A stretch of DNA of 64,000 nt, taken from Streptomyces niphimycinicus. Its GTDB lineage: Bacteria; Actinomycetota; Actinomycetes; Streptomycetales; Streptomycetaceae. The notes beneath the pieces are model-generated. The model was not told where the DNA came from and did not search any database. It worked only from the letters and a program-made list of their open reading frames with translations. Both the position numbers and the translations under genes were made by a program. Of the stretch, positions 1 to 64,000 are shown piece by piece (the stretch's first letter is position 1; the number at the start of each line of letters is the position of its first letter). The stretch is taken from assembly GCF_018883605.1 (NCBI RefSeq), contig NZ_JAHLEM010000036.1, positions 1-64,000 on the forward strand, given 5' to 3'.

Positions 1-1329
1 GGCACGGTGTTGATCACGGGTGGTACGGGTGGTCTGGGCGCGCTGTTGGCCCGTCATCTGGTGGTGGAGCATGGTGTGCGTTCTGTGGTGCTGACGAGTC
101 GTCGTGGCGTGGAGGCGCCGGGTGCGGCGGAGTTGGTGGCGGAGCTGGCCGGGCTCGGTGCGCAGGCGCGGGCTGTGGCGTGTGATGTGGCGGACCGGGC
201 TTCGGTGGAGAGTCTGCTGGCCGGGATCGGGTCGGAGCATCCGCTGTCGGCGGTGGTGCATGCGGCGGGTGTGCTGGATGACGGTGTGGTGGAGTCGCTG
301 ACGCCGGAGCGGGTGGACAAGGTGCTGCGTCCGAAGGTGGACGCCGCACTGCATCTGCACGAGCTGACCCGCGGTCTCGACCTTTCCGCCTTCGTGGTGT
401 TCTCCTCGGCCTCCTCCAACTTCGGTGGTGGCGGCCAGGCCAACTACGCCGCGGCGAACGCCTTCCTGGACGCCCTGGCGCATCAGCGCCGCGCGCTCGG
501 CCTGCCCGCGGTCTCCCTGGCCTGGGGCATGTGGGAGCAGCGCAGTGAGATGACCGGGGATCTCGGCGAGGCGGACCTCCAGCGCATCGCGCGGGCCGGG
601 CTGAACGCGCTCAGCTCGGAAGAGGGCCTCGCGCTGTTCGACGACGCGCTCGGGACCGATGAGACCGTGCTCGTGCCGACCCACGTGGACCTCGCCGCCC
701 TGCGCGTCCAGGCCCGCACCGGTGAGGTGCCCGCTCTGCTGCGCGGCCTGGTGCGGGTCCCCCGGCGCCGGGTCACGGCGGCGGAGACCGCGCAGACCGG
801 CGCCGGATCGCTGCGGGACCGCCTGGCCGGTCTCTCCGCGGCCGACCAGTACCGGGCCCTGCTGGACCTGGTGCGGGTGCAGGTGGCGACGGTCCTCGGC
901 CATGGCTCGCCGGAGACGGTCGAGCCCGACATGGCCTTCAAGGACATGGGCTTCGACTCGCTGACCACGGTGGAGCTGCGCAACCGGCTCAACGCGGAGA
1001 CCGGGCTGCGGCTGTCGGCCGTGCTGGTCTTCGACCACCCGACCCCCACGGCGCTGGTGGAGCACCTGCGGGAGGAGCTCCTGCCGGACGGCGGCACGGG
1101 GGAGCCCATGGTCTTCGCCGAGCTGGACAAGCTGGGGCCCCTGCTCTCCAGCGTGATGGACGACGGTGAGACCCGCACGAAGGTGGCCGAGCGGCTGAAG
1201 GAGCTCCTGGAGAAGCTGGGCGAGGCTTCCGATGACGCCGACGCCACCGCGGAGCTGGCCGAACGGATCGGATCGTCCTCCAACGACGAGCTGTTCGACT
1301 TCATCGACAACGAGCTCGGGCTGTCCTGA
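1..1329 (+). CDS. Type I modular polyketide synthase, C-terminal part (KR-ACP-docking)
   Basis: The frame is open from base 1, so this is the last 442 residues of a PKS that begins before the window. It opens directly on the ketoreductase NADPH motif TGGTGGLG (visible residues 6-13). The LDD motif (92-94) marks a B-type KR, giving a D-configured hydroxyl, and the catalytic NYAAAN is present with Tyr149. An ACP follows; its phosphopantetheine serine is in GFDSL at residue 320. The last roughly 80 residues are acidic predicted helices typical of a C-terminal docking domain. They should pair with the coiled-coil start of the next PKS, 50 bases downstream, so this protein probably passes its chain to the thioesterase-bearing PKS. 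The KS, AT and any DH of this module lie outside the window. Confidence 0.95.
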
Positions 1330-1379
1330 ACCATTGTCCAGCGTCTGACCCTGACTGTAGAGAAAGTGACGGCAAACCA

Positions 1380-4300
1380 GTGAGCGAGACCAAGCTCCGC
1401 GACTACCTCAACAAGGTGACGACCGATCTGCACCGCACCCGTCTGCGCCTTCGGGAGGTGGAGGAGAAGAACCGGGAGCCCATCGCGATCGTCGCGATGA
1501 GCTGCCGCTTCCCTGGCGGGGTCAGCTCTCCTGAGGACCTGTGGCGCATGGTCGCCGACGGCGCCGACGGGCTCTCGCCGTTTCCGAAGGACCGCGGCTG
1601 GCACGAGGAGGTGTACAACCCGGACCCCGACAGTCAAGGCACGAGCTATGTGAACGAGGGCGGGTTCCTGCACGACGCCGCCATGTTCGACCCGGTGTTC
1701 TTCGGGATCTCCCCGCGTGAGGCGCTGGCGATGGACCCCCAGCAGCGGCTGCTGCTGGAGGCGTCCTGGGAGGTCCTGGAGCGGGCCGGCATCGACCCGC
1801 AGTCCGTCAAGGGCACCACCGGCGGCGTGTTCATGGGCGCCGCGTTCCAGGGATACGGCGCGGCCGGCCCGATCGAGGCCGAAGAGGTCGAAGGCCATCT
1901 GATGACGGGGCAGACGCCCGCCGTCACCTCCGGCCGGATCTCCTACGTCCTGGGTCTCGAAGGCCCCGCGGTGACGGTGGACACGGCGTGCTCGTCGTCC
2001 CTGGTGACGCTGCACCTGGCCGCGCAGGCGCTGCGCCAGGGCGAGTGCGACTTCGCCCTGGCCGGCGGCATCACCGTGATGGCAGGGCCCGGAACGTTCA
2101 CCGAGTTCAGCCGTCAGCGGGGACTCGCGTCCGACGGCCGCTGCAAGCCCTTCGCGGCGGCCGCGGACGGCACCAACTGGTCCGAGGGCGTCGGCGTGCT
2201 GCTCGTGGAGCGGTTGTCCGACGCCCGCCGCCACGGCCACCCCGTGCTGGCCGTGGTGCGCGGCTCCGCGGTGAACCAGGACGGGGCCAGCAACGGTCTG
2301 ACGGCCCCCAACGGCCCCTCGCAGCGCAGGGTGATCCGTCAGGCGCTCGACAACGCGGGACTCGCTCCGGACGATGTCGACATCGTGGAGGCGCACGGCA
2401 CCGGCACCTCACTCGGCGACCCGATCGAGGCGCAGGCGCTGATCGCGTCCTACGGCCAGGACCGGCCGGCGGACCGGCCGCTGTGGCTGGGATCCATCAA
2501 GTCCAACATCGGCCACGCGCAGGCGGCGGCGGGTGTCGCGGGGATCATCAAGATGGTGATGGCCATGCGGCACGGCATCCTGCCCAAGACGCTGCACGTG
2601 GACGAGCCGACCCCGCATGTGGATTGGTCGGCGGGGGCCGTGGAGCTGCTGACCGAGGCCCGGCCCTGGCCGGAGACGGGCCGGCCCCGCCGGGCGGCGA
2701 TCTCCTCCTTCGCGATCAGCGGGACCAACGCGCACACCATCATCGAGCAGGCCACCGAAGCCGAGGAGCCGGAGTCGGACGGTTCCGGGGCGAAGGCTCC
2801 CCACCCGGTAGCCTCAGCCGTCGTGCCCTGGCTGCTCTCGGGCAAGGGCGAGGCCGCGCTGCGGGCGCAGGCCGAGCGGCTGTACGCACGTCTGACAACT
2901 CAGGACTCCGCCGAGGACGACGAGCTCGCGACGGCATCGGTGGCGGACATCGGCTACTCCCTGGCGGCGACCCGGTCGGCGTTCGAGCACCGCGCGGCGG
3001 TGATCGGCGAGGACCGCGAGAGCCTGCTGCGCGGCGTGCGCGCCGTGGCTCAGGGCGAGGTGACCCCGGGCGTGGTCAGGGGACAGGCCGCGAAGGGACG
3101 AAGGACCGCCTTCGTATTCCCGGGGCAGGGCGCGCAGTGGGTGGGCATGGCGGTGGGGCTGCTGGACTCCTCGCCGGTGTTCGCGGAGGCGATCGGCGAG
3201 TGTGAGGCGGCCCTGTCGGCTCATGTGGACTGGTCGCTGACCGAGGTGCTGCGCGGGACCGAGGGCGCCCCCGGCTATGACCGGGTGGATGTCGTTCAGC
3301 CGGCGTTGTTCGCGGTGATGGTGTCGCTCGCGAAGCTGTGGCGTTCGGTGGGCGTGGAGCCGGACGCGGTGATGGGTCACAGCCAGGGTGAGATCGCGGC
3401 GGCCTGCGTGGCCGGCGCGCTCTCGCTGGAGGACGCCGCGAAGGTGGTGACCCTGCGGTCGCAGGCCATCGCGAGGGGCCTTGCGGGCCGTGGCGGCATG
3501 GTGTCGGTCGGACTGCCGGCGGATGAGGTCAAGGAGCGCATCGCTCCCTGGGACGGTGCGATCTCGGTCGCGGCGGTCAACGGTCCGGGATCCGTCGTGG
3601 TCTCGGGTGACCCGGGTGCGCTGGATGAGATGGTGGCGCAGTTGGAGGGTGAGGAGGTGCGGGTCCGCCGGGTTCCGGTGGACTACGCCTCGCACTCGGC
3701 ACATGTGGAGTCGATCCGCGAGGAGCTGCTGAAGGTCCTGGCGGACATCGCGCCGCGTACCTCCCAGGTGCCGTTCTACTCGACGGTGTCCGGCGAGGTG
3801 ATGAACACGGCGGGTCTGGACGCGGAGTACTGGTTCCGGAACCTGCGGCAGACGGTCGAGCTGGAGTCCACGACGCGCACCCTGCTCGATGCGGGCCACA
3901 CCATGTTCATCGAGGTGAGCCCGCATCCGGTGCTGACCCTGCCGGTGCAGCAGACGGTGGAGGCCGCCGAGTCGCGGGCGGTGGTCGCGGGCACCCTGCG
4001 GCGTGATGAGGGCGGAACTGAGCGGTTCCTGACCTCCGCCGCCGAGGTTCACGTCAGTGGCGTCGGTGTCGACTGGCCCAAGGTGTTCGCGGGACATGGC
4101 GCCCGTCGGGTCGATCTGCCCACCTACTCCTTCCAGCGTCAGCGCTATTGGCTGGACGCGATGGCGGCCGGCGGCGACGTGGGTTCGGTGGGCCTCGGCG
4201 CGGTGGCGCACCCCATGCTGAGCGCCGCGATCTCGCTGGCCGGCGGCGGCGGAGTGCTGCTCAGCGGGCGGCTGTCGATCGCCACCCACCCCTGGCTCGC

Positions 4301-7300
4301 CGACCACGCGGTGCAAGGCGTGGCGCTGGTGCCCGGGACGGCCTTCGCGGAGATGGCCGCACAGGCGGGAGACCAGGTCGGATGCGGCCGGGTCGATGAG
4401 CTGGTGCTGGTGGCGCCGTTGGCGATGCCCGAGCGCGGAGGGGTGCAGATCCAGGTCGAGGTGGGGGAGGCCGACGCCTCCGGCCGCCGCGACGTCAGCA
4501 TGTACTCACGGCTGGAGCCGACCGACGACAGCGCCGACCTCGAGCAGCCGTGGGTGCAGCACGCTCACGGTGCGCTCACCCCGCCCGCGCCGGCGGCCTC
4601 CTTCGACTTCGCGAAGTGGCCGCCCTCCGGCGCCAAGCCCGTCGACGTCTCCGGCGGCTACGAGCACGCCGAGGAGCACGGGCTGTACTACGGTCCCGCG
4701 TTCCGGGGCCTGCGGCGCGCCTGGAAGCGCGGTGACGCGGTGTTCGCCGACGTCGAGCTGCCCGAGGACCAGCACGGCGTGGCGAAGTACTTCGGTCTGC
4801 ACCCGGCCCTGTTCGACGGCGCCCTCCAGGCGATCGGCGCGAACAACGCGCTGCGCGGCGGCGAGGACGCACCGAGCGCGGGCAATCTGATGCCGTTCTC
4901 GTGGCGGGGCTTCTCCCTGGAAGCCGTCGGTGCCCAGGCGCTGCGGGTCCGGGTCGTCCCGGACGGGCGGCAGGCCGTGTCGCTGGCCATGGCCGACTCC
5001 TCGGGCCGCCCGGTGGCCACCGTCGATTCCCTCCTCTTCCGGCCCATGCAGGCCGCCGCGTTGCAGAGCATGAGCCGGACGGCCGGTGAAGCGTTGTTCC
5101 GCATGGAGTGGACGGCGGACGGGGCCAAGCCCGCCGAGGGCGTGGCACCCGGCTGGTGGGCGGTGCTGGTCGACGACTGCCTCGGCGTGGGCGACGCTCT
5201 GGAGGCGGCGGGCTTCTACCCCGCCGACGTGTACCCGGACACCGAGGCGCTCAGCGACACCGTGGCGGCGGGCACGAGCATGCCCGGCATGGTGGTACTG
5301 CCGGTCGCGTCGAGCGGCTCCGATGTGGTGGACGAGGTCCACACACGGGTCGCCGAGGTGCTGGAGACGGTTCAGTCGTGGGTGGCGGACGACCGGTTCG
5401 CGGAAATCCCGCTGGTGGTGCTGACAAAGGGTGCCGTCGACACCGGCGACGGTGTGGGGGATCTGTCGGGTGCGGCCGCATGGGGTCTGGTGCGGTCGGC
5501 GCAGTCCGAGCACCCGGGACGGGTGGTGCTGGTCGACACGGATGATGTCGAGGGTGCGGTGGGACTTCTCGGCGGGGTGGTGGCCACTCGTGAGGAGCAG
5601 GTGGTGGTGCGTTCGGGCGAGGTCCGCGTGCCACGGCTGGCCCGCGCCCTGCCCGCGGGTGACGCCCCCGAGTCGGAGGTGTTCGGATCCGGCGCGGTGC
5701 TGGTGACGGAGGGCGTGAGTGTTCGGGGCGGTCTGGTGGCCCGGCATCTGGTGGCACGGCACGGTGTCAAGAAGCTGGTGCTGCTGTCGCGTCGTGATGC
5801 GGAGACGGACGGCGCGGCCGAACTGCGGGCCGAATTGGAGGCCGCGGGCGCCGCAGTGGTGGTCACGACGTGCAACCCCGCGGACCGTGACGCGCTTGCC
5901 GCGGTGCTGACGGGACTGCCCGCGGAATTCGCGCTGAGCGCCGTGGTGCATGCGGACGAGATGCTGGACGACGCGCTGTTCGCATCGCTGACACGCGAAC
6001 GGGCGAGCGCGATGCTGCGGACGAAGGTGGACGCGGCCTGGAACCTGCACGAGCTGACCGCGGGCATGGACCTGTCGGCGTTCGTGCTGTTCTCCTCGAC
6101 CGCGGGTCTGCTCGGAGCGACCGGACAGAGCAACTACGCCGCGGCGAACGTGTTCCTGGACGGCCTCGCGTCGTGGCGTCGCACTCGGGGACTGCCGGGT
6201 GTCTCGCTTGCGTGGGGCCGGTGGGCCCAGGACGCCGACGTGGCACAGTCCGAGCAGGAGATGATCGACAACTGGCGTTACCAGGTGTCGTGGAAGCCGG
6301 TCCCGGACCCGGCCCGGAGGTCACTGTCGGGGACCTGGCCGGTGGTGGTTCCGGCGTCCCGCGCCGGGGACGAGCTGGTCGCGGAGGTCGTCGCCGGGCT
6401 CGAGCGGCACGGCGCGCAGGTGGTCTCGGTCGTGGTGGACGAGCGGGACCTCGATGCGAGCGTGCTCGCCGAGCGGCTGCGCGAAGTGGCCGGACAGGCG
6501 CCCGAACTGGGCGGTGTGCTCTCGCTGCTGGCCCTGGACGAGGAGCCCTGCCCGGCGCACCCGGCCATGCCGAACGGCTACGCGTTGAGCCTGGTGCTGG
6601 TGCGGGCCATGGTCGAGGCGAGGATTCCGGCCCGGCTGTGGAGTGGTACGCGAGGGGCCGTCTCGGTGGACGGTTCGGAGCGGCTCACCAGCCCGGTACA
6701 GGCGATGGTGTCGGCGCTGGGCCGGGTGGCCGCGCTGGAGCTGCCGCCGCTGTGGGGTGGTGTGGTCGATCTGCCCGAGTCGCTGGACGAGCGCGGTGCG
6801 GAGCGGCTGGCCGGTGTGCTGTCCGTCGAGGGCGGCGAGGACCAGGTCGCGGTGCGCGGCTCCGGTGCCTTCGTACGCCGTCTGGTGCGCTCGGCTCCGC
6901 CCGTCGCAAAGGGAACGGCGTGGCGCCCGCGAGGCACCGTGCTGGTGACCGGTGGCACGGGAGGGCTGGGCGGTGAGGCGGCCCGGTGGCTGGTGCGCAA
7001 GGGCGCTGAGCACCTGGTGCTGACCAGCCGTCGGGGCCCTGAGGCGCCGGGCGCGGCCGAACTGCGCGAGGAGCTGGAGAAGCTGGGTGCCCGGGTGACC
7101 GTGGCGGCCTGTGATGTGGCCGACCGTGAACAACTGGCCTCGGTGCTGGCCGCGGTGCCGGAGGAGTATCCGCTGACGGGGGTGGTCCACGTGGCGGGCG
7201 CCACCGGCGGGACGCCTCTGCTGGAGACCGGCTTGGCCGATGCCGCCACCCTCGTGTCGGGCAAGGTGGCGGGTGCCGTCAACCTGGACGCGCTGCTGGG

Positions 7301-9134
7301 CGACCGGGAACTCGACGCGTTCGTGGTCTTCTCGTCCATCTCCGGTCTGTGGGGCAGTGGCGGCCTGTCCGCCTACAGTTCCGCCAACGCCTATCTGGAC
7401 GCGCTGGTGGAGGATCGCCGCGGGCGGGGACTCGTCGGCACCTCCGTGGTCTGGGGCCCCTGGGCCGAGATCGGCATGGCGGCCGGGGACGACCAGGGCG
7501 AGCACCTGGAGCGGCGTGGGCTGCCCCGGCTGGCGCCACAGCCGGCGATGGCCGGTCTGGAGCGCGTCATAGCGGATGACGACGGTGTGGTGACGGTCGT
7601 GAACGTGGACTGGGAAAGGTTTGTTCCCGCGTTCACCGCGGGCCGGCCCAGCCCCTTGCTGAGCGATCTTTACGAGGTCCGACGGCTGGACGCGGCGTGG
7701 AACGACGCCGCGCGCACCGGTCTGGCGCCCCTCACCTCCGACGAGGGCCTGGAGCTCTTCGACGCCGGAGTCACCTCCGGCACGGCCGTGGTGATTCCGG
7801 CCCGGCTGGACGTGGCCGCGCTGCGCGCGCAGGGCGCCGCGCTGCCCGCCGTGTTCCGTCCCGTCGTCCCGGAGGCCCCCGTCCGGCGTGCCGCTCGGGC
7901 GGCGGAGTCCGAGGTGGACCAGCCCACTCAGCTACGGCAACGGCTGGCGGGGTTGTCGGAGGCCGAGAGGGACGAGGCTCTTCTCGAAATGGTGCGTACC
8001 GTCGCCGCCGCGGTGCTCGGGTTCGCATCGCACAACGACATCGACACCGGCCATGAGTTCATGGAGATGGGCTTCAACTCCCTTACGGCGGTCGAATTCC
8101 GTAATCAGCTAGCCGCCCTCACCGGCCTCAGGCTGAACACCACGGTCGTCTTCGACTACCCGAGCCCGGGCGAGATGGTGGCCCATCTGCGCCCCCGGCT
8201 CGCGGCCGAGATCGCGTCCGCTCCCGGCGTCGGCCAGGTCCAGGAGCAGACCGCTCCGGCCGCTGTGGCCGCCGCGCCCGTGGCCGAGCCCGTTTCCCCG
8301 GCACCGCAGGGGAACGCGCCCGACACCCTCGGCTCCCTCTACCGGCTGGCGGCCCAGCAGGGCAAGTCCAGTATCGGCATGGAGCTGCTGGTGAGCGCGG
8401 CAAAGCTCCGTCCGACCTTCGAGGACCCGGCCGACTTCGAGGGGAACATCAGGCCCGCGCGGCTCTCCCGGGGCCCCGGGCGTCCCCGGCTGATGTGCTT
8501 CGCCTCCCATGTCGCGCTGGGTGGCGTCCACCAGTACGCGCGGTTTGCCGCACCGTTCCGCGGCAACCGGGACGTGGCGGCCCTTCACACCGTGGGGTCG
8601 GTCGAGGGCGAGAGCCTTCCGGCCAACCTGGACGCGCTGTTCCGCCTGCAGGCGCGGGTCGTCGCCGAGTACGCCGAGGGCGCCCCGATCGTCCTGTGCG
8701 GCTCCTCGGCCGGAGGAATGCTCGCCCACTCGGTGGCCGCCGCTCTCGAGAGCCAGGGCACACCGGCCGCGGGAGTCGTCCTGATGGACACCTACCTTCC
8801 GTACACCACGAGGCTCGGCGGGGGAGTCGCGGACGCCTGGCTGGACGAAATGTACGAGCGGGAAGAGGTCGTCTCCATGGAGGGCGTCCGGATGTCCGCC
8901 ATGGGCTGGTACGCGCACCTGATGGAGGGGTGGAAGCCGCCGGAGATCTCGGTTCCCAGCCTCCACCTTCGTGCGTCGGAGGTGTCGGCGGACCCGAACG
9001 CGCCGGCGGAGACATGGCAGGCCGACTGGCCCGCCGACACCGTCATCGACGTGCCCGGAAATCACTTCACCATGATGGAGAACTACGCGGACACCACCGC
9101 CCAGGCCGTCGAGGACTGGGTGGCCGACCTCTAA
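1380..9134 (+). CDS. Type I PKS, terminal module: KS-AT-DH-(KR with nested KR)-ACP-TE
   Basis: The 2584-residue protein starts at a GTG with a short N-terminal coiled-coil docking segment. The KS has Cys204, His339 and His379. The AT has Ser668 in GHSQG and YASH at 769-772, both pointing to methylmalonyl-CoA. The DH is intact by motif (His976 in HxxxGxxxxP, Asp1146). The first KR has an LDD motif and YAAAN (Tyr1586), but its cofactor loop reads TEGVSVRGG (about 1443-1451) instead of TGGTGGLG, so it is probably dead. A second, complete KR (about 1618-2109) interrupts it; this one has an intact TGGTGGLG, Trp1991 eight residues before Tyr1999, and no LDD, which is the A-type pattern. The ACP serine is 2234 (GFNSL). 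The thioesterase has Ser2443 (GSSAGG), Asp2470 and His2562, so this enzyme releases the finished chain, probably by cyclisation or hydrolysis. Confidence 0.95.
6231..7706 (+). other. Complete A-type ketoreductase nested inside a degenerate KR
   Basis: Residues about 1618-2109 of the terminal PKS are an entire KR. Its left edge ([11 protein letters not shown], from residue 1631) looks like the structural-subdomain start of a KR that normally follows an AT. Its right edge ([14 protein letters not shown]) looks like the normal end of such a KR. On both sides lie the halves of another [11 protein letters not shown] before it, and [18 protein letters not shown] after it. The same two segments are nearly contiguous in the KR of the upstream PKS, as SLAWGMWEQ and, after about 16 residues, [18 protein letters not shown]. 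This is therefore an insertion into a KR rather than a simple tandem duplication. Confidence 0.85.
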
Positions 9135-9141
9135 CGGCCAC

Positions 9142-9177
9142 GCGCCCGCCCGGCACCGACGAGTGCCGGGCGGGCGC
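9142..9177 (+). terminator. Hairpin after the TE-containing PKS
   Basis: A perfect 15-bp stem (GCGCCCGCCCGGCAC with its complement) and a 6-base loop begin eight bases after the stop codon. There is no U-tract, as is common in Streptomyces. It may separate expression of the thioesterase PKS from the next PKS. Confidence 0.75.
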
Positions 9178-9246
9178 CCACGCCGATGCCGCGCTCAGCG
9201 CGGCAGACAGCTTTGCCACAAGGTTTTTCCACAAAGCAGGAGATAG

Positions 9247-12200
9247 GTGAGCAGCATGTTGCGCGGGTCCAGCGACTCAGGCGAGTCCGGAATCCAGGCT
9301 GGGCCGGATTGCGGCGAGAGCCCAGGCGAACTTCCTTCACTCGCACCGGACTTCAGGGAACTGCCGGATCTCGAACAGCGCAGGGTCCTGTTCGACCTGG
9401 TACACGCACACGTCGCCGCGGCGCTGCGGTCCGAGTCACCGCGCACCCTCGACGCGGAGAGCTCCTTCCTCGACCTGGGGCTGGACTCGCTCGCGGCGGT
9501 CAATCTGCACCGCGGGCTGGTCGCCGCCACCGGGCTCACCCTCGATGTGTCGCTCGCCTACGACTATCCGACGCCCAGTGAGCTGGTGGACCACCTCCAC
9601 CGGAAGATCTTCCCCGTGGCCGGGGACGACACCGCTCCCGCGCGTGCCGTCGTGGGCTCGGACGACCCCATCGCGATCGTCGGGATGAGCTGCCGCTTCC
9701 CCGGTGGCGTCAACAGCCCCGAGGACCTGTGGAAGGTCGTCTCCGAGGGCGTGGACGCCATCACCCCGTTCCCCACCGACCGTGGCTGGGACCTGGAGGC
9801 GCTCTACAGCCCGGACCCGGACCAGCCCGGCACCAGCTACGCCACCGAGGGCGGGTTCATCCACGACGCCCCCGAGTTCGACGCGGAGTTCTTCGGCATA
9901 TCGCCGCGCGAGGCGCTGGCCATGGACCCGCAGCAGCGGCTGCTGCTGGAGACGAGCTGGGAGGTCTTCGAGCGGGCCGGTATCGATGTCACCAAGCTGC
10001 GGGGGAGCCGGACCGCCGTCTTCACCGGCGCGGAGCACCACGACTACGGACCCCACCTCCAGAGCACCAAGAGCGGCCTCGAGGGCTATGCGCTGACCGG
10101 CATCGCGGGCAGCGTCGCCTCCGGGCGCATCGCCTACACCTTCGGCTTCGAGGGCCCGGCGTGGACCGTGGACACCGCGTGCTCCTCGTCGCTGGTCTCC
10201 CTGCACCAGGCGGCGCACTCGCTGCGCCAGGGCGAGTGCGATCTGGCGCTCGCCACCGGTGTCGCCACAATGCCCACCCCGGGTGACTTCATCCTCTTCA
10301 GCCGCCAGCGCGGGCTCTCCTCCAACGGGCGCTGCAAGGCGTTCGGCGCCGAGGCCGACGGCACGTCGTGGGCCGAGGGCGTCGGCGTCCTGCTGGTGGA
10401 GCGGCTCTCGGACGCCCGGCGCAACGGCCACGAGGTGCTGGCCATCGTGCGTGGCACCGCCGTCAACCAGGACGGTGCCTCCAACGGTCTGACCGCCCCC
10501 AACGGGCGCTCCCAGCAGCGCGTCATCCGGCAGGCGCTGGCCAACGCCGAGCTGACCGCGGACCAGATCGACGTGATCGAGGCGCACGGCACCGGCACCT
10601 CGCTCGGTGACCCCATCGAGGCGCAGGCGCTGATGGCCACCTACGGCGAGAGCCGCCCCGAGGGGCAGCCGGTCTGGCTGGGGTCCCTCAAGTCGAACAT
10701 CGGCCACACCCAGGCGGCGGCCGGTGCGGGTGCCGTCATCAAGATGGTGATGGCCATGCGGCACGGCATCATGCCCAAGACGCTGCATGTGGAGGTGCCG
10801 ACCCCGCACGTGGACTGGTCGTCGGGCGGCGTCGCGCTCCTCGCCGAGCAGCGCGCGTGGCCAAAGGACGGGCAGCCGCGCCGTGCCGGTATCTCCTCGT
10901 TCGGCATGAGCGGCACCAACGCACACGCCATCATCGAGCAGGCCCCGCCGCAGGAGCCCGTCTCCGCGAGCGACGACGCCGACATCGAGGAGACGGCGTC
11001 CCAGCCCATCTCCTGGCTGGTGTCCGCCAGGAGCGAGGAGGCGCTGCGGGCGCAGGCCGCGCGGCTGCGTGAGCATGTGGTGCGCGACCGCGACGCGAAC
11101 CCGGTCGACGTCGGATGGTCGTCCGCCGTGACGCGTGCCGCGCTCGAACAGCGGGCCGTGGTGGTGGCCTCCGACCGGGACGGGCTGCTGCGGGGACTCG
11201 CCGCGCTCGCCGAGGACACCGACGCGCCGGGCCTGGTGCTCGGCAGGTCCACGGCACAGCGGGTGGCGTTCCTGTTCACCGGCCAGGGCGCCCAGCGGAT
11301 GGGCATGGGCCGCGAACTCTACGAGACCTACCCGCTGTTCGCCGACGTATTCGACGAGGCGTGCGACTATCTCGAGGTCCGCCTCGGCACCTCCGTGCTC
11401 GACGTGGTGTTCGGCCCCGAGGACGCCGCCGACGCCGCGAGCGCGTCCGGTGACGAGCTGAACCAGACGATGTTCACCCAGGCCGGGCTGTTCGCCTTCG
11501 AGGTGGCCCTGTTCCGCCTGCTGGAGTCCTGGGGAGTGCGCCCCGACTTCCTGATGGGCCACTCGGTGGGCGAGATCGCGGCCGCACACGTCGCCGGGGT
11601 GCTGTCCCTGGAGGACGCGTGCGCCCTGGTCGCGGCCCGTGGGCGGCTGATGCAGGAACTGCCCGAGGGCGGCGCCATGGTGGCCGTCCAGGCGTCGGAG
11701 CAGGAGGTCCTGGAGAGCCTGAAGGGCCGCGAGGAGCAGGTGTCGCTGGCGGCGCTCAACGGCCCCACCTCGGTGGTGCTCTCGGGCGACGAGGACGCGG
11801 TGCTCGAACTCGCCGGCCAGTGGGAGGCACAGGGCCGCAAGACCAAGCGGCTGCGGGTGAGCCACGCGTTCCACTCGCCCCGGATGGACGCCATGCTGGA
11901 GGAGTTCCGCCAGATTGCCGACTGCCTGTTGTACTCGGCCCCGGCCATCCCGGTCATCTCCAACGTCACCGGCGATGTCGCCGGCGCCGAACTGGCCACC
12001 GCCGAGTACTGGGTCCGCCATGTGCGCGAAGCCGTCCGCTTCGACGACGGCATGCGCTCCCTCGCGGCCCAGGGAGTGACGACCTGCGTGGAGCTCGGCC
12101 CCGACGCCGTGCTGACCGCGATGGGCCAGGACTGCCTGGACGCCATCGACGCCGACGCGGCGTTCGTGCCCCTGGCCCGGTCCGGGCGCGCCGAGGCGCA

Positions 12201-15200
12201 GACGCTGGCGGAGGCCGTCGCCACCCTGTACACCAACGGCGTCGGCGTGGACTGGGACGCGGTGTATGCCGGGCGCGGCGCCCGCCGGGTCGGCCTGCCG
12301 ACCTACGCCTTCCAGCACAAGCGGTACTGGCTCGAGGCGGGCGGCGCCGTGACCGGCGATGCCCGCAGCGTCGGACTCGGCCGGGTGGACCACCCGTTGC
12401 TCGGCGGCCTCACCGAACTGGCCGACGGCGAGCGCACCGTGCTGACGGGGCGCCTCTCCCTCCAGACGCACCCGTGGCTCGCCGACCACGCCGTGGCCGG
12501 CGGAGTGCTCTTCCCCGGCACCGGATTCGTGGAACTGGGCCTGCTCGCGGGCACCGAGACCGGGGCGGGGCGGCTCGGCGAACTCACCCTCGAGACGCCG
12601 CTGCTCCTGCCGGAGCAGGGTGGCGTCCGGATCCAGCTCGTGGTCGGCCCCACGGACGAGTCCGGAGTGCGGCCGCTCGGCGTGTACTCGCGCTCCGACA
12701 GCGACGAGCCGGGCGAGGAGTGGGTGCGCCACGCCCAGGGTGTCCTCGAGGCGGACAGCGGCGCCGCGGTCACCGACAGCCTGCTCCAGTGGCCCGTCCC
12801 GGGCGCCGAGCAGGTGCCGATGGAGGGCTTCTACGAGGGCCTGGCCCAGGTCGGTTACGGATACGGGCCGGTCTTCCAGGGCCTGGAGTCGGTCTGGCGG
12901 CTGGACGGCGATGTCTTCGCCGAGGTGGCGCTGCCGGACTCGGCGGCCCAGGAGGCCGGACGATTCGGCCTGCACCCCGCCCTGCTCGACGCCGCCCTGC
13001 ACGCCATGGAGATGGGCGACTTCGGCGGCGAGAGCGGGCGCGTGACGCTGCCGTTCTCCTTCACCGGGGTGACCCTGCACGCGGTGGGCGCCGGACGGGT
13101 GCGGGTGCGGCTGCGCCCGCAGGGCAAGGACACGGTCGCACTGCTGGTGACCGACGCCACGGGTGAGCCCGTGGCCTCGGTGGAGTCGCTGGTGGTGCGC
13201 GAGGTGGCGCCCGAGCGGTTCGCCTCTGGTCCGCGCTCCACCGGCGGCGACGGAACGCTGTTCCGGGCCAACTGGGATGTCTTCCCCGCCGCGCGGGGCG
13301 CCGGCCTGAGCGTGGACGGTGTGTCCGCGGCGGTCATCGGTGCCGATCGGGCGCGGGCGGGCGAGCTGCTCGCCGCCGCCGGCGTCGAGTACGCCGAGTA
13401 CGAAGGGACGGACGCGCTCGTCGCCGCCATCGACGAGGGCGCCGCGCTGCCGGACGTGGTCTGGGCCTGGTGCGGCGCCACGCCCGCCGGGCCGGAGGCC
13501 GGGGACCTCGCCGAGGCCGCGCGGAAGTCGACCCACCGGGCGCTGGCCCTGGTGCAGTCCTGGCTGGCGGAGGACCGGTTCGAGGGCTCCCGGCTGGTGG
13601 TGGTGACCAGCGACGCGGTCGCGACCGGTGCGGGCGAGGGCCTCGCCGGACTGTCCAATGCCGCCGTGTGGGGACTGGTGCGCTCGGCGGCCACCGAGAA
13701 CCCGGGCCGGCTCGTGCTGGTGGACGTCGACCGCCACGCCGAGTCGGCCACCGCTGCCGCCGGCTTGGTGACGGCCGCCATCGCGGCGGGCGAGCGCGAG
13801 GTGGCCGTTCGCGTGGGCCAGGGGCTGATTCCCCGGCTCGCCCGGAACGCCGCCGGGCGGGTGCTCGAGGCCCCCGCCGGCACCTCCGCGTGGAAGCTGG
13901 GCACCAGCGGCGGAGGCACGCTGGACAACCTCTCGCTCCAGCCCGACCCGTCGGCCGAGGCGCCGCTGGCCCCCGGGTACGTCCGGATCGCGGTGCGCGC
14001 CGCCGGTCTGAACTTCCGGGACGCGCTGATCGCCATCGGCATGTACCCCGACGACCACGCCACCATGGGTGGCGAGGGCGCCGGTGTGGTCCTGGAGGTC
14101 GGCCCGGGAGTCACCGACCTGGCACCCGGTGACCGGGTCATGGGCATGATCAACGCATCGTTCGGGCCCATCGCGATCGCCGACCGGCGGCAGATCGTCC
14201 CCATGCCGCGCGGCTGGACGTTCGCGCAGGGCGCGTCGGTGCCGGTGGTCTTCCTGACCGCCTACATCGGCCTGGTGGAACTCGGCAAGCTTCAGCCGGG
14301 CGAGTCCATCCTCGTGCACACCGCCACCGGCGGGGTGGGCATGGCGGCCACGCAACTCGCGCGCCACCTCGGCGCCGAGGTGTACGCCACGGCCAGCCCC
14401 GGCAAGTGGGACACCCTGCGGGCGATGGGATTCGACGAGAAGCACATCGCCTCGTCGCGCGACCTGGAGTTCGAGCGGCGCTTCATGGAGGCGACCGGCG
14501 GCCGGGGCATGGACATGGTCCTGGACTCGCTCGCCCGCGAGTTCGTCGACGCCTCCCTGCGGCTGATGCCCAGGGGCGGGCGCTTCCTGGAGATGGGCAA
14601 GATCGACGTGCGCGACCCCGAGGTCGTCGCCGCCGAGCACCCCGGGGTGAAGTACGAGGCGTACGACCTGGTCGTCGCCGACTACGACTGGGTCCAGCGG
14701 ATGCTGGTCGAGCTGGTCGCCCTCTTCGACAGCGGTGCGCTGCTCCCCCTCCCGCTGACGGCGTGGGACGTGCGCCGGGCCCCGGACGCGATCCGGCACA
14801 TCAGCCAGGCCCGCCACATCGGCAAGAACGTGTTCACCATGTCCCACGGCCTCGACCCCGAGGGTTCGGTGCTGGTGACCGGTGGCACCGGCGGCCTGGG
14901 CAGCGAAGTGGCGCGCCATCTGGTGGCCGAGCACGGGGTGCGCAACCTGGTGCTGGTCTCCCGGCGCGGGCCGGACGCGGCGGGCGCCGCCGAGCTCAAG
15001 GCCGAACTGGCCGAGGCGGGCGCGTCGGTGACGCTGGCGGCCTGCGACGTGGCCGACCGCGCCTCGCTGGAGCGGGTGCTGTCCGCGGTGCCCGCCGAGC
15101 ACCCGCTGACCGCGGTCGTGCACGCGGCGGGCGTACTCGACGACGGTGTCATCGACACCCTGTCGCCGAAGCGCATCGACGCGGTCTTCGAGCCCAAGGT

Positions 15201-16164
15201 CGACGCGGCGTGGAATCTGCATGAGCTGACCCGCCATCTGGACCTGGCTCAGTTCGTGATGTTCTCGTCCGTCGCCGGTGTGTTCGGCAGCCCGGGACAG
15301 GGCAACTACGCCGCGGCCAACGCGTTCCTGGACGCGCTCGCCGCACACCGGCGCACCCTCGGCCTGCCCGCCGTATCGCTGGCCTGGGGTCCGTGGGAGC
15401 AGGGCGGCGGCATGACCGGCACGCTCAGCCAGGCGGACATGGTGCGCATGGCGCGCGAGGGCATGGCGGCCCTGTCCATGGCGGGCGGTCTGCGCCTGCT
15501 GGACGCCGGCCGGACGGGCGAGGACGCCCTGCTGGTGCCGATGCGGCTGGAGACCGCGGCGCTCAGCGGCCAGGCCGACATCCCCACCCTGCTGCGCGGT
15601 GTGGTCCGGGTGCGGAGCAAGGCGGCGGCCGACGGCAAGGCCGCCGCTCCCGAATCGGCCAAGGTGAAGCTGGCCGGTCTCTCCGGGGCCGAACTCGACC
15701 GTGCGCTGCTGGACCTGGTGCGCGGCAGTGCGGCGATGGTGCTGGGGCACAGCGGAGCCCAGTCCATCGAGCCCGACCGCTCGTTCCAGAACCTCGGGTT
15801 CGACTCACTGGCGGGCGTGGAGTTCCGTAACCGGCTGAACTCGGCCACCGGACTCCGCCTCCCCTCCACGCTGATCTTCGACAACCCCACGCCCGCGGCG
15901 CTCGCCGAGTACCTGCGCAGCCGGGTGGCGACGGACGGCCCGGCCGAACCGGACGTCGATCCGGAAGAGGCCAGGATCCGTGCCGTTCTGGCGTCGATTC
16001 CGCTGGAGCGGCTGCGCCGCGCCGGTCTGCTGGACACGCTCACGGAGCTGGCGAGCGGCAAGGACCAGGCGGAGAAGGACACCGAGGAGAAGGAGACGGA
16101 CTCCATCGACGCGATGGACGACGACGACCTGATCGACATGATGCTCGGAGATCTCGACTCCTGA
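9247..16164 (+). CDS. Type I PKS, loading ACP plus fully reducing module: ACP-KS-AT-DH-ER-KR-ACP
   Basis: The 2305-residue protein has a GTG start preceded by AGGAG five bases upstream; an ATG nine bases later is worse placed. It begins with an ACP (Ser81 in GLDSL) and has no docking helix, which suggests a starter unit is loaded directly on it. The KS follows with Cys312 and His447. The AT has Ser773 in GHSVG and HAFH (873-876), predicting malonyl-CoA. The DH has His1081 and Asp1248. The ER has the NADPH motif [10 protein letters not shown] (from 1691). The KR has TGGTGGLG (from 1878), LDD (1964-1966) and Tyr2021, B-type. The second ACP has Ser2187 in GFDSL. The product after this module should be the starter extended by a saturated two-carbon unit. 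The acidic C-terminal tail, with an IDAMDDDD stretch, is a docking domain, so the chain moves on to a PKS not in this window. Confidence 0.95.
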
Positions 16165-16168
16165 TGAA

Positions 16169-16206
16169 GTCCGAGTCCCCCCGGAGACCTCCGGGGGGAC
16201 TCGGAC
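16169..16206 (+). terminator. Strong hairpin after the loading PKS
   Basis: A perfect 16-bp stem (GTCCGAGTCCCCCCGG and complement) with a 6-base loop begins just after the PKS stop codon. It separates the PKS from the ligase/acyltransferase pair, so that pair may use its own promoter or depend on read-through. Confidence 0.8.
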
Positions 16207-16285
16207 TCATCGGCAACGTCCGCCCTCGCCACGGGTGTTCCTCACCCCAAGAGCTTCAAGAAGAAGAAAGGCACAGTGAAACCCG

Positions 16286-17722
16286 ATGACCGCAAAGCTC
16301 TTTACGACGGAAGCGGTGTACACGCTTCCCGAGTTCGAGCAGCGGGCCCTGGGCATCGCCGACGCGCTCCGCGAGCGTGGCGTCAGCGATGGCACCCGGG
16401 TCATGCTGAAGGCGGGCAACTCCGCCGGTTATGTGGCGGCCCTCCTCGCCCTGATGCACGTCGGCGCGTCGATCGTCATGGTCGACCACCAGGAGCGGGC
16501 GGAGGCGACACAGCGCATCTGTGACCGGGCCGGCGTCAAGATATGCGTGGTCGACGACGACACCCCGATGCCCGAGAGCGGCCCGGCCCGGGTCACCGTC
16601 TACGAACTGCTCGTGGCGGGCATGGAGCAGTCCCCCGCCGAGCGGCGGCTGTCCCTGGACACCTGGTGCGAGCTGCCCGACGGCATGATCATGTGGTCCT
16701 CCGGGTCCACCGGGGAGCCCAAGGGCGTCGTCAAGACCGGGGCGAAGTTCCTGAAGAACCTGGAGCGCAACGCCGAGCAGGTGGGCCACCGCTCCGACGA
16801 CGTCCTGCTGCCGCTGCTGCCCTTCTCCCACCAGTACGGGCTGTCCATGGTGCTCATCGCCTGGCTGGTCAAGTGCTCGCTGGTCATCGCGCCCTACCGG
16901 CGTCTGGACCGGGCGATGACCATGGCGGGCACCTGCGGGGCGACGGTGGTCGACGCCACCCCGGCCAGCTACCGCAGCATGCTCAACATGATGGGCCGTA
17001 AGCCCGCCCTGGCGGATGAGCTGTCCGGTGTCCGGATGTTCTGTAGCGGGGCCGCCCCGCTGGACCCCGGCCTGGTCGGCGACTACGTCAAGAAGTTCGG
17101 GCTGCCCCTGCTGGACAGCTACGGCAGCACCGAGGCCGGAAACGTGGCCTTCGCGACCGAGGACAACGTCGTCGCCTGCGGGCGGGCCGTCCAGGGCCTG
17201 AAGCTGCGGATCGTGGACGACGAGGGCACCGCCCTCCCCTCGGGCGAGGTCGGGGAGATCCAGGTCCACTCGCCCGACCTGATGGAGGGCTACCTCGCGG
17301 TCGACGGCACGGTGGCCCCCGTCGACCCGGACAAGACCGACTGGTACCCCACCGGCGACTTCGGCTATCTCGACGGCGGGGACAACCTCTTCGTCCTCGG
17401 CCGGAAGTCCGCGGTGCACCGCAACGGTCACACGCTCTACCCCGAGATCATCGAGCACAAGCTGGCCGCGGGCGGCTGCCTGGTCAAGGTCGTGCCCGTC
17501 CCCGACGAGCAGCGCGGCTGCCAGTTGGTGTTCTTCGTGGAGGACGAGCAGCAGCGGGAGTCGCGGTTCTGGCGGGAGCCGATCGGCGACCTGCTGCCCG
17601 CCTTCGAGCACCCCAACCGCATTCATGTCCTGGAGCGATTCCCCCTGAACCGCAACGGCAAGCCCGACAAGCGACAACTCGAGCAGCTCGCTCTCGACCT
17701 GGCACCCGGAGCGAAGGCATGA
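16286..17722 (+). CDS. AMP-forming acyl ligase (adenylation enzyme), probable starter-unit activator
   Basis: The 478-residue protein is an ANL-superfamily adenylating enzyme. It would activate a carboxylic acid with ATP as the acyl-adenylate and then pass it to CoA or a carrier protein. Visible core motifs are SSGSTGEPKG (138-147), SYGSTEAG (278-285), YPTGD (354-358) and the C-terminal catalytic lysine in NGKPDK (Lys459). It is shorter than a typical acyl-CoA synthetase, mainly at the N-terminus. It lies between a PKS with an N-terminal ACP and a coupled free acyltransferase, which strongly suggests it supplies the polyketide starter. The substrate cannot be read from the sequence by eye. 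Amino- or guanidino-acyl starters are activated by similar free ligases in other Streptomyces macrolide clusters, but that is only an analogy. Confidence 0.88.
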   Translation: MTAKLFTTEAVYTLPEFEQRALGIADALRERGVSDGTRVMLKAGNSAGYVAALLALMHVGASIVMVDHQERAEATQRICDRAGVKICVVDDDTPMPESGPARVTVYELLVAGMEQSPAERRLSLDTWCELPDGMIMWSSGSTGEPKGVVKTGAKFLKNLERNAEQVGHRSDDVLLPLLPFSHQYGLSMVLIAWLVKCSLVIAPYRRLDRAMTMAGTCGATVVDATPASYRSMLNMMGRKPALADELSGVRMFCSGAAPLDPGLVGDYVKKFGLPLLDSYGSTEAGNVAFATEDNVVACGRAVQGLKLRIVDDEGTALPSGEVGEIQVHSPDLMEGYLAVDGTVAPVDPDKTDWYPTGDFGYLDGGDNLFVLGRKSAVHRNGHTLYPEIIEHKLAAGGCLVKVVPVPDEQRGCQLVFFVEDEQQRESRFWREPIGDLLPAFEHPNRIHVLERFPLNRNGKPDKRQLEQLALDLAPGAKA

Positions 17723-18735
17723 CAGAGCCACAGACCCCCGAGCCCCAGACCCCCGAGTCCCGGGCGGAGTCACAGCCGGGCCGCACGGCGTTCGTCTTCC
17801 CCGGGATGGGCCCCTTCCGCTTCACCGACGTGGGCGAGTTCCTGCTGACCAACCCCCATGCCCGGCGCCGGCTCGCGATCGCCGACGAGGTGGTGGGCTA
17901 CTCCGTCTTCGACCGCTACCGCCAGTCGGACGGCGATGAGGAGGGGCAGTACGCCGCCCACACCCAGATCGCCTTCCTGACCGTCTGCCTCTCCCTCGCC
18001 GACTGGGCGGAGGAGACGCTGGGAGAGAAGCCCGAGCTGTGCGCGGGCCCGAGCTTCGGCCAGCGGGCCGCGGTGACCTACGCGGGGTCCCTGCCGTTCG
18101 AGGAGACCGTACGGCTCACCGCCGAGCTGGCCCGCTGCGAGGAGGAGTACTTCGCGCGGGAGCACCGTGAGGCGGTCACGCACTGCGTGATCCACACCCC
18201 CGAGGAGAGCCTGCACAAGGCGCTGGGCGAACTGGACGACGAGGGGGAGTGGCACGACGTCTCCGGCTATATCGACCGGGGCTTCTACCTCGTGTCCCTG
18301 CGCGAGCCCGTGCTCGACCGGTTCAAGAAGCGGATCGGCGACCTCGGCGGCTACAACATGTACACCATGTGGCCGCCGGTGCACGCCCCCTCGTTCGGCG
18401 ATCTGCGCCGCAAGGCGGAGGAGGAGGTCTTCGGCGGCTTCGAGCTGGCCGACCCCAAGCTTCCGGTCGTCTCCGACCAGAACGGCGCGCTGCTGACCGA
18501 CGCGGAGGGGGTGCGCACCATGCTGCTCGACACCTTCAACTGCCCGATCCGCTGGCCGGACATGGTGGAGACGATGCGGGGCAGCGGCATCACCAAGATC
18601 TGCATCTCGGGCCCGGACAATCTCTTCGGCCGGGTGAACAGCACCGGGGAGAACTTCCAGGTCCTGGCCATCGACGCCCGCAAGGCGATGCGCCCGCGCG
18701 TCCGTCAGAGGAGCGCTCGCCGGGCGCGGCGGTGA
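17719..18735 (+). CDS. Discrete acyltransferase (malonyltransferase fold) with GPSFG nucleophile motif
   Basis: The start overlaps the ligase stop codon in ATGA, so the two are translationally coupled. The 338-residue protein has the FabD-type layout: an FVFPGMG motif near residue 31, a nucleophile Ser112 in GPSFG, and a likely catalytic His222 in PPVHAPSF. Most ATs have GHSxG, so the histidine before the serine is replaced by proline. There is no fused ACP. It probably moves the ligase-activated starter onto the N-terminal ACP of the preceding PKS. A role as a trans extender AT is less likely because the PKS modules seen here have their own intact ATs. The arginine-rich C-terminus (RPRVRQRSARRARR) is unremarkable. 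Confidence 0.85.
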   Translation: MTEPQTPEPQTPESRAESQPGRTAFVFPGMGPFRFTDVGEFLLTNPHARRRLAIADEVVGYSVFDRYRQSDGDEEGQYAAHTQIAFLTVCLSLADWAEETLGEKPELCAGPSFGQRAAVTYAGSLPFEETVRLTAELARCEEEYFAREHREAVTHCVIHTPEESLHKALGELDDEGEWHDVSGYIDRGFYLVSLREPVLDRFKKRIGDLGGYNMYTMWPPVHAPSFGDLRRKAEEEVFGGFELADPKLPVVSDQNGALLTDAEGVRTMLLDTFNCPIRWPDMVETMRGSGITKICISGPDNLFGRVNSTGENFQVLAIDARKAMRPRVRQRSARRARR

Positions 18736-18792
18736 CGGCCGCTCCGCCCCCGGCCACAGTCGGCCCCGGATCGGCGTCCGCCGTCTGATGGA

Positions 18793-18814
18793 GGCGCTGC
18801 CCTCGGGCAGCGCC
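18793..18814 (+). terminator. Hairpin after the acyltransferase gene
   Basis: A perfect 10-bp stem (GGCGCTGCCC and complement) with a 2-base loop lies 58 bases after the acyltransferase stop. It probably marks the right-hand end of the PKS transcription unit. Confidence 0.6.
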
Positions 18815-18856
18815 CAGCCGGTCGGACGCCGTCCGTCGTGCCACGCTCCCTTCAAA

Positions 18857-18891
18857 TTGACTGATCGATCTCGAAAGGCTAGTGTGCCGGT
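18857..18891 (+). promoter_or_regulatory. Promoter and operator of the TetR gene; probable leaderless start
   Basis: TTGACT (18857-18862), a 17-base spacer and TAGTGT (18880-18885) make a good housekeeping-type promoter. The -10 ends six bases before the ATG at 18892, so transcription probably starts at the start codon. GACTGATCGATC (18859-18870) overlaps the -35. A related element, GACTAATCAGTC, precedes the next gene, so this is the likely autoregulatory site. Confidence 0.6.
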
Positions 18892-19500
18892 ATGGCACGG
18901 AGGAAGGAATTCGACCCCGAGGTCGCGCTGGACGCCGCGATGCGGCTGTTCTGGCGCAATGGCTATGAGGGGACGTCCACCAGCGATCTGGTGGAGGGTC
19001 TGGGGATCGCGCGGGCGAGTCTGTACGGGACCTTCGGGTCCAAGCGCGGACTGTATCTGGCCGCGCTCGACCGCTTTCTCTCCGGTGCCGCCGCGCCGAG
19101 CCCGGCCGACATCCTGGCGTCGCGTGCGTCCGCCCTGGACGCTGTCCGGGATCTGCTGGAGACCAGCGCGGCGGCCCCGAAACCGGGTACGCCCCAGGGT
19201 TGCTTCGCGGTCAACGCCACGGTGGAGCACGGGGATTCCGACCCCGAGATCTCGCGGCGCCTGGAGGGCAACCGAAGCCGCCTCGAGACCGCGCTCTTCG
19301 GTGCGCTGCTGAGGGCCCGAGCGCAGGGCGAACTGGCGCCCGGCGTCGATCCGAGTTCGGCGGCGACCATGCTGGCCTCGCTCAACAGCGGCCTGAAGGT
19401 GCTGTCGTGCGCGGGCGAGGGCCAGCGCGACCGCATCACCACCACGGTCGACACCGTCATGGCGATGCTGACCTCCCCGGAGGCCGCCGTCACCGGCTGA
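18892..19500 (+). CDS. TetR/AcrR-family regulator
   Basis: The 202-residue protein has an N-terminal helix-turn-helix at about residues 28-50 (TSTSDLVEGLGIARASLYGT) followed by a helical ligand-binding domain. It starts at an ATG that appears to be the first transcribed base. It is followed by a hairpin terminator and then by a truncated hydrolase gene that carries the same GACTrATC element in its promoter. Local control of itself and that gene is the simplest reading. No link to the PKS cluster is visible beyond proximity. Confidence 0.9.
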   Translation: MARRKEFDPEVALDAAMRLFWRNGYEGTSTSDLVEGLGIARASLYGTFGSKRGLYLAALDRFLSGAAAPSPADILASRASALDAVRDLLETSAAAPKPGTPQGCFAVNATVEHGDSDPEISRRLEGNRSRLETALFGALLRARAQGELAPGVDPSSAATMLASLNSGLKVLSCAGEGQRDRITTTVDTVMAMLTSPEAAVTG

Positions 19501-19525
19501 CGGCGGCGATCCGCGACCGCGCCGA

Positions 19526-19560
19526 CGCGGGAAGACACCCACATCCCTGGGTGTCCCGCG
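19526..19560 (+). terminator. Hairpin after the TetR gene
   Basis: A two-part stem is formed by GACACCCA with TGGGTGTC and, outside a small bulge, CGCGG with CCGCG, followed by TTT. It lies 25 bases after the TetR stop codon. Confidence 0.7.
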
Positions 19561-19575
19561 TTTGCCTTAATTCAA

Positions 19576-19587
19576 GACTAATCAGTC
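19576..19587 (+). promoter_or_regulatory. Probable TetR operator before the hydrolase remnant
   Basis: GACTAATCAGTC is a palindrome at its ends (GACT/AGTC) and matches the GACTGATCGATC element in the promoter of the adjacent TetR gene. It lies 17 bases before the ATG at 19605. Confidence 0.5.
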
Positions 19588-19604
19588 CCGAATCATACAC
19601 CGCG

Positions 19605-20189
19605 ATGGGGGAGGACTGGGGAGCGGTGGTCGCCTATCAGCTCGCCGCCCGCCACCGTGATCACGTCGCGGCCCTGGTGTTCGCCGAGGCGCTGCTGCCC
19701 GGCTTCGGCTTCGAGGACCACACCGCCCTGACCCGCGAGAATGTCTCGGGCGGGATGTTCCTGTGGCATCTGGGCTTCTATTTCCAGCCGGACGTACCCG
19801 AGATGCTGATCAGCGGGCATGAGTGCGAACTCATCACCTACATGCTGAAGGACGAGCGCAGCTACCCCGACACCGCCACCGCCGACGCGATCGAGGAGTA
19901 TGTGCGCTGCTACTCCATGCCCGGCGGCATCCGCTCGATGCTGGCGATCTACCGGGCGATGCTCGTCGACGCCGAACAGAACCGGCAGGCGGCGCGCACG
20001 ATGCTGGACATTCCGGTGCTGGCGCTCGGCGGCGACGCGTTCATCGGCGACCGGAACGAGGCCCAGATGCGGCTGCTCGCCCACGATGTCACCGGTCATG
20101 TCTTCCGGGCCGGACACGACCTCGCCGAGGAGGTGCCGGACGAGGTGGCCGATGTCCTGCTGCCGTTCCTGGCCGACCGGCTCACCTGA
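19605..20189 (+). pseudogene. Alpha/beta-hydrolase (epoxide hydrolase-like), 5'-truncated
   Basis: The 194-residue reading frame begins exactly at the nucleophile elbow of an epoxide-hydrolase-type alpha/beta hydrolase: residues 2-6 read GEDWG, where intact relatives have GHDWG. It continues to a proper C-terminus with the catalytic histidine in FRAGHDLAEE. The first 90-100 residues of the fold, including the HGxP oxyanion strand, are missing. The frame stays open upstream, but the residues it encodes there show no hydrolase motif and overlap the TetR gene. A promoter-like region with the TetR operator sits directly before the ATG. The protein is unlikely to fold as an active hydrolase, so the gene is probably a remnant. 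Confidence 0.7.
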
Positions 20190-20230
20190 TCCGAAGGCCG
20201 CGGACGGGCCGGGGCCGGTCCTCCACCTCT

Positions 20231-20270
20231 GCGCTCTCTTGTGGTGACTCGGGGCCTGTAGGAGAGTGGC
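20231..20270 (+). promoter_or_regulatory. 40-bp element before the HxlR gene, shared with the RidA-like gene
   Basis: The element begins GCGCTCTCT and ends GAGAGTGGC, three bases before the HxlR ATG. It matches the element at 21192-21231 in 31 of 40 positions. The outer arms CTCTCTT/AGGAGAG form an imperfect dyad. It is a likely binding site for the HxlR protein and includes its ribosome-binding region (AGGAGAG). Confidence 0.6.
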
Positions 20271-20273
20271 CCC

Positions 20274-20654
20274 ATGGGCACCAAGCAGTACACCGGCTCG
20301 CCCGAGGACGCCGATCTGATGCGCGCGGACTCCTTGGCGCGGGAGATCTTCGCGGATGTCGCCAACAAGTGGGCATTCCTGATCATCGAGTTCCTCGGGG
20401 AACGCACCCTGCGCTTCAGTGAGTTGCGGAACGAGGTCGAGGGCATCAGCCACAAGATGCTCACCCAGAACCTGCGCATGCTGGAGCGCAACGGCCTGGT
20501 CGAACGGAAGGTCCACCCCACCGTGCCGCCCCGGGTCGAGTACACCCTCACCGAGGCGGGCCGGGCCCTGCGCGCGACGGTCGACGGCATGTGCGGCTGG
20601 ACCCACACCTACCTCGGCCATATCGAGGACTCCCGCCGCCGCTTCGACGGCTGA
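20274..20654 (+). CDS. HxlR-family winged-helix regulator
   Basis: The 126-residue protein is a single HxlR-type winged helix. The recognition region is near residues 45-75 (LRFSELRNEVEGISHKMLTQ), followed by the wing with VPPRVEYTLTEAGRAL. It converges on the RidA-like gene with a 17-bp-stem terminator between them. The two genes carry near-identical 40-bp elements in front of them, so this protein probably controls both. HxlR proteins often sense electrophiles, quinones or thiol stress; two cysteine-poor ends and a single Cys in GMCGWTH are all that can be seen here. Confidence 0.92.
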   Translation: MGTKQYTGSPEDADLMRADSLAREIFADVANKWAFLIIEFLGERTLRFSELRNEVEGISHKMLTQNLRMLERNGLVERKVHPTVPPRVEYTLTEAGRALRATVDGMCGWTHTYLGHIEDSRRRFDG

Positions 20655-20680
20655 TCAGCCTGATCGGGGGCTCACTCGGA

Positions 20681-20718
20681 CCGTGCGGTGGCCCCGCCTC
20701 TGCGGGGCCACCGCACGG
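20681..20718. terminator. Bidirectional hairpin between HxlR and RidA-like genes
   Basis: A perfect 17-bp stem (CCGTGCGGTGGCCCCGC and complement) with a 4-base loop lies between the convergent genes. Confidence 0.85.
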
Positions 20719-20723
20719 CCACG

Positions 20724-21131
20724 TCAGTCGAGGACCGCGGTGGCCTCGATCTCGACCAGATGCTCGGGGATGTCCAGCGCCGCGACCCCCAGCAGCGTCC
20801 CCGGCGGGACCGGAGTGACCCCCAGCTTCGCGGCGGCCCGGGCCGCCCCCTCCAGGAACAGGGGCATCTTGTCGGGCGTCCAGTCGACGACGTAGACGGT
20901 CAGCTTCGCCACATCGTCGAAGGAGCCGCCGACCTCGGCCAGGGCGGTGCCGATGTTGAGGTAGCACCGCTCGACCTGAGCGGCGAGGTCACCTTCGCCG
21001 ACCGTGGCCCCATTGGCATCCCAGGCGACCTGCCCGGCGATATGCACCAGCCGCGACCCGGTCGCGATCGACACCTGCCGGTACACCTCGATCTTCGGCA
21101 ATCCGCTGGGGTTTACCAGGGTGATGGCCAT
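20724..21131 (-). CDS. RidA/YjgF-family protein lacking the catalytic arginine
   Basis: The 135-residue protein has the YjgF/YER057c fold (trimeric in known members). RidA proper hydrolyses reactive enamines/imines made by PLP enzymes and needs an arginine in a PxR(S/T) motif. Here the aligned segment is PPGTLLGVAAL and the arginine position is Gly111, so classical imine deaminase activity is doubtful. It probably belongs to one of the Rid subfamilies without that residue. The ATG chosen has AGGGA just upstream; a longer start 54 bases back adds a non-conserved stretch. A 40-bp dyad element shared with the HxlR gene lies upstream. Confidence 0.88.
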   Translation of the reverse strand: MAITLVNPSGLPKIEVYRQVSIATGSRLVHIAGQVAWDANGATVGEGDLAAQVERCYLNIGTALAEVGGSFDDVAKLTVYVVDWTPDKMPLFLEGAARAAAKLGVTPVPPGTLLGVAALDIPEHLVEIEATAVLD

Positions 21132-21191
21132 GCTTCCCTGCCTTCTCGTCATGGGAGCCCATGGGCTCGCTTCAGCGGAGCCCACGGGGGT

Positions 21192-21231
21192 GCGCTCTCT
21201 CTTGGTTACCCGGAAACCGTAAGAGAGCGGC
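21192..21231 (-). promoter_or_regulatory. 40-bp dyad element upstream of the RidA-like gene
   Basis: This copy is strongly symmetric: CTCTCTT and AAGAGAG are the outer arms and GGTT/AACC the inner arms around ACCCGGA. It matches the element before the HxlR gene in 31 of 40 positions. Further GGTGACC and GGTAACC motifs follow at about 21256-21285 and may be extra half-sites. Confidence 0.6.
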
Positions 21232-21319
21232 CGCTGACATGGAAGAACGCACTTTTCGGTGACCAGGGAACCTTTTGGTAACCATGTAGCCGGGGGCCTC
21301 GCGCAGCCACCGTCCCGGT

Positions 21320-21343
21320 CAGAGGTTCAGAGGTTCAGAGGTT
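21320..21343. repeat. Three tandem copies of an 8-bp unit
   Basis: AGAGGTTC is repeated three times without spacing in the gap between the RidA-like promoter and the end of the secreted-protein gene. It looks like a small slippage repeat; no function can be inferred. Confidence 0.7.
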
Positions 21344-21370
21344 CAACGGGCAGGGGGGCGGGGCAGGGGG

Positions 21371-22801
21371 TCAGGGGTTCAGGGGGAAGCTGACCGACCG
21401 GGACTTCTTCCACTCGTCGTGCTCCAGGTCCTTGGCCTCGGTGCCGTCCCCGTACAGGTCGGCCGAGCCGCTGTCGGTGATGACCTGGGCGCGGGCGCCG
21501 GGCGCCGTGAGGTCGGGCACGTCCACCACGACCTCCCAGCCGCCCGGGTCGGCCGTCGGCAGGTCGAGCCGCTTGACCGGCTGGTGTCCGGGGACGCCGT
21601 CCCAGGAGTAGAGCGCGTACGGGGCGCTGTTGTCCTCGGCGGCCCAGGAGCCCGCCACGATCAGGTACTGGCCCTTGTCGTTGCGGCGGATGTCGCGCAC
21701 GCTCAGGCCGCCGAGGTCGAGGGTGATCGGATCGCCGAAGGTGGCGTGGGTGTCCTTGTCGCTGCCGGACCGGGCCAGTTCGTCGGCGTTGGTGACCGGG
21801 ACCAGCAGCGCCTTGCCGCCGTCGGCGGGCGGCACCAGCGGCGCCCGGAAGCCGATGTACGCGGTGGAGCCGGAGCCGGGCGCGAACTCCAGGCCCTCGA
21901 CGTTGAATCCGTCGATCTGCTTGGGCACCTGGCCGTCCGCGGTGCCCTTGGCGAAGCCGAGCCGGTCGCCGTTGGCCTTGTCCCAGTCCACCAGGTCCTC
22001 GCGCAGGCCCCGGTACGAGCCGTCGACCTCGAGCTCGGTGTCGGCGCCGGAACCGGAGACGGTGGTGGTGAAGAGGGTGAAGCGGTCCTCCTTCGGCTCG
22101 CCGTCCTTGTTGTTGCCCAGCGAGCCGGTCCAGTAGATGGTGTCGCCGACGCGGGCCGCGGCCTCGATGTCGATCTCCTTGTCGACACCGAGGTCGGAGC
22201 CGACGTCCCAGGTACGCACCGGCGCGCCGGACGTGTCACGGCGGTACAGGCGCAGGACGTTGGACTCGTCGTCGGCGACGACCATGTAGCCGTCGCCGAC
22301 GTCCACGGCGGCGGAGGAGTCGCTGGAGCCGGTCAGGTAGCGGGTGTCGGCGGCGTTGCCCACGGAGCCGGAGGCCGCGTAGTGCAGCGTGGTGGTGGCG
22401 CTCTTGCCGCCGAGGCCGTTCACCTTGAGGGTGAGGTCGGTGTAGCCCTTGCCGCGCGCCCGTACGGCCACCTCACGGGTGGCGCCGGTGCCGGTCACCG
22501 TGACGTCCCCGGTCCTGGCGACCGAGCCGTGGGTGGTGGCGGTCGCGGACACGGTGAGCGCGTCCGCGTCGGCGCCGCTCTGGCCGACCTTCACGGCCAC
22601 CGTCGGGTCGCCGGTGGCACCGACGGCGCCGGACAGATACGAGGTGGCCGGTTTGATGGTCGGCGTGCCGTAGTCCGCCTTCCCGGCCACCGCGGAGGCC
22701 GGGAGCGCGGACAGCGTCATGGCGCCGGCCACCAGCGCCAGCGCGGCGGCGTGGACGACCCGGCGGGTACGGCGCGGGGGAGCGGCATGGAACGGGACCA
22801 T
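21371..22801 (-). CDS. Secreted protein, probable beta-propeller, unknown function
   Basis: The 476-residue protein starts with a Sec-type signal peptide: an Arg-rich start (PRRTRR), a hydrophobic core (about residues 15-32) and a likely cut after ALPASA. The rest is Gly/Asp-rich with repeated strand-turn patterns such as DVGDGYMVVADDESNVLRLY, IEAAARVGDTIYWTGS and GLEFAPGSGSTAYIGF. These suggest a propeller-like fold as in DUF3616-type proteins. The upstream ATG at 22903 adds a non-signal-like stretch, so the ATG followed by VPFHAAPPRR is preferred. Substrate and role are unknown; it is presumably extracellular. It shares its strand with the sulfur transporter upstream, with 136 bases between them. 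Confidence 0.75.
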   Translation of the reverse strand: MVPFHAAPPRRTRRVVHAAALALVAGAMTLSALPASAVAGKADYGTPTIKPATSYLSGAVGATGDPTVAVKVGQSGADADALTVSATATTHGSVARTGDVTVTGTGATREVAVRARGKGYTDLTLKVNGLGGKSATTTLHYAASGSVGNAADTRYLTGSSDSSAAVDVGDGYMVVADDESNVLRLYRRDTSGAPVRTWDVGSDLGVDKEIDIEAAARVGDTIYWTGSLGNNKDGEPKEDRFTLFTTTVSGSGADTELEVDGSYRGLREDLVDWDKANGDRLGFAKGTADGQVPKQIDGFNVEGLEFAPGSGSTAYIGFRAPLVPPADGGKALLVPVTNADELARSGSDKDTHATFGDPITLDLGGLSVRDIRRNDKGQYLIVAGSWAAEDNSAPYALYSWDGVPGHQPVKRLDLPTADPGGWEVVVDVPDLTAPGARAQVITDSGSADLYGDGTEAKDLEHDEWKKSRSVSFPLNP

Positions 22802-22937
22802 CGTGAGCAACCCTTCGTCAGCGGCGGGGCCGGCCGGTGGACCGGCACACCGCCCTGACGATGGATCATTTACGTGGCGGATGCATGAACGACCCCCGAA
22901 CATAAGCCATTTCCGGCCAAGGAGGGGGCCGTCGCGG

Positions 22938-24218
22938 TCAGCAGACGCCGTCGCCCGGCTTCGGGTTCCCGAGCCCGAAGAGCGGCCGCAGCCTCAGCCC
23001 GGCCCAGGTGCCCAGGAGGGCGAAGCCGCCCCAGACCCAGCCGTGCAGGCTGCCGGAGGCGATGCCCGCGAGGTAGGCGCCGATGTTGCAGCCGCCCGCC
23101 AGCCGGGCGCCGATGCCCATCAGCACCCCGCCGAGCACCGCCGCGGTCGCCGTCCGCCACGGCACGCCGCGGTGCAGGGTCCAGGTGCCGCCGAGCGCCG
23201 CGGCGACGGCCGCGCCGATCATGATGCCGATGTCGGTGAGACTGGTCTTGTCGGCGAGCACCGGCCCGGCGAGCATCTCCTTGTTCCCGGGCTGCTGCCA
23301 CCAGCTCCAGCTCTCCGGGTGGCCGCCGAGCGCGCGCACCAGCTCCGAGCCCCACAGGCTGAAGGCACTGGTGACACCCCAGGCGCCGCCCGAGACGAGC
23401 AGCACCCCCGCGCCCAGTACGGCCAGCGCCAGGGCGCCGACCGCCAGCGGCCAGGAGCCGCGCGGGACACGGGCGGCGGCACCGCGCGCGGAGGGCACCG
23501 GACCGATAGGCGGCGGATTGCGGCGGGCCTGGACGCTGCGGCTGATCAAGGCGATGGCGGCGAGCACGACGATCGTCACCGCCCAGGAGCCGAACCAGCC
23601 GATATGGTCCGCCATGACCACCGGCTCCAGCGACGGCAGGTCCTTCCACAGGTCGAACTGCCAGGCGGCCAGGGTCGCACCAACGATGAAGCCGCCGAGC
23701 GTGAGCACGATCGACGACTGCCCCGAGCCGACCGCGAAGAGGGTGCCGGAGGCGCAGGCCCCACCGAGCTGCATGCCGACGGCGAAGACGAACGAGCCGA
23801 TCAGCAGCCCGAAGCCCAGCGGTCCGCCCGAGGGCGCCGGTACGGACCCGAACAGCCCGGTCTTGGTGCCGATGAGCAGGGCGAACAGCGTGGCCGTGGT
23901 GCCGAGCAGCAGAGTGTGGGCGCGCAGGCCGGTGCCGTTGCCGACGGCGACCAACTGCCGCCAGGCGGAGGTGAAGCCGAAGCGGGAGTGGAAGAGGGCG
24001 ATTCCCAGGGCGAGGCCGAGCAGCAGCAGAACGCCGGGCTTGGCCCCGTGGGCGGACCACACATAAGCGGTCAGTGCCGCGCCGAGCAGCCCGGACACGG
24101 CGAGCGGCACCCGGCGCACCGGCGGCGCGGCGGGCGCCTCCGGCCGGGGCACGGAGGTGGGTGCGGGGGACAGCAGTGCGGCGGTCTTCGCTGCCTCGGC
24201 GGGCGGGGCGGTGGTCAC
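22938..24218 (-). CDS. YeeE/YedE (TsuA-type) sulfur-compound transporter
   Basis: The 426-residue protein has about ten hydrophobic membrane segments and the paired YeeE/YedE signatures. The first half has GGACASGTL (Cys155) and the second GARLAGGCNIGAYLAG (Cys377). In the bacterial thiosulfate channel TsuA, conserved cysteines in these repeats relay thiosulfate across the membrane by transient S-S-S interactions, so import of thiosulfate or another reduced sulfur anion is the best guess. The last residue is also cysteine (Cys426). The start is a GTG with GGAG nine bases upstream. A 27-codon ORF with three Cys codons precedes it on the same strand, which suggests sulfur-responsive control. 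Confidence 0.85.
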   Translation of the reverse strand: MTTAPPAEAAKTAALLSPAPTSVPRPEAPAAPPVRRVPLAVSGLLGAALTAYVWSAHGAKPGVLLLLGLALGIALFHSRFGFTSAWRQLVAVGNGTGLRAHTLLLGTTATLFALLIGTKTGLFGSVPAPSGGPLGFGLLIGSFVFAVGMQLGGACASGTLFAVGSGQSSIVLTLGGFIVGATLAAWQFDLWKDLPSLEPVVMADHIGWFGSWAVTIVVLAAIALISRSVQARRNPPPIGPVPSARGAAARVPRGSWPLAVGALALAVLGAGVLLVSGGAWGVTSAFSLWGSELVRALGGHPESWSWWQQPGNKEMLAGPVLADKTSLTDIGIMIGAAVAAALGGTWTLHRGVPWRTATAAVLGGVLMGIGARLAGGCNIGAYLAGIASGSLHGWVWGGFALLGTWAGLRLRPLFGLGNPKPGDGVC

Positions 24219-24329
24219 GTGCGGACTCCGGAGACGTTCGAAAGGGGGCCATCACGCTGGGCGGGAGGCCCGGCCGGGCGGCGCGGCGCCGGGCGGCGGC
24301 GCGCGGTGGGGAAACCGGCTGGTTCCGGC

Positions 24330-24413
24330 TCAGTGGCGACAGAGGCCGTCGTCGACGCACCACGCCGAGTTCGCGAACAGCGCGAGACACAGCGGGCGGG
24401 CGGGTGCGGACAT
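24330..24413 (-). CDS. 27-residue cysteine-containing leader peptide upstream of the sulfur transporter
   Basis: On the minus strand an ATG (24413) opens a 27-codon ORF ending in TGA (24330). The peptide has a hydrophobic stretch (LCLALFANSAW) and cysteines at 9, 19 and 25, and it ends in CRH. It lies 111 bases before the GTG of the YeeE/TsuA gene, in the same direction. There is no Shine-Dalgarno sequence, but a TATCCT -10-like hexamer ends seven bases before the ATG, so it is probably a leaderless first cistron. Short Cys-containing uORFs that sense cysteine supply are known upstream of actinobacterial sulfur genes; assigning this ORF to that class is inference from position and composition. 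Confidence 0.65.
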   Translation of the reverse strand: MSAPARPLCLALFANSAWCVDDGLCRH

Positions 24414-24450
24414 GGAAACGAGGATATGGTCCGGATTTCAAAAACTGGAC
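24414..24450 (-). promoter_or_regulatory. Probable promoter of the leader peptide / sulfur transporter
   Basis: Read on the minus strand, TATCCT (24421-24426) forms a plausible -10 ending seven bases before the leader ATG. The -35 is weak (TCCAGT at about 17 bases' spacing). The expected transcription start coincides with the leader ATG. Confidence 0.4.
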
Positions 24451-24502
24451 CCCGATCTCACCATGTGATCTGTGGGGTCAGCCACAGACGGCTCCCGGAC
24501 GG

Positions 24503-25090
24503 TCAGTGCCCGGCCGGTGCCAGATGCGCGCGCTCTCCCTGCGCGCCGAACAGGGTGAGCACCTCCGCGGGCCGGCGCTCGGCACTGCCGATCCAGTGCG
24601 GTATGCGGGTGTCGAACTCCGCCGCCTCCCCGGCTCCGAGCCGGAACTCCCGCTCGCCGAGCACAAATCTGACGTGCCCGTCGAGGACGTAGAACCACTC
24701 ATATCCCTCGTGGGTCTGGAGCTTCATCGTGGGTGACCGGTCGGCGGGCGGATAGATCACCTTGTACGCCTGGATGCCGCCGGCCCGCTTGGTCAGCGGC
24801 ACCAGCACCAGCCCGGATCGCCGCACCGGCCGCAAGTGGATACGCGGGTCGCCGGTGGGCGGCGCCGCGACGAGATCGTCGAGCGGGACGCCGTGCGCCC
24901 GGGCCAGCGGCAGCAACTGCTCCAGCGTGGGGCGGAGCTTGCCGTTCTCGAGCCGGGACAGGGTGCTCGCCGTGAGGCCGGTCTCCTTCGCGAGCGCCGC
25001 CAGCGTGGCACTTCGCGCCCGGCGCAGGGCGCGCAGCCGCGGCCCCACTCCGGCCAGCACATCTTCCGCGGGGTTGTCCAGGTTGTCCAT
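24503..25090 (-). CDS. XRE-family regulator with C-terminal cupin domain
   Basis: The 195-residue protein has a lambda-repressor-like helix-turn-helix at about residues 20-55 (LAALAKETGLTASTLSRLEN) and a cupin_2 barrel at about 115-190 (HEGYEWFYVLDGHVRFVLGE, then EFDTRIPHWIG). Regulators of this layout bind small molecules in the cupin. The start is the ATG followed by DNLDN; extending upstream adds an arginine-rich stretch unlike the family. It is divergent from a methyltransferase gene with 133 bases between them, so that gene is the likely target. Confidence 0.9.
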   Translation of the reverse strand: MDNLDNPAEDVLAGVGPRLRALRRARSATLAALAKETGLTASTLSRLENGKLRPTLEQLLPLARAHGVPLDDLVAAPPTGDPRIHLRPVRRSGLVLVPLTKRAGGIQAYKVIYPPADRSPTMKLQTHEGYEWFYVLDGHVRFVLGEREFRLGAGEAAEFDTRIPHWIGSAERRPAEVLTLFGAQGERAHLAPAGH

Positions 25091-25223
25091 GGCCCCATGA
25101 TGCGGATCCGCAATTTTTCTTGCAAGAGCGAAATGGCGGCGCCGAGGCTGTCGGTACATCACCGGCGTCGAAGGCGCGTATCCGATCACGCTCGGCACGC
25201 CGGCCGACCAAGGGGCGACTCAG

Positions 25224-25913
25224 ATGGATGCCACGCAAGGCCGACGACACACCGCCGACGCCGGGGGGCAGGGCACGGCGGACGCGGACGCCGAGCAGTT
25301 CTGGGAGCGGCACTACGGCACCCGGCGCGCCTGGGACGCACATGTCAACCCGCTGCTCGCCGAGACCGCCGCACCGCTGTGCCCCGGCGTCGCCCTGGAT
25401 CTGGGCTGCGGTCCCGGCGGCGACACCATCTGGCTGGCCCAGCAGGGCTGGCATGTCACCGCCGTGGACATCTCCACCACGGCCGTCGAACGGGTGCGGG
25501 ATCGCGCCCGCGATCTCGGCATCGCGGGCCGGGTCGTCACCGAACAGCACGATCTGGCAAGCAGCTTCCCGGCCGGCCAGTTCGATCTGGTCTCCGCCCA
25601 GTACTTCCACACCCCGTTCGCGTTCCCCCGCGGCCGAGTCCTGCGCACCGCCGCACATGCGCTGCGCCCCGACGGTCTGCTGCTGATCGTCGACCACGGC
25701 TCCACCGCCCCCTGGTCGTGGAACCAGGACCCCGACATCCACTACCCCACGCCCACCGAGATCGCCGCCGAGCTCGATCTCGACCCCGAGCACTGGTCCG
25801 TGCTGCGCGCCGAGATGCCCGGCCGCCAGGCCACCGGACCCGCCGGTGAGACCGCCACCGTCATCGACAACGTCCTGCTCGTCCAGCGGCGCGACCGCTC
25901 GATGGCCGCCTGA
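25224..25913 (+). CDS. Class I SAM-dependent methyltransferase
   Basis: The 229-residue protein has the SAM-binding motif I ALDLGCGPGGD (57-67) and the motif II acid in VTAVDIS, typical of small-molecule methyltransferases of the UbiE/tellurite-resistance type. The first 25 residues are unstructured and Ala/Gly-rich. The acceptor is unknown. It is transcribed away from the XRE-cupin gene and followed 34 bases later by a DinB-like gene, probably in the same transcript. Confidence 0.88.
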   Translation: MDATQGRRHTADAGGQGTADADAEQFWERHYGTRRAWDAHVNPLLAETAAPLCPGVALDLGCGPGGDTIWLAQQGWHVTAVDISTTAVERVRDRARDLGIAGRVVTEQHDLASSFPAGQFDLVSAQYFHTPFAFPRGRVLRTAAHALRPDGLLLIVDHGSTAPWSWNQDPDIHYPTPTEIAAELDLDPEHWSVLRAEMPGRQATGPAGETATVIDNVLLVQRRDRSMAA

Positions 25914-25947
25914 ACCGACCGACTTCACGACGCAGGGGAGTGACCCG

Positions 25948-26457
25948 ATGCAAGGAAACAGTGTCCAGCGATCCCGGACCCGGGCGAGGGAAACCGGCCC
26001 TCCGGCGACCGGCCCCGATGAGAAGGCCACCCTGCGGGGCTTCCTGGACTATCTGCGGAACTCGGTCGCGGACAAGGTCGCGGGCGCACCGGAACCGCAG
26101 GTCCGGACGCGCCAAGTGCCCTCGGGCACCAGCCTTCTCGGACTGCTCAGGCATCTGGCGTTCGTCGAGCGGTTCTACTTCCTCGGTGAGGACGCGGGCG
26201 ACTGGCCCGCGACCATGCGGCCGTCCGCGCAGGACACCGTAGACGGCGTGCTCGCCGACTACCGCGAGACCGTCGAGCGGGCCAATCGGGTCATCGACGC
26301 CTGCCCCGATCTGGCACTTCCCGCTCCGCGAGCCCCGCGCCGGGGTTCGGCACCGTCGATGCGCTGGGTCCTGGTGCACATGATCGAGGAGACCGGCCGG
26401 CACGCGGGCCACGCCGATATCCTCCGTGAGCGGATCGACGGATCCACCGGCCGCTGA
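25948..26457 (+). CDS. DinB-like (DUF664) four-helix protein
   Basis: The 169-residue protein starts at an ATG with CAGGGGAG nine bases upstream. It has the DinB/DUF664 pattern: helices carrying metal-type histidines in LLRHLAFVERFYF and HMIEETGRHAGHADILRE. Members of this superfamily include mycothiol- or bacillithiol-dependent transferases; many have no known role. It follows the methyltransferase by 34 bases and probably shares its regulation. Confidence 0.88.
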   Translation: MQGNSVQRSRTRARETGPPATGPDEKATLRGFLDYLRNSVADKVAGAPEPQVRTRQVPSGTSLLGLLRHLAFVERFYFLGEDAGDWPATMRPSAQDTVDGVLADYRETVERANRVIDACPDLALPAPRAPRRGSAPSMRWVLVHMIEETGRHAGHADILRERIDGSTGR

Positions 26458-26486
26458 CACCGGCTACCGAGCGGGCGGCGCCGCGG

Positions 26487-27248
26487 TCAGCCGTCGTCGC
26501 CCCGCTCGGCGGCATCCGCGAGGCCGACGTACATCGAGTGGTGGAGCTCCGCGACATGGTCCCGGAGCAGACCGGCCGCCACGGCGGCGTCCTGTGCGCC
26601 GAGCGCGGCCCGGATGGCCTTGTGCTGCTCGTTGCTGCTGCGGAGATAGCCCATCGGGTACGGCAGGAAGTACGCGTACAGCTCCCCGGTGACCCGCTGG
26701 TACATCCCCAGGGCGGCGGCCGGCCCGGCGCCCTCGGCGAGGGCCAGATGGAACCGCTGGTCGCTGGCGTGGAACTCGGCCCAGCTCTCGGCCGCGTCCA
26801 TCTCCCGGATGCACTGATCGAGCCGGTCGAGCCCGTCCCGGTCGAGCCGCTCGGCGGCCAGATGGGCGAAACCGGCCTCCAGCACGATGCGCTCGTCGAT
26901 CAGCCGGTGGACCCGTTCGCTGTCCTCCCGGTACGCGGCGACCTGCGCCACGGTGCGGCGGCGGGGCCGCTCCGCGATGAAGGTGCCGCCCGTGCGTCCC
27001 GGGCGCCGCTCGACCACGCCTTCGCGCTCCAGGGTGCCGAAGGCCCGGCGGACGGTGATCTCGCCGACCCCGAGCGCCGCCGCCGTGGCCTGGACATTGG
27101 GCAGCCGCTCACCGGGCGCCAGCAGGCCCAGGTCGACCGCCAGGGAGATCCGGGCCCGAACGGTGTCGACGGCGCTGGTGCGGCGGATCGCGGCGAGGGC
27201 GCTGCTGGTCAGGGCGCTCGGTGCGCCGGACGGTTCCTGGATCGCCAT
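26487..27248 (-). CDS. GntR/FadR-family regulator (FCD domain)
   Basis: The 253-residue protein has an N-terminal GntR winged helix (about 25-90, including NVQATAAALGVGEITVRRAF and GVVERRPGRTGGTFI) and a helical FCD effector domain with metal-type residues (FHASDQRFHLALAE, HKAIRAAL, RDHVAELHH). It is divergent from the amidase/permease operon with 151 bases between the starts. It probably controls that operon in response to its substrate or product. Confidence 0.92.
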   Translation of the reverse strand: MAIQEPSGAPSALTSSALAAIRRTSAVDTVRARISLAVDLGLLAPGERLPNVQATAAALGVGEITVRRAFGTLEREGVVERRPGRTGGTFIAERPRRRTVAQVAAYREDSERVHRLIDERIVLEAGFAHLAAERLDRDGLDRLDQCIREMDAAESWAEFHASDQRFHLALAEGAGPAAALGMYQRVTGELYAYFLPYPMGYLRSSNEQHKAIRAALGAQDAAVAAGLLRDHVAELHHSMYVGLADAAERGDDG

Positions 27249-27399
27249 GCCCTCAGGGTAGGGGGCTCGGGGCCGCCCCAGGGCCTTCGGACGGGGGCCG
27301 CCGCTTTGCGGAACCGTGACCTCCAGGGGTTTACCTGATCAAAGTGAGCATGTTTTCATGGCTCGCATTCACCCCTGGACGCCCACTCCAAAGGCACTG

Positions 27400-28203
27400 A
27401 TGAAGATCTCCGGACTACAGACGGCGGGGACGCCCGGCGACGTCGACGCCAATCTCCATGAACTGGACGCGGCGTGCCGCCGGGCCCGTGCCGAAGGCGC
27501 CGAACTGCTGATCACCACCGAGCTGTTCGTCACCGGTTACGACATCGGGGATGCCGTCCGGGACCTGGCCCGCACCGACCTGCTGTCACCGGCCCGGGAA
27601 ATCGCCGCCTCCCATGGCATCGCGCTCGTCCTCGGAGCGCCCGAACACGACGTCGGTGCCTGCTACAACAGCGCCTTCTTCATCGACCCGGCCGGAGCGG
27701 TCCTCGGCCGGCACCGCAAGAACCATCTCTTCGGCGAACTCGACCGCAGGTACTTCACCCCGGGCGACCTGCCCGCGCCCGTCATCGACTACGCGGGCGT
27801 CCGGATCGCCATGCTCATCTGCTACGACGTGGAGTTCCCCGAGAACGTGCGGGCCGCCGCCCTCGCCGGCGCCGACCTCGTCGCGGTCCCGACCGCCCAG
27901 ATGCAACCGTACGAGTTCATCGCCGAGCACCTGCTGAGGGTGCGCGCCTGGGAAAACCAGATCTACATCGCCTACGTCAACCATGACGGCGACGAGGGTT
28001 CACTGCGCTACGTCGGCCGCAGCTCCATCGTGAGCCCGTCGGCGACCGTGCTGGACAGCGTCGAACACGGCAACCGGCTGCTCTTCGCGACCGTGGACCC
28101 GCACACGGTCCGGCAAGCGCGCAAGGCCAACCCGTATCTGACCGACCTCCGGCCAGACCTCTTCACCCCGTCCGCCCGCGCCACCAAGGACCCGTCATGC
28201 TGA
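27400..28203 (+). CDS. Nitrilase-superfamily carbon-nitrogen hydrolase (amidase)
   Basis: The 267-residue protein has the nitrilase Glu-Lys-Cys triad: Glu41 (LLITTELF), Lys107 (GRHRKNHLF) and Cys141 (LICYDVEFPE). It hydrolyses an amide or N-carbamoyl compound to the acid and an amine or ammonia, presumably in the cytoplasm. The ATG followed by KISGLQTAG is chosen because it gives the usual family N-terminus and has AAAGG five bases upstream; ATG 27358 and GTG 27316 would only add non-conserved residues. It overlaps the downstream permease by seven bases. Omega-amide or 4-guanidinobutyramide type substrates fit this group, but the exact substrate is not readable. Confidence 0.9.
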   Translation: MKISGLQTAGTPGDVDANLHELDAACRRARAEGAELLITTELFVTGYDIGDAVRDLARTDLLSPAREIAASHGIALVLGAPEHDVGACYNSAFFIDPAGAVLGRHRKNHLFGELDRRYFTPGDLPAPVIDYAGVRIAMLICYDVEFPENVRAAALAGADLVAVPTAQMQPYEFIAEHLLRVRAWENQIYIAYVNHDGDEGSLRYVGRSSIVSPSATVLDSVEHGNRLLFATVDPHTVRQARKANPYLTDLRPDLFTPSARATKDPSC

Positions 28204-29633
28204 CCGACTCCGACGCGCACGCGTCCACCCGGCAACCGGCACACGCGAATCTGTCCGGGCGGCTCGGCACCGGTGCCATCGTCTTCATGGTGATCGCCGC
28301 CGCCGCGCCCCTGACGGTGGTCGGCGGCAATGTCCCGCTCGCCATCGCGGGCGGCCCCGGCGCCGGAGCCCCCGTGGGCTTCGCCCTCGCCTCGCTGGTC
28401 CTGCTGGTGTTCGCGGTCGGCTTCGTCACCATGACGCCCCACGTTCCGCAGGCCGGCGCCTTCTACGCCTACGCCACCCGCGGCCTGGGGGACCGCGCCG
28501 GAGTGGGCACGGCCGCCGTCGCGCTCGTCGCGTACACGGCGATCCAGGTCGGCGTCTACGGCTATCTGGGCTGGGCCGTCAACGATGTCCTGCACACCTT
28601 CGGCGGACCCACCCTGCCCTGGTGGGTGTGGGCGCTCGCGGCCCTGGGCGTCGTGGCCCTCCTCGGCTACCGCCATATCGACCTCAGCTCCAAGGTGCTC
28701 GGTGTCGCACTCGTCCTGGAGATCGTGGTGGTCCTCGTCCTGGACGCGGGAATCTTCGCCCGGGGCGGCGCCCACGGTGTCAATGTCGAGTCGTTCACCC
28801 CGCATGCGGCGTTCTCCGGACCGCTGGGCGTGGCCGTGCTGTTCGCGATCACCGGATTCATCGGTTTCGAGGCCACCGCCGTCTTCCGGGACGAGGCCCG
28901 TGACCCGGAGCGGACCATCCCCCGGGCCACCTATCTCGCCGTCCTGATCATCGGCGGCTTCTACACGCTCTCCTGCTGGGCGCTGGTCCTGGCGGCGGGC
29001 ACCGACGACGCCCCGGCCGTGGCCCAGAAGACCGTGGACAGCCAGGGCAACATGCTCATGGACACCGCCCAGACCTACGTCGGCACCGCGCTGCGGGACG
29101 TCATGCAGGTGCTGCTGCTCAGCAGCCTCTTCGCCTGCGTGCTGTCCTTCCACAACGTCATCGCCCGCTACACCTTCACCCTCGCCCGCCAGGACCTCCT
29201 CCCCGCACGGCTGGGCGTCGTCCACCCGCGCCACCACTCGCCGTCGGTCTCCTCGGTCCTCCAGACCGTCACCGCGCTGGTCCTGGTCGTCGCCTGCGCC
29301 GTCATCGGACTCGATCCGCTGGTGGGTGTCTTCGGCTCCATGGCGGGGCTGGCGACGGTGGGCATGATCCTGCTCATGCTCATCACCTCCGTCGCCGTGG
29401 TCGCCTTCTTCGCGCGCAACGCCCAGCTCGCCGCGGGCAGGCCCTGGCAGACCCGGATCGCCCCGCTGCTGGCCGTGGCCGGACTGCTGACCGCGCTATG
29501 GCTGGTGTTCTCCAACTTCACCCTCGTCACCGGTGGTGGCGTGGGCGTGAGCATCGTCCTCGGCGTCATCCCCTTCCTCGCGCTCATCGCCGGCCTGGCC
29601 CGAGGGGCTCACGGCGTGCGGGGGCGTGGGTGA
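28197..29633 (+). CDS. APC-superfamily amino acid/amine permease
   Basis: The 478-residue protein has about 12 hydrophobic segments, the APC N-terminal pattern (GTGAIVFMVIAAAAPLTVVGGNVP) and the mid-protein GFIGFEATAVFRDEARDPERTIPRA motif. It would import an amino acid or amine. It starts inside the end of the amidase gene (ATGCTGA overlap), so uptake and hydrolysis are translationally coupled. The pair, under a GntR-FCD regulator, looks like a compact route for using an amide- or amine-containing nitrogen source. Confidence 0.92.
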   Translation: MLTDSDAHASTRQPAHANLSGRLGTGAIVFMVIAAAAPLTVVGGNVPLAIAGGPGAGAPVGFALASLVLLVFAVGFVTMTPHVPQAGAFYAYATRGLGDRAGVGTAAVALVAYTAIQVGVYGYLGWAVNDVLHTFGGPTLPWWVWALAALGVVALLGYRHIDLSSKVLGVALVLEIVVVLVLDAGIFARGGAHGVNVESFTPHAAFSGPLGVAVLFAITGFIGFEATAVFRDEARDPERTIPRATYLAVLIIGGFYTLSCWALVLAAGTDDAPAVAQKTVDSQGNMLMDTAQTYVGTALRDVMQVLLLSSLFACVLSFHNVIARYTFTLARQDLLPARLGVVHPRHHSPSVSSVLQTVTALVLVVACAVIGLDPLVGVFGSMAGLATVGMILLMLITSVAVVAFFARNAQLAAGRPWQTRIAPLLAVAGLLTALWLVFSNFTLVTGGGVGVSIVLGVIPFLALIAGLARGAHGVRGRG

Positions 29634-29666
29634 GACCCGGACTCCGCGGCCGTCTGTGAGACGCGG

Positions 29667-29698
29667 CTCCGCCCGGCCGCCGTGACGGCCGGGCGGAG
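29667..29698. terminator. Hairpin between permease and AraC genes
   Basis: A 13-bp perfect stem (CTCCGCCCGGCCG and complement) with a 6-base loop lies between the convergent genes and can serve both directions. Confidence 0.8.
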
Positions 29699-29700
29699 TG

Positions 29701-30567
29701 TCAGACCGTGGTCCGCTCCACGGGGATCCACAACTCCGCGTCCGCCTGCGCCGCGTCCTGCGACAGCCGGGTGCGCAGCATCTCCGGCCCCGGCCTGCTC
29801 TGGTACGGGTTGGACGGGAACCACTGGGTGAAGACGTCCCGCCACAGGTACTGGAGCGCCTGCGGGAACGGCCCGGAGTTCTCGAAGACCGCCCATGTTC
29901 CCGCCGGGAGGACAAGCTCGTCCAGGTCCTCGGGGGCGGCGGCTCCGGTCACCACCGCGTGGTAGTAGTCGAGTTCGGTGCCCTCCGCACGGCTCGGATC
30001 GAGGTTGTCGCTCACTCCCAGGATCCCGTCCGGCTCCTGATCGGACAGCGCGGCGATCCGCCCGATCGTCTCCTCGCCGATGCCCCGGATGAACTCCGCG
30101 ATCCCCGGATTCACCCCCTCATGGACGAGCGGGACCCGGACCTTCTTGCCGACCACATGGAATCGCTCCTTCTCCACGACCCGGTATCGCATGCTGCTGC
30201 TCCCTTCGACAATGAGGCGGAAGGACATCCGCGGCTGGGAGCGCAGTACGGCACCTGCCCGCCGGGCCTCGCCCGGCCCCACACCGTGCATGGCCCGGAA
30301 CGCGCGCGCGAACGCCTCGCCCGAGCCGTAGCCGTAGCGCACCGCGATCTCCAGGAGTGTCCGCTCCCCGGCGAGCACCTCGGCCCCCGCGATGGTGAGC
30401 CTTCTGCGCCGGATGTACTCCGACAGCGGGATCCCCGCCAGCGCGGAGAACAGCCGGCGGAAGTGGTACTCCGACGTCACCGCGATCCGCGCCAACTCGG
30501 CCGTCTCGATCCGCTGATCGAGATGCGACTCGATATGTTCCAGGGCCTCGTTCAGCCGCTCCAGCAC
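29701..30567 (-). CDS. AraC-family regulator with GyrI-like effector domain
   Basis: The 288-residue protein has two AraC helix-turn-helix motifs at the N-terminus (about 8-105, for example IETAELARIAVTSEYHFRRLF and LLEIAVRYGYGSGEAFARAF) and a GyrI-like ligand-binding domain (about 115-285). This is the Rob/BmrR-like layout seen in regulators of multidrug or stress response. No target gene is adjacent: it converges on the permease and faces a small lipoprotein gene 204 bases away. Confidence 0.92.
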   Translation of the reverse strand: MLERLNEALEHIESHLDQRIETAELARIAVTSEYHFRRLFSALAGIPLSEYIRRRRLTIAGAEVLAGERTLLEIAVRYGYGSGEAFARAFRAMHGVGPGEARRAGAVLRSQPRMSFRLIVEGSSSMRYRVVEKERFHVVGKKVRVPLVHEGVNPGIAEFIRGIGEETIGRIAALSDQEPDGILGVSDNLDPSRAEGTELDYYHAVVTGAAAPEDLDELVLPAGTWAVFENSGPFPQALQYLWRDVFTQWFPSNPYQSRPGPEMLRTRLSQDAAQADAELWIPVERTTV

Positions 30568-30771
30568 CTCGGTCTCCTTCCCTGACGCCCCTCACGTTAG
30601 GAAGTCCGCACTCTGCCGGACCCGACATCCCGTGCCCGCTCCGGTCGGGTGTGCCGGATCGCCCTGTACGCCCGTTCGGTCACCGTTTCATCACAACGGT
30701 GACCCGGCACTCCCGCCCCGCCGCCCCGGCGCCGCATGATGCACCCCACCATCGACGCCCTTGGGAGACAT

Positions 30772-31116
30772 ATGCGCACCCGTACCCTCGAAGTCGCGGC
30801 CGTCATCGCCGTCACCCTGCTGCTGACCGGCTGTTCCGGCGGTGGTGACAGGGGGGACAAGCGCAACCCGAGCGGCACCCCGGCCGCCGCCGATAAGGCC
30901 GACATCACCCGGCGCTGTGTCGATGCCATCGCCGACCGGGCCGCCGCCCACAAGGGCGGAGCGGTCCGCTCCCATCCCGTCCCCGGACCGTGCGCCCGGC
31001 TGTCGGACGCCGACTATCTGGACGCCTATATGGCAGGGCTCGAACAGGCGCACCGTGTCGCGCGGAAGGCGTCTCAGGGCGAATCCGGCAAGGCGGCCGA
31101 CGGCGCGGGGAACTGA
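30772..31116 (+). CDS. Small putative lipoprotein
   Basis: The 114-residue protein starts at an ATG after GGGAGA. It has a lipoprotein signal with lipobox LLTGC (Cys21), so it should be anchored outside the membrane. The mature part has two further cysteines (RRCVDAI and GPCARL), which could form a disulfide, and a short alpha-helical tail. No known domain is recognised. Its 3' end overlaps the end of the convergent pentapeptide-repeat gene by 43 bases. Confidence 0.7.
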   Translation: MRTRTLEVAAVIAVTLLLTGCSGGGDRGDKRNPSGTPAAADKADITRRCVDAIADRAAAHKGGAVRSHPVPGPCARLSDADYLDAYMAGLEQAHRVARKASQGESGKAADGAGN

Positions 31117-31781
31117 CCCGCCGCCCGGGACTCGGCCCGGCTCGGATGGTCGGCGCAGGAATTCCGGGCGCTCGACCGCGAGCCGTCCGGGCACAGGACG
31201 TTCTCCCAGGTCGTCGTCGAGATATCGGCATCCCGCAGCCGTGCGCCGCGGAGATCGGAGTCGGACACCGTGGCGCCGGCCAGATCGGCGCCGACCAGAT
31301 CCGCTCCGTTGAGGCCGACATGGGTGAGGGACGCCGCCCGCAGCTCCACGGTGTCTAGCTGTGCGCCCTCCAGGCTGACGTCGGTGAGCAGACCCCTGTC
31401 GAGCCTCGCGCCGCTGAGATCGGCGCCGCGCAGGTCGACCTGCGAGAGGGTGGCGGAGCCGAGGTCCACCCGCCGGAGGTCGGCGCCCCGCAGATCGACG
31501 TTCTCCAGCGACACCCCGACCAGCCGCGCCGCGTAGAGATTGCCGCGCCGCAGATTGGCCTCGGACACCAGCCCGGTCAGGGTGGACCGTTCGAGATTGA
31601 CGCACCGCAGCTTCTTCTGCCACAGATCGCCACCGGCCACGGTGCGGCTGGAGAGATCCTTGCCCGTGCGGCCGGAACAGCTCCGGCCATGGTCGTCGTC
31701 CTCCCCGCACCCGACGAGCAGGGCCGACGACAGGGCGGTCACGATGAGGCAGGAGAGCGAACGGGGCCACCGCGTGGTCAT
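31074..31781 (-). CDS. Pentapeptide-repeat lipoprotein
   Basis: The 235-residue protein has a lipoprotein signal ending in LLVGC (Cys25) and then about 130 residues of pentapeptide repeats of the A(D/N)LxX type, for example VDLRGADLRRVDL and NGADLVGADLAGATV. These would form a right-handed quadrilateral beta-helix outside the membrane. Four other cysteines (GRSCSG, LRCVNL, VLCPDG, NSCADH) may form disulfides. The start is either this ATG or the in-frame ATG at 31793; this one gives the cleaner signal peptide. It begins about 20 bases after the ferritin-like gene on the same strand, so the two are probably co-transcribed. Function unknown. Confidence 0.75.
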   Translation of the reverse strand: MTTRWPRSLSCLIVTALSSALLVGCGEDDDHGRSCSGRTGKDLSSRTVAGGDLWQKKLRCVNLERSTLTGLVSEANLRRGNLYAARLVGVSLENVDLRGADLRRVDLGSATLSQVDLRGADLSGARLDRGLLTDVSLEGAQLDTVELRAASLTHVGLNGADLVGADLAGATVSDSDLRGARLRDADISTTTWENVLCPDGSRSSARNSCADHPSRAESRAAGQFPAPSAALPDSP

Positions 31782-31801
31782 GGGCCGATCCATCACGGCT
31801 G

Positions 31802-32335
31802 TCAGACGCCGATCAGATCCACCAGATCGTCGGCATGCTCCTCCTCTTCCTCCAGGATCGACTCCATCAGCCGGCGGGTGGTCGGGTCGTGTTCGCCCAG
31901 CCAGCGGATGATCTCCTGATAGCCGGCGATCACGATGCGCTCGGCGAGCAGATTGTGCTCCAGCATCGCCTCGAGGTCGTTGTCGGGCGGTGTGGTGTAG
32001 TCGGTGTGGGAGCGCTGGCCCAGCGAGGCGGGGTCGAAGTCGGGGTCGGCGCCGAGCTGGGAGACGCGTTCGGCGGCGCGCAGCGCATGCTGCATCTCCT
32101 CCTTCGCATGCTCGGTGAACTCCGAGGAGACCTGGGCGCGGTCGATCCCGCTGGCGGAGATGGCGTGGCGGGTGTAGCGCAGCCAGCACACCACCTCGGT
32201 CGCGATGACGTCATTGAGGATGCCGATGACCCGGTCCTTGTCCAGACCGTAGGTGTCCGTCACCGGTCCGGCCGCCATCTTCCGGCGGGCCTCGTCGCGG
32301 ATCTTGGTCACGTCCAGCACGAAGTCGTCGCTCAT
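31802..32335 (-). CDS. Ferritin-like protein (bacterioferritin/Dps type)
   Basis: The 177-residue protein has a four-helix ferritin-like pattern with di-iron-type ligands: NDVIATEVVCWLRYTRH, EFTEHAKEEMQHALRAAERV and EEEEEHADDLVDL. Bacterioferritins store iron as a mineral in a hollow shell; here the sequence is about 15-20 residues longer than the usual bacterioferritin and starts with a short extra segment (MSDDFVLDVTKIRDEARRK). AGAGAGG precedes the ATG. The pentapeptide-repeat lipoprotein gene follows closely. Whether haem is bound cannot be judged. Confidence 0.85.
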   Translation of the reverse strand: MSDDFVLDVTKIRDEARRKMAAGPVTDTYGLDKDRVIGILNDVIATEVVCWLRYTRHAISASGIDRAQVSSEFTEHAKEEMQHALRAAERVSQLGADPDFDPASLGQRSHTDYTTPPDNDLEAMLEHNLLAERIVIAGYQEIIRWLGEHDPTTRRLMESILEEEEEHADDLVDLIGV

Positions 32336-32466
32336 CGGTGCCCTCTCTGCTCTCCTCGGGTTGGGCGAGTGTTCCCCGCGGGGCCCGGAGGGCATCGGAC
32401 AGAGCGTCAAGATGACTGGATCGCCGCACAGCGCCAGCCGATCGGCGGTATCCGGCCGGGAACGCG

Positions 32467-32507
32467 GTTCGGCGCCGGCCGGGCTGTGGGCCCGGCCGGC
32501 GCCGAAC
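32467..32507 (-). terminator. Hairpin at the end of the molybdenum hydroxylase operon
   Basis: A perfect 17-bp stem (GTTCGGCGCCGGCCGGG and complement) with a 7-base loop lies just past the stop of the large-subunit gene. Confidence 0.85.
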
Positions 32508-32520
32508 ATTCGACGATGGG

Positions 32521-34671
32521 TCAGCCTCCGTGACCGGGCTCCGGCACGTTCGTCCCCGCCGACAGGACCCGGTCCGGGCGGATCGGCAGGTCGCGGTGGC
32601 GGACTCCGGTGGCGTGCCACACCGCGTTGGCGATGGCCGCCGCGGCTCCCACGATGCCGATCTCGCCGACGCCCTTGATACCGACCGGGTCGTCCGGGTC
32701 CGGGTCGTCCACCCAGTCCGCCTCGATCAGCGGCACATCGGCGTTCGCGGCGAAGTGATAGCCCGCGAGGTCCGGTCCGACATGGCCGCCCGAGGCCCGG
32801 TCCCGGACCGCCTCCTCGTGCAGGGCCATGGAAATGCCCCAGACCATCCCGCCGACGAGCTGGTTGCGCGCGGTCAGGGGGTTGACGATCCGGCCCGCCG
32901 CGAAGATCCCGAGCATCCGCCGCACCCGGACCTCTCCGCTGGTGACATCCACGGCCACCTCGGCGAACTGCGCCCCGAAGGAGTGCCGTTCCTTCTTCGA
33001 CAGGGCGCCGACCGCCTCGGAGGTGTCGGACCGCGCGGTGATTCCCTCGGGCGGGATGTCGCCGCCCAGGGCCAGCCGCTCGCGCAGCTCGCGCACCGCG
33101 ATCGACACCGCCCACGCCCAGGAGCGCATGCCCATCGAGCCACCGGCGATCATCGCCGGGCCGAGGTCGCTGTCCGCCATGACCACCCGGACCCGGTCCG
33201 GATCCACTTCCAGCGCGTCCGCGGCGACCAGGGCGATGCCGGTCCGGGCGCCGGTCCCGATGTCCGCCGCGTTGATGCGCACGGTGAAGGTGCCGTCCGC
33301 CTCGGCCGTCACACCCGCCGTGGACGGGCCCGCCCCCGAGTGGAAGCTGGCCGCCGCCATACCCGTCCCGAGCAGCCACCGTCCCTCGCGGCGCAGCCCC
33401 GGACGCGGATCCCGGTCCGCCCAGCCGAACCTGCGGGCACCCTCCTCGTAGCAGGCCACCAGATTGCGGCTGCTGAACGGCAGGCCCGAGACGGGGCCCC
33501 GGTCCGGTTCATTGCGGACGCGCAGCGCGATCGGGTCGATGCCGGACGCCTCGGCGAGTTCGTCGAGCGCGCACTCCAGCGCGAACGAGCCCGGTGCCTC
33601 GCCGGGCGCGCGCATAAAGGTCGGGGTCGGCACATCGAGCCGTACCACCCGGTCGCTGGTGTGGTGCGCGTCGGCGTCGTACATCACACGCGCCACCGTG
33701 GCGCTGCGCTCGATGAATTCGTGCACGGTCGAGGTGACGCACTCGGACCGGTGGTCGAGCGCGCGCAGCCGCCCCGACGCGTCGGCGCCGAGCCGGACCC
33801 GCTGCGCGGTGGGGCTGCGATAGCCGATGGTCGAGAACATCTGGCGGCGGGTCATCACGACGCGCACCGGACGGTCGAGGACGGTCGCGGCCATGGCGGC
33901 GGCCACTTGGTGCGAGCCGATGGTCTTGGAGCCGAAGCCGCCGCCGACGTGCTCGGACCGCACCCGCACCGACTCCGCGTCGAGGGAGAAGATCTGCGCC
34001 AGCTCACCGGCCACGTACGAGGTGCCCTGATTGGAGTCGAGGACCTCGAGCCGGCCGCCGTCCCAGCGGGCCGTCGCGGCGTGCGGCTCCATGGGGTTGT
34101 GGTGTTCCTCCGGGGTGGTGTACTCGGCGTCCACGACGAAGGTGGAGGCGGCGAGCTCGGCCTCGATGTCGCCTTTGGTCGCCTCCGCCGCACCGAACGG
34201 CGAGTCCCCGGGGGTGTACACATCGGGGTGTCCGGCGAAGAAGTCGGTGTCGTGCGACTCCTGGTCGTACCGGACCACCAGCGCTTCCGCGGCCTCCCGG
34301 GCCTGCTCGGGCCGCTCGGCGACGACCAGCGCCACCGGCCAGCCCCGGAAGGGGACACGGTCGTGCTGGAAGACCCCGATGATCGGGTCGGGCGGCCCGA
34401 TCATGCCCATGTAGTCCAGGTTGACGCGCGGGGCGTTCTCATGGTGGAGGACCGCGAGGACACCGGGCATGGCGAGGACGGAGTCGGCCTCGACCGAGCG
34501 GATCCGGCCGCGGGCGATGGTGGACAACACCATCCAGCCATGGGCGAGTTCGGGCAGCGGGATGTCGCCCGAGTAGCGGGCCGCCCCGGTGACCTTCTCC
34601 CGGCCCTCGACACGGGTGCGCGCGGTGCCGAGGGCCCCCGTCGTCGTGGTGGTTCCGGTCGTCGTGGTCAT
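32521..34671 (-). CDS. Xanthine dehydrogenase-family molybdopterin-binding (large) subunit
   Basis: The 716-residue protein is the molybdenum-cofactor subunit of a three-part xanthine/aldehyde oxidase-type hydroxylase. Visible signatures are GAARYSGDIPLPELAHG near the start, PMEPHAATARW, GGGFGSK, MRAPGEAPGSFALE and the C-terminal GVGEIG with the active-site glutamate. It oxidises an aldehyde or N-heterocycle with water as oxygen source; the true substrate cannot be told. Its ATG overlaps the stop of the FAD subunit (ATGA). The Thr-rich N-terminus (MTTTTGTTTTTG) is odd but not a signal peptide. Confidence 0.95.
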   Translation of the reverse strand: MTTTTGTTTTTGALGTARTRVEGREKVTGAARYSGDIPLPELAHGWMVLSTIARGRIRSVEADSVLAMPGVLAVLHHENAPRVNLDYMGMIGPPDPIIGVFQHDRVPFRGWPVALVVAERPEQAREAAEALVVRYDQESHDTDFFAGHPDVYTPGDSPFGAAEATKGDIEAELAASTFVVDAEYTTPEEHHNPMEPHAATARWDGGRLEVLDSNQGTSYVAGELAQIFSLDAESVRVRSEHVGGGFGSKTIGSHQVAAAMAATVLDRPVRVVMTRRQMFSTIGYRSPTAQRVRLGADASGRLRALDHRSECVTSTVHEFIERSATVARVMYDADAHHTSDRVVRLDVPTPTFMRAPGEAPGSFALECALDELAEASGIDPIALRVRNEPDRGPVSGLPFSSRNLVACYEEGARRFGWADRDPRPGLRREGRWLLGTGMAAASFHSGAGPSTAGVTAEADGTFTVRINAADIGTGARTGIALVAADALEVDPDRVRVVMADSDLGPAMIAGGSMGMRSWAWAVSIAVRELRERLALGGDIPPEGITARSDTSEAVGALSKKERHSFGAQFAEVAVDVTSGEVRVRRMLGIFAAGRIVNPLTARNQLVGGMVWGISMALHEEAVRDRASGGHVGPDLAGYHFAANADVPLIEADWVDDPDPDDPVGIKGVGEIGIVGAAAAIANAVWHATGVRHRDLPIRPDRVLSAGTNVPEPGHGG

Positions 34672-35660
34672 CGGGCGGCCTCCTCGGCGAGTTCGGTCAG
34701 CAGGGCCACGACGAGGTTGCGCATCAGCGGCACCTTGTATCCGTTGTGGGGCAGTGCCTCGGCGGCGGCCAGCTCCGCGTCCGCGGCGGCGGCGAACGCC
34801 TCGGCGGTCGCCGGGCCTCCGGTCAGCGCCCGCTCGGCCTCCAGCGCCCGCCACGGCCGGGAGGCGACCGCTCCGAAGGCGAGGCGGACCTCGTGGACGA
34901 CACCGTCCCGGACGTCGAGGACGGCGGCGATCGAACCGATCGCGAAGGCGTAGGACGCGCGCTCGCGGACCTTGCGGTAGCGGGAGTGCGCGGCGACCGG
35001 GGCCGGGGGCAGGATGACGCCGGTGATCAGTGCGCCGGAGGGCAGCGCCGTCTCCAGATGCGGGGTGTCGCCCACGGGCAGATAGAAGTCCGCGAGCGGC
35101 AACTCGCCCGGCCCGTCGGCGGTTTCGTACCGCACGACGGCGTCGAAGGCGGCGAGCGCGACCCCCATGTCCGAGGGGTGGGTGGCCACGCAGTGCCCGG
35201 AGGCGCCGAGGATCGCGTGGTTGTGGTGCTCACCCTCGATGGCCGGGCAGCCACTGCCGGGCAGGCGCTTGTTGCAGGGCCCCGCCACATCGGTGAAGTA
35301 GCCGCAGCGGGTGCGCTGGAGCAGATTCCCGCCGACGGTGGCCATATTGCGCAGTTGCCCGGAGGCACCGGCCAGGACGGCCTGCGCGAGGGCCGGGTAG
35401 CGGCGCCGTACCTCGGGATGGGCGGCGAGATCGCTGTTGGTGACGGTGGCCCCGATGAGCAGTCCGCCGTCCGGCGTCATCTCGACGCGGTCCAGGGGCA
35501 GTTCGCGTACGTCGACCAGGCGTCCGGGCCGCTCGATGCCGGTCTTCATCAGATCGACCAGATTGGTGCCGCCGCCGAGGAACCGTGCGTCGGGATCGGC
35601 ACCGAGTACGGCGACCGCCTCGGAGACATCAAGGACACGCTGGTAGCCGAACTCCTTCAT
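34668..35660 (-). CDS. Xanthine dehydrogenase-family FAD-binding (medium) subunit
   Basis: The 330-residue protein has the FAD-binding pattern of this family: FLGGGTNLVDLMK near the start and LRNMATVGGNLLQRTRC, with further cysteines in GYFTDVAGPCNKR and GSGCPAIEG as in the YagS/PaoB type, which may carry an extra 4Fe-4S cluster. It passes electrons from the 2Fe-2S subunit to FAD and the final acceptor. It overlaps both neighbours by ATGA, giving the order small-medium-large subunit. Confidence 0.95.
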   Translation of the reverse strand: MKEFGYQRVLDVSEAVAVLGADPDARFLGGGTNLVDLMKTGIERPGRLVDVRELPLDRVEMTPDGGLLIGATVTNSDLAAHPEVRRRYPALAQAVLAGASGQLRNMATVGGNLLQRTRCGYFTDVAGPCNKRLPGSGCPAIEGEHHNHAILGASGHCVATHPSDMGVALAAFDAVVRYETADGPGELPLADFYLPVGDTPHLETALPSGALITGVILPPAPVAAHSRYRKVRERASYAFAIGSIAAVLDVRDGVVHEVRLAFGAVASRPWRALEAERALTGGPATAEAFAAAADAELAAAEALPHNGYKVPLMRNLVVALLTELAEEAAR

Positions 35661-36214
35661 GCCACGACCTCCTCGGTCCCGGTCGCCTGAGCCTCGGCCG
35701 CCTGCGCGACCGCCTGCACGATCGACACATACGCGCCGCAGCGGCACAGATTGCCGCTCATCCGCTCCCGGATCTCATCGGCGGTCAGTGGTGGCGGCCC
35801 CGCTTCGGGGCGGACGTCGGCGGTGACGGCGCTCGGCCAGCCCGCCGCGTGTTCCTCGATCACGGCCAGGGCGGAACAGATCTGCCCTGGGGTGCAGTAG
35901 CCGCACTGGTAGCCGTCGAGGTCGAGAAACGCCTGCTGCACCGGATGCAGCCGGTCGCCGTCGGCCACGCCCTCGATCGTGGTGACGTCACGGCCCTCGG
36001 CCGCCACCGCGAGCTGGAGGCAGGAGACGGCCCGGCGGCCGTCGAGCAGTACCGTGCAGGCCCCGCACTGGCCCTGGTCACAGCCCTTCTTGGTCCCGGT
36101 GAGATCGAGATGCTCACGCAGGGCGTCGAGCAGGGTGGTGCGGTGGTCGACGGGCAGCGTGTACTTCTCGCCGTTGATGGTCAGCGTGATGACGCTGGAC
36201 GTCGATGGGGCCAT
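35657..36214 (-). CDS. Xanthine dehydrogenase-family 2Fe-2S (small) subunit
   Basis: The 185-residue protein has two 2Fe-2S clusters. The N-terminal ferredoxin-like one is GCDQGQCGAC followed by VSC, and the C-terminal one is QCGYCTPGQ with NLCRCGAY. It is the first gene of the operon; GAAGG precedes its ATG. There is no twin-arginine signal, so unlike E. coli PaoA this enzyme is probably cytoplasmic. A TetR gene diverges from it, with two palindromic sites in the gap. Confidence 0.95.
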   Translation of the reverse strand: MAPSTSSVITLTINGEKYTLPVDHRTTLLDALREHLDLTGTKKGCDQGQCGACTVLLDGRRAVSCLQLAVAAEGRDVTTIEGVADGDRLHPVQQAFLDLDGYQCGYCTPGQICSALAVIEEHAAGWPSAVTADVRPEAGPPPLTADEIRERMSGNLCRCGAYVSIVQAVAQAAEAQATGTEEVVA

Positions 36215-36355
36215 GAGTCAGCCTTCTTTCGCGGGTGTGGTGCGCGTCGAAGTCGTCCAATGAGAGGTCCCGGGGGAGGGGAATGCGTGAGAATGCCGGT
36301 CGGCGCTCGGTTCCGGCCATCCCCACGAGCCGTTTCAGCCGGTAAGGTGGACCTA

Positions 36356-36373
36356 AGCGGACACCTGTCCGCT
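36356..36373. promoter_or_regulatory. Palindromic operator 1 between the XDH-type operon and TetR
   Basis: AGCGGACACCTGTCCGCT has two perfect 8-bp arms around CC. A near-identical site lies 31 bp away centre to centre, about three helical turns, fitting two repressor dimers on one face of DNA. Confidence 0.75.
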
Positions 36374-36386
36374 ATGCATGAAACCT

Positions 36387-36404
36387 AGCGGACAGGTGTC
36401 CGGT
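36387..36404. promoter_or_regulatory. Palindromic operator 2 between the XDH-type operon and TetR
   Basis: AGCGGACAGGTGTCCGGT repeats operator 1 with one mismatch in the arms. The symmetry extends outward as CCTA/TAGG. It lies 52 bases before the TetR start codon. Confidence 0.75.
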
Positions 36405-36455
36405 AGGCAAGGTCGGCGCTATGTCGGCGCTATGCGGTGTCCGGAAGGAGGATGT

Positions 36456-37067
36456 GTGCAGGCAGAGAAGGACGCGCGGCTGCGCTCGGACGCGCAAGCG
36501 AACCGCGAGCGCATCCTGGAAGTGGCGCTGGCGGAGCTGACCCGCTCGGCGGATGTCCCCCTGAGCACCATCGCGAAGAAGGCGGGCGTCGGACAGGGCA
36601 CGCTGTACCGAAACTTCCCCAGCCGCGAGGCCCTCGTGCTGGAGATCTACCGCCACGAGATGCTTCAGGTCGCGGACATCGCGGCCGAGCTGCTCCGCAG
36701 CCGGGCGCCCGATGAGGCGCTCCGGGAGTGGATGGGGCATCTGGCCCGGTTCGCCATGGCCAAGGCCGGTCTGGCCGACGCGCTGCACAAGGCCCTCAGC
36801 GCCGACTGCGGACAGAAGAAACCGGGACATGGCCGGATGGCCGAGGCCGTGGCGCTTTTGCTGAAGGCGAACGAGGAGGTCGGCACGATCCGTCCGGACG
36901 TGACCACCGACGACTTCCTGCTCGCCATCTCCGGTCTGTGGCAGATCAGTCCCGATGACCAGGGGCCGGTGCGTGCCAGACGGCTGCTGGACCTGGTCAT
37001 GGACGGACTGCGCGTGGGCGCGCCCGCGGCGGGACGGCCGGGGCCGACGGCCGATACGGCGGGCTGA
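36456..37067 (+). CDS. TetR-family regulator of the adjacent molybdenum hydroxylase operon
   Basis: The 203-residue protein starts at GTG, four bases after a near-perfect AAGGAGG. It has the TetR helix-turn-helix (about 33-60: PLSTIAKKAGVGQGTLYRNF). An earlier in-frame ATG at 36378 would start inside the operator region and add a non-conserved leader, so it is not preferred. It is divergent from the xanthine-dehydrogenase-type operon, and both promoters must lie around the two palindromes. Self-control and repression of the operon are therefore likely; TetR proteins beside such operons are common. Confidence 0.9.
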   Translation: MQAEKDARLRSDAQANRERILEVALAELTRSADVPLSTIAKKAGVGQGTLYRNFPSREALVLEIYRHEMLQVADIAAELLRSRAPDEALREWMGHLARFAMAKAGLADALHKALSADCGQKKPGHGRMAEAVALLLKANEEVGTIRPDVTTDDFLLAISGLWQISPDDQGPVRARRLLDLVMDGLRVGAPAAGRPGPTADTAG

Positions 37068-37089
37068 GCCGGCGGCCGGGGACAGGCCG

Positions 37090-37122
37090 GCGGGGGCACG
37101 TCGGCGACGACCGTGCCCCCGC
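37090..37122. terminator. Hairpin between TetR and oxidoreductase genes
   Basis: An 11-bp perfect stem (GCGGGGGCACG and complement) with an 11-base loop lies between the convergent genes. Confidence 0.7.
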
Positions 37123-37132
37123 GGGTGCGGGA

Positions 37133-38155
37133 TCAGCCCGAGGCGGGAAGCGCGGTGCGGGGCCGGGGCGGGAACCCGGCGGTGCGGTAGCACGCGTCGA
37201 TCAGGGACATGGTGGTCAGCGCGTCCTCCGCGTCCAGCGGAAGCGGCGCGCCATGCCGCAGATGAGCGGCGTACGCCTCCAGTTGGTAGGTGTACGAGGA
37301 GCGCTTGCCCAGCTCCTCGGTCCGCTCACCCGCGGGCGTGCGCACCAGGACGCGGTCGTCCAGATGGGGCTGGACGAAGTTCACGGCCGTCGCCTCGCCC
37401 CGCGAGCCGACGATCCGCAGGCTCATCCGAAAGTCCCCGTACGCCATATGGCAGCGGGCCGATCCGGTGGCGCCGCCCGGGAAGGCCAGTTCCGCGTCCA
37501 GCCACTCGTCGACCCCCGGTGCGCCCTGCCGTGCGCCGCCGCGGGCGGTGACCAGACGCGGGGGACCACCGGCCCAGGGCGCGAGCGTGGCTTGCGCGTG
37601 CAGGCTGTAGCAGCCCAGGTCCATGAGGGCGCCCCCGGCCAGGGGGAGGGACCAGCGGGGGTCGGACCCGGGCGGAGCGGGCATGGCGACCATCGTCTCG
37701 ACATGCCGCAGCTCCCCGAGTTCCCCGGAGCCCAGCAGTTCGTGGAGGCGGCGGGTGACGGGATGGAAGAGGTAGTGGAAGCCCTCCATGAAGACGGTGC
37801 CCGCCTTGGCGGCGGCGTCGCGCACCTCGGTGGCCTCCTCGGTGTTGCTCGCCGACGGCTTCTCGCTCAGGACGTGCTTGCCCGCGGCGAGGGCGGCGAG
37901 GTTCCACGGGCCGTGCAGGCCGTTGGCCAGCGGGTTGTAGACCACCTCCACCTCGGGGTCGCCGATCACCTCTGCGTAGGAGCCGAGAACGCGCTCGATG
38001 CCGTGCTCGGCGGCGAAGGCATCGGCCCGGCCACGGGTGCGGGCGGCCACCGCGACGAGGCGGTGGCCGCCCGCACGGGCGGGGCCGACCAGGGAGAGCG
38101 CGGAGATCCGGGCGGCGCCCAGGATCCCGATGCGCAGCGGCTCGGCTGTCGTCAT
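37133..38155 (-). CDS. Gfo/Idh/MocA-family oxidoreductase
   Basis: The 340-residue protein has an N-terminal Rossmann fold (IGILGAARISALSLVGPA) and the family EKP motif (SEKPS, Lys99), then the C-terminal substrate domain with GGALMDLGCYSLH (Asp179, His186). Such enzymes oxidise a sugar or cyclitol hydroxyl with NAD(P). It is the last gene of a four-gene operon and overlaps the previous gene by ATGA. Its C-terminal pattern is of the xylose/dihydrodiol dehydrogenase type rather than inositol dehydrogenase. Confidence 0.92.
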   Translation of the reverse strand: MTTAEPLRIGILGAARISALSLVGPARAGGHRLVAVAARTRGRADAFAAEHGIERVLGSYAEVIGDPEVEVVYNPLANGLHGPWNLAALAAGKHVLSEKPSASNTEEATEVRDAAAKAGTVFMEGFHYLFHPVTRRLHELLGSGELGELRHVETMVAMPAPPGSDPRWSLPLAGGALMDLGCYSLHAQATLAPWAGGPPRLVTARGGARQGAPGVDEWLDAELAFPGGATGSARCHMAYGDFRMSLRIVGSRGEATAVNFVQPHLDDRVLVRTPAGERTEELGKRSSYTYQLEAYAAHLRHGAPLPLDAEDALTTMSLIDACYRTAGFPPRPRTALPASG

Positions 38156-39156
38156 GCCTTCCGTACCTCTTCCATGCTCACGGGGCGGTGCTCGTGCAGG
38201 GACAGGGTGCACGCCTCGGCGATCCAGCCGGCCTCGACGGCGTCCGCGACGGTACAGGGGGAGGGCCGCAGCCCCGCCGCCACCTCGGTGAAGGCGGTGA
38301 GCTCGGCCCGGTAGGCGGTGGCGAAGCGGTCCATGAAGAAGTGGTGCGGTGTGCCGCCCGGGAAGGTGGCGCCCGGTTCGACGGAGCGCAGTGGCAGATT
38401 GTCCTCCAGGCCCGCGGCGATGCTGTCCGTCATGCCGTGAAGCTCCAGGCGGGCGTCGTAACCGCGCGGATTGTGGCGGGTGTTGGAGACCACGGCGAGG
38501 GTGCCGTCGTCCAGGGTGAGGAGGGCGGCGGCGGTGTCGACATCCCCGGCGGCCGCGATGTAGTCGGCGCCGCGGTTGGCGCCGGTCGCGTAGACCTCGG
38601 TGACCTCGCGGCCGGTGACCCAGCGGACGGTGTCGAAGTCGTGCACGGCGCAGTCGCGGAAGATGCCGCCGGAGACGGCCACATAGGCGGCCGGAGGCGG
38701 CTCGGGGTCCAAGGTGGTGGAGCGCACGGTGGTCAGCGGCCCCAGCTCACCGCTGACCACCGCCTTCCGCGCCGCCACATACCCGGGGTCGAAGCGCCGG
38801 TTGTAGCCGATATGGACCTCCACGCCGCTGTCCTTCACCGCGCGGAGGACATCGAGGCTCTCCTCGATCGTGCGCGCCACCGGCTTCTCGCAGAAGACCG
38901 GTACGCCCGCCCGTACGGCGGCGAGGATCAGTTCGGGGTGGGCGTCGGTCGCCGCGGCGATCACGACGCCGTCCACACCGGCGGCGAGCAGGGCCTCCGG
39001 CGAGGCCACCGCCCGGGCGCCGAACCGCTCGGCGGCGGTGGTGGCCGCCGCGGCGACCGGGTCGGTGACCACGAGGGAGTCCACCGCGTCGAGCGTGGAC
39101 AGGGTCTCGGCGTGGAAGGCGCCGATCCGGCCCAGGCCCATGATGCCGATACGCAT
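38152..39156 (-). CDS. Gfo/Idh/MocA-family dehydrogenase, inositol 2-dehydrogenase-like
   Basis: The 334-residue protein has IGIMGLGRIG at the start, FCEKPVA with Lys91, and RDCAVHDFDTVRW with Asp168 and His172. This Lys/Asp/His set with HDFD matches the catalytic residues of myo-inositol dehydrogenase IolG. It would oxidise a ring or sugar hydroxyl with NAD. The ATG at 39156 begins directly with the Rossmann strand. It overlaps the next gene by ATGA, so the two dehydrogenases are translationally coupled and probably act in one catabolic path. Confidence 0.92.
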   Translation of the reverse strand: MRIGIMGLGRIGAFHAETLSTLDAVDSLVVTDPVAAAATTAAERFGARAVASPEALLAAGVDGVVIAAATDAHPELILAAVRAGVPVFCEKPVARTIEESLDVLRAVKDSGVEVHIGYNRRFDPGYVAARKAVVSGELGPLTTVRSTTLDPEPPPAAYVAVSGGIFRDCAVHDFDTVRWVTGREVTEVYATGANRGADYIAAAGDVDTAAALLTLDDGTLAVVSNTRHNPRGYDARLELHGMTDSIAAGLEDNLPLRSVEPGATFPGGTPHHFFMDRFATAYRAELTAFTEVAAGLRPSPCTVADAVEAGWIAEACTLSLHEHRPVSMEEVRKA

Positions 39157-39250
39157 GGGGAGTTGTGCCCTTTCTGACGGTGAGGCTGGTGCGGGTGGGG
39201 GTTTTGGCGGTGCGGTTTCCGGCCGTACTGCTTGTGAACGGTGCGGCGGG

Positions 39251-40027
39251 TCAGCCGAGTCCGCCGACGACGATCTGGTCCCAGTCGATGACCGAGCCGG
39301 TGACGACACCGCTGCGGTCGGAGAGCAGGAGGACGACGAACTCGGCGATCTCGTCCACCTGGCCGAGCTTGCCCATCGGCTGGGCGCGGGCCGCCTCCTC
39401 GCGCCAGTCGTCCCCCGCGCCGTGGAAGGCGCGCTGGACGGCGTCCTCGCCCTCGGTCTCGGTCCAGCCGAGGTTGAGGCCGTTGATACGGACGCGGTCC
39501 CAGCGGTGTGCGTGGGCGGCGTTGCGGGTCAGGCCCGCGAGCCCGGCCTTCGCGGCGGAGTACGGCGCCAGGAACGGATATCCGCCGTGTGCGCAGTTGG
39601 AGATGATGTTGACGATGGTGCCCGGAGCCTTTCTGGCCACCATGTCGGCGACGGCGGCCTGCATGGCGAAGAACGGGGCGCGCAGATTGATCGCGATATG
39701 CGCGTCGAAGAGCTCCGGGGTGGTGTCCAGCAGTGTCCCGCGCGAGGTGAGCCCGGCGGAGTTGACCAGGCAGTCGATCCTGCCGTGGGCCGCCACCACC
39801 TCCGCCACGCCGCCCCGTGCCTGCGCGGGATCGGCCAGATCGGCGCGCAGGAAGGTGGCGGTGGCGCCCTGGTCGGTGAGTTCCCCGGCCAGCGGCTCGC
39901 CGACGTCGGGGCGGCGTCCGGTGAAGGCGACCGTGGCCCCTTCGCGGGCGGCGGCGCGGACGATACCGGCGCCGATTCCCTGGCTGCCGCCGTTGACCAG
40001 GACGATCTTGTCCTTCAGCAGTCCCAT
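39251..40027 (-). CDS. Short-chain dehydrogenase/reductase (SDR)
   Basis: The 258-residue protein is a classical SDR: cofactor motif GGSQGIGAG (13-21), structural CLVNSAG, and catalytic Ser143, Tyr156 and Lys160 (YSAAK). The C-terminus ends with a DWDQIVVGG pattern usual for SDRs of sugar catabolism. It follows the PhyH-family gene by 16 bases and precedes the dehydrogenase pair by 94 bases, in the same direction, suggesting an operon. Confidence 0.95.
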   Translation of the reverse strand: MGLLKDKIVLVNGGSQGIGAGIVRAAAREGATVAFTGRRPDVGEPLAGELTDQGATATFLRADLADPAQARGGVAEVVAAHGRIDCLVNSAGLTSRGTLLDTTPELFDAHIAINLRAPFFAMQAAVADMVARKAPGTIVNIISNCAHGGYPFLAPYSAAKAGLAGLTRNAAHAHRWDRVRINGLNLGWTETEGEDAVQRAFHGAGDDWREEAARAQPMGKLGQVDEIAEFVVLLLSDRSGVVTGSVIDWDQIVVGGLG

Positions 40028-40043
40028 GAGCGATCCGTCTCCT

Positions 40044-41222
40044 TCAGCTCTTGCGGCGCTCGGCGCCGGCCCGCAGCTCGGCGCGCAGGGTGTCCGGGGT
40101 CCAGTCCCGCTCCAGGGCGCGCCGGACGATATCGGCCTGGGAGTCCGGGGCGAGGCCGCCGACGGGCGGATCGAGGTCGAGGTTGGTGGGGAAGGGGTAG
40201 CCCTCGGCACAGGCCGCGACGACGTTGTGCAGCCAGTCCTCGGAGGCGCCGTCCGCCTTGCGCTGCCGCAGCACGGGGAAGACGGCGTCGACCACCGCCG
40301 TGCGGTCCACGGTCTCCATGGCGCGGCCGAAGCCGGAGGAGATCTGGAGCAGATTCGCCATCCGCCGGATGTCCGCGGAGCGATTGTGCCCGGCGGCGTG
40401 GAAGAGCGCGGGGTTGAAGAAGACCGCGTCGCCCGCCTCCAGCGGCAGTTGGACGTGGTGCTCGACGAAGTAGTCCATGAACTCCGGACGGCGCCAGGCC
40501 AGATAGCCGGGTTCATACGCTTGCGAGTACGGCAGGTAGAGCGTCGGGCCGGACTCGACGGGCATGGCGCAGTGGGCGACCGCGCCTTGCAGGGTCAGCA
40601 CGGGGGAGAGCCGGTGGACATGGGCCGGGTAGGCCGCGGCCCGCGCCTCGGAGAGGAAGCCGAGGTGATAGTCGCGGTGCACGCTCTGCGCCGCGCCGCC
40701 CGGGTTGACCTGGTTGATCTGTGAGGTGAGCTGGTAGCCGGGGCCCAGCCAGGCGGTGGCCACCAGGGCGAGGAGGTCGTTGGCGTAGTAGTCGGCGAAG
40801 ACCTCCGGCGCTCGAAGGGCCAGCTTCTCCAGCGCGTTCCAGACCCGGTCGTTGGTGCCGGGCTTGGCGAAGTGGTCACCGCGGGCGGAGCCCGCCGCCC
40901 GCTCCTCCTCGATCAGCGTCGTGAACGCCTCGGTGGCCCGGTCGAGGACCGACGGGTCGGGAAAGGCGCGCTTGAACACCACGATGCCGGGGCCCTCCAG
41001 CAGGGCGTGTACCAGTTCCGCCTGCGCCTCCCGGCGGCCGGGCGCCGTGGCGGCCCGGGCGCGCAGGCGGTCGCCGTCGTAGAGGGGGACGTGTCGTACC
41101 ACGGCGTCGGCGCCGGGGTGATCGCCGGAGTCGGTGGTCCGCTCGACCAGGGCGCGGAAGGCGTCGAGAGTGCAGTCGGCCTCACTGAGCCAGACATGAG
41201 ACCTCGGAGCGGCGAGGGACAT
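40044..41222 (-). CDS. Phytanoyl-CoA dioxygenase (PhyH)-family Fe(II)/2-oxoglutarate enzyme
   Basis: The 392-residue protein has the iron-binding HxD (His182, Asp184 in VHRDYHLGF), a distal His275 in FFNPALFHAAGHNRS, and nearby arginines (Arg286/287) for 2-oxoglutarate. It would hydroxylate a small molecule. It is longer than average PhyH proteins. As the first gene of an operon with one SDR and two sugar/cyclitol-type dehydrogenases, it may act on the same sugar- or cyclitol-like compound. It is divergent from a LacI regulator, 110 bases apart. Confidence 0.88.
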   Translation of the reverse strand: MSLAAPRSHVWLSEADCTLDAFRALVERTTDSGDHPGADAVVRHVPLYDGDRLRARAATAPGRREAQAELVHALLEGPGIVVFKRAFPDPSVLDRATEAFTTLIEEERAAGSARGDHFAKPGTNDRVWNALEKLALRAPEVFADYYANDLLALVATAWLGPGYQLTSQINQVNPGGAAQSVHRDYHLGFLSEARAAAYPAHVHRLSPVLTLQGAVAHCAMPVESGPTLYLPYSQAYEPGYLAWRRPEFMDYFVEHHVQLPLEAGDAVFFNPALFHAAGHNRSADIRRMANLLQISSGFGRAMETVDRTAVVDAVFPVLRQRKADGASEDWLHNVVAACAEGYPFPTNLDLDPPVGGLAPDSQADIVRRALERDWTPDTLRAELRAGAERRKS

Positions 41223-41332
41223 GATGCTTTCCGGTCCTTCCCGTGGGCTGCGGCTTTCTGCCAGTGTTGTGATCAGCCGAGCATCGGGCAATCCTCAGCA
41301 GTCCATCAAAAACCCCTCATGGAGGCGCGCCG

Positions 41333-42364
41333 ATGTCCCATCCGTATCCGATCCGGGAGATCGCCCGGCAGGCGGGCCTGAGCGAGGCCACCGTCGACCG
41401 GGTTCTGAACAACCGCGGCGGCGTGCGCGAGAGCACCACCCGGGAGGTCCGCCAGGCGATCAAGGACTTGGACCGGCAGCGGACCCAGGTCCGTATCGGC
41501 GGCCGCACCTTCATGATCGACATCGTGATGCAGGCGCCGGAGCGGTTCTCCCTGGCGGTCCGCGCCGCCCTGGAGGCGGAGCTGCCGGCGCTGCGCCCCG
41601 CGGTGCTGCGCTCGCGCTTCCACTTCCGCGAGACCGGTCCGGTCGAGGAGCTGATCGATACGCTGGACCGCGTCGCCGCGCGCGGCGGCTCCCAGGGCGT
41701 TGTTCTGAAGGCGCCCGACGTCCCGGAGGTCACGGCGGCCGTCGGCCGCCTGGCCGCCGTGGGCATACCGGTCGTGACCCTGGTGACCGATCTGCCCGGC
41801 AGCGCACGCCGGTCCTATGTCGGCATCGACAACCGCGCCGCCGGCGCCACCGCCGCGTACCTCCTGGGACAGTGGCTCGGTGACCGCCCCGGCCATGTGC
41901 TCACCACCGTCAGCCGCGGCTTCTTCCGCGGGGAGGAGGAACGCGAGATGGGGTTCCGCAGTGCCCTGCGCAATGCCCATCCCGGGCGCACGCTGGTCGA
42001 GGTCACCGACAGCGACGGTCTGGACGCCACCCAGCGTGACCTGGTCCTGCGGGCGCTGCGCCACGACCCGGAGATCCGGGCGGTCTACTCGATCGGCGGC
42101 GGCAACACCGCCACGGTTCAAGCCTTCGAGGAACTGGGCCGCGCCTACGAGGTGTTCATCGCCCATGACCTCGACCACGACAACACCCGGCTGCTGCGCG
42201 AGCGCCGGCTGTCCGCCGTGCTCCACCACGATCTGCGCCAGGACATGCGCCGCGCCTGCCAGACCATCATGCGGGCCCACGGAGCCCTGCCCGACGACGG
42301 CCCCGCCCTGCCCTCGCCCATCCAGGTCGTCACGCCGTACAACATGCCGCCCGACCTGGTCTGA
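41333..42364 (+). CDS. LacI-family regulator
   Basis: The 343-residue protein has the LacI helix-turn-helix at the N-terminus (IREIARQAGLSEATVDRVLNNRGGV, about 7-31) and a periplasmic-binding-protein-like effector domain. The VDRVLN form, with EATVDRVL in place of ATVSRVL, and an effector domain with LVTDLPGSARRSYVGIDN resemble regulators that sense sugars or cyclitols bound by ABC importers. It faces the PhyH/SDR/dehydrogenase operon and is its probable regulator. Confidence 0.93.
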   Translation: MSHPYPIREIARQAGLSEATVDRVLNNRGGVRESTTREVRQAIKDLDRQRTQVRIGGRTFMIDIVMQAPERFSLAVRAALEAELPALRPAVLRSRFHFRETGPVEELIDTLDRVAARGGSQGVVLKAPDVPEVTAAVGRLAAVGIPVVTLVTDLPGSARRSYVGIDNRAAGATAAYLLGQWLGDRPGHVLTTVSRGFFRGEEEREMGFRSALRNAHPGRTLVEVTDSDGLDATQRDLVLRALRHDPEIRAVYSIGGGNTATVQAFEELGRAYEVFIAHDLDHDNTRLLRERRLSAVLHHDLRQDMRRACQTIMRAHGALPDDGPALPSPIQVVTPYNMPPDLV

Positions 42365-42510
42365 GACCTCTGTCCGCGGCACCCTCCGGCCCGCTTGGCG
42401 ATATTCCGTTGAACCATGTCGCTCGTGCCACTGGGAGCGGTTTCCGCCCTCGCCTAGCGTCGGGACAAGGCCAGACAGACTGGCCATCGCCGCATGTGAG
42501 GGACCATTTC

Positions 42511-43206
42511 ATGCTCGCCCAGATCGTTCTGTTCGACGGCTTCGACCTGCTCGATGTGCTCGCCCCCTACGAAGTGCTGCACGCCGGTGGCATGGCCGCC
42601 GGGGGCATGCTGCGCGCCGAGCTGGTGTCCGCCGAGGGGCCGCGTGAGGTGGTGAGCGGAGTCGGCGGTGTGCCGCTGCGCGCCACGGCCGCCCTGGATC
42701 CCACGACGGCGGACCTGGTGGTGGTCCCCGGTGCGGCCGGCCGGGTCGGAGAACCCGGCGAGGTCCCCGATCTCGACGCGGACGCGGACGCGGGCGAGTG
42801 GCGGGAGCACGAATTCATCCCGGTCCTGCTGGGCCGCGCCGTGAACACCGGCCTGCCGGGACTGCTGAAGGCGGCCATGGACCGTCCGGAGGTGACCGTC
42901 GCCACGGTGTGCGGCGGCTCGCTCGTGCTGGCCATGGCCGGTCTGCTGGAGGGCCGCTGGGCCACCACCCACCACATGGGCCTGGACATGCTGGACGCCA
43001 CCGGTGCCAACGTGGTCAGGGCCCGTGTCGTCGACGACGGCGACCTGGTGAGCGGCGCTGGCGTCACCTCCGGGCTCGATCTGGGCCTGTACCTGCTGGA
43101 GCGCGAACTGGGGCCGCAGATCGCCCACGCCGTCGAGGAGCTGTTCGCCTACGAGCGCCGCGGCACCCCCTGGCGCCACCACGGGCCGTCGCCCGCCGCC
43201 CTGTGA
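42511..43206 (+). CDS. DJ-1/PfpI-superfamily protein
   Basis: The 231-residue protein has the DJ-1/PfpI fold with the elbow cysteine Cys134 (ATVCGGSL) and a conserved Glu21 (LAPYEVL). Relatives include isocyanide hydratases and GATase1-like regulators lacking DNA-binding domains. The start is the ATG with TGAGGGA upstream; the frame is open further 5' but without similarity. A small hypothetical gene follows after 54 bases in the same direction and may be co-transcribed. Confidence 0.9.
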   Translation: MLAQIVLFDGFDLLDVLAPYEVLHAGGMAAGGMLRAELVSAEGPREVVSGVGGVPLRATAALDPTTADLVVVPGAAGRVGEPGEVPDLDADADAGEWREHEFIPVLLGRAVNTGLPGLLKAAMDRPEVTVATVCGGSLVLAMAGLLEGRWATTHHMGLDMLDATGANVVRARVVDDGDLVSGAGVTSGLDLGLYLLERELGPQIAHAVEELFAYERRGTPWRHHGPSPAAL

Positions 43207-43260
43207 CCACACCGCCCCCAGCGCAATCCGCCCCGACCCACGTTGAGGAAGCACACCACC

Positions 43261-43581
43261 ATGTCCGTTGCAGGCACCTGGGATCTGACCATCTCCACCC
43301 CCATCGGCCGGATCAGGGCCACGGCCGAATTCCGCGACGAGGACGGCACGTTGACCGGTACGGCCCACGGCGCGGGCGAGGAGGTGCCGCTGGCCGATGT
43401 GGCGCTCGAGGGTGACCGGCTCACCTGGCGGCAGGCCATCACCAAGCCCATGCGGCTGAACCTCGCGTTCACCATGACGGTCGACGGCGAGCGGATGACC
43501 GGTACCGCCAAGGCCGGGCGGCTGCCCTCCTCCAAGGTCACCGGAGAGCGCCGGGCCGCCCCCGTGGCGGCGAAGGGCTGA
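43261..43581 (+). CDS. Small hypothetical protein, probably beta-rich
   Basis: The 106-residue protein starts at an ATG with TGAGGA upstream. Alternating hydrophobic stretches (GTWDLTISTPIG, GTLTGTAHG, LNLAFTMTVDGERMTGTAKAG) suggest a small beta barrel like those found in lipocalin-type or DUF proteins. It has no cysteine and no signal peptide. The DJ-1-type gene precedes it by 54 bases. I do not recognise a named family. Confidence 0.7.
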   Translation: MSVAGTWDLTISTPIGRIRATAEFRDEDGTLTGTAHGAGEEVPLADVALEGDRLTWRQAITKPMRLNLAFTMTVDGERMTGTAKAGRLPSSKVTGERRAAPVAAKG

Positions 43582-43600
43582 GCCTCCCCGAGGCCGGGGC

Positions 43601-43618
43601 AGCGGCGGAGCCGCCGCT
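43601..43618 (+). terminator. Hairpin after the small hypothetical gene
   Basis: An 8-bp perfect stem (AGCGGCGG and complement) with a 2-base loop lies 19 bases past the stop codon. Confidence 0.55.
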
Positions 43619-43622
43619 CGGC

Positions 43623-43811
43623 TCAGACGAACTGCTGGATGACCAGCACGGTCGCGCTCGCCACCGCGAGCACCACGGCGACACCCCTGGTGCGCCGCAT
43701 GTCCAGTCTGCTCGACAGCAGGCGGGCGAACAGCACCCTGATCGCCGCGGCCGGGGCGAGCAGGACGGTGTGCCACAGGAGGTTGGTGTGCACCGCTCCG
43801 GCGCGGCCCGC
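43623..43811 (-). pseudogene. Remnant of a membrane protein (C-terminal fragment)
   Basis: On the minus strand a stretch reading HTNLLWHTVLLAPAAAIRVLF and then LAVASATVLVIQQFV ends in a stop at 43623. It has two hydrophobic segments and a natural-looking C-terminus. Upstream of about 43811 the frame loses any such character because a different fragment begins on the other strand. There is no start codon or ribosome site at the right place. It is probably a truncated membrane-protein gene; the family is not identified. Confidence 0.4.
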
Positions 43812-43928
43812 GCCACGGATATCGCGGCCAACATCAACCGCCTGGCACAGGGAGACCCCCTCGGCAATGTGGTGCGCGCCGCTCGTGAGCGGGCCGCCAT
43901 TCCCGGCGGCGGTGGCAGGACGGACTGA
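43812..43928 (+). pseudogene. Remnant resembling a D-2-hydroxyacid dehydrogenase C-terminus
   Basis: On the plus strand bases 43812-43925 read as ATDIAANINRLAQGDPLGNV and so on to a TGA. This resembles the last helix of D-isomer 2-hydroxyacid dehydrogenases (NI.R.LAG.PL.NVV). Nothing upstream in frame fits the rest of such an enzyme. It abuts the oppositely oriented membrane-protein remnant, so both look cut at one junction near 43811. Confidence 0.4.
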
Positions 43929-43976
43929 CGCCCGTACGGCTTCTGGCGGACCGTGTGCCGCCACGAGCGCGGTGGG

Positions 43977-44336
43977 TCAGGGGGCGATGGTGAGGTGGCT
44001 GATCAGGCCCTGGTCCAGGGTGAAGCGATAGTGAAGGTCGACGGTGCCGCCGGGGAAGTCGCCCTCGAGATGCTGGGTGACGGTGCAGCGGTCCGGGCCG
44101 TCCCGCTCGGCCCCGATGAGCGTGGTGGTGTACGAGTACTCGGAGGTGGCGCGGTCCAGCCACCGCTCGATGGCCGGGATCCCCTGGTAGGTGCGGCCGT
44201 CGTCGATGACGGTCGCGTCCGGCGTCAGTGTGGCCGAGGCCGTGGGCACATCGTGCTCGTTGTGTGCCTTCAGATACCGCTTGACGACGTCGGGCAGGTC
44301 GGTGGCATCGAAGGGCGTGGTGGTGTCGTCGGTCAT
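43977..44336 (-). CDS. SnoaL/NTF2-like protein
   Basis: The 119-residue protein has the NTF2/SnoaL-like cone-fold pattern: an N-terminal helix (VVKRYLKAHNEHD), ATLTPDATVIDDGRTYQG, then strands HLEGDFPGGTVDLHYRFTL. Members are polyketide cyclases, ketosteroid-isomerase-like enzymes or hydrolases, and many have no known role. It precedes a decayed SDR gene on the opposite side of an HxlR promoter region; in related loci HxlR-SDR-SnoaL groups are common, so it may once have been part of such a unit. Confidence 0.88.
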   Translation of the reverse strand: MTDDTTTPFDATDLPDVVKRYLKAHNEHDVPTASATLTPDATVIDDGRTYQGIPAIERWLDRATSEYSYTTTLIGAERDGPDRCTVTQHLEGDFPGGTVDLHYRFTLDQGLISHLTIAP

Positions 44337-44397
44337 GGCTGCCTCGCTGATGGTTTTCTTAACGATGGTTCTCTGGCCGTCCCGGACGGGACGGTGC

Positions 44398-44677
44398 TCA
44401 GAGCGCGGGAACGGTGCCGCCGTCGATGACGTGTTCGGCGCCGACGATGGCGCAGGCCCGGTCGGAGACGAGGAAGGCGACGAGTTCGGCGACCTCTTCA
44501 GGCCGGTTGGGGCGCCCGAGGGGGATGCCAGCCGTCCTCGGGCCGGGAGCGGGCGGTGACCAGCACGGTCGCACCGGCCGTCCGCAGCCGGGTCGCGATC
44601 GCCGCTCCGGCGCCCTTGGTGCCACCGGTGACGAGTGCGCGACGGCCGGTGAGAGAGTCATCGAAGGAGGTGGGCAA
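44398..44677 (-). pseudogene. SDR gene with a large internal deletion
   Basis: The first part (from a TTG at 44677) reads as an SDR N-terminus: [20 protein letters not shown], then [17 protein letters not shown]. The last part, in a different frame, is an SDR C-terminus: [20 protein letters not shown], then GAEHVIDGG, with its stop at 44398. Roughly 150 residues between them, including the catalytic YxxxK, are absent, and the junction near 44530 also shifts the frame. The gene is dead. It is divergent from an HxlR regulator and was probably its former target. Confidence 0.75.
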
Positions 44678-44717
44678 GGCTGTCCGTTCCGGGGCGCGCG
44701 AGAGCGCATCCCTTGCG

Positions 44718-44756
44718 ACTGCTAAAATAGAAGCAAGTAACTTTCACTTTAGCAGT
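44718..44756. promoter_or_regulatory. Inverted repeat in the HxlR/SDR-remnant promoter region
   Basis: ACTGCTAAA (44718-44726) and TTTAGCAGT (44748-44756) are perfect 9-bp inverted repeats, 30 bp centre to centre, in an unusually AT-rich stretch. AAGTAACTT lies between them and CAGTAACTC overlaps the right arm. A likely HxlR operator. Confidence 0.65.
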
Positions 44757-44775
44757 AACTCGGGAGGGCGTCGCG

Positions 44776-45306
44776 ATGGCAAGCCGGATCAGGCTGGAGG
44801 ACCGTGAGTGTCCGCTGTCGACCACGGTTCAGCACGTGGGGGAGTGGTGGACGCTGCTGATCCTCCACGACGCCTTCGACGGCTATACGCGCTTCGACCA
44901 GTTCCAGCAGAGCCTGAACATCTCCACCAGCATGCTCACCACACGCCTGAAGACCCTGGTGGCGGACGGCCTCCTGGAGCGGCGCCCCTACCAGACCAAC
45001 CCGGTGCGCCATGAATATGTGCTGACCGAACGCGGCCGTTCGCTGCGGCCCGTGGTCGTCGCCCTGGCCGCCTGGGGCAATCAGCACCTCGCACCGGAGG
45101 AGCGCGCCATGATCCTGGTCGACGCCCGGACCGGCGAGGAGGTGGAACCCGTCGTGGTGGACGCGCGCACCGGCCGCAGCCTCGACGACGGCGAGACCTT
45201 CGTCTTCACGGCGGGTCCGGCCGCCAGTGACGCGATGCGTGCCCGGTATGTCGAACTCGAACGGCAGCGCCCGCCGCGCGCGAGCGACTTGTCTCACAGG
45301 CAGTAG
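44776..45306 (+). CDS. HxlR-family winged-helix regulator
   Basis: The 176-residue protein has the HxlR signature, with the early cysteine (RECPLSTTVQHVGEWWTLLIL, Cys12) and the recognition region FDQFQQSLNISTSMLTTRLK. A C-terminal extension of about 60 residues (LVDARTGEEVEPVVVDARTG) has a short internal repeat, VDARTG. GGGAGGG precedes the ATG. The divergent SDR gene is decayed, so this regulator may have lost its main target. Its last bases overlap a small minus-strand gene. Confidence 0.92.
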   Translation: MASRIRLEDRECPLSTTVQHVGEWWTLLILHDAFDGYTRFDQFQQSLNISTSMLTTRLKTLVADGLLERRPYQTNPVRHEYVLTERGRSLRPVVVALAAWGNQHLAPEERAMILVDARTGEEVEPVVVDARTGRSLDDGETFVFTAGPAASDAMRARYVELERQRPPRASDLSHRQ

Positions 45307-45470
45307 CGAACGAGCCACTCGTCGGGGTTGTACATGTCCTTCGCGGGGTCCGGCGCTATGGCCGCCCTCTCCTCCACAGTGTCCTCCAGGCGGATCCGCT
45401 CCGGCAGCTTGCTGAACCGGGTGCGGCGCGCCGTCTCCGCGGCATCCTGTACTTCCCGCTTGTCCGACAT
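45294..45470 (-). CDS. Small conserved-type protein of 58 residues
   Basis: The ATG at 45470 has AAGGA eight bases upstream. The 58-residue product is polar and helical at first (DAAETARRTRFSKLPERIRL) and ends in DMYNPDEWLVRYCL with a near-terminal cysteine. Its size, good ribosome site and end composition resemble short precursor-like or hypothetical proteins found widely in Streptomyces. It overlaps the end of the convergent HxlR gene by 13 bases. Function unknown. Confidence 0.6.
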   Translation of the reverse strand: MSDKREVQDAAETARRTRFSKLPERIRLEDTVEERAAIAPDPAKDMYNPDEWLVRYCL

Positions 45471-45668
45471 CGCATCGTTCCTTGTCGTTTCGATGGTCCG
45501 ACGATGGTCGCAGCCGCACGCGTCACCGGTCAAGTGGGTGACGCGATGGGATTCGCGGGGTGCGGCGTCTGTGTTCCCGCGTCCGTCCAACGGGCGTTTC
45601 TCCCAACCGGATATCCCTCAGCGCAGCGAGCGAAGGCGGCGATCGTGTCAGAAGAGCGTCAGGAAACC

Positions 45669-46664
45669 ATGTGGCGTCAGGAAGCCACGCGGGTCGAGCT
45701 GATGAGTCGGCCCACACCGCTGGAGGCCGCGCCGCGGCTGGCCCGTGCGATCGGGCTGGAGCCCGGAGATCTATGGGTCAAGCGTGACGATCTGATCGGG
45801 CTGGGTGGCGGGGGCAACAAGGTCCGCAAGCTGGAGTGGACGGCCGGGGCCGCCCGCACCGAGGGCGCCACCACGCTGGTGACCAGCGGGGCCGCGCAGA
45901 GCAACCACGCCCGCCTGACGGCCGCGGCCGGGGCACGGCTGGGCATGGACGTGGTCCTCGTCCTCGCCGGTGCGCCGAGCGAGGGGATGACCGGCAACAT
46001 CGTGCTCGACGGTCTCTTCGGCGCCCGCGTCGTATGGGCGGGGGAGGTGAGCGAGGCCGAACTCGCGGCGGCCGTGGAGGACGTGGCCGCGGACCTGCGC
46101 GAGCAGGGCGCCCGGCCCGCGGTGATCCCCTTCGGCGGATCCAGTGTGCTGGGCGCCCGGGGCTACGCCGAGGCGGGGACGGAACTCCTGGAACAGGCCC
46201 CGGACCTGGCCACGGCGGTCGTGGCGGTCGGATCGGGCGGCACCATGGCCGGTCTCGTCCACGCCCTCGGAGCCGAGCGCGTGCTGGGCGTGCACTGCGG
46301 AGCCATCGCCGATCCCGAGCACACCGTCGGCCACCTGGTCGACGGGCTGGCCGGGCAACCCGTGGCCACGTCCCTGCGGCTGCGCCTGGATCAGGTCGGT
46401 CCCGGCTACTCGTCGCTCACCGAACCGGTCATGGACGCCATCACCACCGCGGCCCGCACCGAAGGCATCGTCCTCGACCCCATCTACACCGGCCGCGCCC
46501 TGGCCGGTCTCATCGCGGCCGTCCACGACGGTCAGGTGCGCCCCGGGCAGCGCACGGTCTTCCTGCACACCGGCGGTCTGCCCGGTCTGTTCGGGCACAC
46601 CGAGGCGCTGCGGCGGGCGCGTTCCGCCGTGGCCGACACCGCCGTACGGTGGCCCCGCGGCTGA
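45669..46664 (+). CDS. PLP-dependent D-cysteine desulfhydrase / ACC deaminase family protein
   Basis: The 331-residue protein is a fold-type II PLP enzyme. Lys51 in GGGGNKVRKLEW is the PLP lysine, SGAAQSNHARLTAAA is the substrate loop, and GSGGTMAG is the phosphate-binding loop. Family members release H2S and pyruvate from D-cysteine or cleave 1-aminocyclopropane-1-carboxylate; telling them apart needs the active-site residues near the C-terminus. AGGA lies four bases before this ATG; a GTG at 45645 with AAGGCGG is an alternative start adding eight residues. Confidence 0.9.
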   Translation: MWRQEATRVELMSRPTPLEAAPRLARAIGLEPGDLWVKRDDLIGLGGGGNKVRKLEWTAGAARTEGATTLVTSGAAQSNHARLTAAAGARLGMDVVLVLAGAPSEGMTGNIVLDGLFGARVVWAGEVSEAELAAAVEDVAADLREQGARPAVIPFGGSSVLGARGYAEAGTELLEQAPDLATAVVAVGSGGTMAGLVHALGAERVLGVHCGAIADPEHTVGHLVDGLAGQPVATSLRLRLDQVGPGYSSLTEPVMDAITTAARTEGIVLDPIYTGRALAGLIAAVHDGQVRPGQRTVFLHTGGLPGLFGHTEALRRARSAVADTAVRWPRG

Positions 46665-46690
46665 CCGTCGCACCGCGGTTCGGGCCGGTG

Positions 46691-47725
46691 CTACTCCGCG
46701 TCGGCGCAGGAGGCGAGTCGGCGGGCCAGGGCGCGTACCTGGTCGCGCAGGGCGTCCGGGTACTCGATCACGAACGGGAGGTCCAGCCAGGCGAGGACGG
46801 AGGGCACCCACTCCAGCCGCTCGGCCCGCAGTTGGACCCGCACCCATCCGCCGCCTTCCCCCTTCTCCGCCGTACGATCCGCCTTCTCCGCCGCAGCACC
46901 GGCGGCCCCCTCCGCCGGTTCGGCCGGAAGTTCCCGCACCGTGGCGAGCCCGGGCGGGAGCCGGTGGCGGACCTGCTCGACCGTGCCCTGCACCCGCAGC
47001 GACACCTCGTGCAGGTAGGGCACCCCGGCGAGCCCGGACAGCACCCGGGCGGCCGGGTCGAACCCCGAGGGCACCTCGAACGACCCGGGCAGCACCGTCG
47101 CGGTTTCGATCCGGTCCAGCCGGAACGTGCGCACCTCGCCGCTGGCCGAGTCCGCCCCCGTCACATACCAGCGCCCGGAGTGCGCGACGATCCCGTACGG
47201 GTGCACGGTGCGTTCGCTGCGCCGCCCCTTCCACGCGGTGTAGCTGACGGCGACCGGCCGGCGGTCCCGCGCGGCCTCCGCGAGCATCAGCAGCACACTC
47301 GTCTCGGGGATGACCACGGGACGGGCGGGGGCGGTGAAGTCGGCGGTGGCCAGCAGCGCGTCCAGCCGACGGCCGAGCGCCTCCGGCAGCACCCGGCGCA
47401 CCTTGGCGGCGGCGCTCTCCGCCGCCGCGACGGACGTGGTCACCAGCCCGGCCCGGCGCCCGGCGACCACGCCCAGCAGCACGGCCAGCGCCTCCTCGTC
47501 GGTGAGCATCAGCGGGGGCATCCGGTAGCCGGGGGCGAGCCGGTAGCCGCCGTAGCGGCCGCGCACCGAACGGACCGGGACGTCCAGGTCGATCAGGTGG
47601 CCGATATAGCGCCGTACGGTGCGCTCGTCCACGCCGAGCCGGTCGGCCAGGTCGGCGACGGTGCGGGTGCCACCGGCCTGAAGGATCTCCAGCAGGGCGA
47701 GCACACGGGCGGTCGGTCGGGTCAT
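46691..47725 (-). CDS. YafY-type transcriptional regulator with WYL domain
   Basis: The 344-residue protein has an N-terminal DeoR-type winged helix (TVADLADRLGVDERTVRRYI), a WYL domain (GRWYVTGADSASGEVRTFRLDRIE) and a C-terminal WCX-like part. An Ala/Glu-rich stretch near 290 (AEPAEGAAGAAAEKADR) is probably a flexible linker. It is divergent from an alpha/beta hydrolase gene, 63 bases apart, with a 9-bp inverted repeat in the gap. It probably regulates both. Confidence 0.93.
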   Translation of the reverse strand: MTRPTARVLALLEILQAGGTRTVADLADRLGVDERTVRRYIGHLIDLDVPVRSVRGRYGGYRLAPGYRMPPLMLTDEEALAVLLGVVAGRRAGLVTTSVAAAESAAAKVRRVLPEALGRRLDALLATADFTAPARPVVIPETSVLLMLAEAARDRRPVAVSYTAWKGRRSERTVHPYGIVAHSGRWYVTGADSASGEVRTFRLDRIETATVLPGSFEVPSGFDPAARVLSGLAGVPYLHEVSLRVQGTVEQVRHRLPPGLATVRELPAEPAEGAAGAAAEKADRTAEKGEGGGWVRVQLRAERLEWVPSVLAWLDLPFVIEYPDALRDQVRALARRLASCADAE

Positions 47726-47742
47726 GCCCGGAAGTATGGCGC

Positions 47743-47771
47743 GGATACCGGGCGGCTCCTGTCCGGTATCC
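47743..47771. promoter_or_regulatory. Operator between the WYL regulator and hydrolase genes
   Basis: GGATACCGG and CCGGTATCC are perfect 9-bp inverted repeats with an 11-base spacer, centred in a 63-base divergent promoter region. Confidence 0.75.
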
Positions 47772-47788
47772 CTCCTAGCGTGTGGGCC

Positions 47789-48523
47789 ATGGCAACCTAC
47801 GTACTTCTTCCCGGGTTCTGGCTCGGGGCCTGGGCCTGGCGCCCCGTGGCGGCCGATCTGCGCGGCCGTGGGCACGACGTCCACGCGCTCAGCCTGACCG
47901 GGATGGGCGAGCGGGCGCATCTGGCCCGGCCCGACACCGATGTGGAGACGCACATCACCGATGTGCTCAACCTGATCCGCTACGAGGACCTGCGCGATGT
48001 GGTCCTGGTCGGGCACAGCTATGCCGGTGCGGTGGTGGTCCCGAGCGTGGCGGACCGGATGCCGGACCGGATCAAGCGGATGGTGTTCATCGACAGCGGT
48101 CCGCTGCCGGACGGGATGTCCCACGCGGAGTTCGCCCCGCCGGAGGAGCGGAGGCGCAACGCCGAGCTGGTCCGTGCGGAGGGAGACGGCCGGCAGTTGC
48201 CGCCACCGCCGTGGCGGCAACTGGCCTCCGAGGTGCCCGGGCTGCCGGACGGCACGCTCGAACGGCTGGTGCGGCTGTCGGTGCCGCAGCCGTGGGCCAC
48301 CGCCACCACCCCGGTCCGGCTGACCGAGACGTGGGAGAAGCTGCCGCGGCTGCATGTGCTGTGCGGCTTCTCGGTGGAGCAGGTCCGGGCGCGGATCGCC
48401 ACCGTTCCGGCCTTCCGGCACATGGCGACCGAGAGTTCGGCGTACCGCGAGCTGCCCGGCTGGCACTGGCCGATGTTCGACCGGCCCGGCGAGCTGGCGG
48501 CGATCCTGCACGACGCTGCCTGA
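47789..48523 (+). CDS. Alpha/beta-hydrolase fold protein
   Basis: The 244-residue protein has the oxyanion region LLPGFWLGAWAWRPV, nucleophile Ser77 in GHSYAG and catalytic His226 in GWHWPMFDRP. This resembles salicylate esterase/hydroxynitrile lyase-type hydrolases (MES/HNL group), so an esterase on a small ester is likely. It is a probable target of the divergent WYL regulator through the inverted repeat between them. Confidence 0.92.
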   Translation: MATYVLLPGFWLGAWAWRPVAADLRGRGHDVHALSLTGMGERAHLARPDTDVETHITDVLNLIRYEDLRDVVLVGHSYAGAVVVPSVADRMPDRIKRMVFIDSGPLPDGMSHAEFAPPEERRRNAELVRAEGDGRQLPPPPWRQLASEVPGLPDGTLERLVRLSVPQPWATATTPVRLTETWEKLPRLHVLCGFSVEQVRARIATVPAFRHMATESSAYRELPGWHWPMFDRPGELAAILHDAA

Positions 48524-48589
48524 CCGGCACGACGCACGCTTGATGCGGCTCGCCGCCGGGCGCCGGTGACGACCTTGCGAAAGATCAAA

Positions 48590-48610
48590 ATCACCTGTCA
48601 GGATGGTGAT
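48590..48610 (+). promoter_or_regulatory. Inverted repeat overlapping the ribosome site of the CGNR gene
   Basis: ATCACC and GGTGAT are 6-bp arms separated by nine bases, ending right at the GTG start. The AGGA ribosome site lies between them. It may be an operator or a small translational hairpin. Confidence 0.4.
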
Positions 48611-49171
48611 GTGAATCTGGAGCATGTCTTTCTGTGTGGGAACCCCGCTCTCGACTTCGCCGCGACGTTGCGCGCTCGCCGCTCGGTGCGGTTCGAGATG
48701 TTCGTGTCCCCGGACCGGCTGGACGCCTGGTATCTGGAGTCCGGAATCGTCGATGCCGTCTCCGCCAGTCAGCATGCCGATGTCGAGCACGCGGTGGCCC
48801 TGCGGGAGGCCATCTACGAGCTGGTCACCGCCCGCGTCGCGGGGGATCCCTACGACGGCGAGGCACTGGCCGTGGTGAACGACGCGGCCCGCAAGCCTCC
48901 CGCGGCGCCGCAACTCACCGCCGGCGGGCGGCGGACGGACGCCACGTCGCAGGAGGCGCTCTCCACGGTGGCACGGCATGCCGTCGAGCTCCTCAGTGGT
49001 CCGGATGTGCCGCTCCTCAAGGAGTGTGGCAACCCCGAATGCACCCGTGTCTACATCGACCGGTCGCGCGGCGGGCGCCGGCAGTGGTGCGGCATGGAGC
49101 CCTGCGGCAACAAGCTCAAGGCGGCCGCCTACCGCGCCCGTAAGCGGCAGGCCCAGGAGCCTGCCGCTTAG
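48611..49171 (+). CDS. CGNR zinc-finger / ABATE-domain regulator
   Basis: The 186-residue protein has an N-terminal ABATE-type domain (FLCGNPALDFAATLRARR) and a C-terminal CGNR zinc finger with Cys139, Cys144, Cys160 and Cys165 (ECGNPEC, WCGMEPCGN), followed by the basic AAAYRARKR tail. These are putative stress-responsive transcription regulators. The GTG start has AGGA seven bases upstream. The codons for its last ten residues form a perfect 12-bp hairpin, and a second, longer inverted repeat follows. Confidence 0.9.
   Translation: MNLEHVFLCGNPALDFAATLRARRSVRFEMFVSPDRLDAWYLESGIVDAVSASQHADVEHAVALREAIYELVTARVAGDPYDGEALAVVNDAARKPPAAPQLTAGGRRTDATSQEALSTVARHAVELLSGPDVPLLKECGNPECTRVYIDRSRGGRRQWCGMEPCGNKLKAAAYRARKRQAQEPAA
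49141..49170 (+). terminator. Hairpin overlapping the stop codon of the CGNR gene
   Basis: TAAGCGGCAGGC and GCCTGCCGCTTA are perfect 12-bp arms with a 6-base loop. The hairpin includes the last coding bases and most of the stop codon. Confidence 0.65.
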
Positions 49172-49232
49172 GGTCTGTCGTTTGGATCAGGCCGGGCTCG
49201 CGGGGTCTGGCCTGATCCAAACGACAGGACCC
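49171..49232. repeat. Long inverted repeat after the CGNR gene
   Basis: CTGTCGTTTGGATCAGGCC (49175-49193) and its exact complement (49209-49227) form a 19-bp stem with a 15-base loop, extended by GGGT/ACCC outside a one-base bulge. It is longer than needed for a terminator and has the look of a repeated palindromic element. Such a sequence may also occur elsewhere in the genome. Confidence 0.7.
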
Positions 49233-49320
49233 TGGGTGCTGAGCACCCCGCCCGCCCATCGCTGATCACAGCGAGCTGATCACACGGCCCGCCGCGTGGC
49301 GGACGACCGTCGACGGGATG

Positions 49321-49374
49321 TATGTCCTGCGACTCTAGACAGGACTGGACATGTATGGCTAACTACCGGACATG
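49321..49374 (+). promoter_or_regulatory. Promoter and repeats of the GntR nucleoside-operon regulator
   Basis: TAGACA (49336-49341), an 18-base spacer and TAACTA (49360-49365) make a promoter whose expected start is at the ATG (49372), so the mRNA is probably leaderless. GGACATG occurs at 49347 and 49368 (21 bp apart) and inverted as TATGTCC at 49321; GTCCTG/CAGGAC flank TCTAGA. These are candidate autoregulatory sites. Confidence 0.5.
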
Positions 49375-50088
49375 CCTAAACAGGTCCTCAAGCATCAGCG
49401 CATCGCCCGCGTTCTGGCCCGTGAGATCCACAGCGGCGCCCTGGAGCCGGGCAGCAGACTGCCCGGCGAACACGCGCTCACCCGGCGCTTCGCGGTCAGC
49501 AGGGCCACCGTTCGCCAGGCGCTGGACGAGCTCAGCAAGCAAGGGCTGATCTCCACCCACGCGGGCGTCGGCTCGTTCGTCACCTTCGACGGCGGTCTGC
49601 TGGACAACCGCCTGGGCTGGACCAGGGCACTGGCCGACCAGGGCGCCCGCGTCACCACCGAGGTCCTCCGCCTCGAAGCGGTGCGCGATGCCCGGCTGGC
49701 CGGGGAACTGGGCATCGAGGGCGTCGAGTTCATGGCGCTGGACCGGTTGCGCGTGCTGCCCGAGGGCACCCCGGTCGCGCTGGAGCGCAGCAGGGTTCCG
49801 ATGGCCCCGGCCCTCGCCGACGTCCCGCTCGGCGGGCTCCTCGACGGCTCGCTGACCAAGACCCTCGCCGCGGTCGGCATCCGCGCCACCCACGGGGACG
49901 AGTGGGCCTCCGTACGGCAACTGGCCGCCGACGAGGCGACACTGCTCCGCCGCCAGGAGGGCGAGGTCTGGCTCAACACCCGCCGGGTCAGCCGCGGAGC
50001 CGATGGCCAGATCGTCGAGCAGGTGACCAGCCTGCTGGACCCCGCCCGCTTCCAACTGCACCTCGGCTTCGGCGAGCAGCCCCAATGA
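49372..50088 (+). CDS. GntR-family regulator (HutC/UTRA type)
   Basis: The 238-residue protein has the GntR winged helix (about 8-75: RLPGEHALTRRFAVSRATVR, then ISTHAGVGSFV) and a C-terminal UTRA ligand domain (LDRLRVLPEGTPVALERSR). It is the first gene of a run that includes an ADP-ribosylglycohydrolase-family protein, a permease and a PfkB kinase, and it probably senses a substrate or intermediate of that path. The 135-base gap to the next gene may contain another promoter. Confidence 0.93.
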   Translation: MPKQVLKHQRIARVLAREIHSGALEPGSRLPGEHALTRRFAVSRATVRQALDELSKQGLISTHAGVGSFVTFDGGLLDNRLGWTRALADQGARVTTEVLRLEAVRDARLAGELGIEGVEFMALDRLRVLPEGTPVALERSRVPMAPALADVPLGGLLDGSLTKTLAAVGIRATHGDEWASVRQLAADEATLLRRQEGEVWLNTRRVSRGADGQIVEQVTSLLDPARFQLHLGFGEQPQ

Positions 50089-50223
50089 GGCCCCCGATGA
50101 GGCCCTCGATGCGGCGACCGTTGAGGCGCTCCCCATGAGGCCCCCGGTGATGCGCCCGCTGAGACCGCACCCGGCACCCGCCCTCCCCGACGTACCGCCT
50201 CCGCGCACCGACAGGAAGTCCCG

Positions 50224-51231
50224 ATGAACCACCAGCACGACCGCGCGCTCGGCGCCCTCTACGGCCTGGCGATGGGCGACGCCCTCGGCATGCCCACCCA
50301 GATCATGTCCCGGGCGTCCATCGTCGCCCGGTTCGGCACCGTCACCGGTTTCGAGCCCGGCCCGGAGGACAACCCGGTGAGCGCCGGAATGCCCGCCGGT
50401 TCGGTCACGGACGACACCGATCAGGCCGTCATCGTCGGCCGGCTGCTGACCGGGTCCGGCGGGCGGATCGAACCGCTTCGGCTCGCGCACGAGCTGCTGG
50501 AGTGGGAGCGCGCCATGAAGGCCAAGGGCTCCTTCGACCTGCTCGGCCCCTCCACCAAGGCGGCCCTGGAGGCCGTGTCCCGCGGCGTACCGCCGGAGGA
50601 GGCGGGCAAGGCCGGTGCCACCAACGGCGCGGCGATGCGGATCACCCCCGTCGGCGTCGCCTTCCCCGACACCCCGCTGGAGCCCTTCCTCGACCGGGTC
50701 GCGGAGGCGTGCCAGGTCACCCATGACACCTCCATCGGCATCGCCTCCGCCGCCGCCGTGGCCGCCGCGGTGAGCCGGGGCATCGACGGCGGCGATCTGG
50801 AGGACGCCTTCGACGCGGCGGTCACGGCGGCCGCGGCCGGGGCCCAGCGCGGCCACTGGGTCGCCGGTGCCGATATCGCCGCCCGTATCGGCTGGGCCGT
50901 GGACCTGGTCCGCGGTCTGCCCGAGCGGCAGGCCCTGGACCGCGTCTGCGACCTGGTCGGCACCAGCGTCGCCAGCCAGGAGTCGGTCCCCGCCGCCTTC
51001 GCCGTGCTGGCCCTCGCCGAGGGCGAGCCCTGGCGGGCCGGTCTGCTGGCGGCCAACCTCGGCGGTGACTGCGACACCATCGGCGCGATAGCCGGGGCCA
51101 TAGCCGGTGCCGTCAGCGGGGCCTCGGGCCTCCCCGACGAAGCCCTCGCCACTTTGCGCTCGGTCAACGGTCTCGACCTGGAACCGCTGGCCACGGCCCT
51201 GCTCGCGCTGCGCGCCGGCACGGCCGCGTGA
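50224..51231 (+). CDS. ADP-ribosylglycohydrolase-family protein
   Basis: The 335-residue all-helical protein has the family metal-binding motifs: GDALGMP at the start, TDDTD (Thr62 to Asp66) and NLGGDCDTIGAIAGAIAG (Asp282, Asp284). Members cleave N- or O-glycosidic bonds to ADP-ribose or ribose-like groups with two magnesium ions. In an operon with a purine/cytosine-type permease and a PfkB sugar kinase, the likely role is to split an imported nucleoside-like compound into base and sugar. E. coli YegU, of the same family, is encoded beside a permease, a PfkB kinase and a GntR regulator. Confidence 0.9.
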   Translation: MNHQHDRALGALYGLAMGDALGMPTQIMSRASIVARFGTVTGFEPGPEDNPVSAGMPAGSVTDDTDQAVIVGRLLTGSGGRIEPLRLAHELLEWERAMKAKGSFDLLGPSTKAALEAVSRGVPPEEAGKAGATNGAAMRITPVGVAFPDTPLEPFLDRVAEACQVTHDTSIGIASAAAVAAAVSRGIDGGDLEDAFDAAVTAAAAGAQRGHWVAGADIAARIGWAVDLVRGLPERQALDRVCDLVGTSVASQESVPAAFAVLALAEGEPWRAGLLAANLGGDCDTIGAIAGAIAGAVSGASGLPDEALATLRSVNGLDLEPLATALLALRAGTAA

Positions 51232-51301
51232 CCCCCACGCCCCCCACGCCCGCCCTCATATCCGCACCGGAGCGCCCCCGGACAGAAAGACAGGTACCAC
51301 C

Positions 51302-52795
51302 ATGGCGGCTTCAGAGAACGACCGCGTCGGCTCCGTGGAGACGCGAGGCATCGAGCCGGTTCCGGACGCCGAGCGCCACGGCCACGCGAGCCAGATGTTC
51401 TGGACCTGGTTCGCCGCGAACATCAGCATCCTCGGCCTGCCGCTCGGCGCGGCCCTGGTCAGCTTCCGCGGCCTGAACATCTGGCAGGCGGCCGTCGTGG
51501 CCATCCTCGGCTCCTTCGGCTCCTTCGCCCTGGTGGGCGCCCTCAGCATCGCGGGGAAGCGGGGCGGTGCGCCCGCCCTCACCCTCTCCCGCGCGGTGTT
51601 CGGGGTCCGCGGCAACGCCGGCCCCACGCTGGTCACCTGGATGAGCCGGCTCGGCTGGGAGACCATCAACACCACCACGGCCGCCTTCGCCCTGCTGGCA
51701 CTGCTCGACGCGGCGTTCGGCATCCGGCGGAACACCGTCCTGACCGTGGTGTGTCTGCTGGTCTTCATCGGCTGCACGCTGCTGATCAGCGGTCTGGGCC
51801 ACGCCACCATCATGTGGATCAACAGATGGGCCAGCTATATCTTCGGTCTGCTCAACCTGGTCGTGATCATTTTCCTCGCCACCACCGTGGACTGGGACAA
51901 GGTCTTCCACGCCCCGGTCGGGTCGGTGAGCGCGATGGTCGTGGGCGTCGGCATGATCGCCGCCGGTACCGGCATCGGCTGGGCCAACACGGGGGCCGAC
52001 TACGCCCGTTATCTGCCCCGGCGGATTCCGGGCGGCAGGCTGGTGGCCGCTTCCGCCTTCGGCGCCGGTATCCCGCTGGTCGTGCTGATCTCGCTGGGTT
52101 CACTCCTGGCCGCGGGCGAGCCGAATCTCGCCTCCGCCTCCGACCCCGTCTCGGCCATCAACACGATGCTGCCGTCGTGGATGTCCATCCCGTATCTGAT
52201 CGCCGCGTTCGGCGGACTGCTGCTCTCCAATCACCTGTCCGTCTACTCGGCCGGACTCACCATGATCACCCTGGGCATACGGGTCCGGCGCACCCTCGCC
52301 GTCGGCCTGGACGTGGTCGTCACCTTCGCGGGCGGGATCTACTTCATCCTGATCGCCAAGGACTTCTACGGCCCGTTCATCACCTTCCTCACCCTCCTCG
52401 CCGTCCCTATCAACGCCTGGGTGGGCGTCTTCGCGGTCGACCTGATACTCCGCCGGTCCTACGACGGCGCGGCGCTGATGGACGTCGGCCGCTCCAGCCG
52501 CTACTGGTTCCGGGGCGGGATCGCCTGGGCCGCGATGATCGCCTGGACGGCGGCCATCGTGGTGGGCCTGTTGTTCACCGAGGCGAGCACCAGTGCGACC
52601 GACGTGTGGTTCTCCGGGCCGCTGTCCCATAGCTGGATCGGGTCCAACGGGCTGGGGTGGGTGGTGACCCTGCTGCTCGCCGCCGCCGTCTACGCCGTGC
52701 TGCGCAGGTTCGACGGCACCGTCCGCGAGGAGGCGTCCGGGCAGCGACCCCAGCAGCAGGTGCTGCCCACCCCGGCCGCGCGGGAGCATTCATGA
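51302..52795 (+). CDS. NCS1-family (purine/cytosine-type) permease
   Basis: The 497-residue protein has about 12 membrane segments and NCS1 features: MFWTWFAANISILGLPLGAAL in the first helix, GGAPALTLSRAVFGVRGN, and GIGWANTGADYARYLPR. NCS1 transporters import nucleobases, nucleosides or related vitamins with protons or sodium. It is 70 bases after the ADP-ribosylglycohydrolase-type gene and overlaps the kinase gene by ATGA, so uptake and phosphorylation are co-expressed. Confidence 0.93.
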   Translation: MAASENDRVGSVETRGIEPVPDAERHGHASQMFWTWFAANISILGLPLGAALVSFRGLNIWQAAVVAILGSFGSFALVGALSIAGKRGGAPALTLSRAVFGVRGNAGPTLVTWMSRLGWETINTTTAAFALLALLDAAFGIRRNTVLTVVCLLVFIGCTLLISGLGHATIMWINRWASYIFGLLNLVVIIFLATTVDWDKVFHAPVGSVSAMVVGVGMIAAGTGIGWANTGADYARYLPRRIPGGRLVAASAFGAGIPLVVLISLGSLLAAGEPNLASASDPVSAINTMLPSWMSIPYLIAAFGGLLLSNHLSVYSAGLTMITLGIRVRRTLAVGLDVVVTFAGGIYFILIAKDFYGPFITFLTLLAVPINAWVGVFAVDLILRRSYDGAALMDVGRSSRYWFRGGIAWAAMIAWTAAIVVGLLFTEASTSATDVWFSGPLSHSWIGSNGLGWVVTLLLAAAVYAVLRRFDGTVREEASGQRPQQQVLPTPAAREHS

Positions 52796-53802
52796 GTGGC
52801 CACGACGGCGCCCTCGGCGCCCCCGGCGAGGTGACGGGCGGCCGGCTGGTCCTGCTCGGCAACGCCATCGTCGATCTGGTGATGCGGGTGCCCGCACTGC
52901 CCGAACGCGGCGGCGACATCGTCTCCACGGACACCACCCTCACCACGGGCGGCGGATTCAACGTCCTCACCGCCGCCCGCCGCCTGGGCCTCTCCGCTGT
53001 GTACGCGGGCGCCCATGGCACCGGGCCGTTCGGCGACCGGGTGCGCGCCGACCTCGCCCGGGAAGGCGTCGACATGGTGCTGGCTCCGGTGGCCGAGGAG
53101 GACACCGGGTTCTGTGTCGCCTTCGTCGACGGCGGCGGCGAGCGCACCTTCGCCACCAGCCTCGGCGCGGAGGCCCGGCTGACCGAGGCCCACGCGACGT
53201 CCGTGCTCGCCGCGCTGCGCCCCGGCGACATGGTGCAGATCTCCGGCTACGGGCTCGCCTACCCGGTCAACGGCCCGGTCCTGGCCTCACTGGTCGCGCG
53301 GCTGCCGGAGCACATCCGGGTCTTCCTCGATCCGGGTCCCCTGGTCGACCAGATCCCGGACGAGGTGCTGGCACCCGTTCTGGAGCGCTGCGACTGGGTC
53401 AGTTGCAACCAGCGTGAGGGGCGGCTGCTGACCGGCCGGGACGACACCGAGGAGGCCGCGGCGGCGCTCGCCGCCCGGCTGGGCCCGCGCACCGGTGTGC
53501 TTCTGCGGGCCGACGCGGCGGGCTGCTGGCTGGTCCCGCCCGGCGGAGCGGCCCTGCACATCCCCGGCCGCCGGGTGACCGCGGTCGACAGCAACGGCGC
53601 GGGGGACGCCCATACGGGAGCGTTCCTGGCCCTCCTCGGCCACGGTCTCGACCCGAGCACCGCCGTACGAGGCGCCAACGCCGCCGCCGCCTTCGCGGTC
53701 ACCCGGCACGGCCCCGCCACCGGACCGACCCTCGGCGAGCTGCTGGACCTCCTGGACGGCGAGCCCCTCGCGGCGCGGCTGTCCTCGGCGCTCGGGCGGT
53801 AG
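52792..53802 (+). CDS. PfkB-family carbohydrate kinase
   Basis: The 336-residue protein has the ribokinase/PfkB pattern: GNAIVDLVMRVPALPERGGD, GGGFNVLTAARRLG and the catalytic GAGD with Asp272 (NGAGDAHTGAFLA). It would phosphorylate a sugar or nucleoside, using ATP. Placed last in the operon, the most economical role is phosphorylation of ribose or a ribose-like sugar released by the glycohydrolase-type enzyme. A strong terminator follows. Confidence 0.92.
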   Translation: MSGHDGALGAPGEVTGGRLVLLGNAIVDLVMRVPALPERGGDIVSTDTTLTTGGGFNVLTAARRLGLSAVYAGAHGTGPFGDRVRADLAREGVDMVLAPVAEEDTGFCVAFVDGGGERTFATSLGAEARLTEAHATSVLAALRPGDMVQISGYGLAYPVNGPVLASLVARLPEHIRVFLDPGPLVDQIPDEVLAPVLERCDWVSCNQREGRLLTGRDDTEEAAAALAARLGPRTGVLLRADAAGCWLVPPGGAALHIPGRRVTAVDSNGAGDAHTGAFLALLGHGLDPSTAVRGANAAAAFAVTRHGPATGPTLGELLDLLDGEPLAARLSSALGR

Positions 53803-53810
53803 CCCGCCCG

Positions 53811-53852
53811 CGCGCTCGCGTCACGGAGGTCCCTCCCCGTGACGCGAGCGCG
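53811..53852. terminator. Bidirectional terminator between kinase and TetR genes
   Basis: A perfect 16-bp stem (CGCGCTCGCGTCACGG and complement) with a 10-base loop lies between the convergent genes. Confidence 0.88.
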
Positions 53853-53856
53853 TCCT

Positions 53857-54501
53857 TCACCCGGCGGTCTCGGAAGTGTCCTGCCTGCCGGGTGTGTGCT
53901 CATCGTCGCCGAGGACGTGGTCGCGTACCGCCGTCAGGATGCGGTCCGACAGGTCGTCGCCCGCGCAGGCCCGTGCCAGGACCAACGCCCCGACCATGGT
54001 GGACAGTTCGACGAGGACGGACTCCTCGTCGGCCGCGGTGCCGCCGGACTTCCTGGCGCTTCGCTCCATCGCGTCGATCAGCTTGCGCAGACCCTCGCCG
54101 AACGCCCTCTTGAGCGGGTCGCCGGGCTCCGCGCGTGCGGCGTCCACCGCCAGCGCCGCGGCGGCGCACCCCAGCCCGGGGTTGTCGCGGTGCGGTGCGG
54201 ACAGATAGGCGGCCAGGAAAGCGGCCCGGACGCCGCGGCCGCGGTCCTCGCCCGTGTCCTCGCCCTCGGGGGGTTCCTCCATGTCCGCGAGGCGTTCGGC
54301 GAACGCGGCCGAGCACGCCTGGGCGATCAGATCGTCCTTCGAGGCGAAGTGGCGGTAGAACCCGCCGTGGGTCAGACCCGCCGCCGCCATCGCCTGGGGA
54401 ACGCTCACCTTGTCGGCGCCGTGGGTGCGCACCAGCTTCGCGGTGGCCGCGATCACCTGCTCGCGGTGGCGCTCGGCCTCGGCTCGGGATGCTCGGGGCA
54501 T
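53857..54501 (-). CDS. TetR-family regulator
   Basis: The 214-residue protein has the TetR helix-turn-helix at about 30-55 (SVPQAMAAAGLTHGGFYRHFASKDDL) and a C-terminal domain with GCAAAALAVDAAR and ARACAGDDLSDRIL, as in the TetR_C group next to SDRs and reductases. It is divergent from an SDR gene with an AT-rich 185-base gap, so it most likely represses the SDR/tautomerase pair. Its ATG begins MPRASRAEAERHREQV, a usual start for this group. Confidence 0.92.
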   Translation of the reverse strand: MPRASRAEAERHREQVIAATAKLVRTHGADKVSVPQAMAAAGLTHGGFYRHFASKDDLIAQACSAAFAERLADMEEPPEGEDTGEDRGRGVRAAFLAAYLSAPHRDNPGLGCAAAALAVDAARAEPGDPLKRAFGEGLRKLIDAMERSARKSGGTAADEESVLVELSTMVGALVLARACAGDDLSDRILTAVRDHVLGDDEHTPGRQDTSETAG

Positions 54502-54583
54502 GGTCGGTACTTCCTTCTGCGTAGGTTGCCGGACTCGGGTACGGGATGCCGGTTACCGCACCGATGATATTTGCGACCCGTTA

Positions 54584-54603
54584 TAGATGATGCTAATAAT
54601 CTA
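54584..54603. promoter_or_regulatory. AT-rich dyad in the TetR/SDR promoter region
   Basis: TAGAT and ATCTA flank ten bases in a stretch much richer in A+T than its surroundings (54567-54607). A candidate operator and promoter core; the symmetry is short. Confidence 0.45.
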
Positions 54604-54686
54604 TTTAAGCGCGCCACGGGGACGGCGGCCTCACGGTCCGCCGCCCCTGCCGGTTCGAGCGCGCTCCGAGACGAGGAGGGTCCGAC

Positions 54687-55388
54687 ATGGTTGCGATCGA
54701 TGGTTCGGTGGTGCTGGTGACCGGAGGTCAACGTGGCATCGGCAAGGCATTCGTGGAGGCATTGCTCGGGCGTGGCGCGGCGAAGGTCTACGCGACCGCG
54801 CGGAAGCCCAGCCCCAGCGAGGACCCGCGGGTCGAGGCCGTTTCCCTCGATGTCAACGATCCGGACGCGGTCGCCGCCCTCGCCGATCGGGCCGCGGATG
54901 TGAACATCGTCATCAACAACGCGGGGGTGCTGCTGCCCTCGCCGCTGCTGAAGGCGGACATGGCCGATGTGGTGGCGACGTTCGAAACGAATGTCTTCGG
55001 GCCTCTCCGGGTGGCACGTGAGTTCGCCCCGGCCCTGTCGGCGAACGGCGGCGGCGCGCTGGTGGACATGCACTCCGTGCTGTCCTGGGGCGCGGGCGCT
55101 GCCGCCTACGGCGCCTCGAAGGCCGCGCTGTGGTCGATCACGAACTCTCTCCGGATAGAGCTGGCCGAGCAGGGGACCCAGGTGGTCGGCGTGCACCTCG
55201 GGCTCGCCGACACTGACATGGCCGCCGGGATCCCGAGTCGGAAGATCTCCCCGGCCGAGGTCGCGGAGGCGGTTCTGGACGGCGTCGAGAACGGCGCCGA
55301 CGAGGTGCTCGTCGACGATGTGACCCGGCAGATGAAGGCGGCGCTCGCCGGGCCGGTGGAGGGGCTCACCCTTCTCCTCGGACGCTGA
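54687..55388 (+). CDS. Short-chain dehydrogenase/reductase (SDR)
   Basis: The 233-residue protein is an SDR with cofactor motif VTGGQRGIGKAF (11-22), NNAG (77-80), Ser130, and catalytic Tyr141 and Lys145 (YGASK). It is short for the family because the loop after the active site is reduced. A tautomerase-like gene follows after 50 bases and a DJ-1-type gene after that, so these probably form one detoxification-type operon under the divergent TetR. Confidence 0.93.
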   Translation: MVAIDGSVVLVTGGQRGIGKAFVEALLGRGAAKVYATARKPSPSEDPRVEAVSLDVNDPDAVAALADRAADVNIVINNAGVLLPSPLLKADMADVVATFETNVFGPLRVAREFAPALSANGGGALVDMHSVLSWGAGAAAYGASKAALWSITNSLRIELAEQGTQVVGVHLGLADTDMAAGIPSRKISPAEVAEAVLDGVENGADEVLVDDVTRQMKAALAGPVEGLTLLLGR

Positions 55389-55438
55389 CCGCTCGTCGCC
55401 ACCGTTCGACTTCACTCTTCCTCGAAGGAGAGAGAGCC

Positions 55439-55861
55439 ATGCCCCTGTGGCACATCTACCATCCGGTCGACGCCTATTCCGCAGAGCAGAAGCGGAAATT
55501 CGCCGCGGACGTCACGGAGTACTACACCCAGGTCGGTCTGCCGAAGTTCTACGTCGTCACCCTGTTCCACGACGTCCCGGAGTCCTCGTTCCTGGTCGGC
55601 GGCGAGCCGTCGAACCGCACCGTCCGGGTCGTGATCGAGCACATCGCCCGCCACTTGTCGGACCCCGGCATGAGGAAGAGGTCCGTCGAGGGGCTCGACC
55701 GTGTGCTGGCCCCGCACACCCGGGATCGCGGGCTGCACTGCGAGTTCCATATCGACGAGACGCCCCGGGACCTCTGGATGATCGACGGGATGGCGCCGCC
55801 GCCCCCGCGCAGCGAAGCGGAACGGATCTGGGCGCGGGAGAACCGGCCGCTGCCGTACTGA
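55439..55861 (+). CDS. Tautomerase-superfamily protein (cis-CaaD-like, Tautomerase_3 type)
   Basis: The 140-residue protein begins MPLWHIYHP: after Met removal, Pro1 would be the catalytic base, as in all tautomerase-superfamily enzymes. The body (GLPKFYVVTLFHDVPESSFLV, HCEFHIDETPRDLWMIDGM, ENRPLPY) matches the cis-3-chloroacrylic acid dehalogenase-like group. Known members dehalogenate or hydrate unsaturated acids or tautomerise keto acids; many are uncharacterised. CGAAGGAG lies 13 bases upstream. Confidence 0.9.
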   Translation: MPLWHIYHPVDAYSAEQKRKFAADVTEYYTQVGLPKFYVVTLFHDVPESSFLVGGEPSNRTVRVVIEHIARHLSDPGMRKRSVEGLDRVLAPHTRDRGLHCEFHIDETPRDLWMIDGMAPPPPRSEAERIWARENRPLPY

Positions 55862-55969
55862 CCGGCCGCCCGCGACCGCACCAGGGCGGCGAGCGAGGCC
55901 ACCGACGGCGCTCGGCGGCCTCGCGGGGAACCCATGGCTGAACGGGGGCGGGTCTGGTTGGATCACCGT

Positions 55970-56572
55970 ATGGCCCATGCGGATACGCGGAAGATCGGGA
56001 TCCTGCTGTTCCCGGACGTGGAAGAACTCGACGCCATCGGTCCATGGGAGGTGCTGTCGTACTGGACGCGCACCTTCGCCGAGGACGGGTGGCAGGTGTT
56101 CTGCCTCTCCGCCGACGGCAACCCCGTGACCTGCGCGAAGGGGCTCACCGTCGAGGCGCATCAGGCGATGGCCGACCTGCCCCCACTGGATGTGCTGCTG
56201 CACCCCGGCGGCCGGGGGACCCGGCCCCAGCTCGAGGACGAGCAGCACCTGGAGTGGGTCCGGTCCCAGCGGCGCTCGGTTCCCCTGATGACCAGCGTGT
56301 GCACGGGCTCGCTGGTCTACGCGGCGGCCGGACTGCTGGCCGGGCGGCCGGCGACCACGCACTGGGGATCGCTGGACCTGCTCGCCGAACTCGACCCGAC
56401 GATCGACGTACGGCCCGAGGAGCGGTTCGTCGACGACGGTGACATGATCACCTCCGCGGGGGTCTCGGCCGGTATCGACATGGCTCTTCATCTGGTCGCC
56501 CGGCTGGCCTCGCCGGAGCGGGCACGTCAGGTGCGACGTGGCATCCAGTACGACCCGCAGCCGCCGGTGTGA
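55970..56572 (+). CDS. DJ-1/PfpI-superfamily protein, isocyanide hydratase-like
   Basis: The 200-residue protein has Glu27 (IGPWEVL) and the elbow Cys111 (SVCTGSLVYAAAGLLAGRPATTHW). The CTGSLVYAAAGLL and THW pattern is that of the InhA-type isocyanide (isonitrile) hydratase group, which turns isocyanides into N-formamides. The ATG at 55970 gives the usual family N-terminus; an upstream ATG (55934) is possible. Its stop codon lies within a 22-bp tandem repeat. It may belong to the SDR/tautomerase operon. Confidence 0.88.
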   Translation: MAHADTRKIGILLFPDVEELDAIGPWEVLSYWTRTFAEDGWQVFCLSADGNPVTCAKGLTVEAHQAMADLPPLDVLLHPGGRGTRPQLEDEQHLEWVRSQRRSVPLMTSVCTGSLVYAAAGLLAGRPATTHWGSLDLLAELDPTIDVRPEERFVDDGDMITSAGVSAGIDMALHLVARLASPERARQVRRGIQYDPQPPV

Positions 56573-56605
56573 GCACACCGCAACCGCCGGTGTGAGCACA
56601 CCGCA
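56561..56605. repeat. Two tandem copies of a 22-bp unit, each with a palindrome
   Basis: A 22-bp unit starting CCGCCGGTGTGAGC is exactly repeated after one spacer base. Each copy holds CGGTGTG-AG-CACACCG, a 7+2+7 palindrome. The first copy overlaps the last codons and stop of the DJ-1-type gene. Candidate twin hairpins (terminator) or twin binding sites. Confidence 0.75.
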
Positions 56606-56622
56606 CCGGCACAGCGGCAGGG

Positions 56623-57426
56623 TCAGCCGGGGCTCGAACGGCCGTGCCGCCAGTACCCGAAGAACGCGATGTCCGGCTTCGGTACGCCGCGGTCCCGCAC
56701 CAGATGGCGGCGCACCCCGGTGGCCATTCCGGCCTCCCCGGCGACCCAGGTGTAGAACCGGCCCGGCCGCAGCGACGACTTCCTGACCGCGTCGAGGGCC
56801 GGCCTGCCGGGCAGCGCGTCCGCGCCGTCCCGGGCCAGCCACCGCACCCGTACGCCTTCGGGAGCGGTGATGTCCGCGCGGATGTCGGCGGTCCCGGAAA
56901 CCTCCAGGAAGACCTCCGCGGCCAGTGACGCCGGAGCGTGCTCGAGGATGGCGAGGATCGCCGGTACGGCGCTCTCGTCCCCGGCGAGCAGTTGCCATTC
57001 GGCATGAGCGGGCGGCAGATAGGTCACGCCCATGTCGAAGATGCCCGCCGGGTCTCCGGGCCGGGCGCGCCGGGCCCATGCGGCGGCCGGGGTGTCGCCG
57101 TGCAGGGCGAACTCGATGTCCACTTCGCCGAGTTCGGGCCGGGCGCGGCGGATGGTGAAGTTGCGTACCCAGGGCCTGCGTGATTTCGGCAGCAGGAGAA
57201 TCTCCGCCATCCACGCCTCGCTGGAGAGCTTCGGCATTCTCAGGCTGTCCTGCCCCTCGCGGGGAAAGAACAGCCGCACGGTCTGGTCGAAACCGGTGGG
57301 CTTCAGATGCTCCAGTTCCGCGCCGCCGAGCGTGATGGTCGAGAAGCCGGGTGTCAGCGTGGTGTTCCCGCGTACCTCCAACGTGATCATTCGCCGTGAT
57401 TCTGGTGTGCGCACCTTGGGCAACAC
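56623..57426 (-). CDS. Siderophore-interacting protein (FAD-binding ferric reductase, ViuB/SIP type)
   Basis: The 267-residue protein matches the SIP family: an N-terminal FAD-binding barrel (PKSRRPWVRNFTIRRARPELGEVDIEFALHG, split here only by normal family spacing) and a C-terminal NAD(P)H domain (GDESAVPAILAILEH, YTWVAGEAGMATGVRRHL). SIPs reduce ferric siderophores to release iron. The GTG start has GAGGAAAG upstream, better than the internal ATG at 57390. It is the last gene of a three-gene redox operon. Confidence 0.9.
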   Translation of the reverse strand: MLPKVRTPESRRMITLEVRGNTTLTPGFSTITLGGAELEHLKPTGFDQTVRLFFPREGQDSLRMPKLSSEAWMAEILLLPKSRRPWVRNFTIRRARPELGEVDIEFALHGDTPAAAWARRARPGDPAGIFDMGVTYLPPAHAEWQLLAGDESAVPAILAILEHAPASLAAEVFLEVSGTADIRADITAPEGVRVRWLARDGADALPGRPALDAVRKSSLRPGRFYTWVAGEAGMATGVRRHLVRDRGVPKPDIAFFGYWRHGRSSPG

Positions 57427-57466
57427 GTCTTTCCTCGCCTTCCGCTCAAGTCCGCTCGCCGTGGGG

Positions 57467-58375
57467 TCACAGGTCCACGACGAGCCGCGGGGACAGGGCG
57501 CGGGACACACAGGCGTACATCCGGCCCGCGGGGGCGCCGATGGCGTCCCGGTGCTCGGGCTCGCCGTCGACGACGGCGATTTCGCAACTGCCGCAGACCC
57601 CTTCGCGGCATCCGGACGCCACCGGATATCCGGCGTGGGTCAGGGCGTCCAGCAGCGATTCGTCGGCCGGCACCTGAACCGTCTGCCCCGACCGCGCGCA
57701 CACCGCCTCGAACGCCGTGTTGGGGGCGAACGACCTGGCCACCGGGCGGAACAGCTCCGCGTGCAGCCGTCCGGCCGGGAACGCGGCCTCGGCCGCCTCG
57801 AGCATCGGTCCGGGGCCGCAGGCATAGACCACGGCACCGGGGTTCAGTGCGGCTGCCAGAGCGGCGAAGTCCGGCCTGCCCTGCTCTCGGGTGGCGATGA
57901 TCCGGACCCGATCGCCGTAGCGGGAGCGCAGTTCGTCGGCGAAGGGCATGGACGCGCGGGACTGTCCCATGTAGACGAGCGACGCCGGGACGCCCGATGC
58001 CGCCGCCGCGCGCAGCATCGGCAGGATCGGGGTGATGCCGATCCCGCCGGCCAGGAAGAGATACTCCGGCGCGGGGAGGAGCGGGAAATGGTTCCGCGGC
58101 AGCGACACGTCCAGGGTGCGGCCCTGGCGCAGAAACCGGTGGATGTACTCCGAACCGCCCCGGCTGAGGCGGTCGTGCCGCACCGCGACGCGGTAGGACT
58201 CCCGGTCCGCCGGGTCGCCGCACAGCGAGTACTGCCGGGTCAGCCAGTTCGGCAGGGCCAGGTCGATATGGGCCCCCGGCTCCCAGGGCGCCAGCGGACC
58301 GGTGGCGCCTTTCAGGACGAGGGATACGACGTCTTCGGCTACCCGCTCGATGGCGCCGACGATGGTCTGTTGCAT
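57467..58375 (-). CDS. Phthalate dioxygenase reductase-type oxidoreductase (FMN/FAD, NAD(P)H, 2Fe-2S)
   Basis: The 302-residue protein has, in order, a flavin-binding barrel (TRQYSLCGDP), an NAD(P)H-binding domain (FLAGGIGITPILPM) and a C-terminal plant-type 2Fe-2S ferredoxin (CREGVCGSC, then YACVSRA). This is the vanillate O-demethylase/phthalate dioxygenase reductase layout, normally passing electrons to a Rieske oxygenase. No oxygenase gene is nearby; its partner must be encoded elsewhere or be another acceptor such as a haem protein. Confidence 0.93.
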   Translation of the reverse strand: MQQTIVGAIERVAEDVVSLVLKGATGPLAPWEPGAHIDLALPNWLTRQYSLCGDPADRESYRVAVRHDRLSRGGSEYIHRFLRQGRTLDVSLPRNHFPLLPAPEYLFLAGGIGITPILPMLRAAAASGVPASLVYMGQSRASMPFADELRSRYGDRVRIIATREQGRPDFAALAAALNPGAVVYACGPGPMLEAAEAAFPAGRLHAELFRPVARSFAPNTAFEAVCARSGQTVQVPADESLLDALTHAGYPVASGCREGVCGSCEIAVVDGEPEHRDAIGAPAGRMYACVSRALSPRLVVDL

Positions 58376-58397
58376 CGCGATTCACCTTGTGCCGTGG

Positions 58398-59027
58398 TCA
58401 GTAGAGTTTGCGGTAGCTCTCTTCGAGAGCGTGGGTGAGCACCATCGGATCGATGTCCGTCCCCATTTGGGCGGCGGTGACCTCACCGACCGACGGCATC
58501 TCGTCGGCCAGGGCCTGGCTCGCGGGGTCCCACAGCCGGGAGCGGATCAGCGAGCGGCCGCAGTGGAAGTACGCCTCCGCCACCTCGACGACGATCGCCA
58601 GCACCGGTTCGCTGGCCTCGGTCTGCATCCGGGCGAGTACATCGGGCTCATCGGTGGGATAGCCACGGCCGTTGACCCGCAGGGTCTCCCGCATCCCGGG
58701 GATGAGGAAGAGCAGCCCGACCCCGTCGTTCTCGGCGAGATTGCGGAAGGAGTCGGCGATCTTGTTGCCGGGGCGGTCGGGAATCGCGAGCGTATGGCTG
58801 TCGAGGACCTTCACAAAGCCCGGGTAGTCGCCACGGGGCGAGCAGTCGGCGCGCCCCGCCGCGTCCGCCGTGGCCAGGGTCAGGAAGGGGGAGTGCGCGA
58901 TGAAGAATCGGAAGTGCTCGTCGATATGGTCGACCTTCTTGTCCTTGACCATGGCTTCGGGATCCCCGAGCCGGGCGTGGACCTCGGCCGGCGACAGCCG
59001 TCGGGGGCGGGTGCTGGTCTGCGTCAC
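58398..59027 (-). CDS. PPOX-class FMN-dependent flavoprotein (MSMEG_1061-like)
   Basis: The 209-residue protein is of the pyridoxamine-phosphate-oxidase-like split-barrel group: HFRFFIAHSPFLTLATADAAG, SPRGDYPGFV, NKIADSFRNLAENDGVGLLF and HCGRSLIRSRLW are the typical blocks. Members bind FMN or F420 and reduce varied substrates. The GTG start has AAGGAG five bases upstream. First gene of the PPOX/reductase/SIP operon, divergent from a TetR gene with a perfect palindrome between them. Confidence 0.9.
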   Translation of the reverse strand: MTQTSTRPRRLSPAEVHARLGDPEAMVKDKKVDHIDEHFRFFIAHSPFLTLATADAAGRADCSPRGDYPGFVKVLDSHTLAIPDRPGNKIADSFRNLAENDGVGLLFLIPGMRETLRVNGRGYPTDEPDVLARMQTEASEPVLAIVVEVAEAYFHCGRSLIRSRLWDPASQALADEMPSVGEVTAAQMGTDIDPMVLTHALEESYRKLY

Positions 59028-59141
59028 GATGACTCCTTCCGGGAGGGGGGAGCGGCGGGCGCGCGAGGGCCGTGCCGGTCGCCTCCCGCTCCCTGCCGAC
59101 GACGGTGGTTCACCGCTCCGCCGCAGTTCATGGCACCATTG

Positions 59142-59155
59142 TGAGTAATTACTCA
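59142..59155. promoter_or_regulatory. Perfect palindromic operator between the redox operon and TetR
   Basis: TGAGTAATTACTCA is a 14-bp perfect palindrome in the 171-base divergent gap, 44 bases before the TetR ATG. It is the likely site for that TetR, controlling itself and the PPOX-led operon. Confidence 0.8.
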
Positions 59156-59198
59156 GGTCTTGCGCCACTCGCTTTTCAGGCGCCGTCCAGGAGGTGCC

Positions 59199-59858
59199 AT
59201 GACGACAGGCCGGCGCGGACTTCAGCCACGTAAACAGCCCCGCCAGGCCCGGGCCGAGCTCACCCGGCAGCGCATCCTCACGGCGGCTGCTCACGTTTTC
59301 GCCGAATACGGCTATGCCGCCGGGACCACCAACCGCATCGCCGAGCACGCGCGGATCTCGATCGGCTCGCTGTACCAGTACTACCCGAACAAGGATGCGA
59401 TCCTGGCCGAGCTGGCGACCCGTCATCTCGATGCCGGGGCGGCCGCCATCCGTGAACGACAGGACGAGGAGGAGCCCGATTCCCTCGAGGAGATCCTCCG
59501 TGGTTTCGCGCGCACCGTGATCGAGAACCACCTCGACGACCCGCAGCTTCTGCGCGTCATGGGCGAACAGGCCCCGCGCTCACCGGAGTTGTTCGAGAAG
59601 ATCGCCCGCCAGGAGCGGGAGCGGGTCGCCTACACCCAGGAGTTGCTCGAGCGCCATCCCGAGGTGCGGGTCGAGGACACCTATGTCGCCGCCCGGCTCA
59701 CCGTGTCCACGATCGAGCTCGTCGTCCATGTGCTCATCGCCGCGCCCGAGTCGATCGACACCACCCGGCTGGAGAACGAACTCGTCGCGATGCTCACCCG
59801 CTACCTCACGGCCGCACCGTCCGCGGCCGTGGCACCTCCGGCGCGCGAGGGCGGCTGA
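59199..59858 (+). CDS. TetR-family regulator
   Basis: The 219-residue protein starts at ATG after AGGAGGT. A basic N-terminus (RRGLQPRKQPRQARAELTRQ) leads to the TetR helix-turn-helix (GTTNRIAEHARISIGSLYQYYPNKDAIL). The RQARAELT and SIGSLYQYFPNK patterns are those of TetR regulators near redox or efflux genes. It is divergent from the PPOX/reductase/SIP operon and probably controls it through the palindrome between them. Confidence 0.93.
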   Translation: MTTGRRGLQPRKQPRQARAELTRQRILTAAAHVFAEYGYAAGTTNRIAEHARISIGSLYQYYPNKDAILAELATRHLDAGAAAIRERQDEEEPDSLEEILRGFARTVIENHLDDPQLLRVMGEQAPRSPELFEKIARQERERVAYTQELLERHPEVRVEDTYVAARLTVSTIELVVHVLIAAPESIDTTRLENELVAMLTRYLTAAPSAAVAPPAREGG

Positions 59859-59880
59859 CGCGGGGCCACCGGGACGACGG

Positions 59881-59908
59881 ACGGGGACCTGGCGGGCCAG
59901 GTCCCCGT
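59881..59908. terminator. Bidirectional terminator between TetR and asnB
   Basis: A 12-bp perfect stem (ACGGGGACCTGG and complement) with a 4-base loop lies between the convergent genes. Confidence 0.8.
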
Positions 59909-59940
59909 ACGTCCCTCTCGGTGCGGTCGAACCGCGGGTG

Positions 59941-61773
59941 TCAGTCGAGCGTGAGGGTGGGCTTGCGCAGGTCCATCCATGTGGCAAGGTCGAGGGCGCG
60001 TTCGATGATGGCGCGCTGCTGGGTGGTGATGTCCTCCGCCGGTGCGGCGATCGCCTCCTTCAGCGTCTCGGTGCGGCACAGTTCGAGGGCCTGGTGTCCC
60101 GAGGTGATGAGGTCGCCCGCCTGCTGCTTGATGGCGGAGAGATAGGCGGGGTCGAAGCTGCCGGGGTAGCCGCTCTTCTTGCGGTTGGCCACGGACTCGG
60201 GCAGCACATCGCGGGTGGCCTCGCGCAGGATGCTCTTCTCCCGCCCGTCGAATGTCTTCAGCGACCAGGGGGTGTTGAAGACATAGGAGACGAGGCGGTG
60301 GTCGCAGAACGGCACCCTGACCTCCAGGCCGACGGCCATGCTCATCCGGTCCTTGCGGTCGAGCAGGGTGTTGACCATGCGGGTGAGATGCAGATAGCAG
60401 ACCTGCCGCATGCGCTTCTCCAGGCCGGTCTCGCCGTCCTTGAGGGGGACTTCGCCCAGGGCGCTGAGGTAGTGGTCATGGAGGTAGGTGTCCAGGTCGA
60501 GCTTCTCGGTGAGGTCCTGGGACAGCAGGCTCTTGGTGTCGCCGAGCGTCAGCCCTCCGGCGAGCCACGGGAAGGTGTCGGCCTCGCGCCGCTCGTCGTG
60601 GAACCACGGGTAGCCGCCGAAGACCTCGTCCGCCGACTCGCCCGACAGGGCCACGGTCGACTGTTCGCGAACGGCCTTGAACAGCAGATAGAGCGAGTTG
60701 TCCCGGTCACCGAGCCCGGTGGGCAGATCCCTGGCGGCGATGGCCGCCTGCCGCACGGCCGGGTCGGACAGGGCGGAGCCGTCGAGCATGATGTCCCGGT
60801 GGTCGCATTTCACATGCTCGGCCACGGCGTGCACATAGGGGGTGTCCACGCTGGGCGCCACGTCGATCGCGCGGAAGTTCTCCGCCTGCCCGGGGAAGTC
60901 CACGGCGAAGCTGCGGACGGTCTCGCCGTGCTCGCCGAGCTTGCGGGCGGCGAGCGAGGTCATCGCCGAGGAGTCGAGACCCCCGGAGAGCAGGGTGCAG
61001 CGGGGCACATCGGCGACGAGCTGCCGGGCGATGATGTCCTCCAGCAGCTCCCGCACATGGGCGACGGTCGCGTCCTGGTCGTCGGTGTGCTCGGAGACCT
61101 CCAGGCGCCAGTACGCCTGCTCGCGAAGTCCATTGCGGTCGACGACGGCGATATGGCCGGGGCGCAGCTCCCTCATTCCCTTCCAGATCGCATGCCCCGG
61201 TGTCTTGGCGAAGGAGAAGATCTCCCGCAGCCCGTCCATGCCGATCTCGGGGGCGGCGAGCGGGTTGGCGAGGATGGCCTTGGGCTCGGATCCGAAGAGG
61301 ACGCCGTCGTCGGTCTCGTAGTAGTAGAACGGCTTGATGCCCATCCGGTCCCGGACCATCACCAGCTTCTCGGCGCGGGAGTCCCAGATGGCGAAGGCGT
61401 ACATGCCGTTCAGCTTCTCGGTGAGGGATTCGCCCCATTCCACATAGCCGCGCAGGACGACCTCGGTGTCGGAGTCCGTGGTGAAGCCATGGCCCCTGCG
61501 GCGCAGTTCGTCGCGCAGTTCGGTGAAGTTGTACGCCTCACCGGAGTAGACCATGCTCACGGGACCGTCGGGGGTGTCGACGGTCATGGGCTGTGCCCCG
61601 CCGGGCAGGTCGATGACGGCCAGCCTGCGGTGGCCGAGCGCGGCCTTGCCGGTCACCCACGCTCCGGCCGCGTCCGGGCCTCGGCAGGCCATCGTCTCGG
61701 TCATGGCGTCGAGGACCTGGCGATGGGAGGTCAGATCGCGGCGGTAGGAGACCCATCCGGTGATGCCGCACAC
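59941..61773 (-). CDS. asnB: Asparagine synthetase, glutamine-hydrolysing (AsnB type)
   Basis: The 610-residue protein has an N-terminal Ntn glutaminase domain and a C-terminal synthetase domain. The start must be the GTG at 61773 because it places the nucleophile Cys2 (MCGITGW) directly after Met; starts further upstream would bury it. RGPDA and YSGEAYNFTELR line the glutamine site, and SGGLDSS (263-269) is the ATP PP-loop. It makes asparagine from aspartate with ammonia from glutamine, in the cytoplasm. Length and motifs are those of an intact housekeeping-type enzyme, although close homologues also amidate cell-wall or antibiotic precursors. Confidence 0.92.
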   Translation of the reverse strand: MCGITGWVSYRRDLTSHRQVLDAMTETMACRGPDAAGAWVTGKAALGHRRLAVIDLPGGAQPMTVDTPDGPVSMVYSGEAYNFTELRDELRRRGHGFTTDSDTEVVLRGYVEWGESLTEKLNGMYAFAIWDSRAEKLVMVRDRMGIKPFYYYETDDGVLFGSEPKAILANPLAAPEIGMDGLREIFSFAKTPGHAIWKGMRELRPGHIAVVDRNGLREQAYWRLEVSEHTDDQDATVAHVRELLEDIIARQLVADVPRCTLLSGGLDSSAMTSLAARKLGEHGETVRSFAVDFPGQAENFRAIDVAPSVDTPYVHAVAEHVKCDHRDIMLDGSALSDPAVRQAAIAARDLPTGLGDRDNSLYLLFKAVREQSTVALSGESADEVFGGYPWFHDERREADTFPWLAGGLTLGDTKSLLSQDLTEKLDLDTYLHDHYLSALGEVPLKDGETGLEKRMRQVCYLHLTRMVNTLLDRKDRMSMAVGLEVRVPFCDHRLVSYVFNTPWSLKTFDGREKSILREATRDVLPESVANRKKSGYPGSFDPAYLSAIKQQAGDLITSGHQALELCRTETLKEAIAAPAEDITTQQRAIIERALDLATWMDLRKPTLTLD

Positions 61774-62153
61774 AGTGATCATCCCTTTCACTCAGCAGAG
61801 ATGGTTGCCTGTGAAAACCATCTACCTCTCCGGAGGCGGATCGCTACCGGGCGCAGTCCCCTGGGGGAGTGGTATTTCTCACTGGTAAATTCCTGTTAAT
61901 GGTAAGTTTCGCGGTGGTCGCTGGCCGAAAAGAGTCGCCCACTAAATTCCCATTTTACAGCCGATATCCACGTCGCAATTCATAAGCGAAACGCCGGCCG
62001 TATACGAAAGAGGTCCGGGCCCGGCGAGCTGAGGCTCCTTCACCCGCGACCGTTCCTCGACAGGCTCCCTCCCGGTCGCCGTCGGGGGTGCTGGGTTCCG
62101 CCATGAGCTGGGGGGTTACCATATGAGCGCCACCTAGCTCGAAAGATGGATTT
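61774..62153. other. 380-base intergenic region between asnB and GAPDH genes
   Basis: No gene is visible. Next to asnB, AGATGGTT (61799-61806) and AACCATCT (61816-61823) form a perfect 8-bp inverted repeat that could be an operator or leader hairpin. A lower-GC stretch (about 61870-61990) holds three TGGTA repeats at 61870, 61883 and 61900 and TTTTAC-like boxes, and probably contains the asnB promoter. The part next to the GAPDH start is GC-rich; no clear promoter was found there. Confidence 0.5.
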
Positions 62154-63608
62154 GTGACTCTCAACGAGGACTCGTTCACCAACTGGAAGCACCGCGAGGA
62201 GATCGCGGAGTCGATGATCCCCGTCATCGGGAAGCTGCATCGGGAGCGGGACGTCACGGTCCTGCTGCACAGCCGCTCCTTGGTGAACAAGTCGGTCGTC
62301 AGCATCCTCAAGACCCACCGATTCGCCCGCCAGATCGCCGGTGCGGAACTCTCGGTCACCGACACCCTGCCCTTCCTGAAGGCGCTCACCGCGCTCGACC
62401 TGGGCCCCTCCCAGATCGACATCGGCATGCTCGCCGAGACATACCGAGCCGACGACCGCGGTCTGTCGGTGGCGGAGTTCACCGCCGAGGCCGTCGCCGG
62501 TGCCACGGGCGCCAACAAGATCGAGTGCCGTGAGGGGCGCGATGTCGTCCTCTACGGGTTCGGCCGCATCGGCCGCCTCGTCGCCCGCCTGCTCATCGAG
62601 AAGGCCGGGTCCGGCAACGGGCTGCGGCTGCGCGCCATCGTCGTCCGCGGGGGCGGCGGCCGGGCCGGCGAAGATCTCGTCAAGCGCGCCTCGCTGCTGC
62701 GCCGCGACTCCATTCACGGCCAGTTCCAGGGCACGATCACCGTTGACGAGGCGAACAGCGCGATCGTCGCCAATGGCAACGAGATCAAGGTGATCTACGC
62801 CGACGACCCGACGGCGGTGGACTACACGGCGTACGGCATCAAGGACGCCATCCTCATCGACAACACCGGCAAATGGCGCGATCGAGAAGGGCTCTCGAAG
62901 CATCTGCGCCCCGGTATCGACAAGGTGGTGCTGACCGCGCCGGGCAAGGGCGATGTGCCCAACATCGTCCATGGCGTCAATCACGACACGATCAAGCCGG
63001 ATGAGCAGATCCTGTCCTGCGCGTCCTGCACCACCAACGCGATCGTCCCGCCGCTGAAGGCGATGGCCGACGAGTACGGCGTCCTGCGCGGCCATGTGGA
63101 AACCGTCCACTCGTTCACCAACGACCAGAACCTGCTGGACAATTACCACAAGTCCGACCGCCGCGGCCGCTCGGCGCCGCTCAACATGGTCATCACCGAG
63201 ACCGGTGCCGCCTCCGCCGTCGCGAAGGCCCTGCCCGACCTCGAGGCGAAGATCACCGGCAGCTCGATCCGCGTCCCGGTGCCGGACGTCTCGATCGCCA
63301 TCCTCAATCTGCAACTCGCCCGCGAGACCAGCCGCGAGGAGGTCCTGGACTATCTGCGCGATGTGTCCCTGACCTCGCCGCTCAAGCGCCAGATCGACTT
63401 CACCAGCGCCCCCGACGCGGTCTCCAACGACTTCATCGGCTCGCGCCACGCCTCGATCGTCGACGCCGGTGCCACCAAGGTCGAGGGCGACAACGCGATC
63501 CTCTACCTGTGGTACGACAACGAGTTCGGCTACTCCTGCCAGGTCATCCGCGTCGTCCAGTACGTCTCCGGAGTGGAGTACCCGACCTACCCGGCCCCGG
63601 TGGCCTGA
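62154..63608 (+). CDS. gap: Glyceraldehyde-3-phosphate dehydrogenase with N-terminal extension
   Basis: The 484-residue protein has about 130 extra residues before the GAPDH core, which starts at VVLYGFGRIGRLVARLL (GFGRIG 135-140). The catalytic cysteine is Cys292 in SCASCTTNAI; the C-terminal WYDNEFGYSCQV is present. It interconverts glyceraldehyde-3-phosphate and 1,3-bisphosphoglycerate with NAD(P). Ordinary GAPDH is about 335 residues; the long form with this helical extension is a separate type found in actinobacteria and some others. The GTG start is preceded by a weak AAAGATGGA. Confidence 0.93.
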   Translation: MTLNEDSFTNWKHREEIAESMIPVIGKLHRERDVTVLLHSRSLVNKSVVSILKTHRFARQIAGAELSVTDTLPFLKALTALDLGPSQIDIGMLAETYRADDRGLSVAEFTAEAVAGATGANKIECREGRDVVLYGFGRIGRLVARLLIEKAGSGNGLRLRAIVVRGGGGRAGEDLVKRASLLRRDSIHGQFQGTITVDEANSAIVANGNEIKVIYADDPTAVDYTAYGIKDAILIDNTGKWRDREGLSKHLRPGIDKVVLTAPGKGDVPNIVHGVNHDTIKPDEQILSCASCTTNAIVPPLKAMADEYGVLRGHVETVHSFTNDQNLLDNYHKSDRRGRSAPLNMVITETGAASAVAKALPDLEAKITGSSIRVPVPDVSIAILNLQLARETSREEVLDYLRDVSLTSPLKRQIDFTSAPDAVSNDFIGSRHASIVDAGATKVEGDNAILYLWYDNEFGYSCQVIRVVQYVSGVEYPTYPAPVA

Positions 63609-63660
63609 TACCCGGCCGACGACGGCCTCGGCGGGCTCGGCGGGCTTCCCGCCGGCCCGC

Positions 63661-64000
63661 CTAGCCCTCCGCTCCGGGCTCGTCGGTCAGCAGCCGTGCG
63701 ATGCCCGCCGGCCCGAAGACGTCCCGCGTGGCGAGGGCGAACCCACCGTGGAGCCCGGAGCGGCCCTTGAGCTGTTCGCGGTGATGGTCAGCTTGCGGGT
63801 GGCCAGCGGGAGGGCGCGCTGGTACACGGCGGCTCGTACGGCGGAGACGAGGTCGTCGCGGAGTTCGCTCAGCGGACCGGCCAGGATGATGCTGCGCGGA
63901 TTGAACATATGGACCAGTACGGCGACCACCTCCCCGACCTCCGTGGCCGCCTGGCGTACGGCGTGCAGTGCGGCCGGGTCGCTGTCGGCGACACGCTGGG
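63661..64000 (-). pseudogene. ROK-family (sugar kinase/regulator) gene, 3' end, frameshifted
   Basis: From the right edge the minus-strand frame reads as a ROK C-terminal part: EVVAVLVHMFNPRSIILAGP, then LVSAVRAAVYQRALPLATRK. At about 63780 it slips: the expected continuation (EQLKGRSGLHGGFALATRDV, then GPAGIARLL, stop at 63661) is in the neighbouring frame. The usual TREQLKGRSG sequence would need one extra C in the run ATCACCGCGAACAG, so one base seems to be missing. This is either a real inactivating frameshift or a sequencing error. The gene starts beyond the window. Confidence 0.75.

Follow-up and report, generated by a model that had tools for sequence, protein, structure and literature searches.

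The terminal PKS gene and its surroundings

The window, the entire 64,000-nucleotide stretch of Streptomyces niphimycinicus DNA that we analyzed, carries on its plus strand a terminal polyketide synthase (PKS) gene at positions 1380 to 9134. Open reading frame and Pfam analysis gave a protein of 2,584 amino acids, numbered here from the GTG start codon at 1380, with the order KS-AT-DH-KR-ACP-TE, in which the ketoreductase (KR) encloses another; its ortholog in Streptomyces buecherae AC541 is a 2,121-amino-acid PKS with one KR. The Pfam Acyl_transf_1 domain (3111 to 4064) has a YASH motif at nucleotide 3684, which denotes the methylmalonyl type. The DH (4209 to 5066 by Pfam) has both catalytic motifs, with the histidine at nucleotide 4305 and the aspartate at 4800. 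After the KR region follow an ACP (7992 to 8189) and a thioesterase (8493 to 9119), both assigned by Pfam.

Directly downstream, also on the plus strand, is a PKS with the order ACP-KS-AT-DH-ER-KR-ACP (9247 to 16164), which has an ortholog in S. buecherae AC541 and served as a single-KR reference. It is probably the first module of the assembly line. Family searches identified an AMP-binding ligase (16286 to 17722) and a stand-alone acyltransferase (17719 to 18735) on the same strand, a probable starter-loading pair. Many of the other open reading frames in the window were without a match in these searches, and the ligase and acyltransferase alone were informative here. In the available text of PMC4737276, the first multienzyme of marginolactone PKSs (azalomycin, kanchanamycin) likewise combines a loading ACP with the first extension module, and the available text of PMC5082578 describes a guanidinobutyrate-derived starter for marginolactones; in the cluster studied here, by comparison, starter-loading-type genes (loading ACP, ligase, and acyltransferase) are all that was seen. 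An assembly line of this class would be expected to take a 4-guanidinobutanoyl starter and make a large macrolactone. The same portions of those two papers contain no mention of a nested KR.

One ketoreductase lies within the lid loop of another

The first-pass annotation proposed two KR catalytic domains, one inside the other, and rereading from the GTG at 1380 together with Pfam confirmed both the domains and their positions. The KR family (PF08659, cutoff 22.6 bits) matched twice, at 5691 to 6227 with 164.2 bits and at 6933 to 7469 with 200.9 bits. The outer KR begins with a structural subdomain (5091 to 5684; alignment to orthologs and Pfam SpnB_Rossmann) and continues with a catalytic subdomain that runs to the strand SLAWG (5685 to 6230). 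As claimed, the latter has a broken glycine loop from nucleotide 5685 onward and retains LDD (residue 1529) and Tyr1586; it also reads HADE. The left junction falls in the lid loop (6231 to 6262), where host sequence WAQDADVAQ joins MIDNWRYQV of the insert and donor-type homology starts at nucleotide 6263. The inserted complete KR spans 6261 to 7703, approximately 481 codons with edges defined to within about 12 nucleotides. Its structural subdomain (6273 to 6932) was delimited by sequence comparison that included phmmer against structure 4L4X, and its catalytic subdomain (6933 to 7673) contains an intact NADPH loop (residue 1854), lysine (SGK, nucleotide 7257), serine (FSSISGLW, nucleotide 7329), Trp1991, Tyr1999, and asparagine, with LDD absent. 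These motifs make it A-type, as the annotation had it; the assignment to A1 rather than A2 is a motif reading that we presume to be correct.

The flanks also proved to be as described, with SLAWGRWAQ at residues 1609 to 1617 (6204 to 6230) and ARTGLAPL at residue 2111 (nucleotide 7710); the insert's WRYQVSW begins at residue 1632. What identifies the arrangement as nesting is that the single-KR ortholog matches on both sides of the insert. Against S. buecherae AC541, whose genome is one 8.4-Mb contig, DNA identity is 87.3% through nucleotide 4846 of the coding sequence (window position 6225), and the match resumes at 81.8% from coding nucleotide 6340 (window position 7719) to the end of the gene. 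This jump followed by a resumed match means that the sequence 3' of the inner KR belongs to the outer one, as its tail, and not to the inner KR. The tail (7704 to 7895) consists of the end of the lid, the GLELFD helix, and the last strand, VVIPARLD, all aligning with single-KR orthologs. A side-by-side tandem was rejected, since the first KR is incomplete before the second starts; an annotation of two KRs in tandem can conceal such nesting. In an AlphaFold model of an insert-free ortholog, which with a mean pLDDT of 66.7 served solely to place the loop, the insertion loop is the low-confidence stretch at residues 380 to 388, between the strand at 370 to 375 and the next helix. The AlphaFold model of the nested region itself was too poor to use (mean pLDDT, 50.3); the outer halves would be predicted to fold as a shell around the insert.

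Our search of open-licence papers, with subscription journals mostly beyond its scope, brought up no account of one KR nested in another. PKS domains are usually described as being swapped by replacement, and here a domain has been added inside one of its own kind. A parallel in this locus is the KRs-ER-KRc organization of the neighboring PKS, in which a whole catalytic domain is also nested in a KR. There, however, the ER separates the two subdomains of a KR that has intact motifs, whereas the nested KR lies within the catalytic subdomain, in the lid loop after SLAWG, and its host has lost the NADPH motifs; we therefore rejected nesting of the KRs-ER-KRc type. In loss of the NADPH site with the fold apparently kept, the outer KR resembles the redox-inactive C1- and C2-type KRs. 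Those are not known to carry an inserted KR.

Distribution and descent of the insert

The nested pair is real and conserved. It occurs in seven genomes: S. niphimycinicus, G652, G503, G457, G434, Streptomyces violaceusniger NBRC 13459, and Streptomyces hygroscopicus NBRC 13472, where the two junctions of the insert fall on separate contigs. The six genomes beyond the window share its insert and its lid-loop site, and two of them are assembled as one contig each (10.4 and 12.0 Mb). It is true that the window comes from a draft of 1,378 contigs and that its contig begins inside a KR, and misassembly of a repetitive PKS was raised at the outset. However, the same nesting in seven assemblies, with G652 and G503 being decisive, and the lack of an identical copy among 40 candidates scored in the window's own genome (next best, 82%) make an artifact a negligible prospect, and we rejected it.

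Six Streptomyces orthologs from outside this group, which we label the S. violaceusniger clade, have one intact B-type KR with an uninterrupted lid and an empty site, next to a DH with catalytic histidine and aspartate. These comprise S. buecherae AC541 and five others, and they share the gene, domain order, and flanks with the window gene but not the nested pair. Seven genomes with the insert and relatives with an empty site amount to a natural experiment on changing a reductive step. Among 392 Streptomyces genomes, a junction pattern specific to this site (SLAWG-type codons followed by WRY-type codons 36 to 66 nucleotides on) matched four, every one from this clade, and missed G652, one of the five known positives in that set; among 296 genomes of the class, it matched the window alone. 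A screen that scored two candidates per genome passed 11 of the 392, with the terminal genes of G499, G559, G560, and G631 left out. The counts also omit a broken copy in Streptomyces philanthi (L099) and the genes of Actinomadura (L100) and Nocardia (L102), with 43 to 48% TE identity; in all three, the site lacks an insert. A plasmid search gave 47 to 61% identity among the ten places listed, none nearer than the orthologs.

The insert is co-extensive with the solved KR of AmphI (4L4X; residues 2 to 484 of 486, E = 3.8e-119), which bears out the proposal that its edges match those of KRs in DH-less modules. It shares with AmphI-type A1 KRs the full set of catalytic and cofactor motifs, the tryptophan, and the absence of LDD, but those natural KRs lie between a post-AT linker and an ACP rather than inside another KR. 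The nearest noninserted relatives found are A-type KRs of DH-less modules in the same gene cluster, at 82% DNA identity; one of these, in module X (contig C711, 4978 to 6408), aligns across the whole insert. A recent copy of module X was nonetheless rejected, as two inserts are sister (85/100) to, and outside, the seven module-X orthologs in a tree of 34 KR blocks that did not include the inserts of S. hygroscopicus, G652, G503, G457, and G434. GRINS-mediated gene conversion was rejected as well: the insert has 82% identity, a GC skew of 0.16, and an AT skew of -0.15, and GRINS often share over 90% identity with a second region of the PKS that carries them, with skews above 25% (PMC10394414). 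Recombination in PKSs is the subject of PMC9899208 and PMC5663706, whose available portions decide nothing for a nested KR.

Between the window and S. violaceusniger, the insert (87.0% DNA identity) and its flanks (87.6 and 88.4%) are about equally diverged, which dates the insert back to the separation of the two lineages. Two insertion or loss changes are needed on the DH-to-TE tree and three on the KS tree, where the ten clade members are not separated from Streptomyces iranensis (record G642) and Streptomyces zinciresistens, a mixing that points to recombination within the gene. In AU tests, a single clade of insert-bearing genes gave a P value of 0.04, and grouping S. hygroscopicus with the three insert-free genes of the clade was rejected (P = 0.01); grouping G503 with those genes was not rejected (P = 0.44), which we do not take as proof of loss. 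These counts speak against a single insertion, which we nonetheless assume as the most likely course, in an ancestor within the clade. The first-pass annotation had the insert dropping into a dead KR, an order of events that is unsupported as worded. KR damage (HADE for HAAG; truncated lid) occurs in the three insert-free clade genomes too, but the trees would fit descent of these genomes from ancestors with or without the insert, and death of the outer KR before or after insertion.

Predicted chemistry of the nested module

The two KRs differ consistently in state. All six fully read inserts keep the NADPH motif, the lysine, serine, tyrosine, and asparagine, and the tryptophan, and lack LDD; under the LDD/Trp rule for KR typing (PMC5331325), the inner KR is A-type. 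As an active A1-type enzyme, it would give a (3S)-alcohol without epimerization. In all seven genomes, by contrast, the outer KR has broken NADPH motifs (TEG in the glycine loop, and HADE) and an interrupted lid, and so was rejected as an active B-type KR despite its LDD. Its serine and tyrosine persist in five of the seven, which in those five fits the C2-type pattern of a lost NADPH site with both residues kept; the serine is gone in G652, and the tyrosine and asparagine are gone in S. hygroscopicus. The outer catalytic subdomain is still under purifying selection, with a dN/dS of 0.29 (21 pairs) compared with 0.26 for the DH part, 0.20 for intact KRs, and 0.36 (15 pairs) for the inner catalytic subdomain, the pairs being nonindependent.

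The annotation's picture thus stood in part. An intact A-type KR with DH-less-module edges does sit inside a B-type KR whose NADPH motifs are broken, but the conclusion that the stereochemistry of the last hydroxyl was switched is unsupported as worded. The outgroup module pairs an intact B-type KR with a DH that has both catalytic residues, and by standard rules this ancestral combination would yield a C2=C3 alkene; the change to be expected is from an alkene to a 3-hydroxyl, or to a Z-alkene. Of these, alkene to hydroxyl is the likely change brought by the insert. We favor, with somewhat better than even confidence, an explanation in which the source was a DH-less module akin to one in this assembly line: a complete A-type KR was copied from it, entered the flexible lid loop of the B-type KR native to the terminal module, and was kept. 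The outer KR would no longer bind NADPH and would persist as a folded shell holding the module together. Reduction by the inner KR would give a (2R,3S)-2-methyl-3-hydroxy chain, as predicted for an A1-type enzyme; the DH, its catalytic residues mostly kept, would stand idle on the A-type alcohol, and the TE would release a chain that bears a 3-hydroxyl in place of the 2,3-alkene expected of relatives.

The histidine and aspartate of the DH are intact in six of the seven insert-bearing genomes, and the DH might dehydrate the A-type alcohol to a Z-2,3-alkene, as the first module of phoslactomycin, with an A-type KR, is cited as giving a cis alkene; however, the DHs of DEBS and Tyl did not take A-type alcohols (PMC5331325). 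In S. hygroscopicus, the DH histidine is replaced by glutamine, as would follow if the module now dispenses with dehydration, and we consider the Z-alkene a minority prospect. Less probable is a division of labor in which the NADPH-less outer KR, acting like a C2-type, epimerizes the 2-methyl of the 3-keto chain before the inner A1-type KR reduces it. The YASH motif in seven of seven genomes, the serine and tyrosine kept in five, and the constraint on the outer subdomain suit such a role, but the residue losses in G652 and S. hygroscopicus and the interrupted lid do not. Moreover, the ancestor, with its DH partner, looks B1-type, and B1-type KRs are normally nonepimerizing. It is correspondingly doubtful that the nested pair is one two-step device, in which two old domains together produce a new stereochemistry, and that the lid loop is in general a natural graft site able to take up whole domains with the module left working; as a place where a whole catalytic domain has been grafted, the loop does bear on PKS engineering.

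A decaying module, with the insert tolerated and unused and the terminal beta-carbon unreduced or the cluster silent, seems more improbable still. Frameshifts in this gene in the S. violaceusniger assembly and KR damage without an insert in three genomes fit decay, but the frame is open in five of the six fully read insert-bearing genes, including that of G457 (2,588 amino acids), a close relative of S. violaceusniger, and the motifs and dN/dS of the inner KR count against decay. Returning to the favored explanation of a reducing inner KR in a shell, the three insert-free clade genomes with a damaged KR run against it, as they do without such an arrangement or do something else.

Nested ketoreductase domains in the terminal PKS

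The terminal PKS gene (1380-9134) encodes 2,584 residues, in which Pfam recognizes KS, AT, DH, two KR matches, ACP, and TE, and every motif named in the first-pass annotation was found at the residue given there. When the C-terminal stretch (window positions 8160-9131, mainly TE) was compared with 391 genomes of the order, an ortholog was identified in Streptomyces buecherae AC541, an open frame of 2,121 amino acids on one 8.4-Mb contig. Its DNA is 87.3% identical to the window through CDS nucleotide 4846 (window 6225), shows no match for the following ~1.5 kb, and matches again from CDS nucleotide 6340 (window 7719) to the gene end at 81.8%. The S. buecherae protein has a single unbroken KR in which TGGTGVLGG, LDD, and the whole lid are present. 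It follows that GLELFD...VVIPARLD in the window belongs to the outer KR as its tail. This alignment bears out the earlier proposal that the second KR is nested in the first, and not set beside it as a tandem. In an AlphaFold model of an insert-free ortholog (mean pLDDT 66.7), the insertion falls in a loop of low confidence that links strand 370-375 (SLAWG) to helix 389-396. The insert aligns over residues 2 to 484 of 486 with the solved KR of AmphI (4L4X), and a complete folding unit was therefore moved. No description of a KR inside a KR was found in the open-license literature searched, and the papers with the nearest wording were unrelated.

Distribution and condition of the two KRs

Two short TE patterns, run against the species-genome collection, picked out 14 loci. 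The same insert is present at the same position in S. violaceusniger NBRC 13459, and in S. hygroscopicus NBRC 13472 the left and right insert junctions sit on two separate contigs. With the insert as query against 392 genomes of the genus, two candidates being scored per genome, matches were obtained in three genomes designated G652 (96%), G503 (90%), and G457 (88%); a fourth, G434 (87%), was recognized from its terminal gene sequence because only two candidates per genome had been scored. All four carry the insert in the terminal gene, which brings the insert-bearing genomes to seven, G652 and G503 being single contigs. The insert is absent from three members of the same ten-genome clade, S. 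rugosispiralis, S. endocoffeicus, and S. sabulosicollis, and six outgroups (S. iranensis, S. antioxidans, S. zinciresistens, S. lasiicapitis, NRRL B-1347, and S. buecherae) have one intact KR. A junction pattern that missed one of five known positives matched 4 of 392 Streptomyces genomes, every one from the clade; among 296 genomes of the class, the window alone matched. In S. philanthi, the terminal PKS is present as a broken copy, and the site has no insert.

In all seven insert-bearing genomes, the outer KR has TEG in place of TGG in its Gly loop and HADE in place of HAAG; the catalytic Ser is also gone in G652, as are Tyr and Asn in S. hygroscopicus. The KRs of the insert-free clade members have HADE in all three and TEG in two, and the six outgroup KRs have TGG throughout, with HAAG in five and HATG in one. 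The three insert-free members were also seen to have a truncated lid with nothing in its place. The inner KR retains the Gly loop, CDVAD, HVAG, Lys, Ser, Trp, Tyr, and Asn in 6/6 genomes, a count that leaves out S. hygroscopicus, whose contig stops ahead of these motifs. Over pairs that are not independent, dN/dS was 0.29 for the outer catalytic part and 0.26 for the DH part (21 pairs each), 0.36 for the inner catalytic part and 0.20 for intact KRs (15 pairs each), and 0.48 for the damaged KRs of insert-free genomes (3 pairs). These values hint, weakly, that the outer KR may be a shell still kept folded.

Origin, age, and order of events

The best match to the insert in its own genome, among 40 of 664 first-look candidates scored, was C711:4978-6408, with 82% identity over the whole insert. 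This stretch lies in a DH-less module (module X) on contig C711, which is collinear with S. buecherae at ~90% and thus belongs to the same cluster. Other DH-less KRs of the cluster, in other genomes, likewise reach 82%. In a KR tree of 34 blocks, the inserts of the window and S. violaceusniger pair (100/100), and the pair is sister (85/100) to seven module X orthologs and outside them. From this branching of the two inserts, the donor was related to module X, and the insert is not a recent copy of that module. The insert begins where the post-AT linker of a DH-less module ends, and its right edge is an 11-residue edge sequence. Host sequence on either side of the G503 insert, GGGCGGGAC then GATGTGGCG, joins into the insert-free lid of S. 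sabulosicollis; judged by sequence, the two are a clean pair of filled and empty sites. The host and donor-type modules share short stretches, CGxGAC at the left and, in some, GACGxTG at the right, which suggests that the insert may have been joined at microhomology. Between the window and S. violaceusniger, the insert is 87.0% identical and its flanks 87.6% and 88.4%, and since these values are alike, the insert is older than their split.

A DH-to-TE tree firmly supports the ten-genome clade (100/100) and places the three insert-free members in one lineage (100/100), but the clade base has no clear branching order, and the insert requires two changes. The KS tree puts S. iranensis and S. zinciresistens inside the ten-genome group and requires three changes; the conflict between the trees points to recombination within the terminal PKS gene. 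Constraining the seven insert-bearing genes to one clade gave a p-AU of 0.04. Two orders fit: insertion first, with a single clean loss afterwards, or decay of the KR first and insertion later, with some exchange between lineages. Insertion "into a dead one," as the first-pass annotation had it, is possible.

Predicted product and neighboring genes

The inner KR bears the A-type signature (Trp, no LDD), following the rule in PMC5331325. Six of seven insert-bearing genes retain both the His and the Asp of the DH, and position Asp+4 is Gln in the clade and His in the six outgroups. PMC5331325 also reports that A-type alcohols are not accepted by the DEBS and Tyl DHs and that a cis alkene is formed by a phoslactomycin module. 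Taken with the inner A-type KR and the DH state, these reports make it most likely that the terminal unit would retain a 3-hydroxyl where single-KR relatives form a 2,3-alkene. In the S. hygroscopicus DH, alongside the outer KR lacking Tyr and Asn, the catalytic His is replaced by Gln (ADQTVQG).

The AT motif is YASH in all seven insert-bearing genes. Across the orthologs, S. buecherae and the window clade have YASH, except that S. rugosispiralis has HASH, and five other outgroups have HAFH. HAFH is a malonyl-type motif, so the terminal unit of these five also differs in the methyl group. The AT (window 3184-4098, CDS 1805-2719) has been exchanged among orthologs, with flanks that remain orthologous (loci L093-L096; L092 on motif only).

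The gene after the terminal PKS codes for an initial ACP and a single fully reducing module, and a ligase and then an acyltransferase follow. This layout is similar to that of the first multienzyme for azalomycin and kanchanamycin (PMC5082578, PMC4737276). The PKS preceding the terminal one has an extra KS-AT-KR(A-type) module in S. violaceusniger and, judged from its fragment, in G434; S. buecherae, G503, and G652 are without it. The S. violaceusniger NBRC 13459 assembly has frameshifts in the cluster (L097, L133-L137), which throw the terminal PKS out of frame in its KS and TE, and none of these was seen in the terminal gene of its close relative G457. The window contig begins within the KR of an upstream PKS (1-1329), and further small contigs, C711 and C1309 among them, therefore carry the rest of the assembly line.
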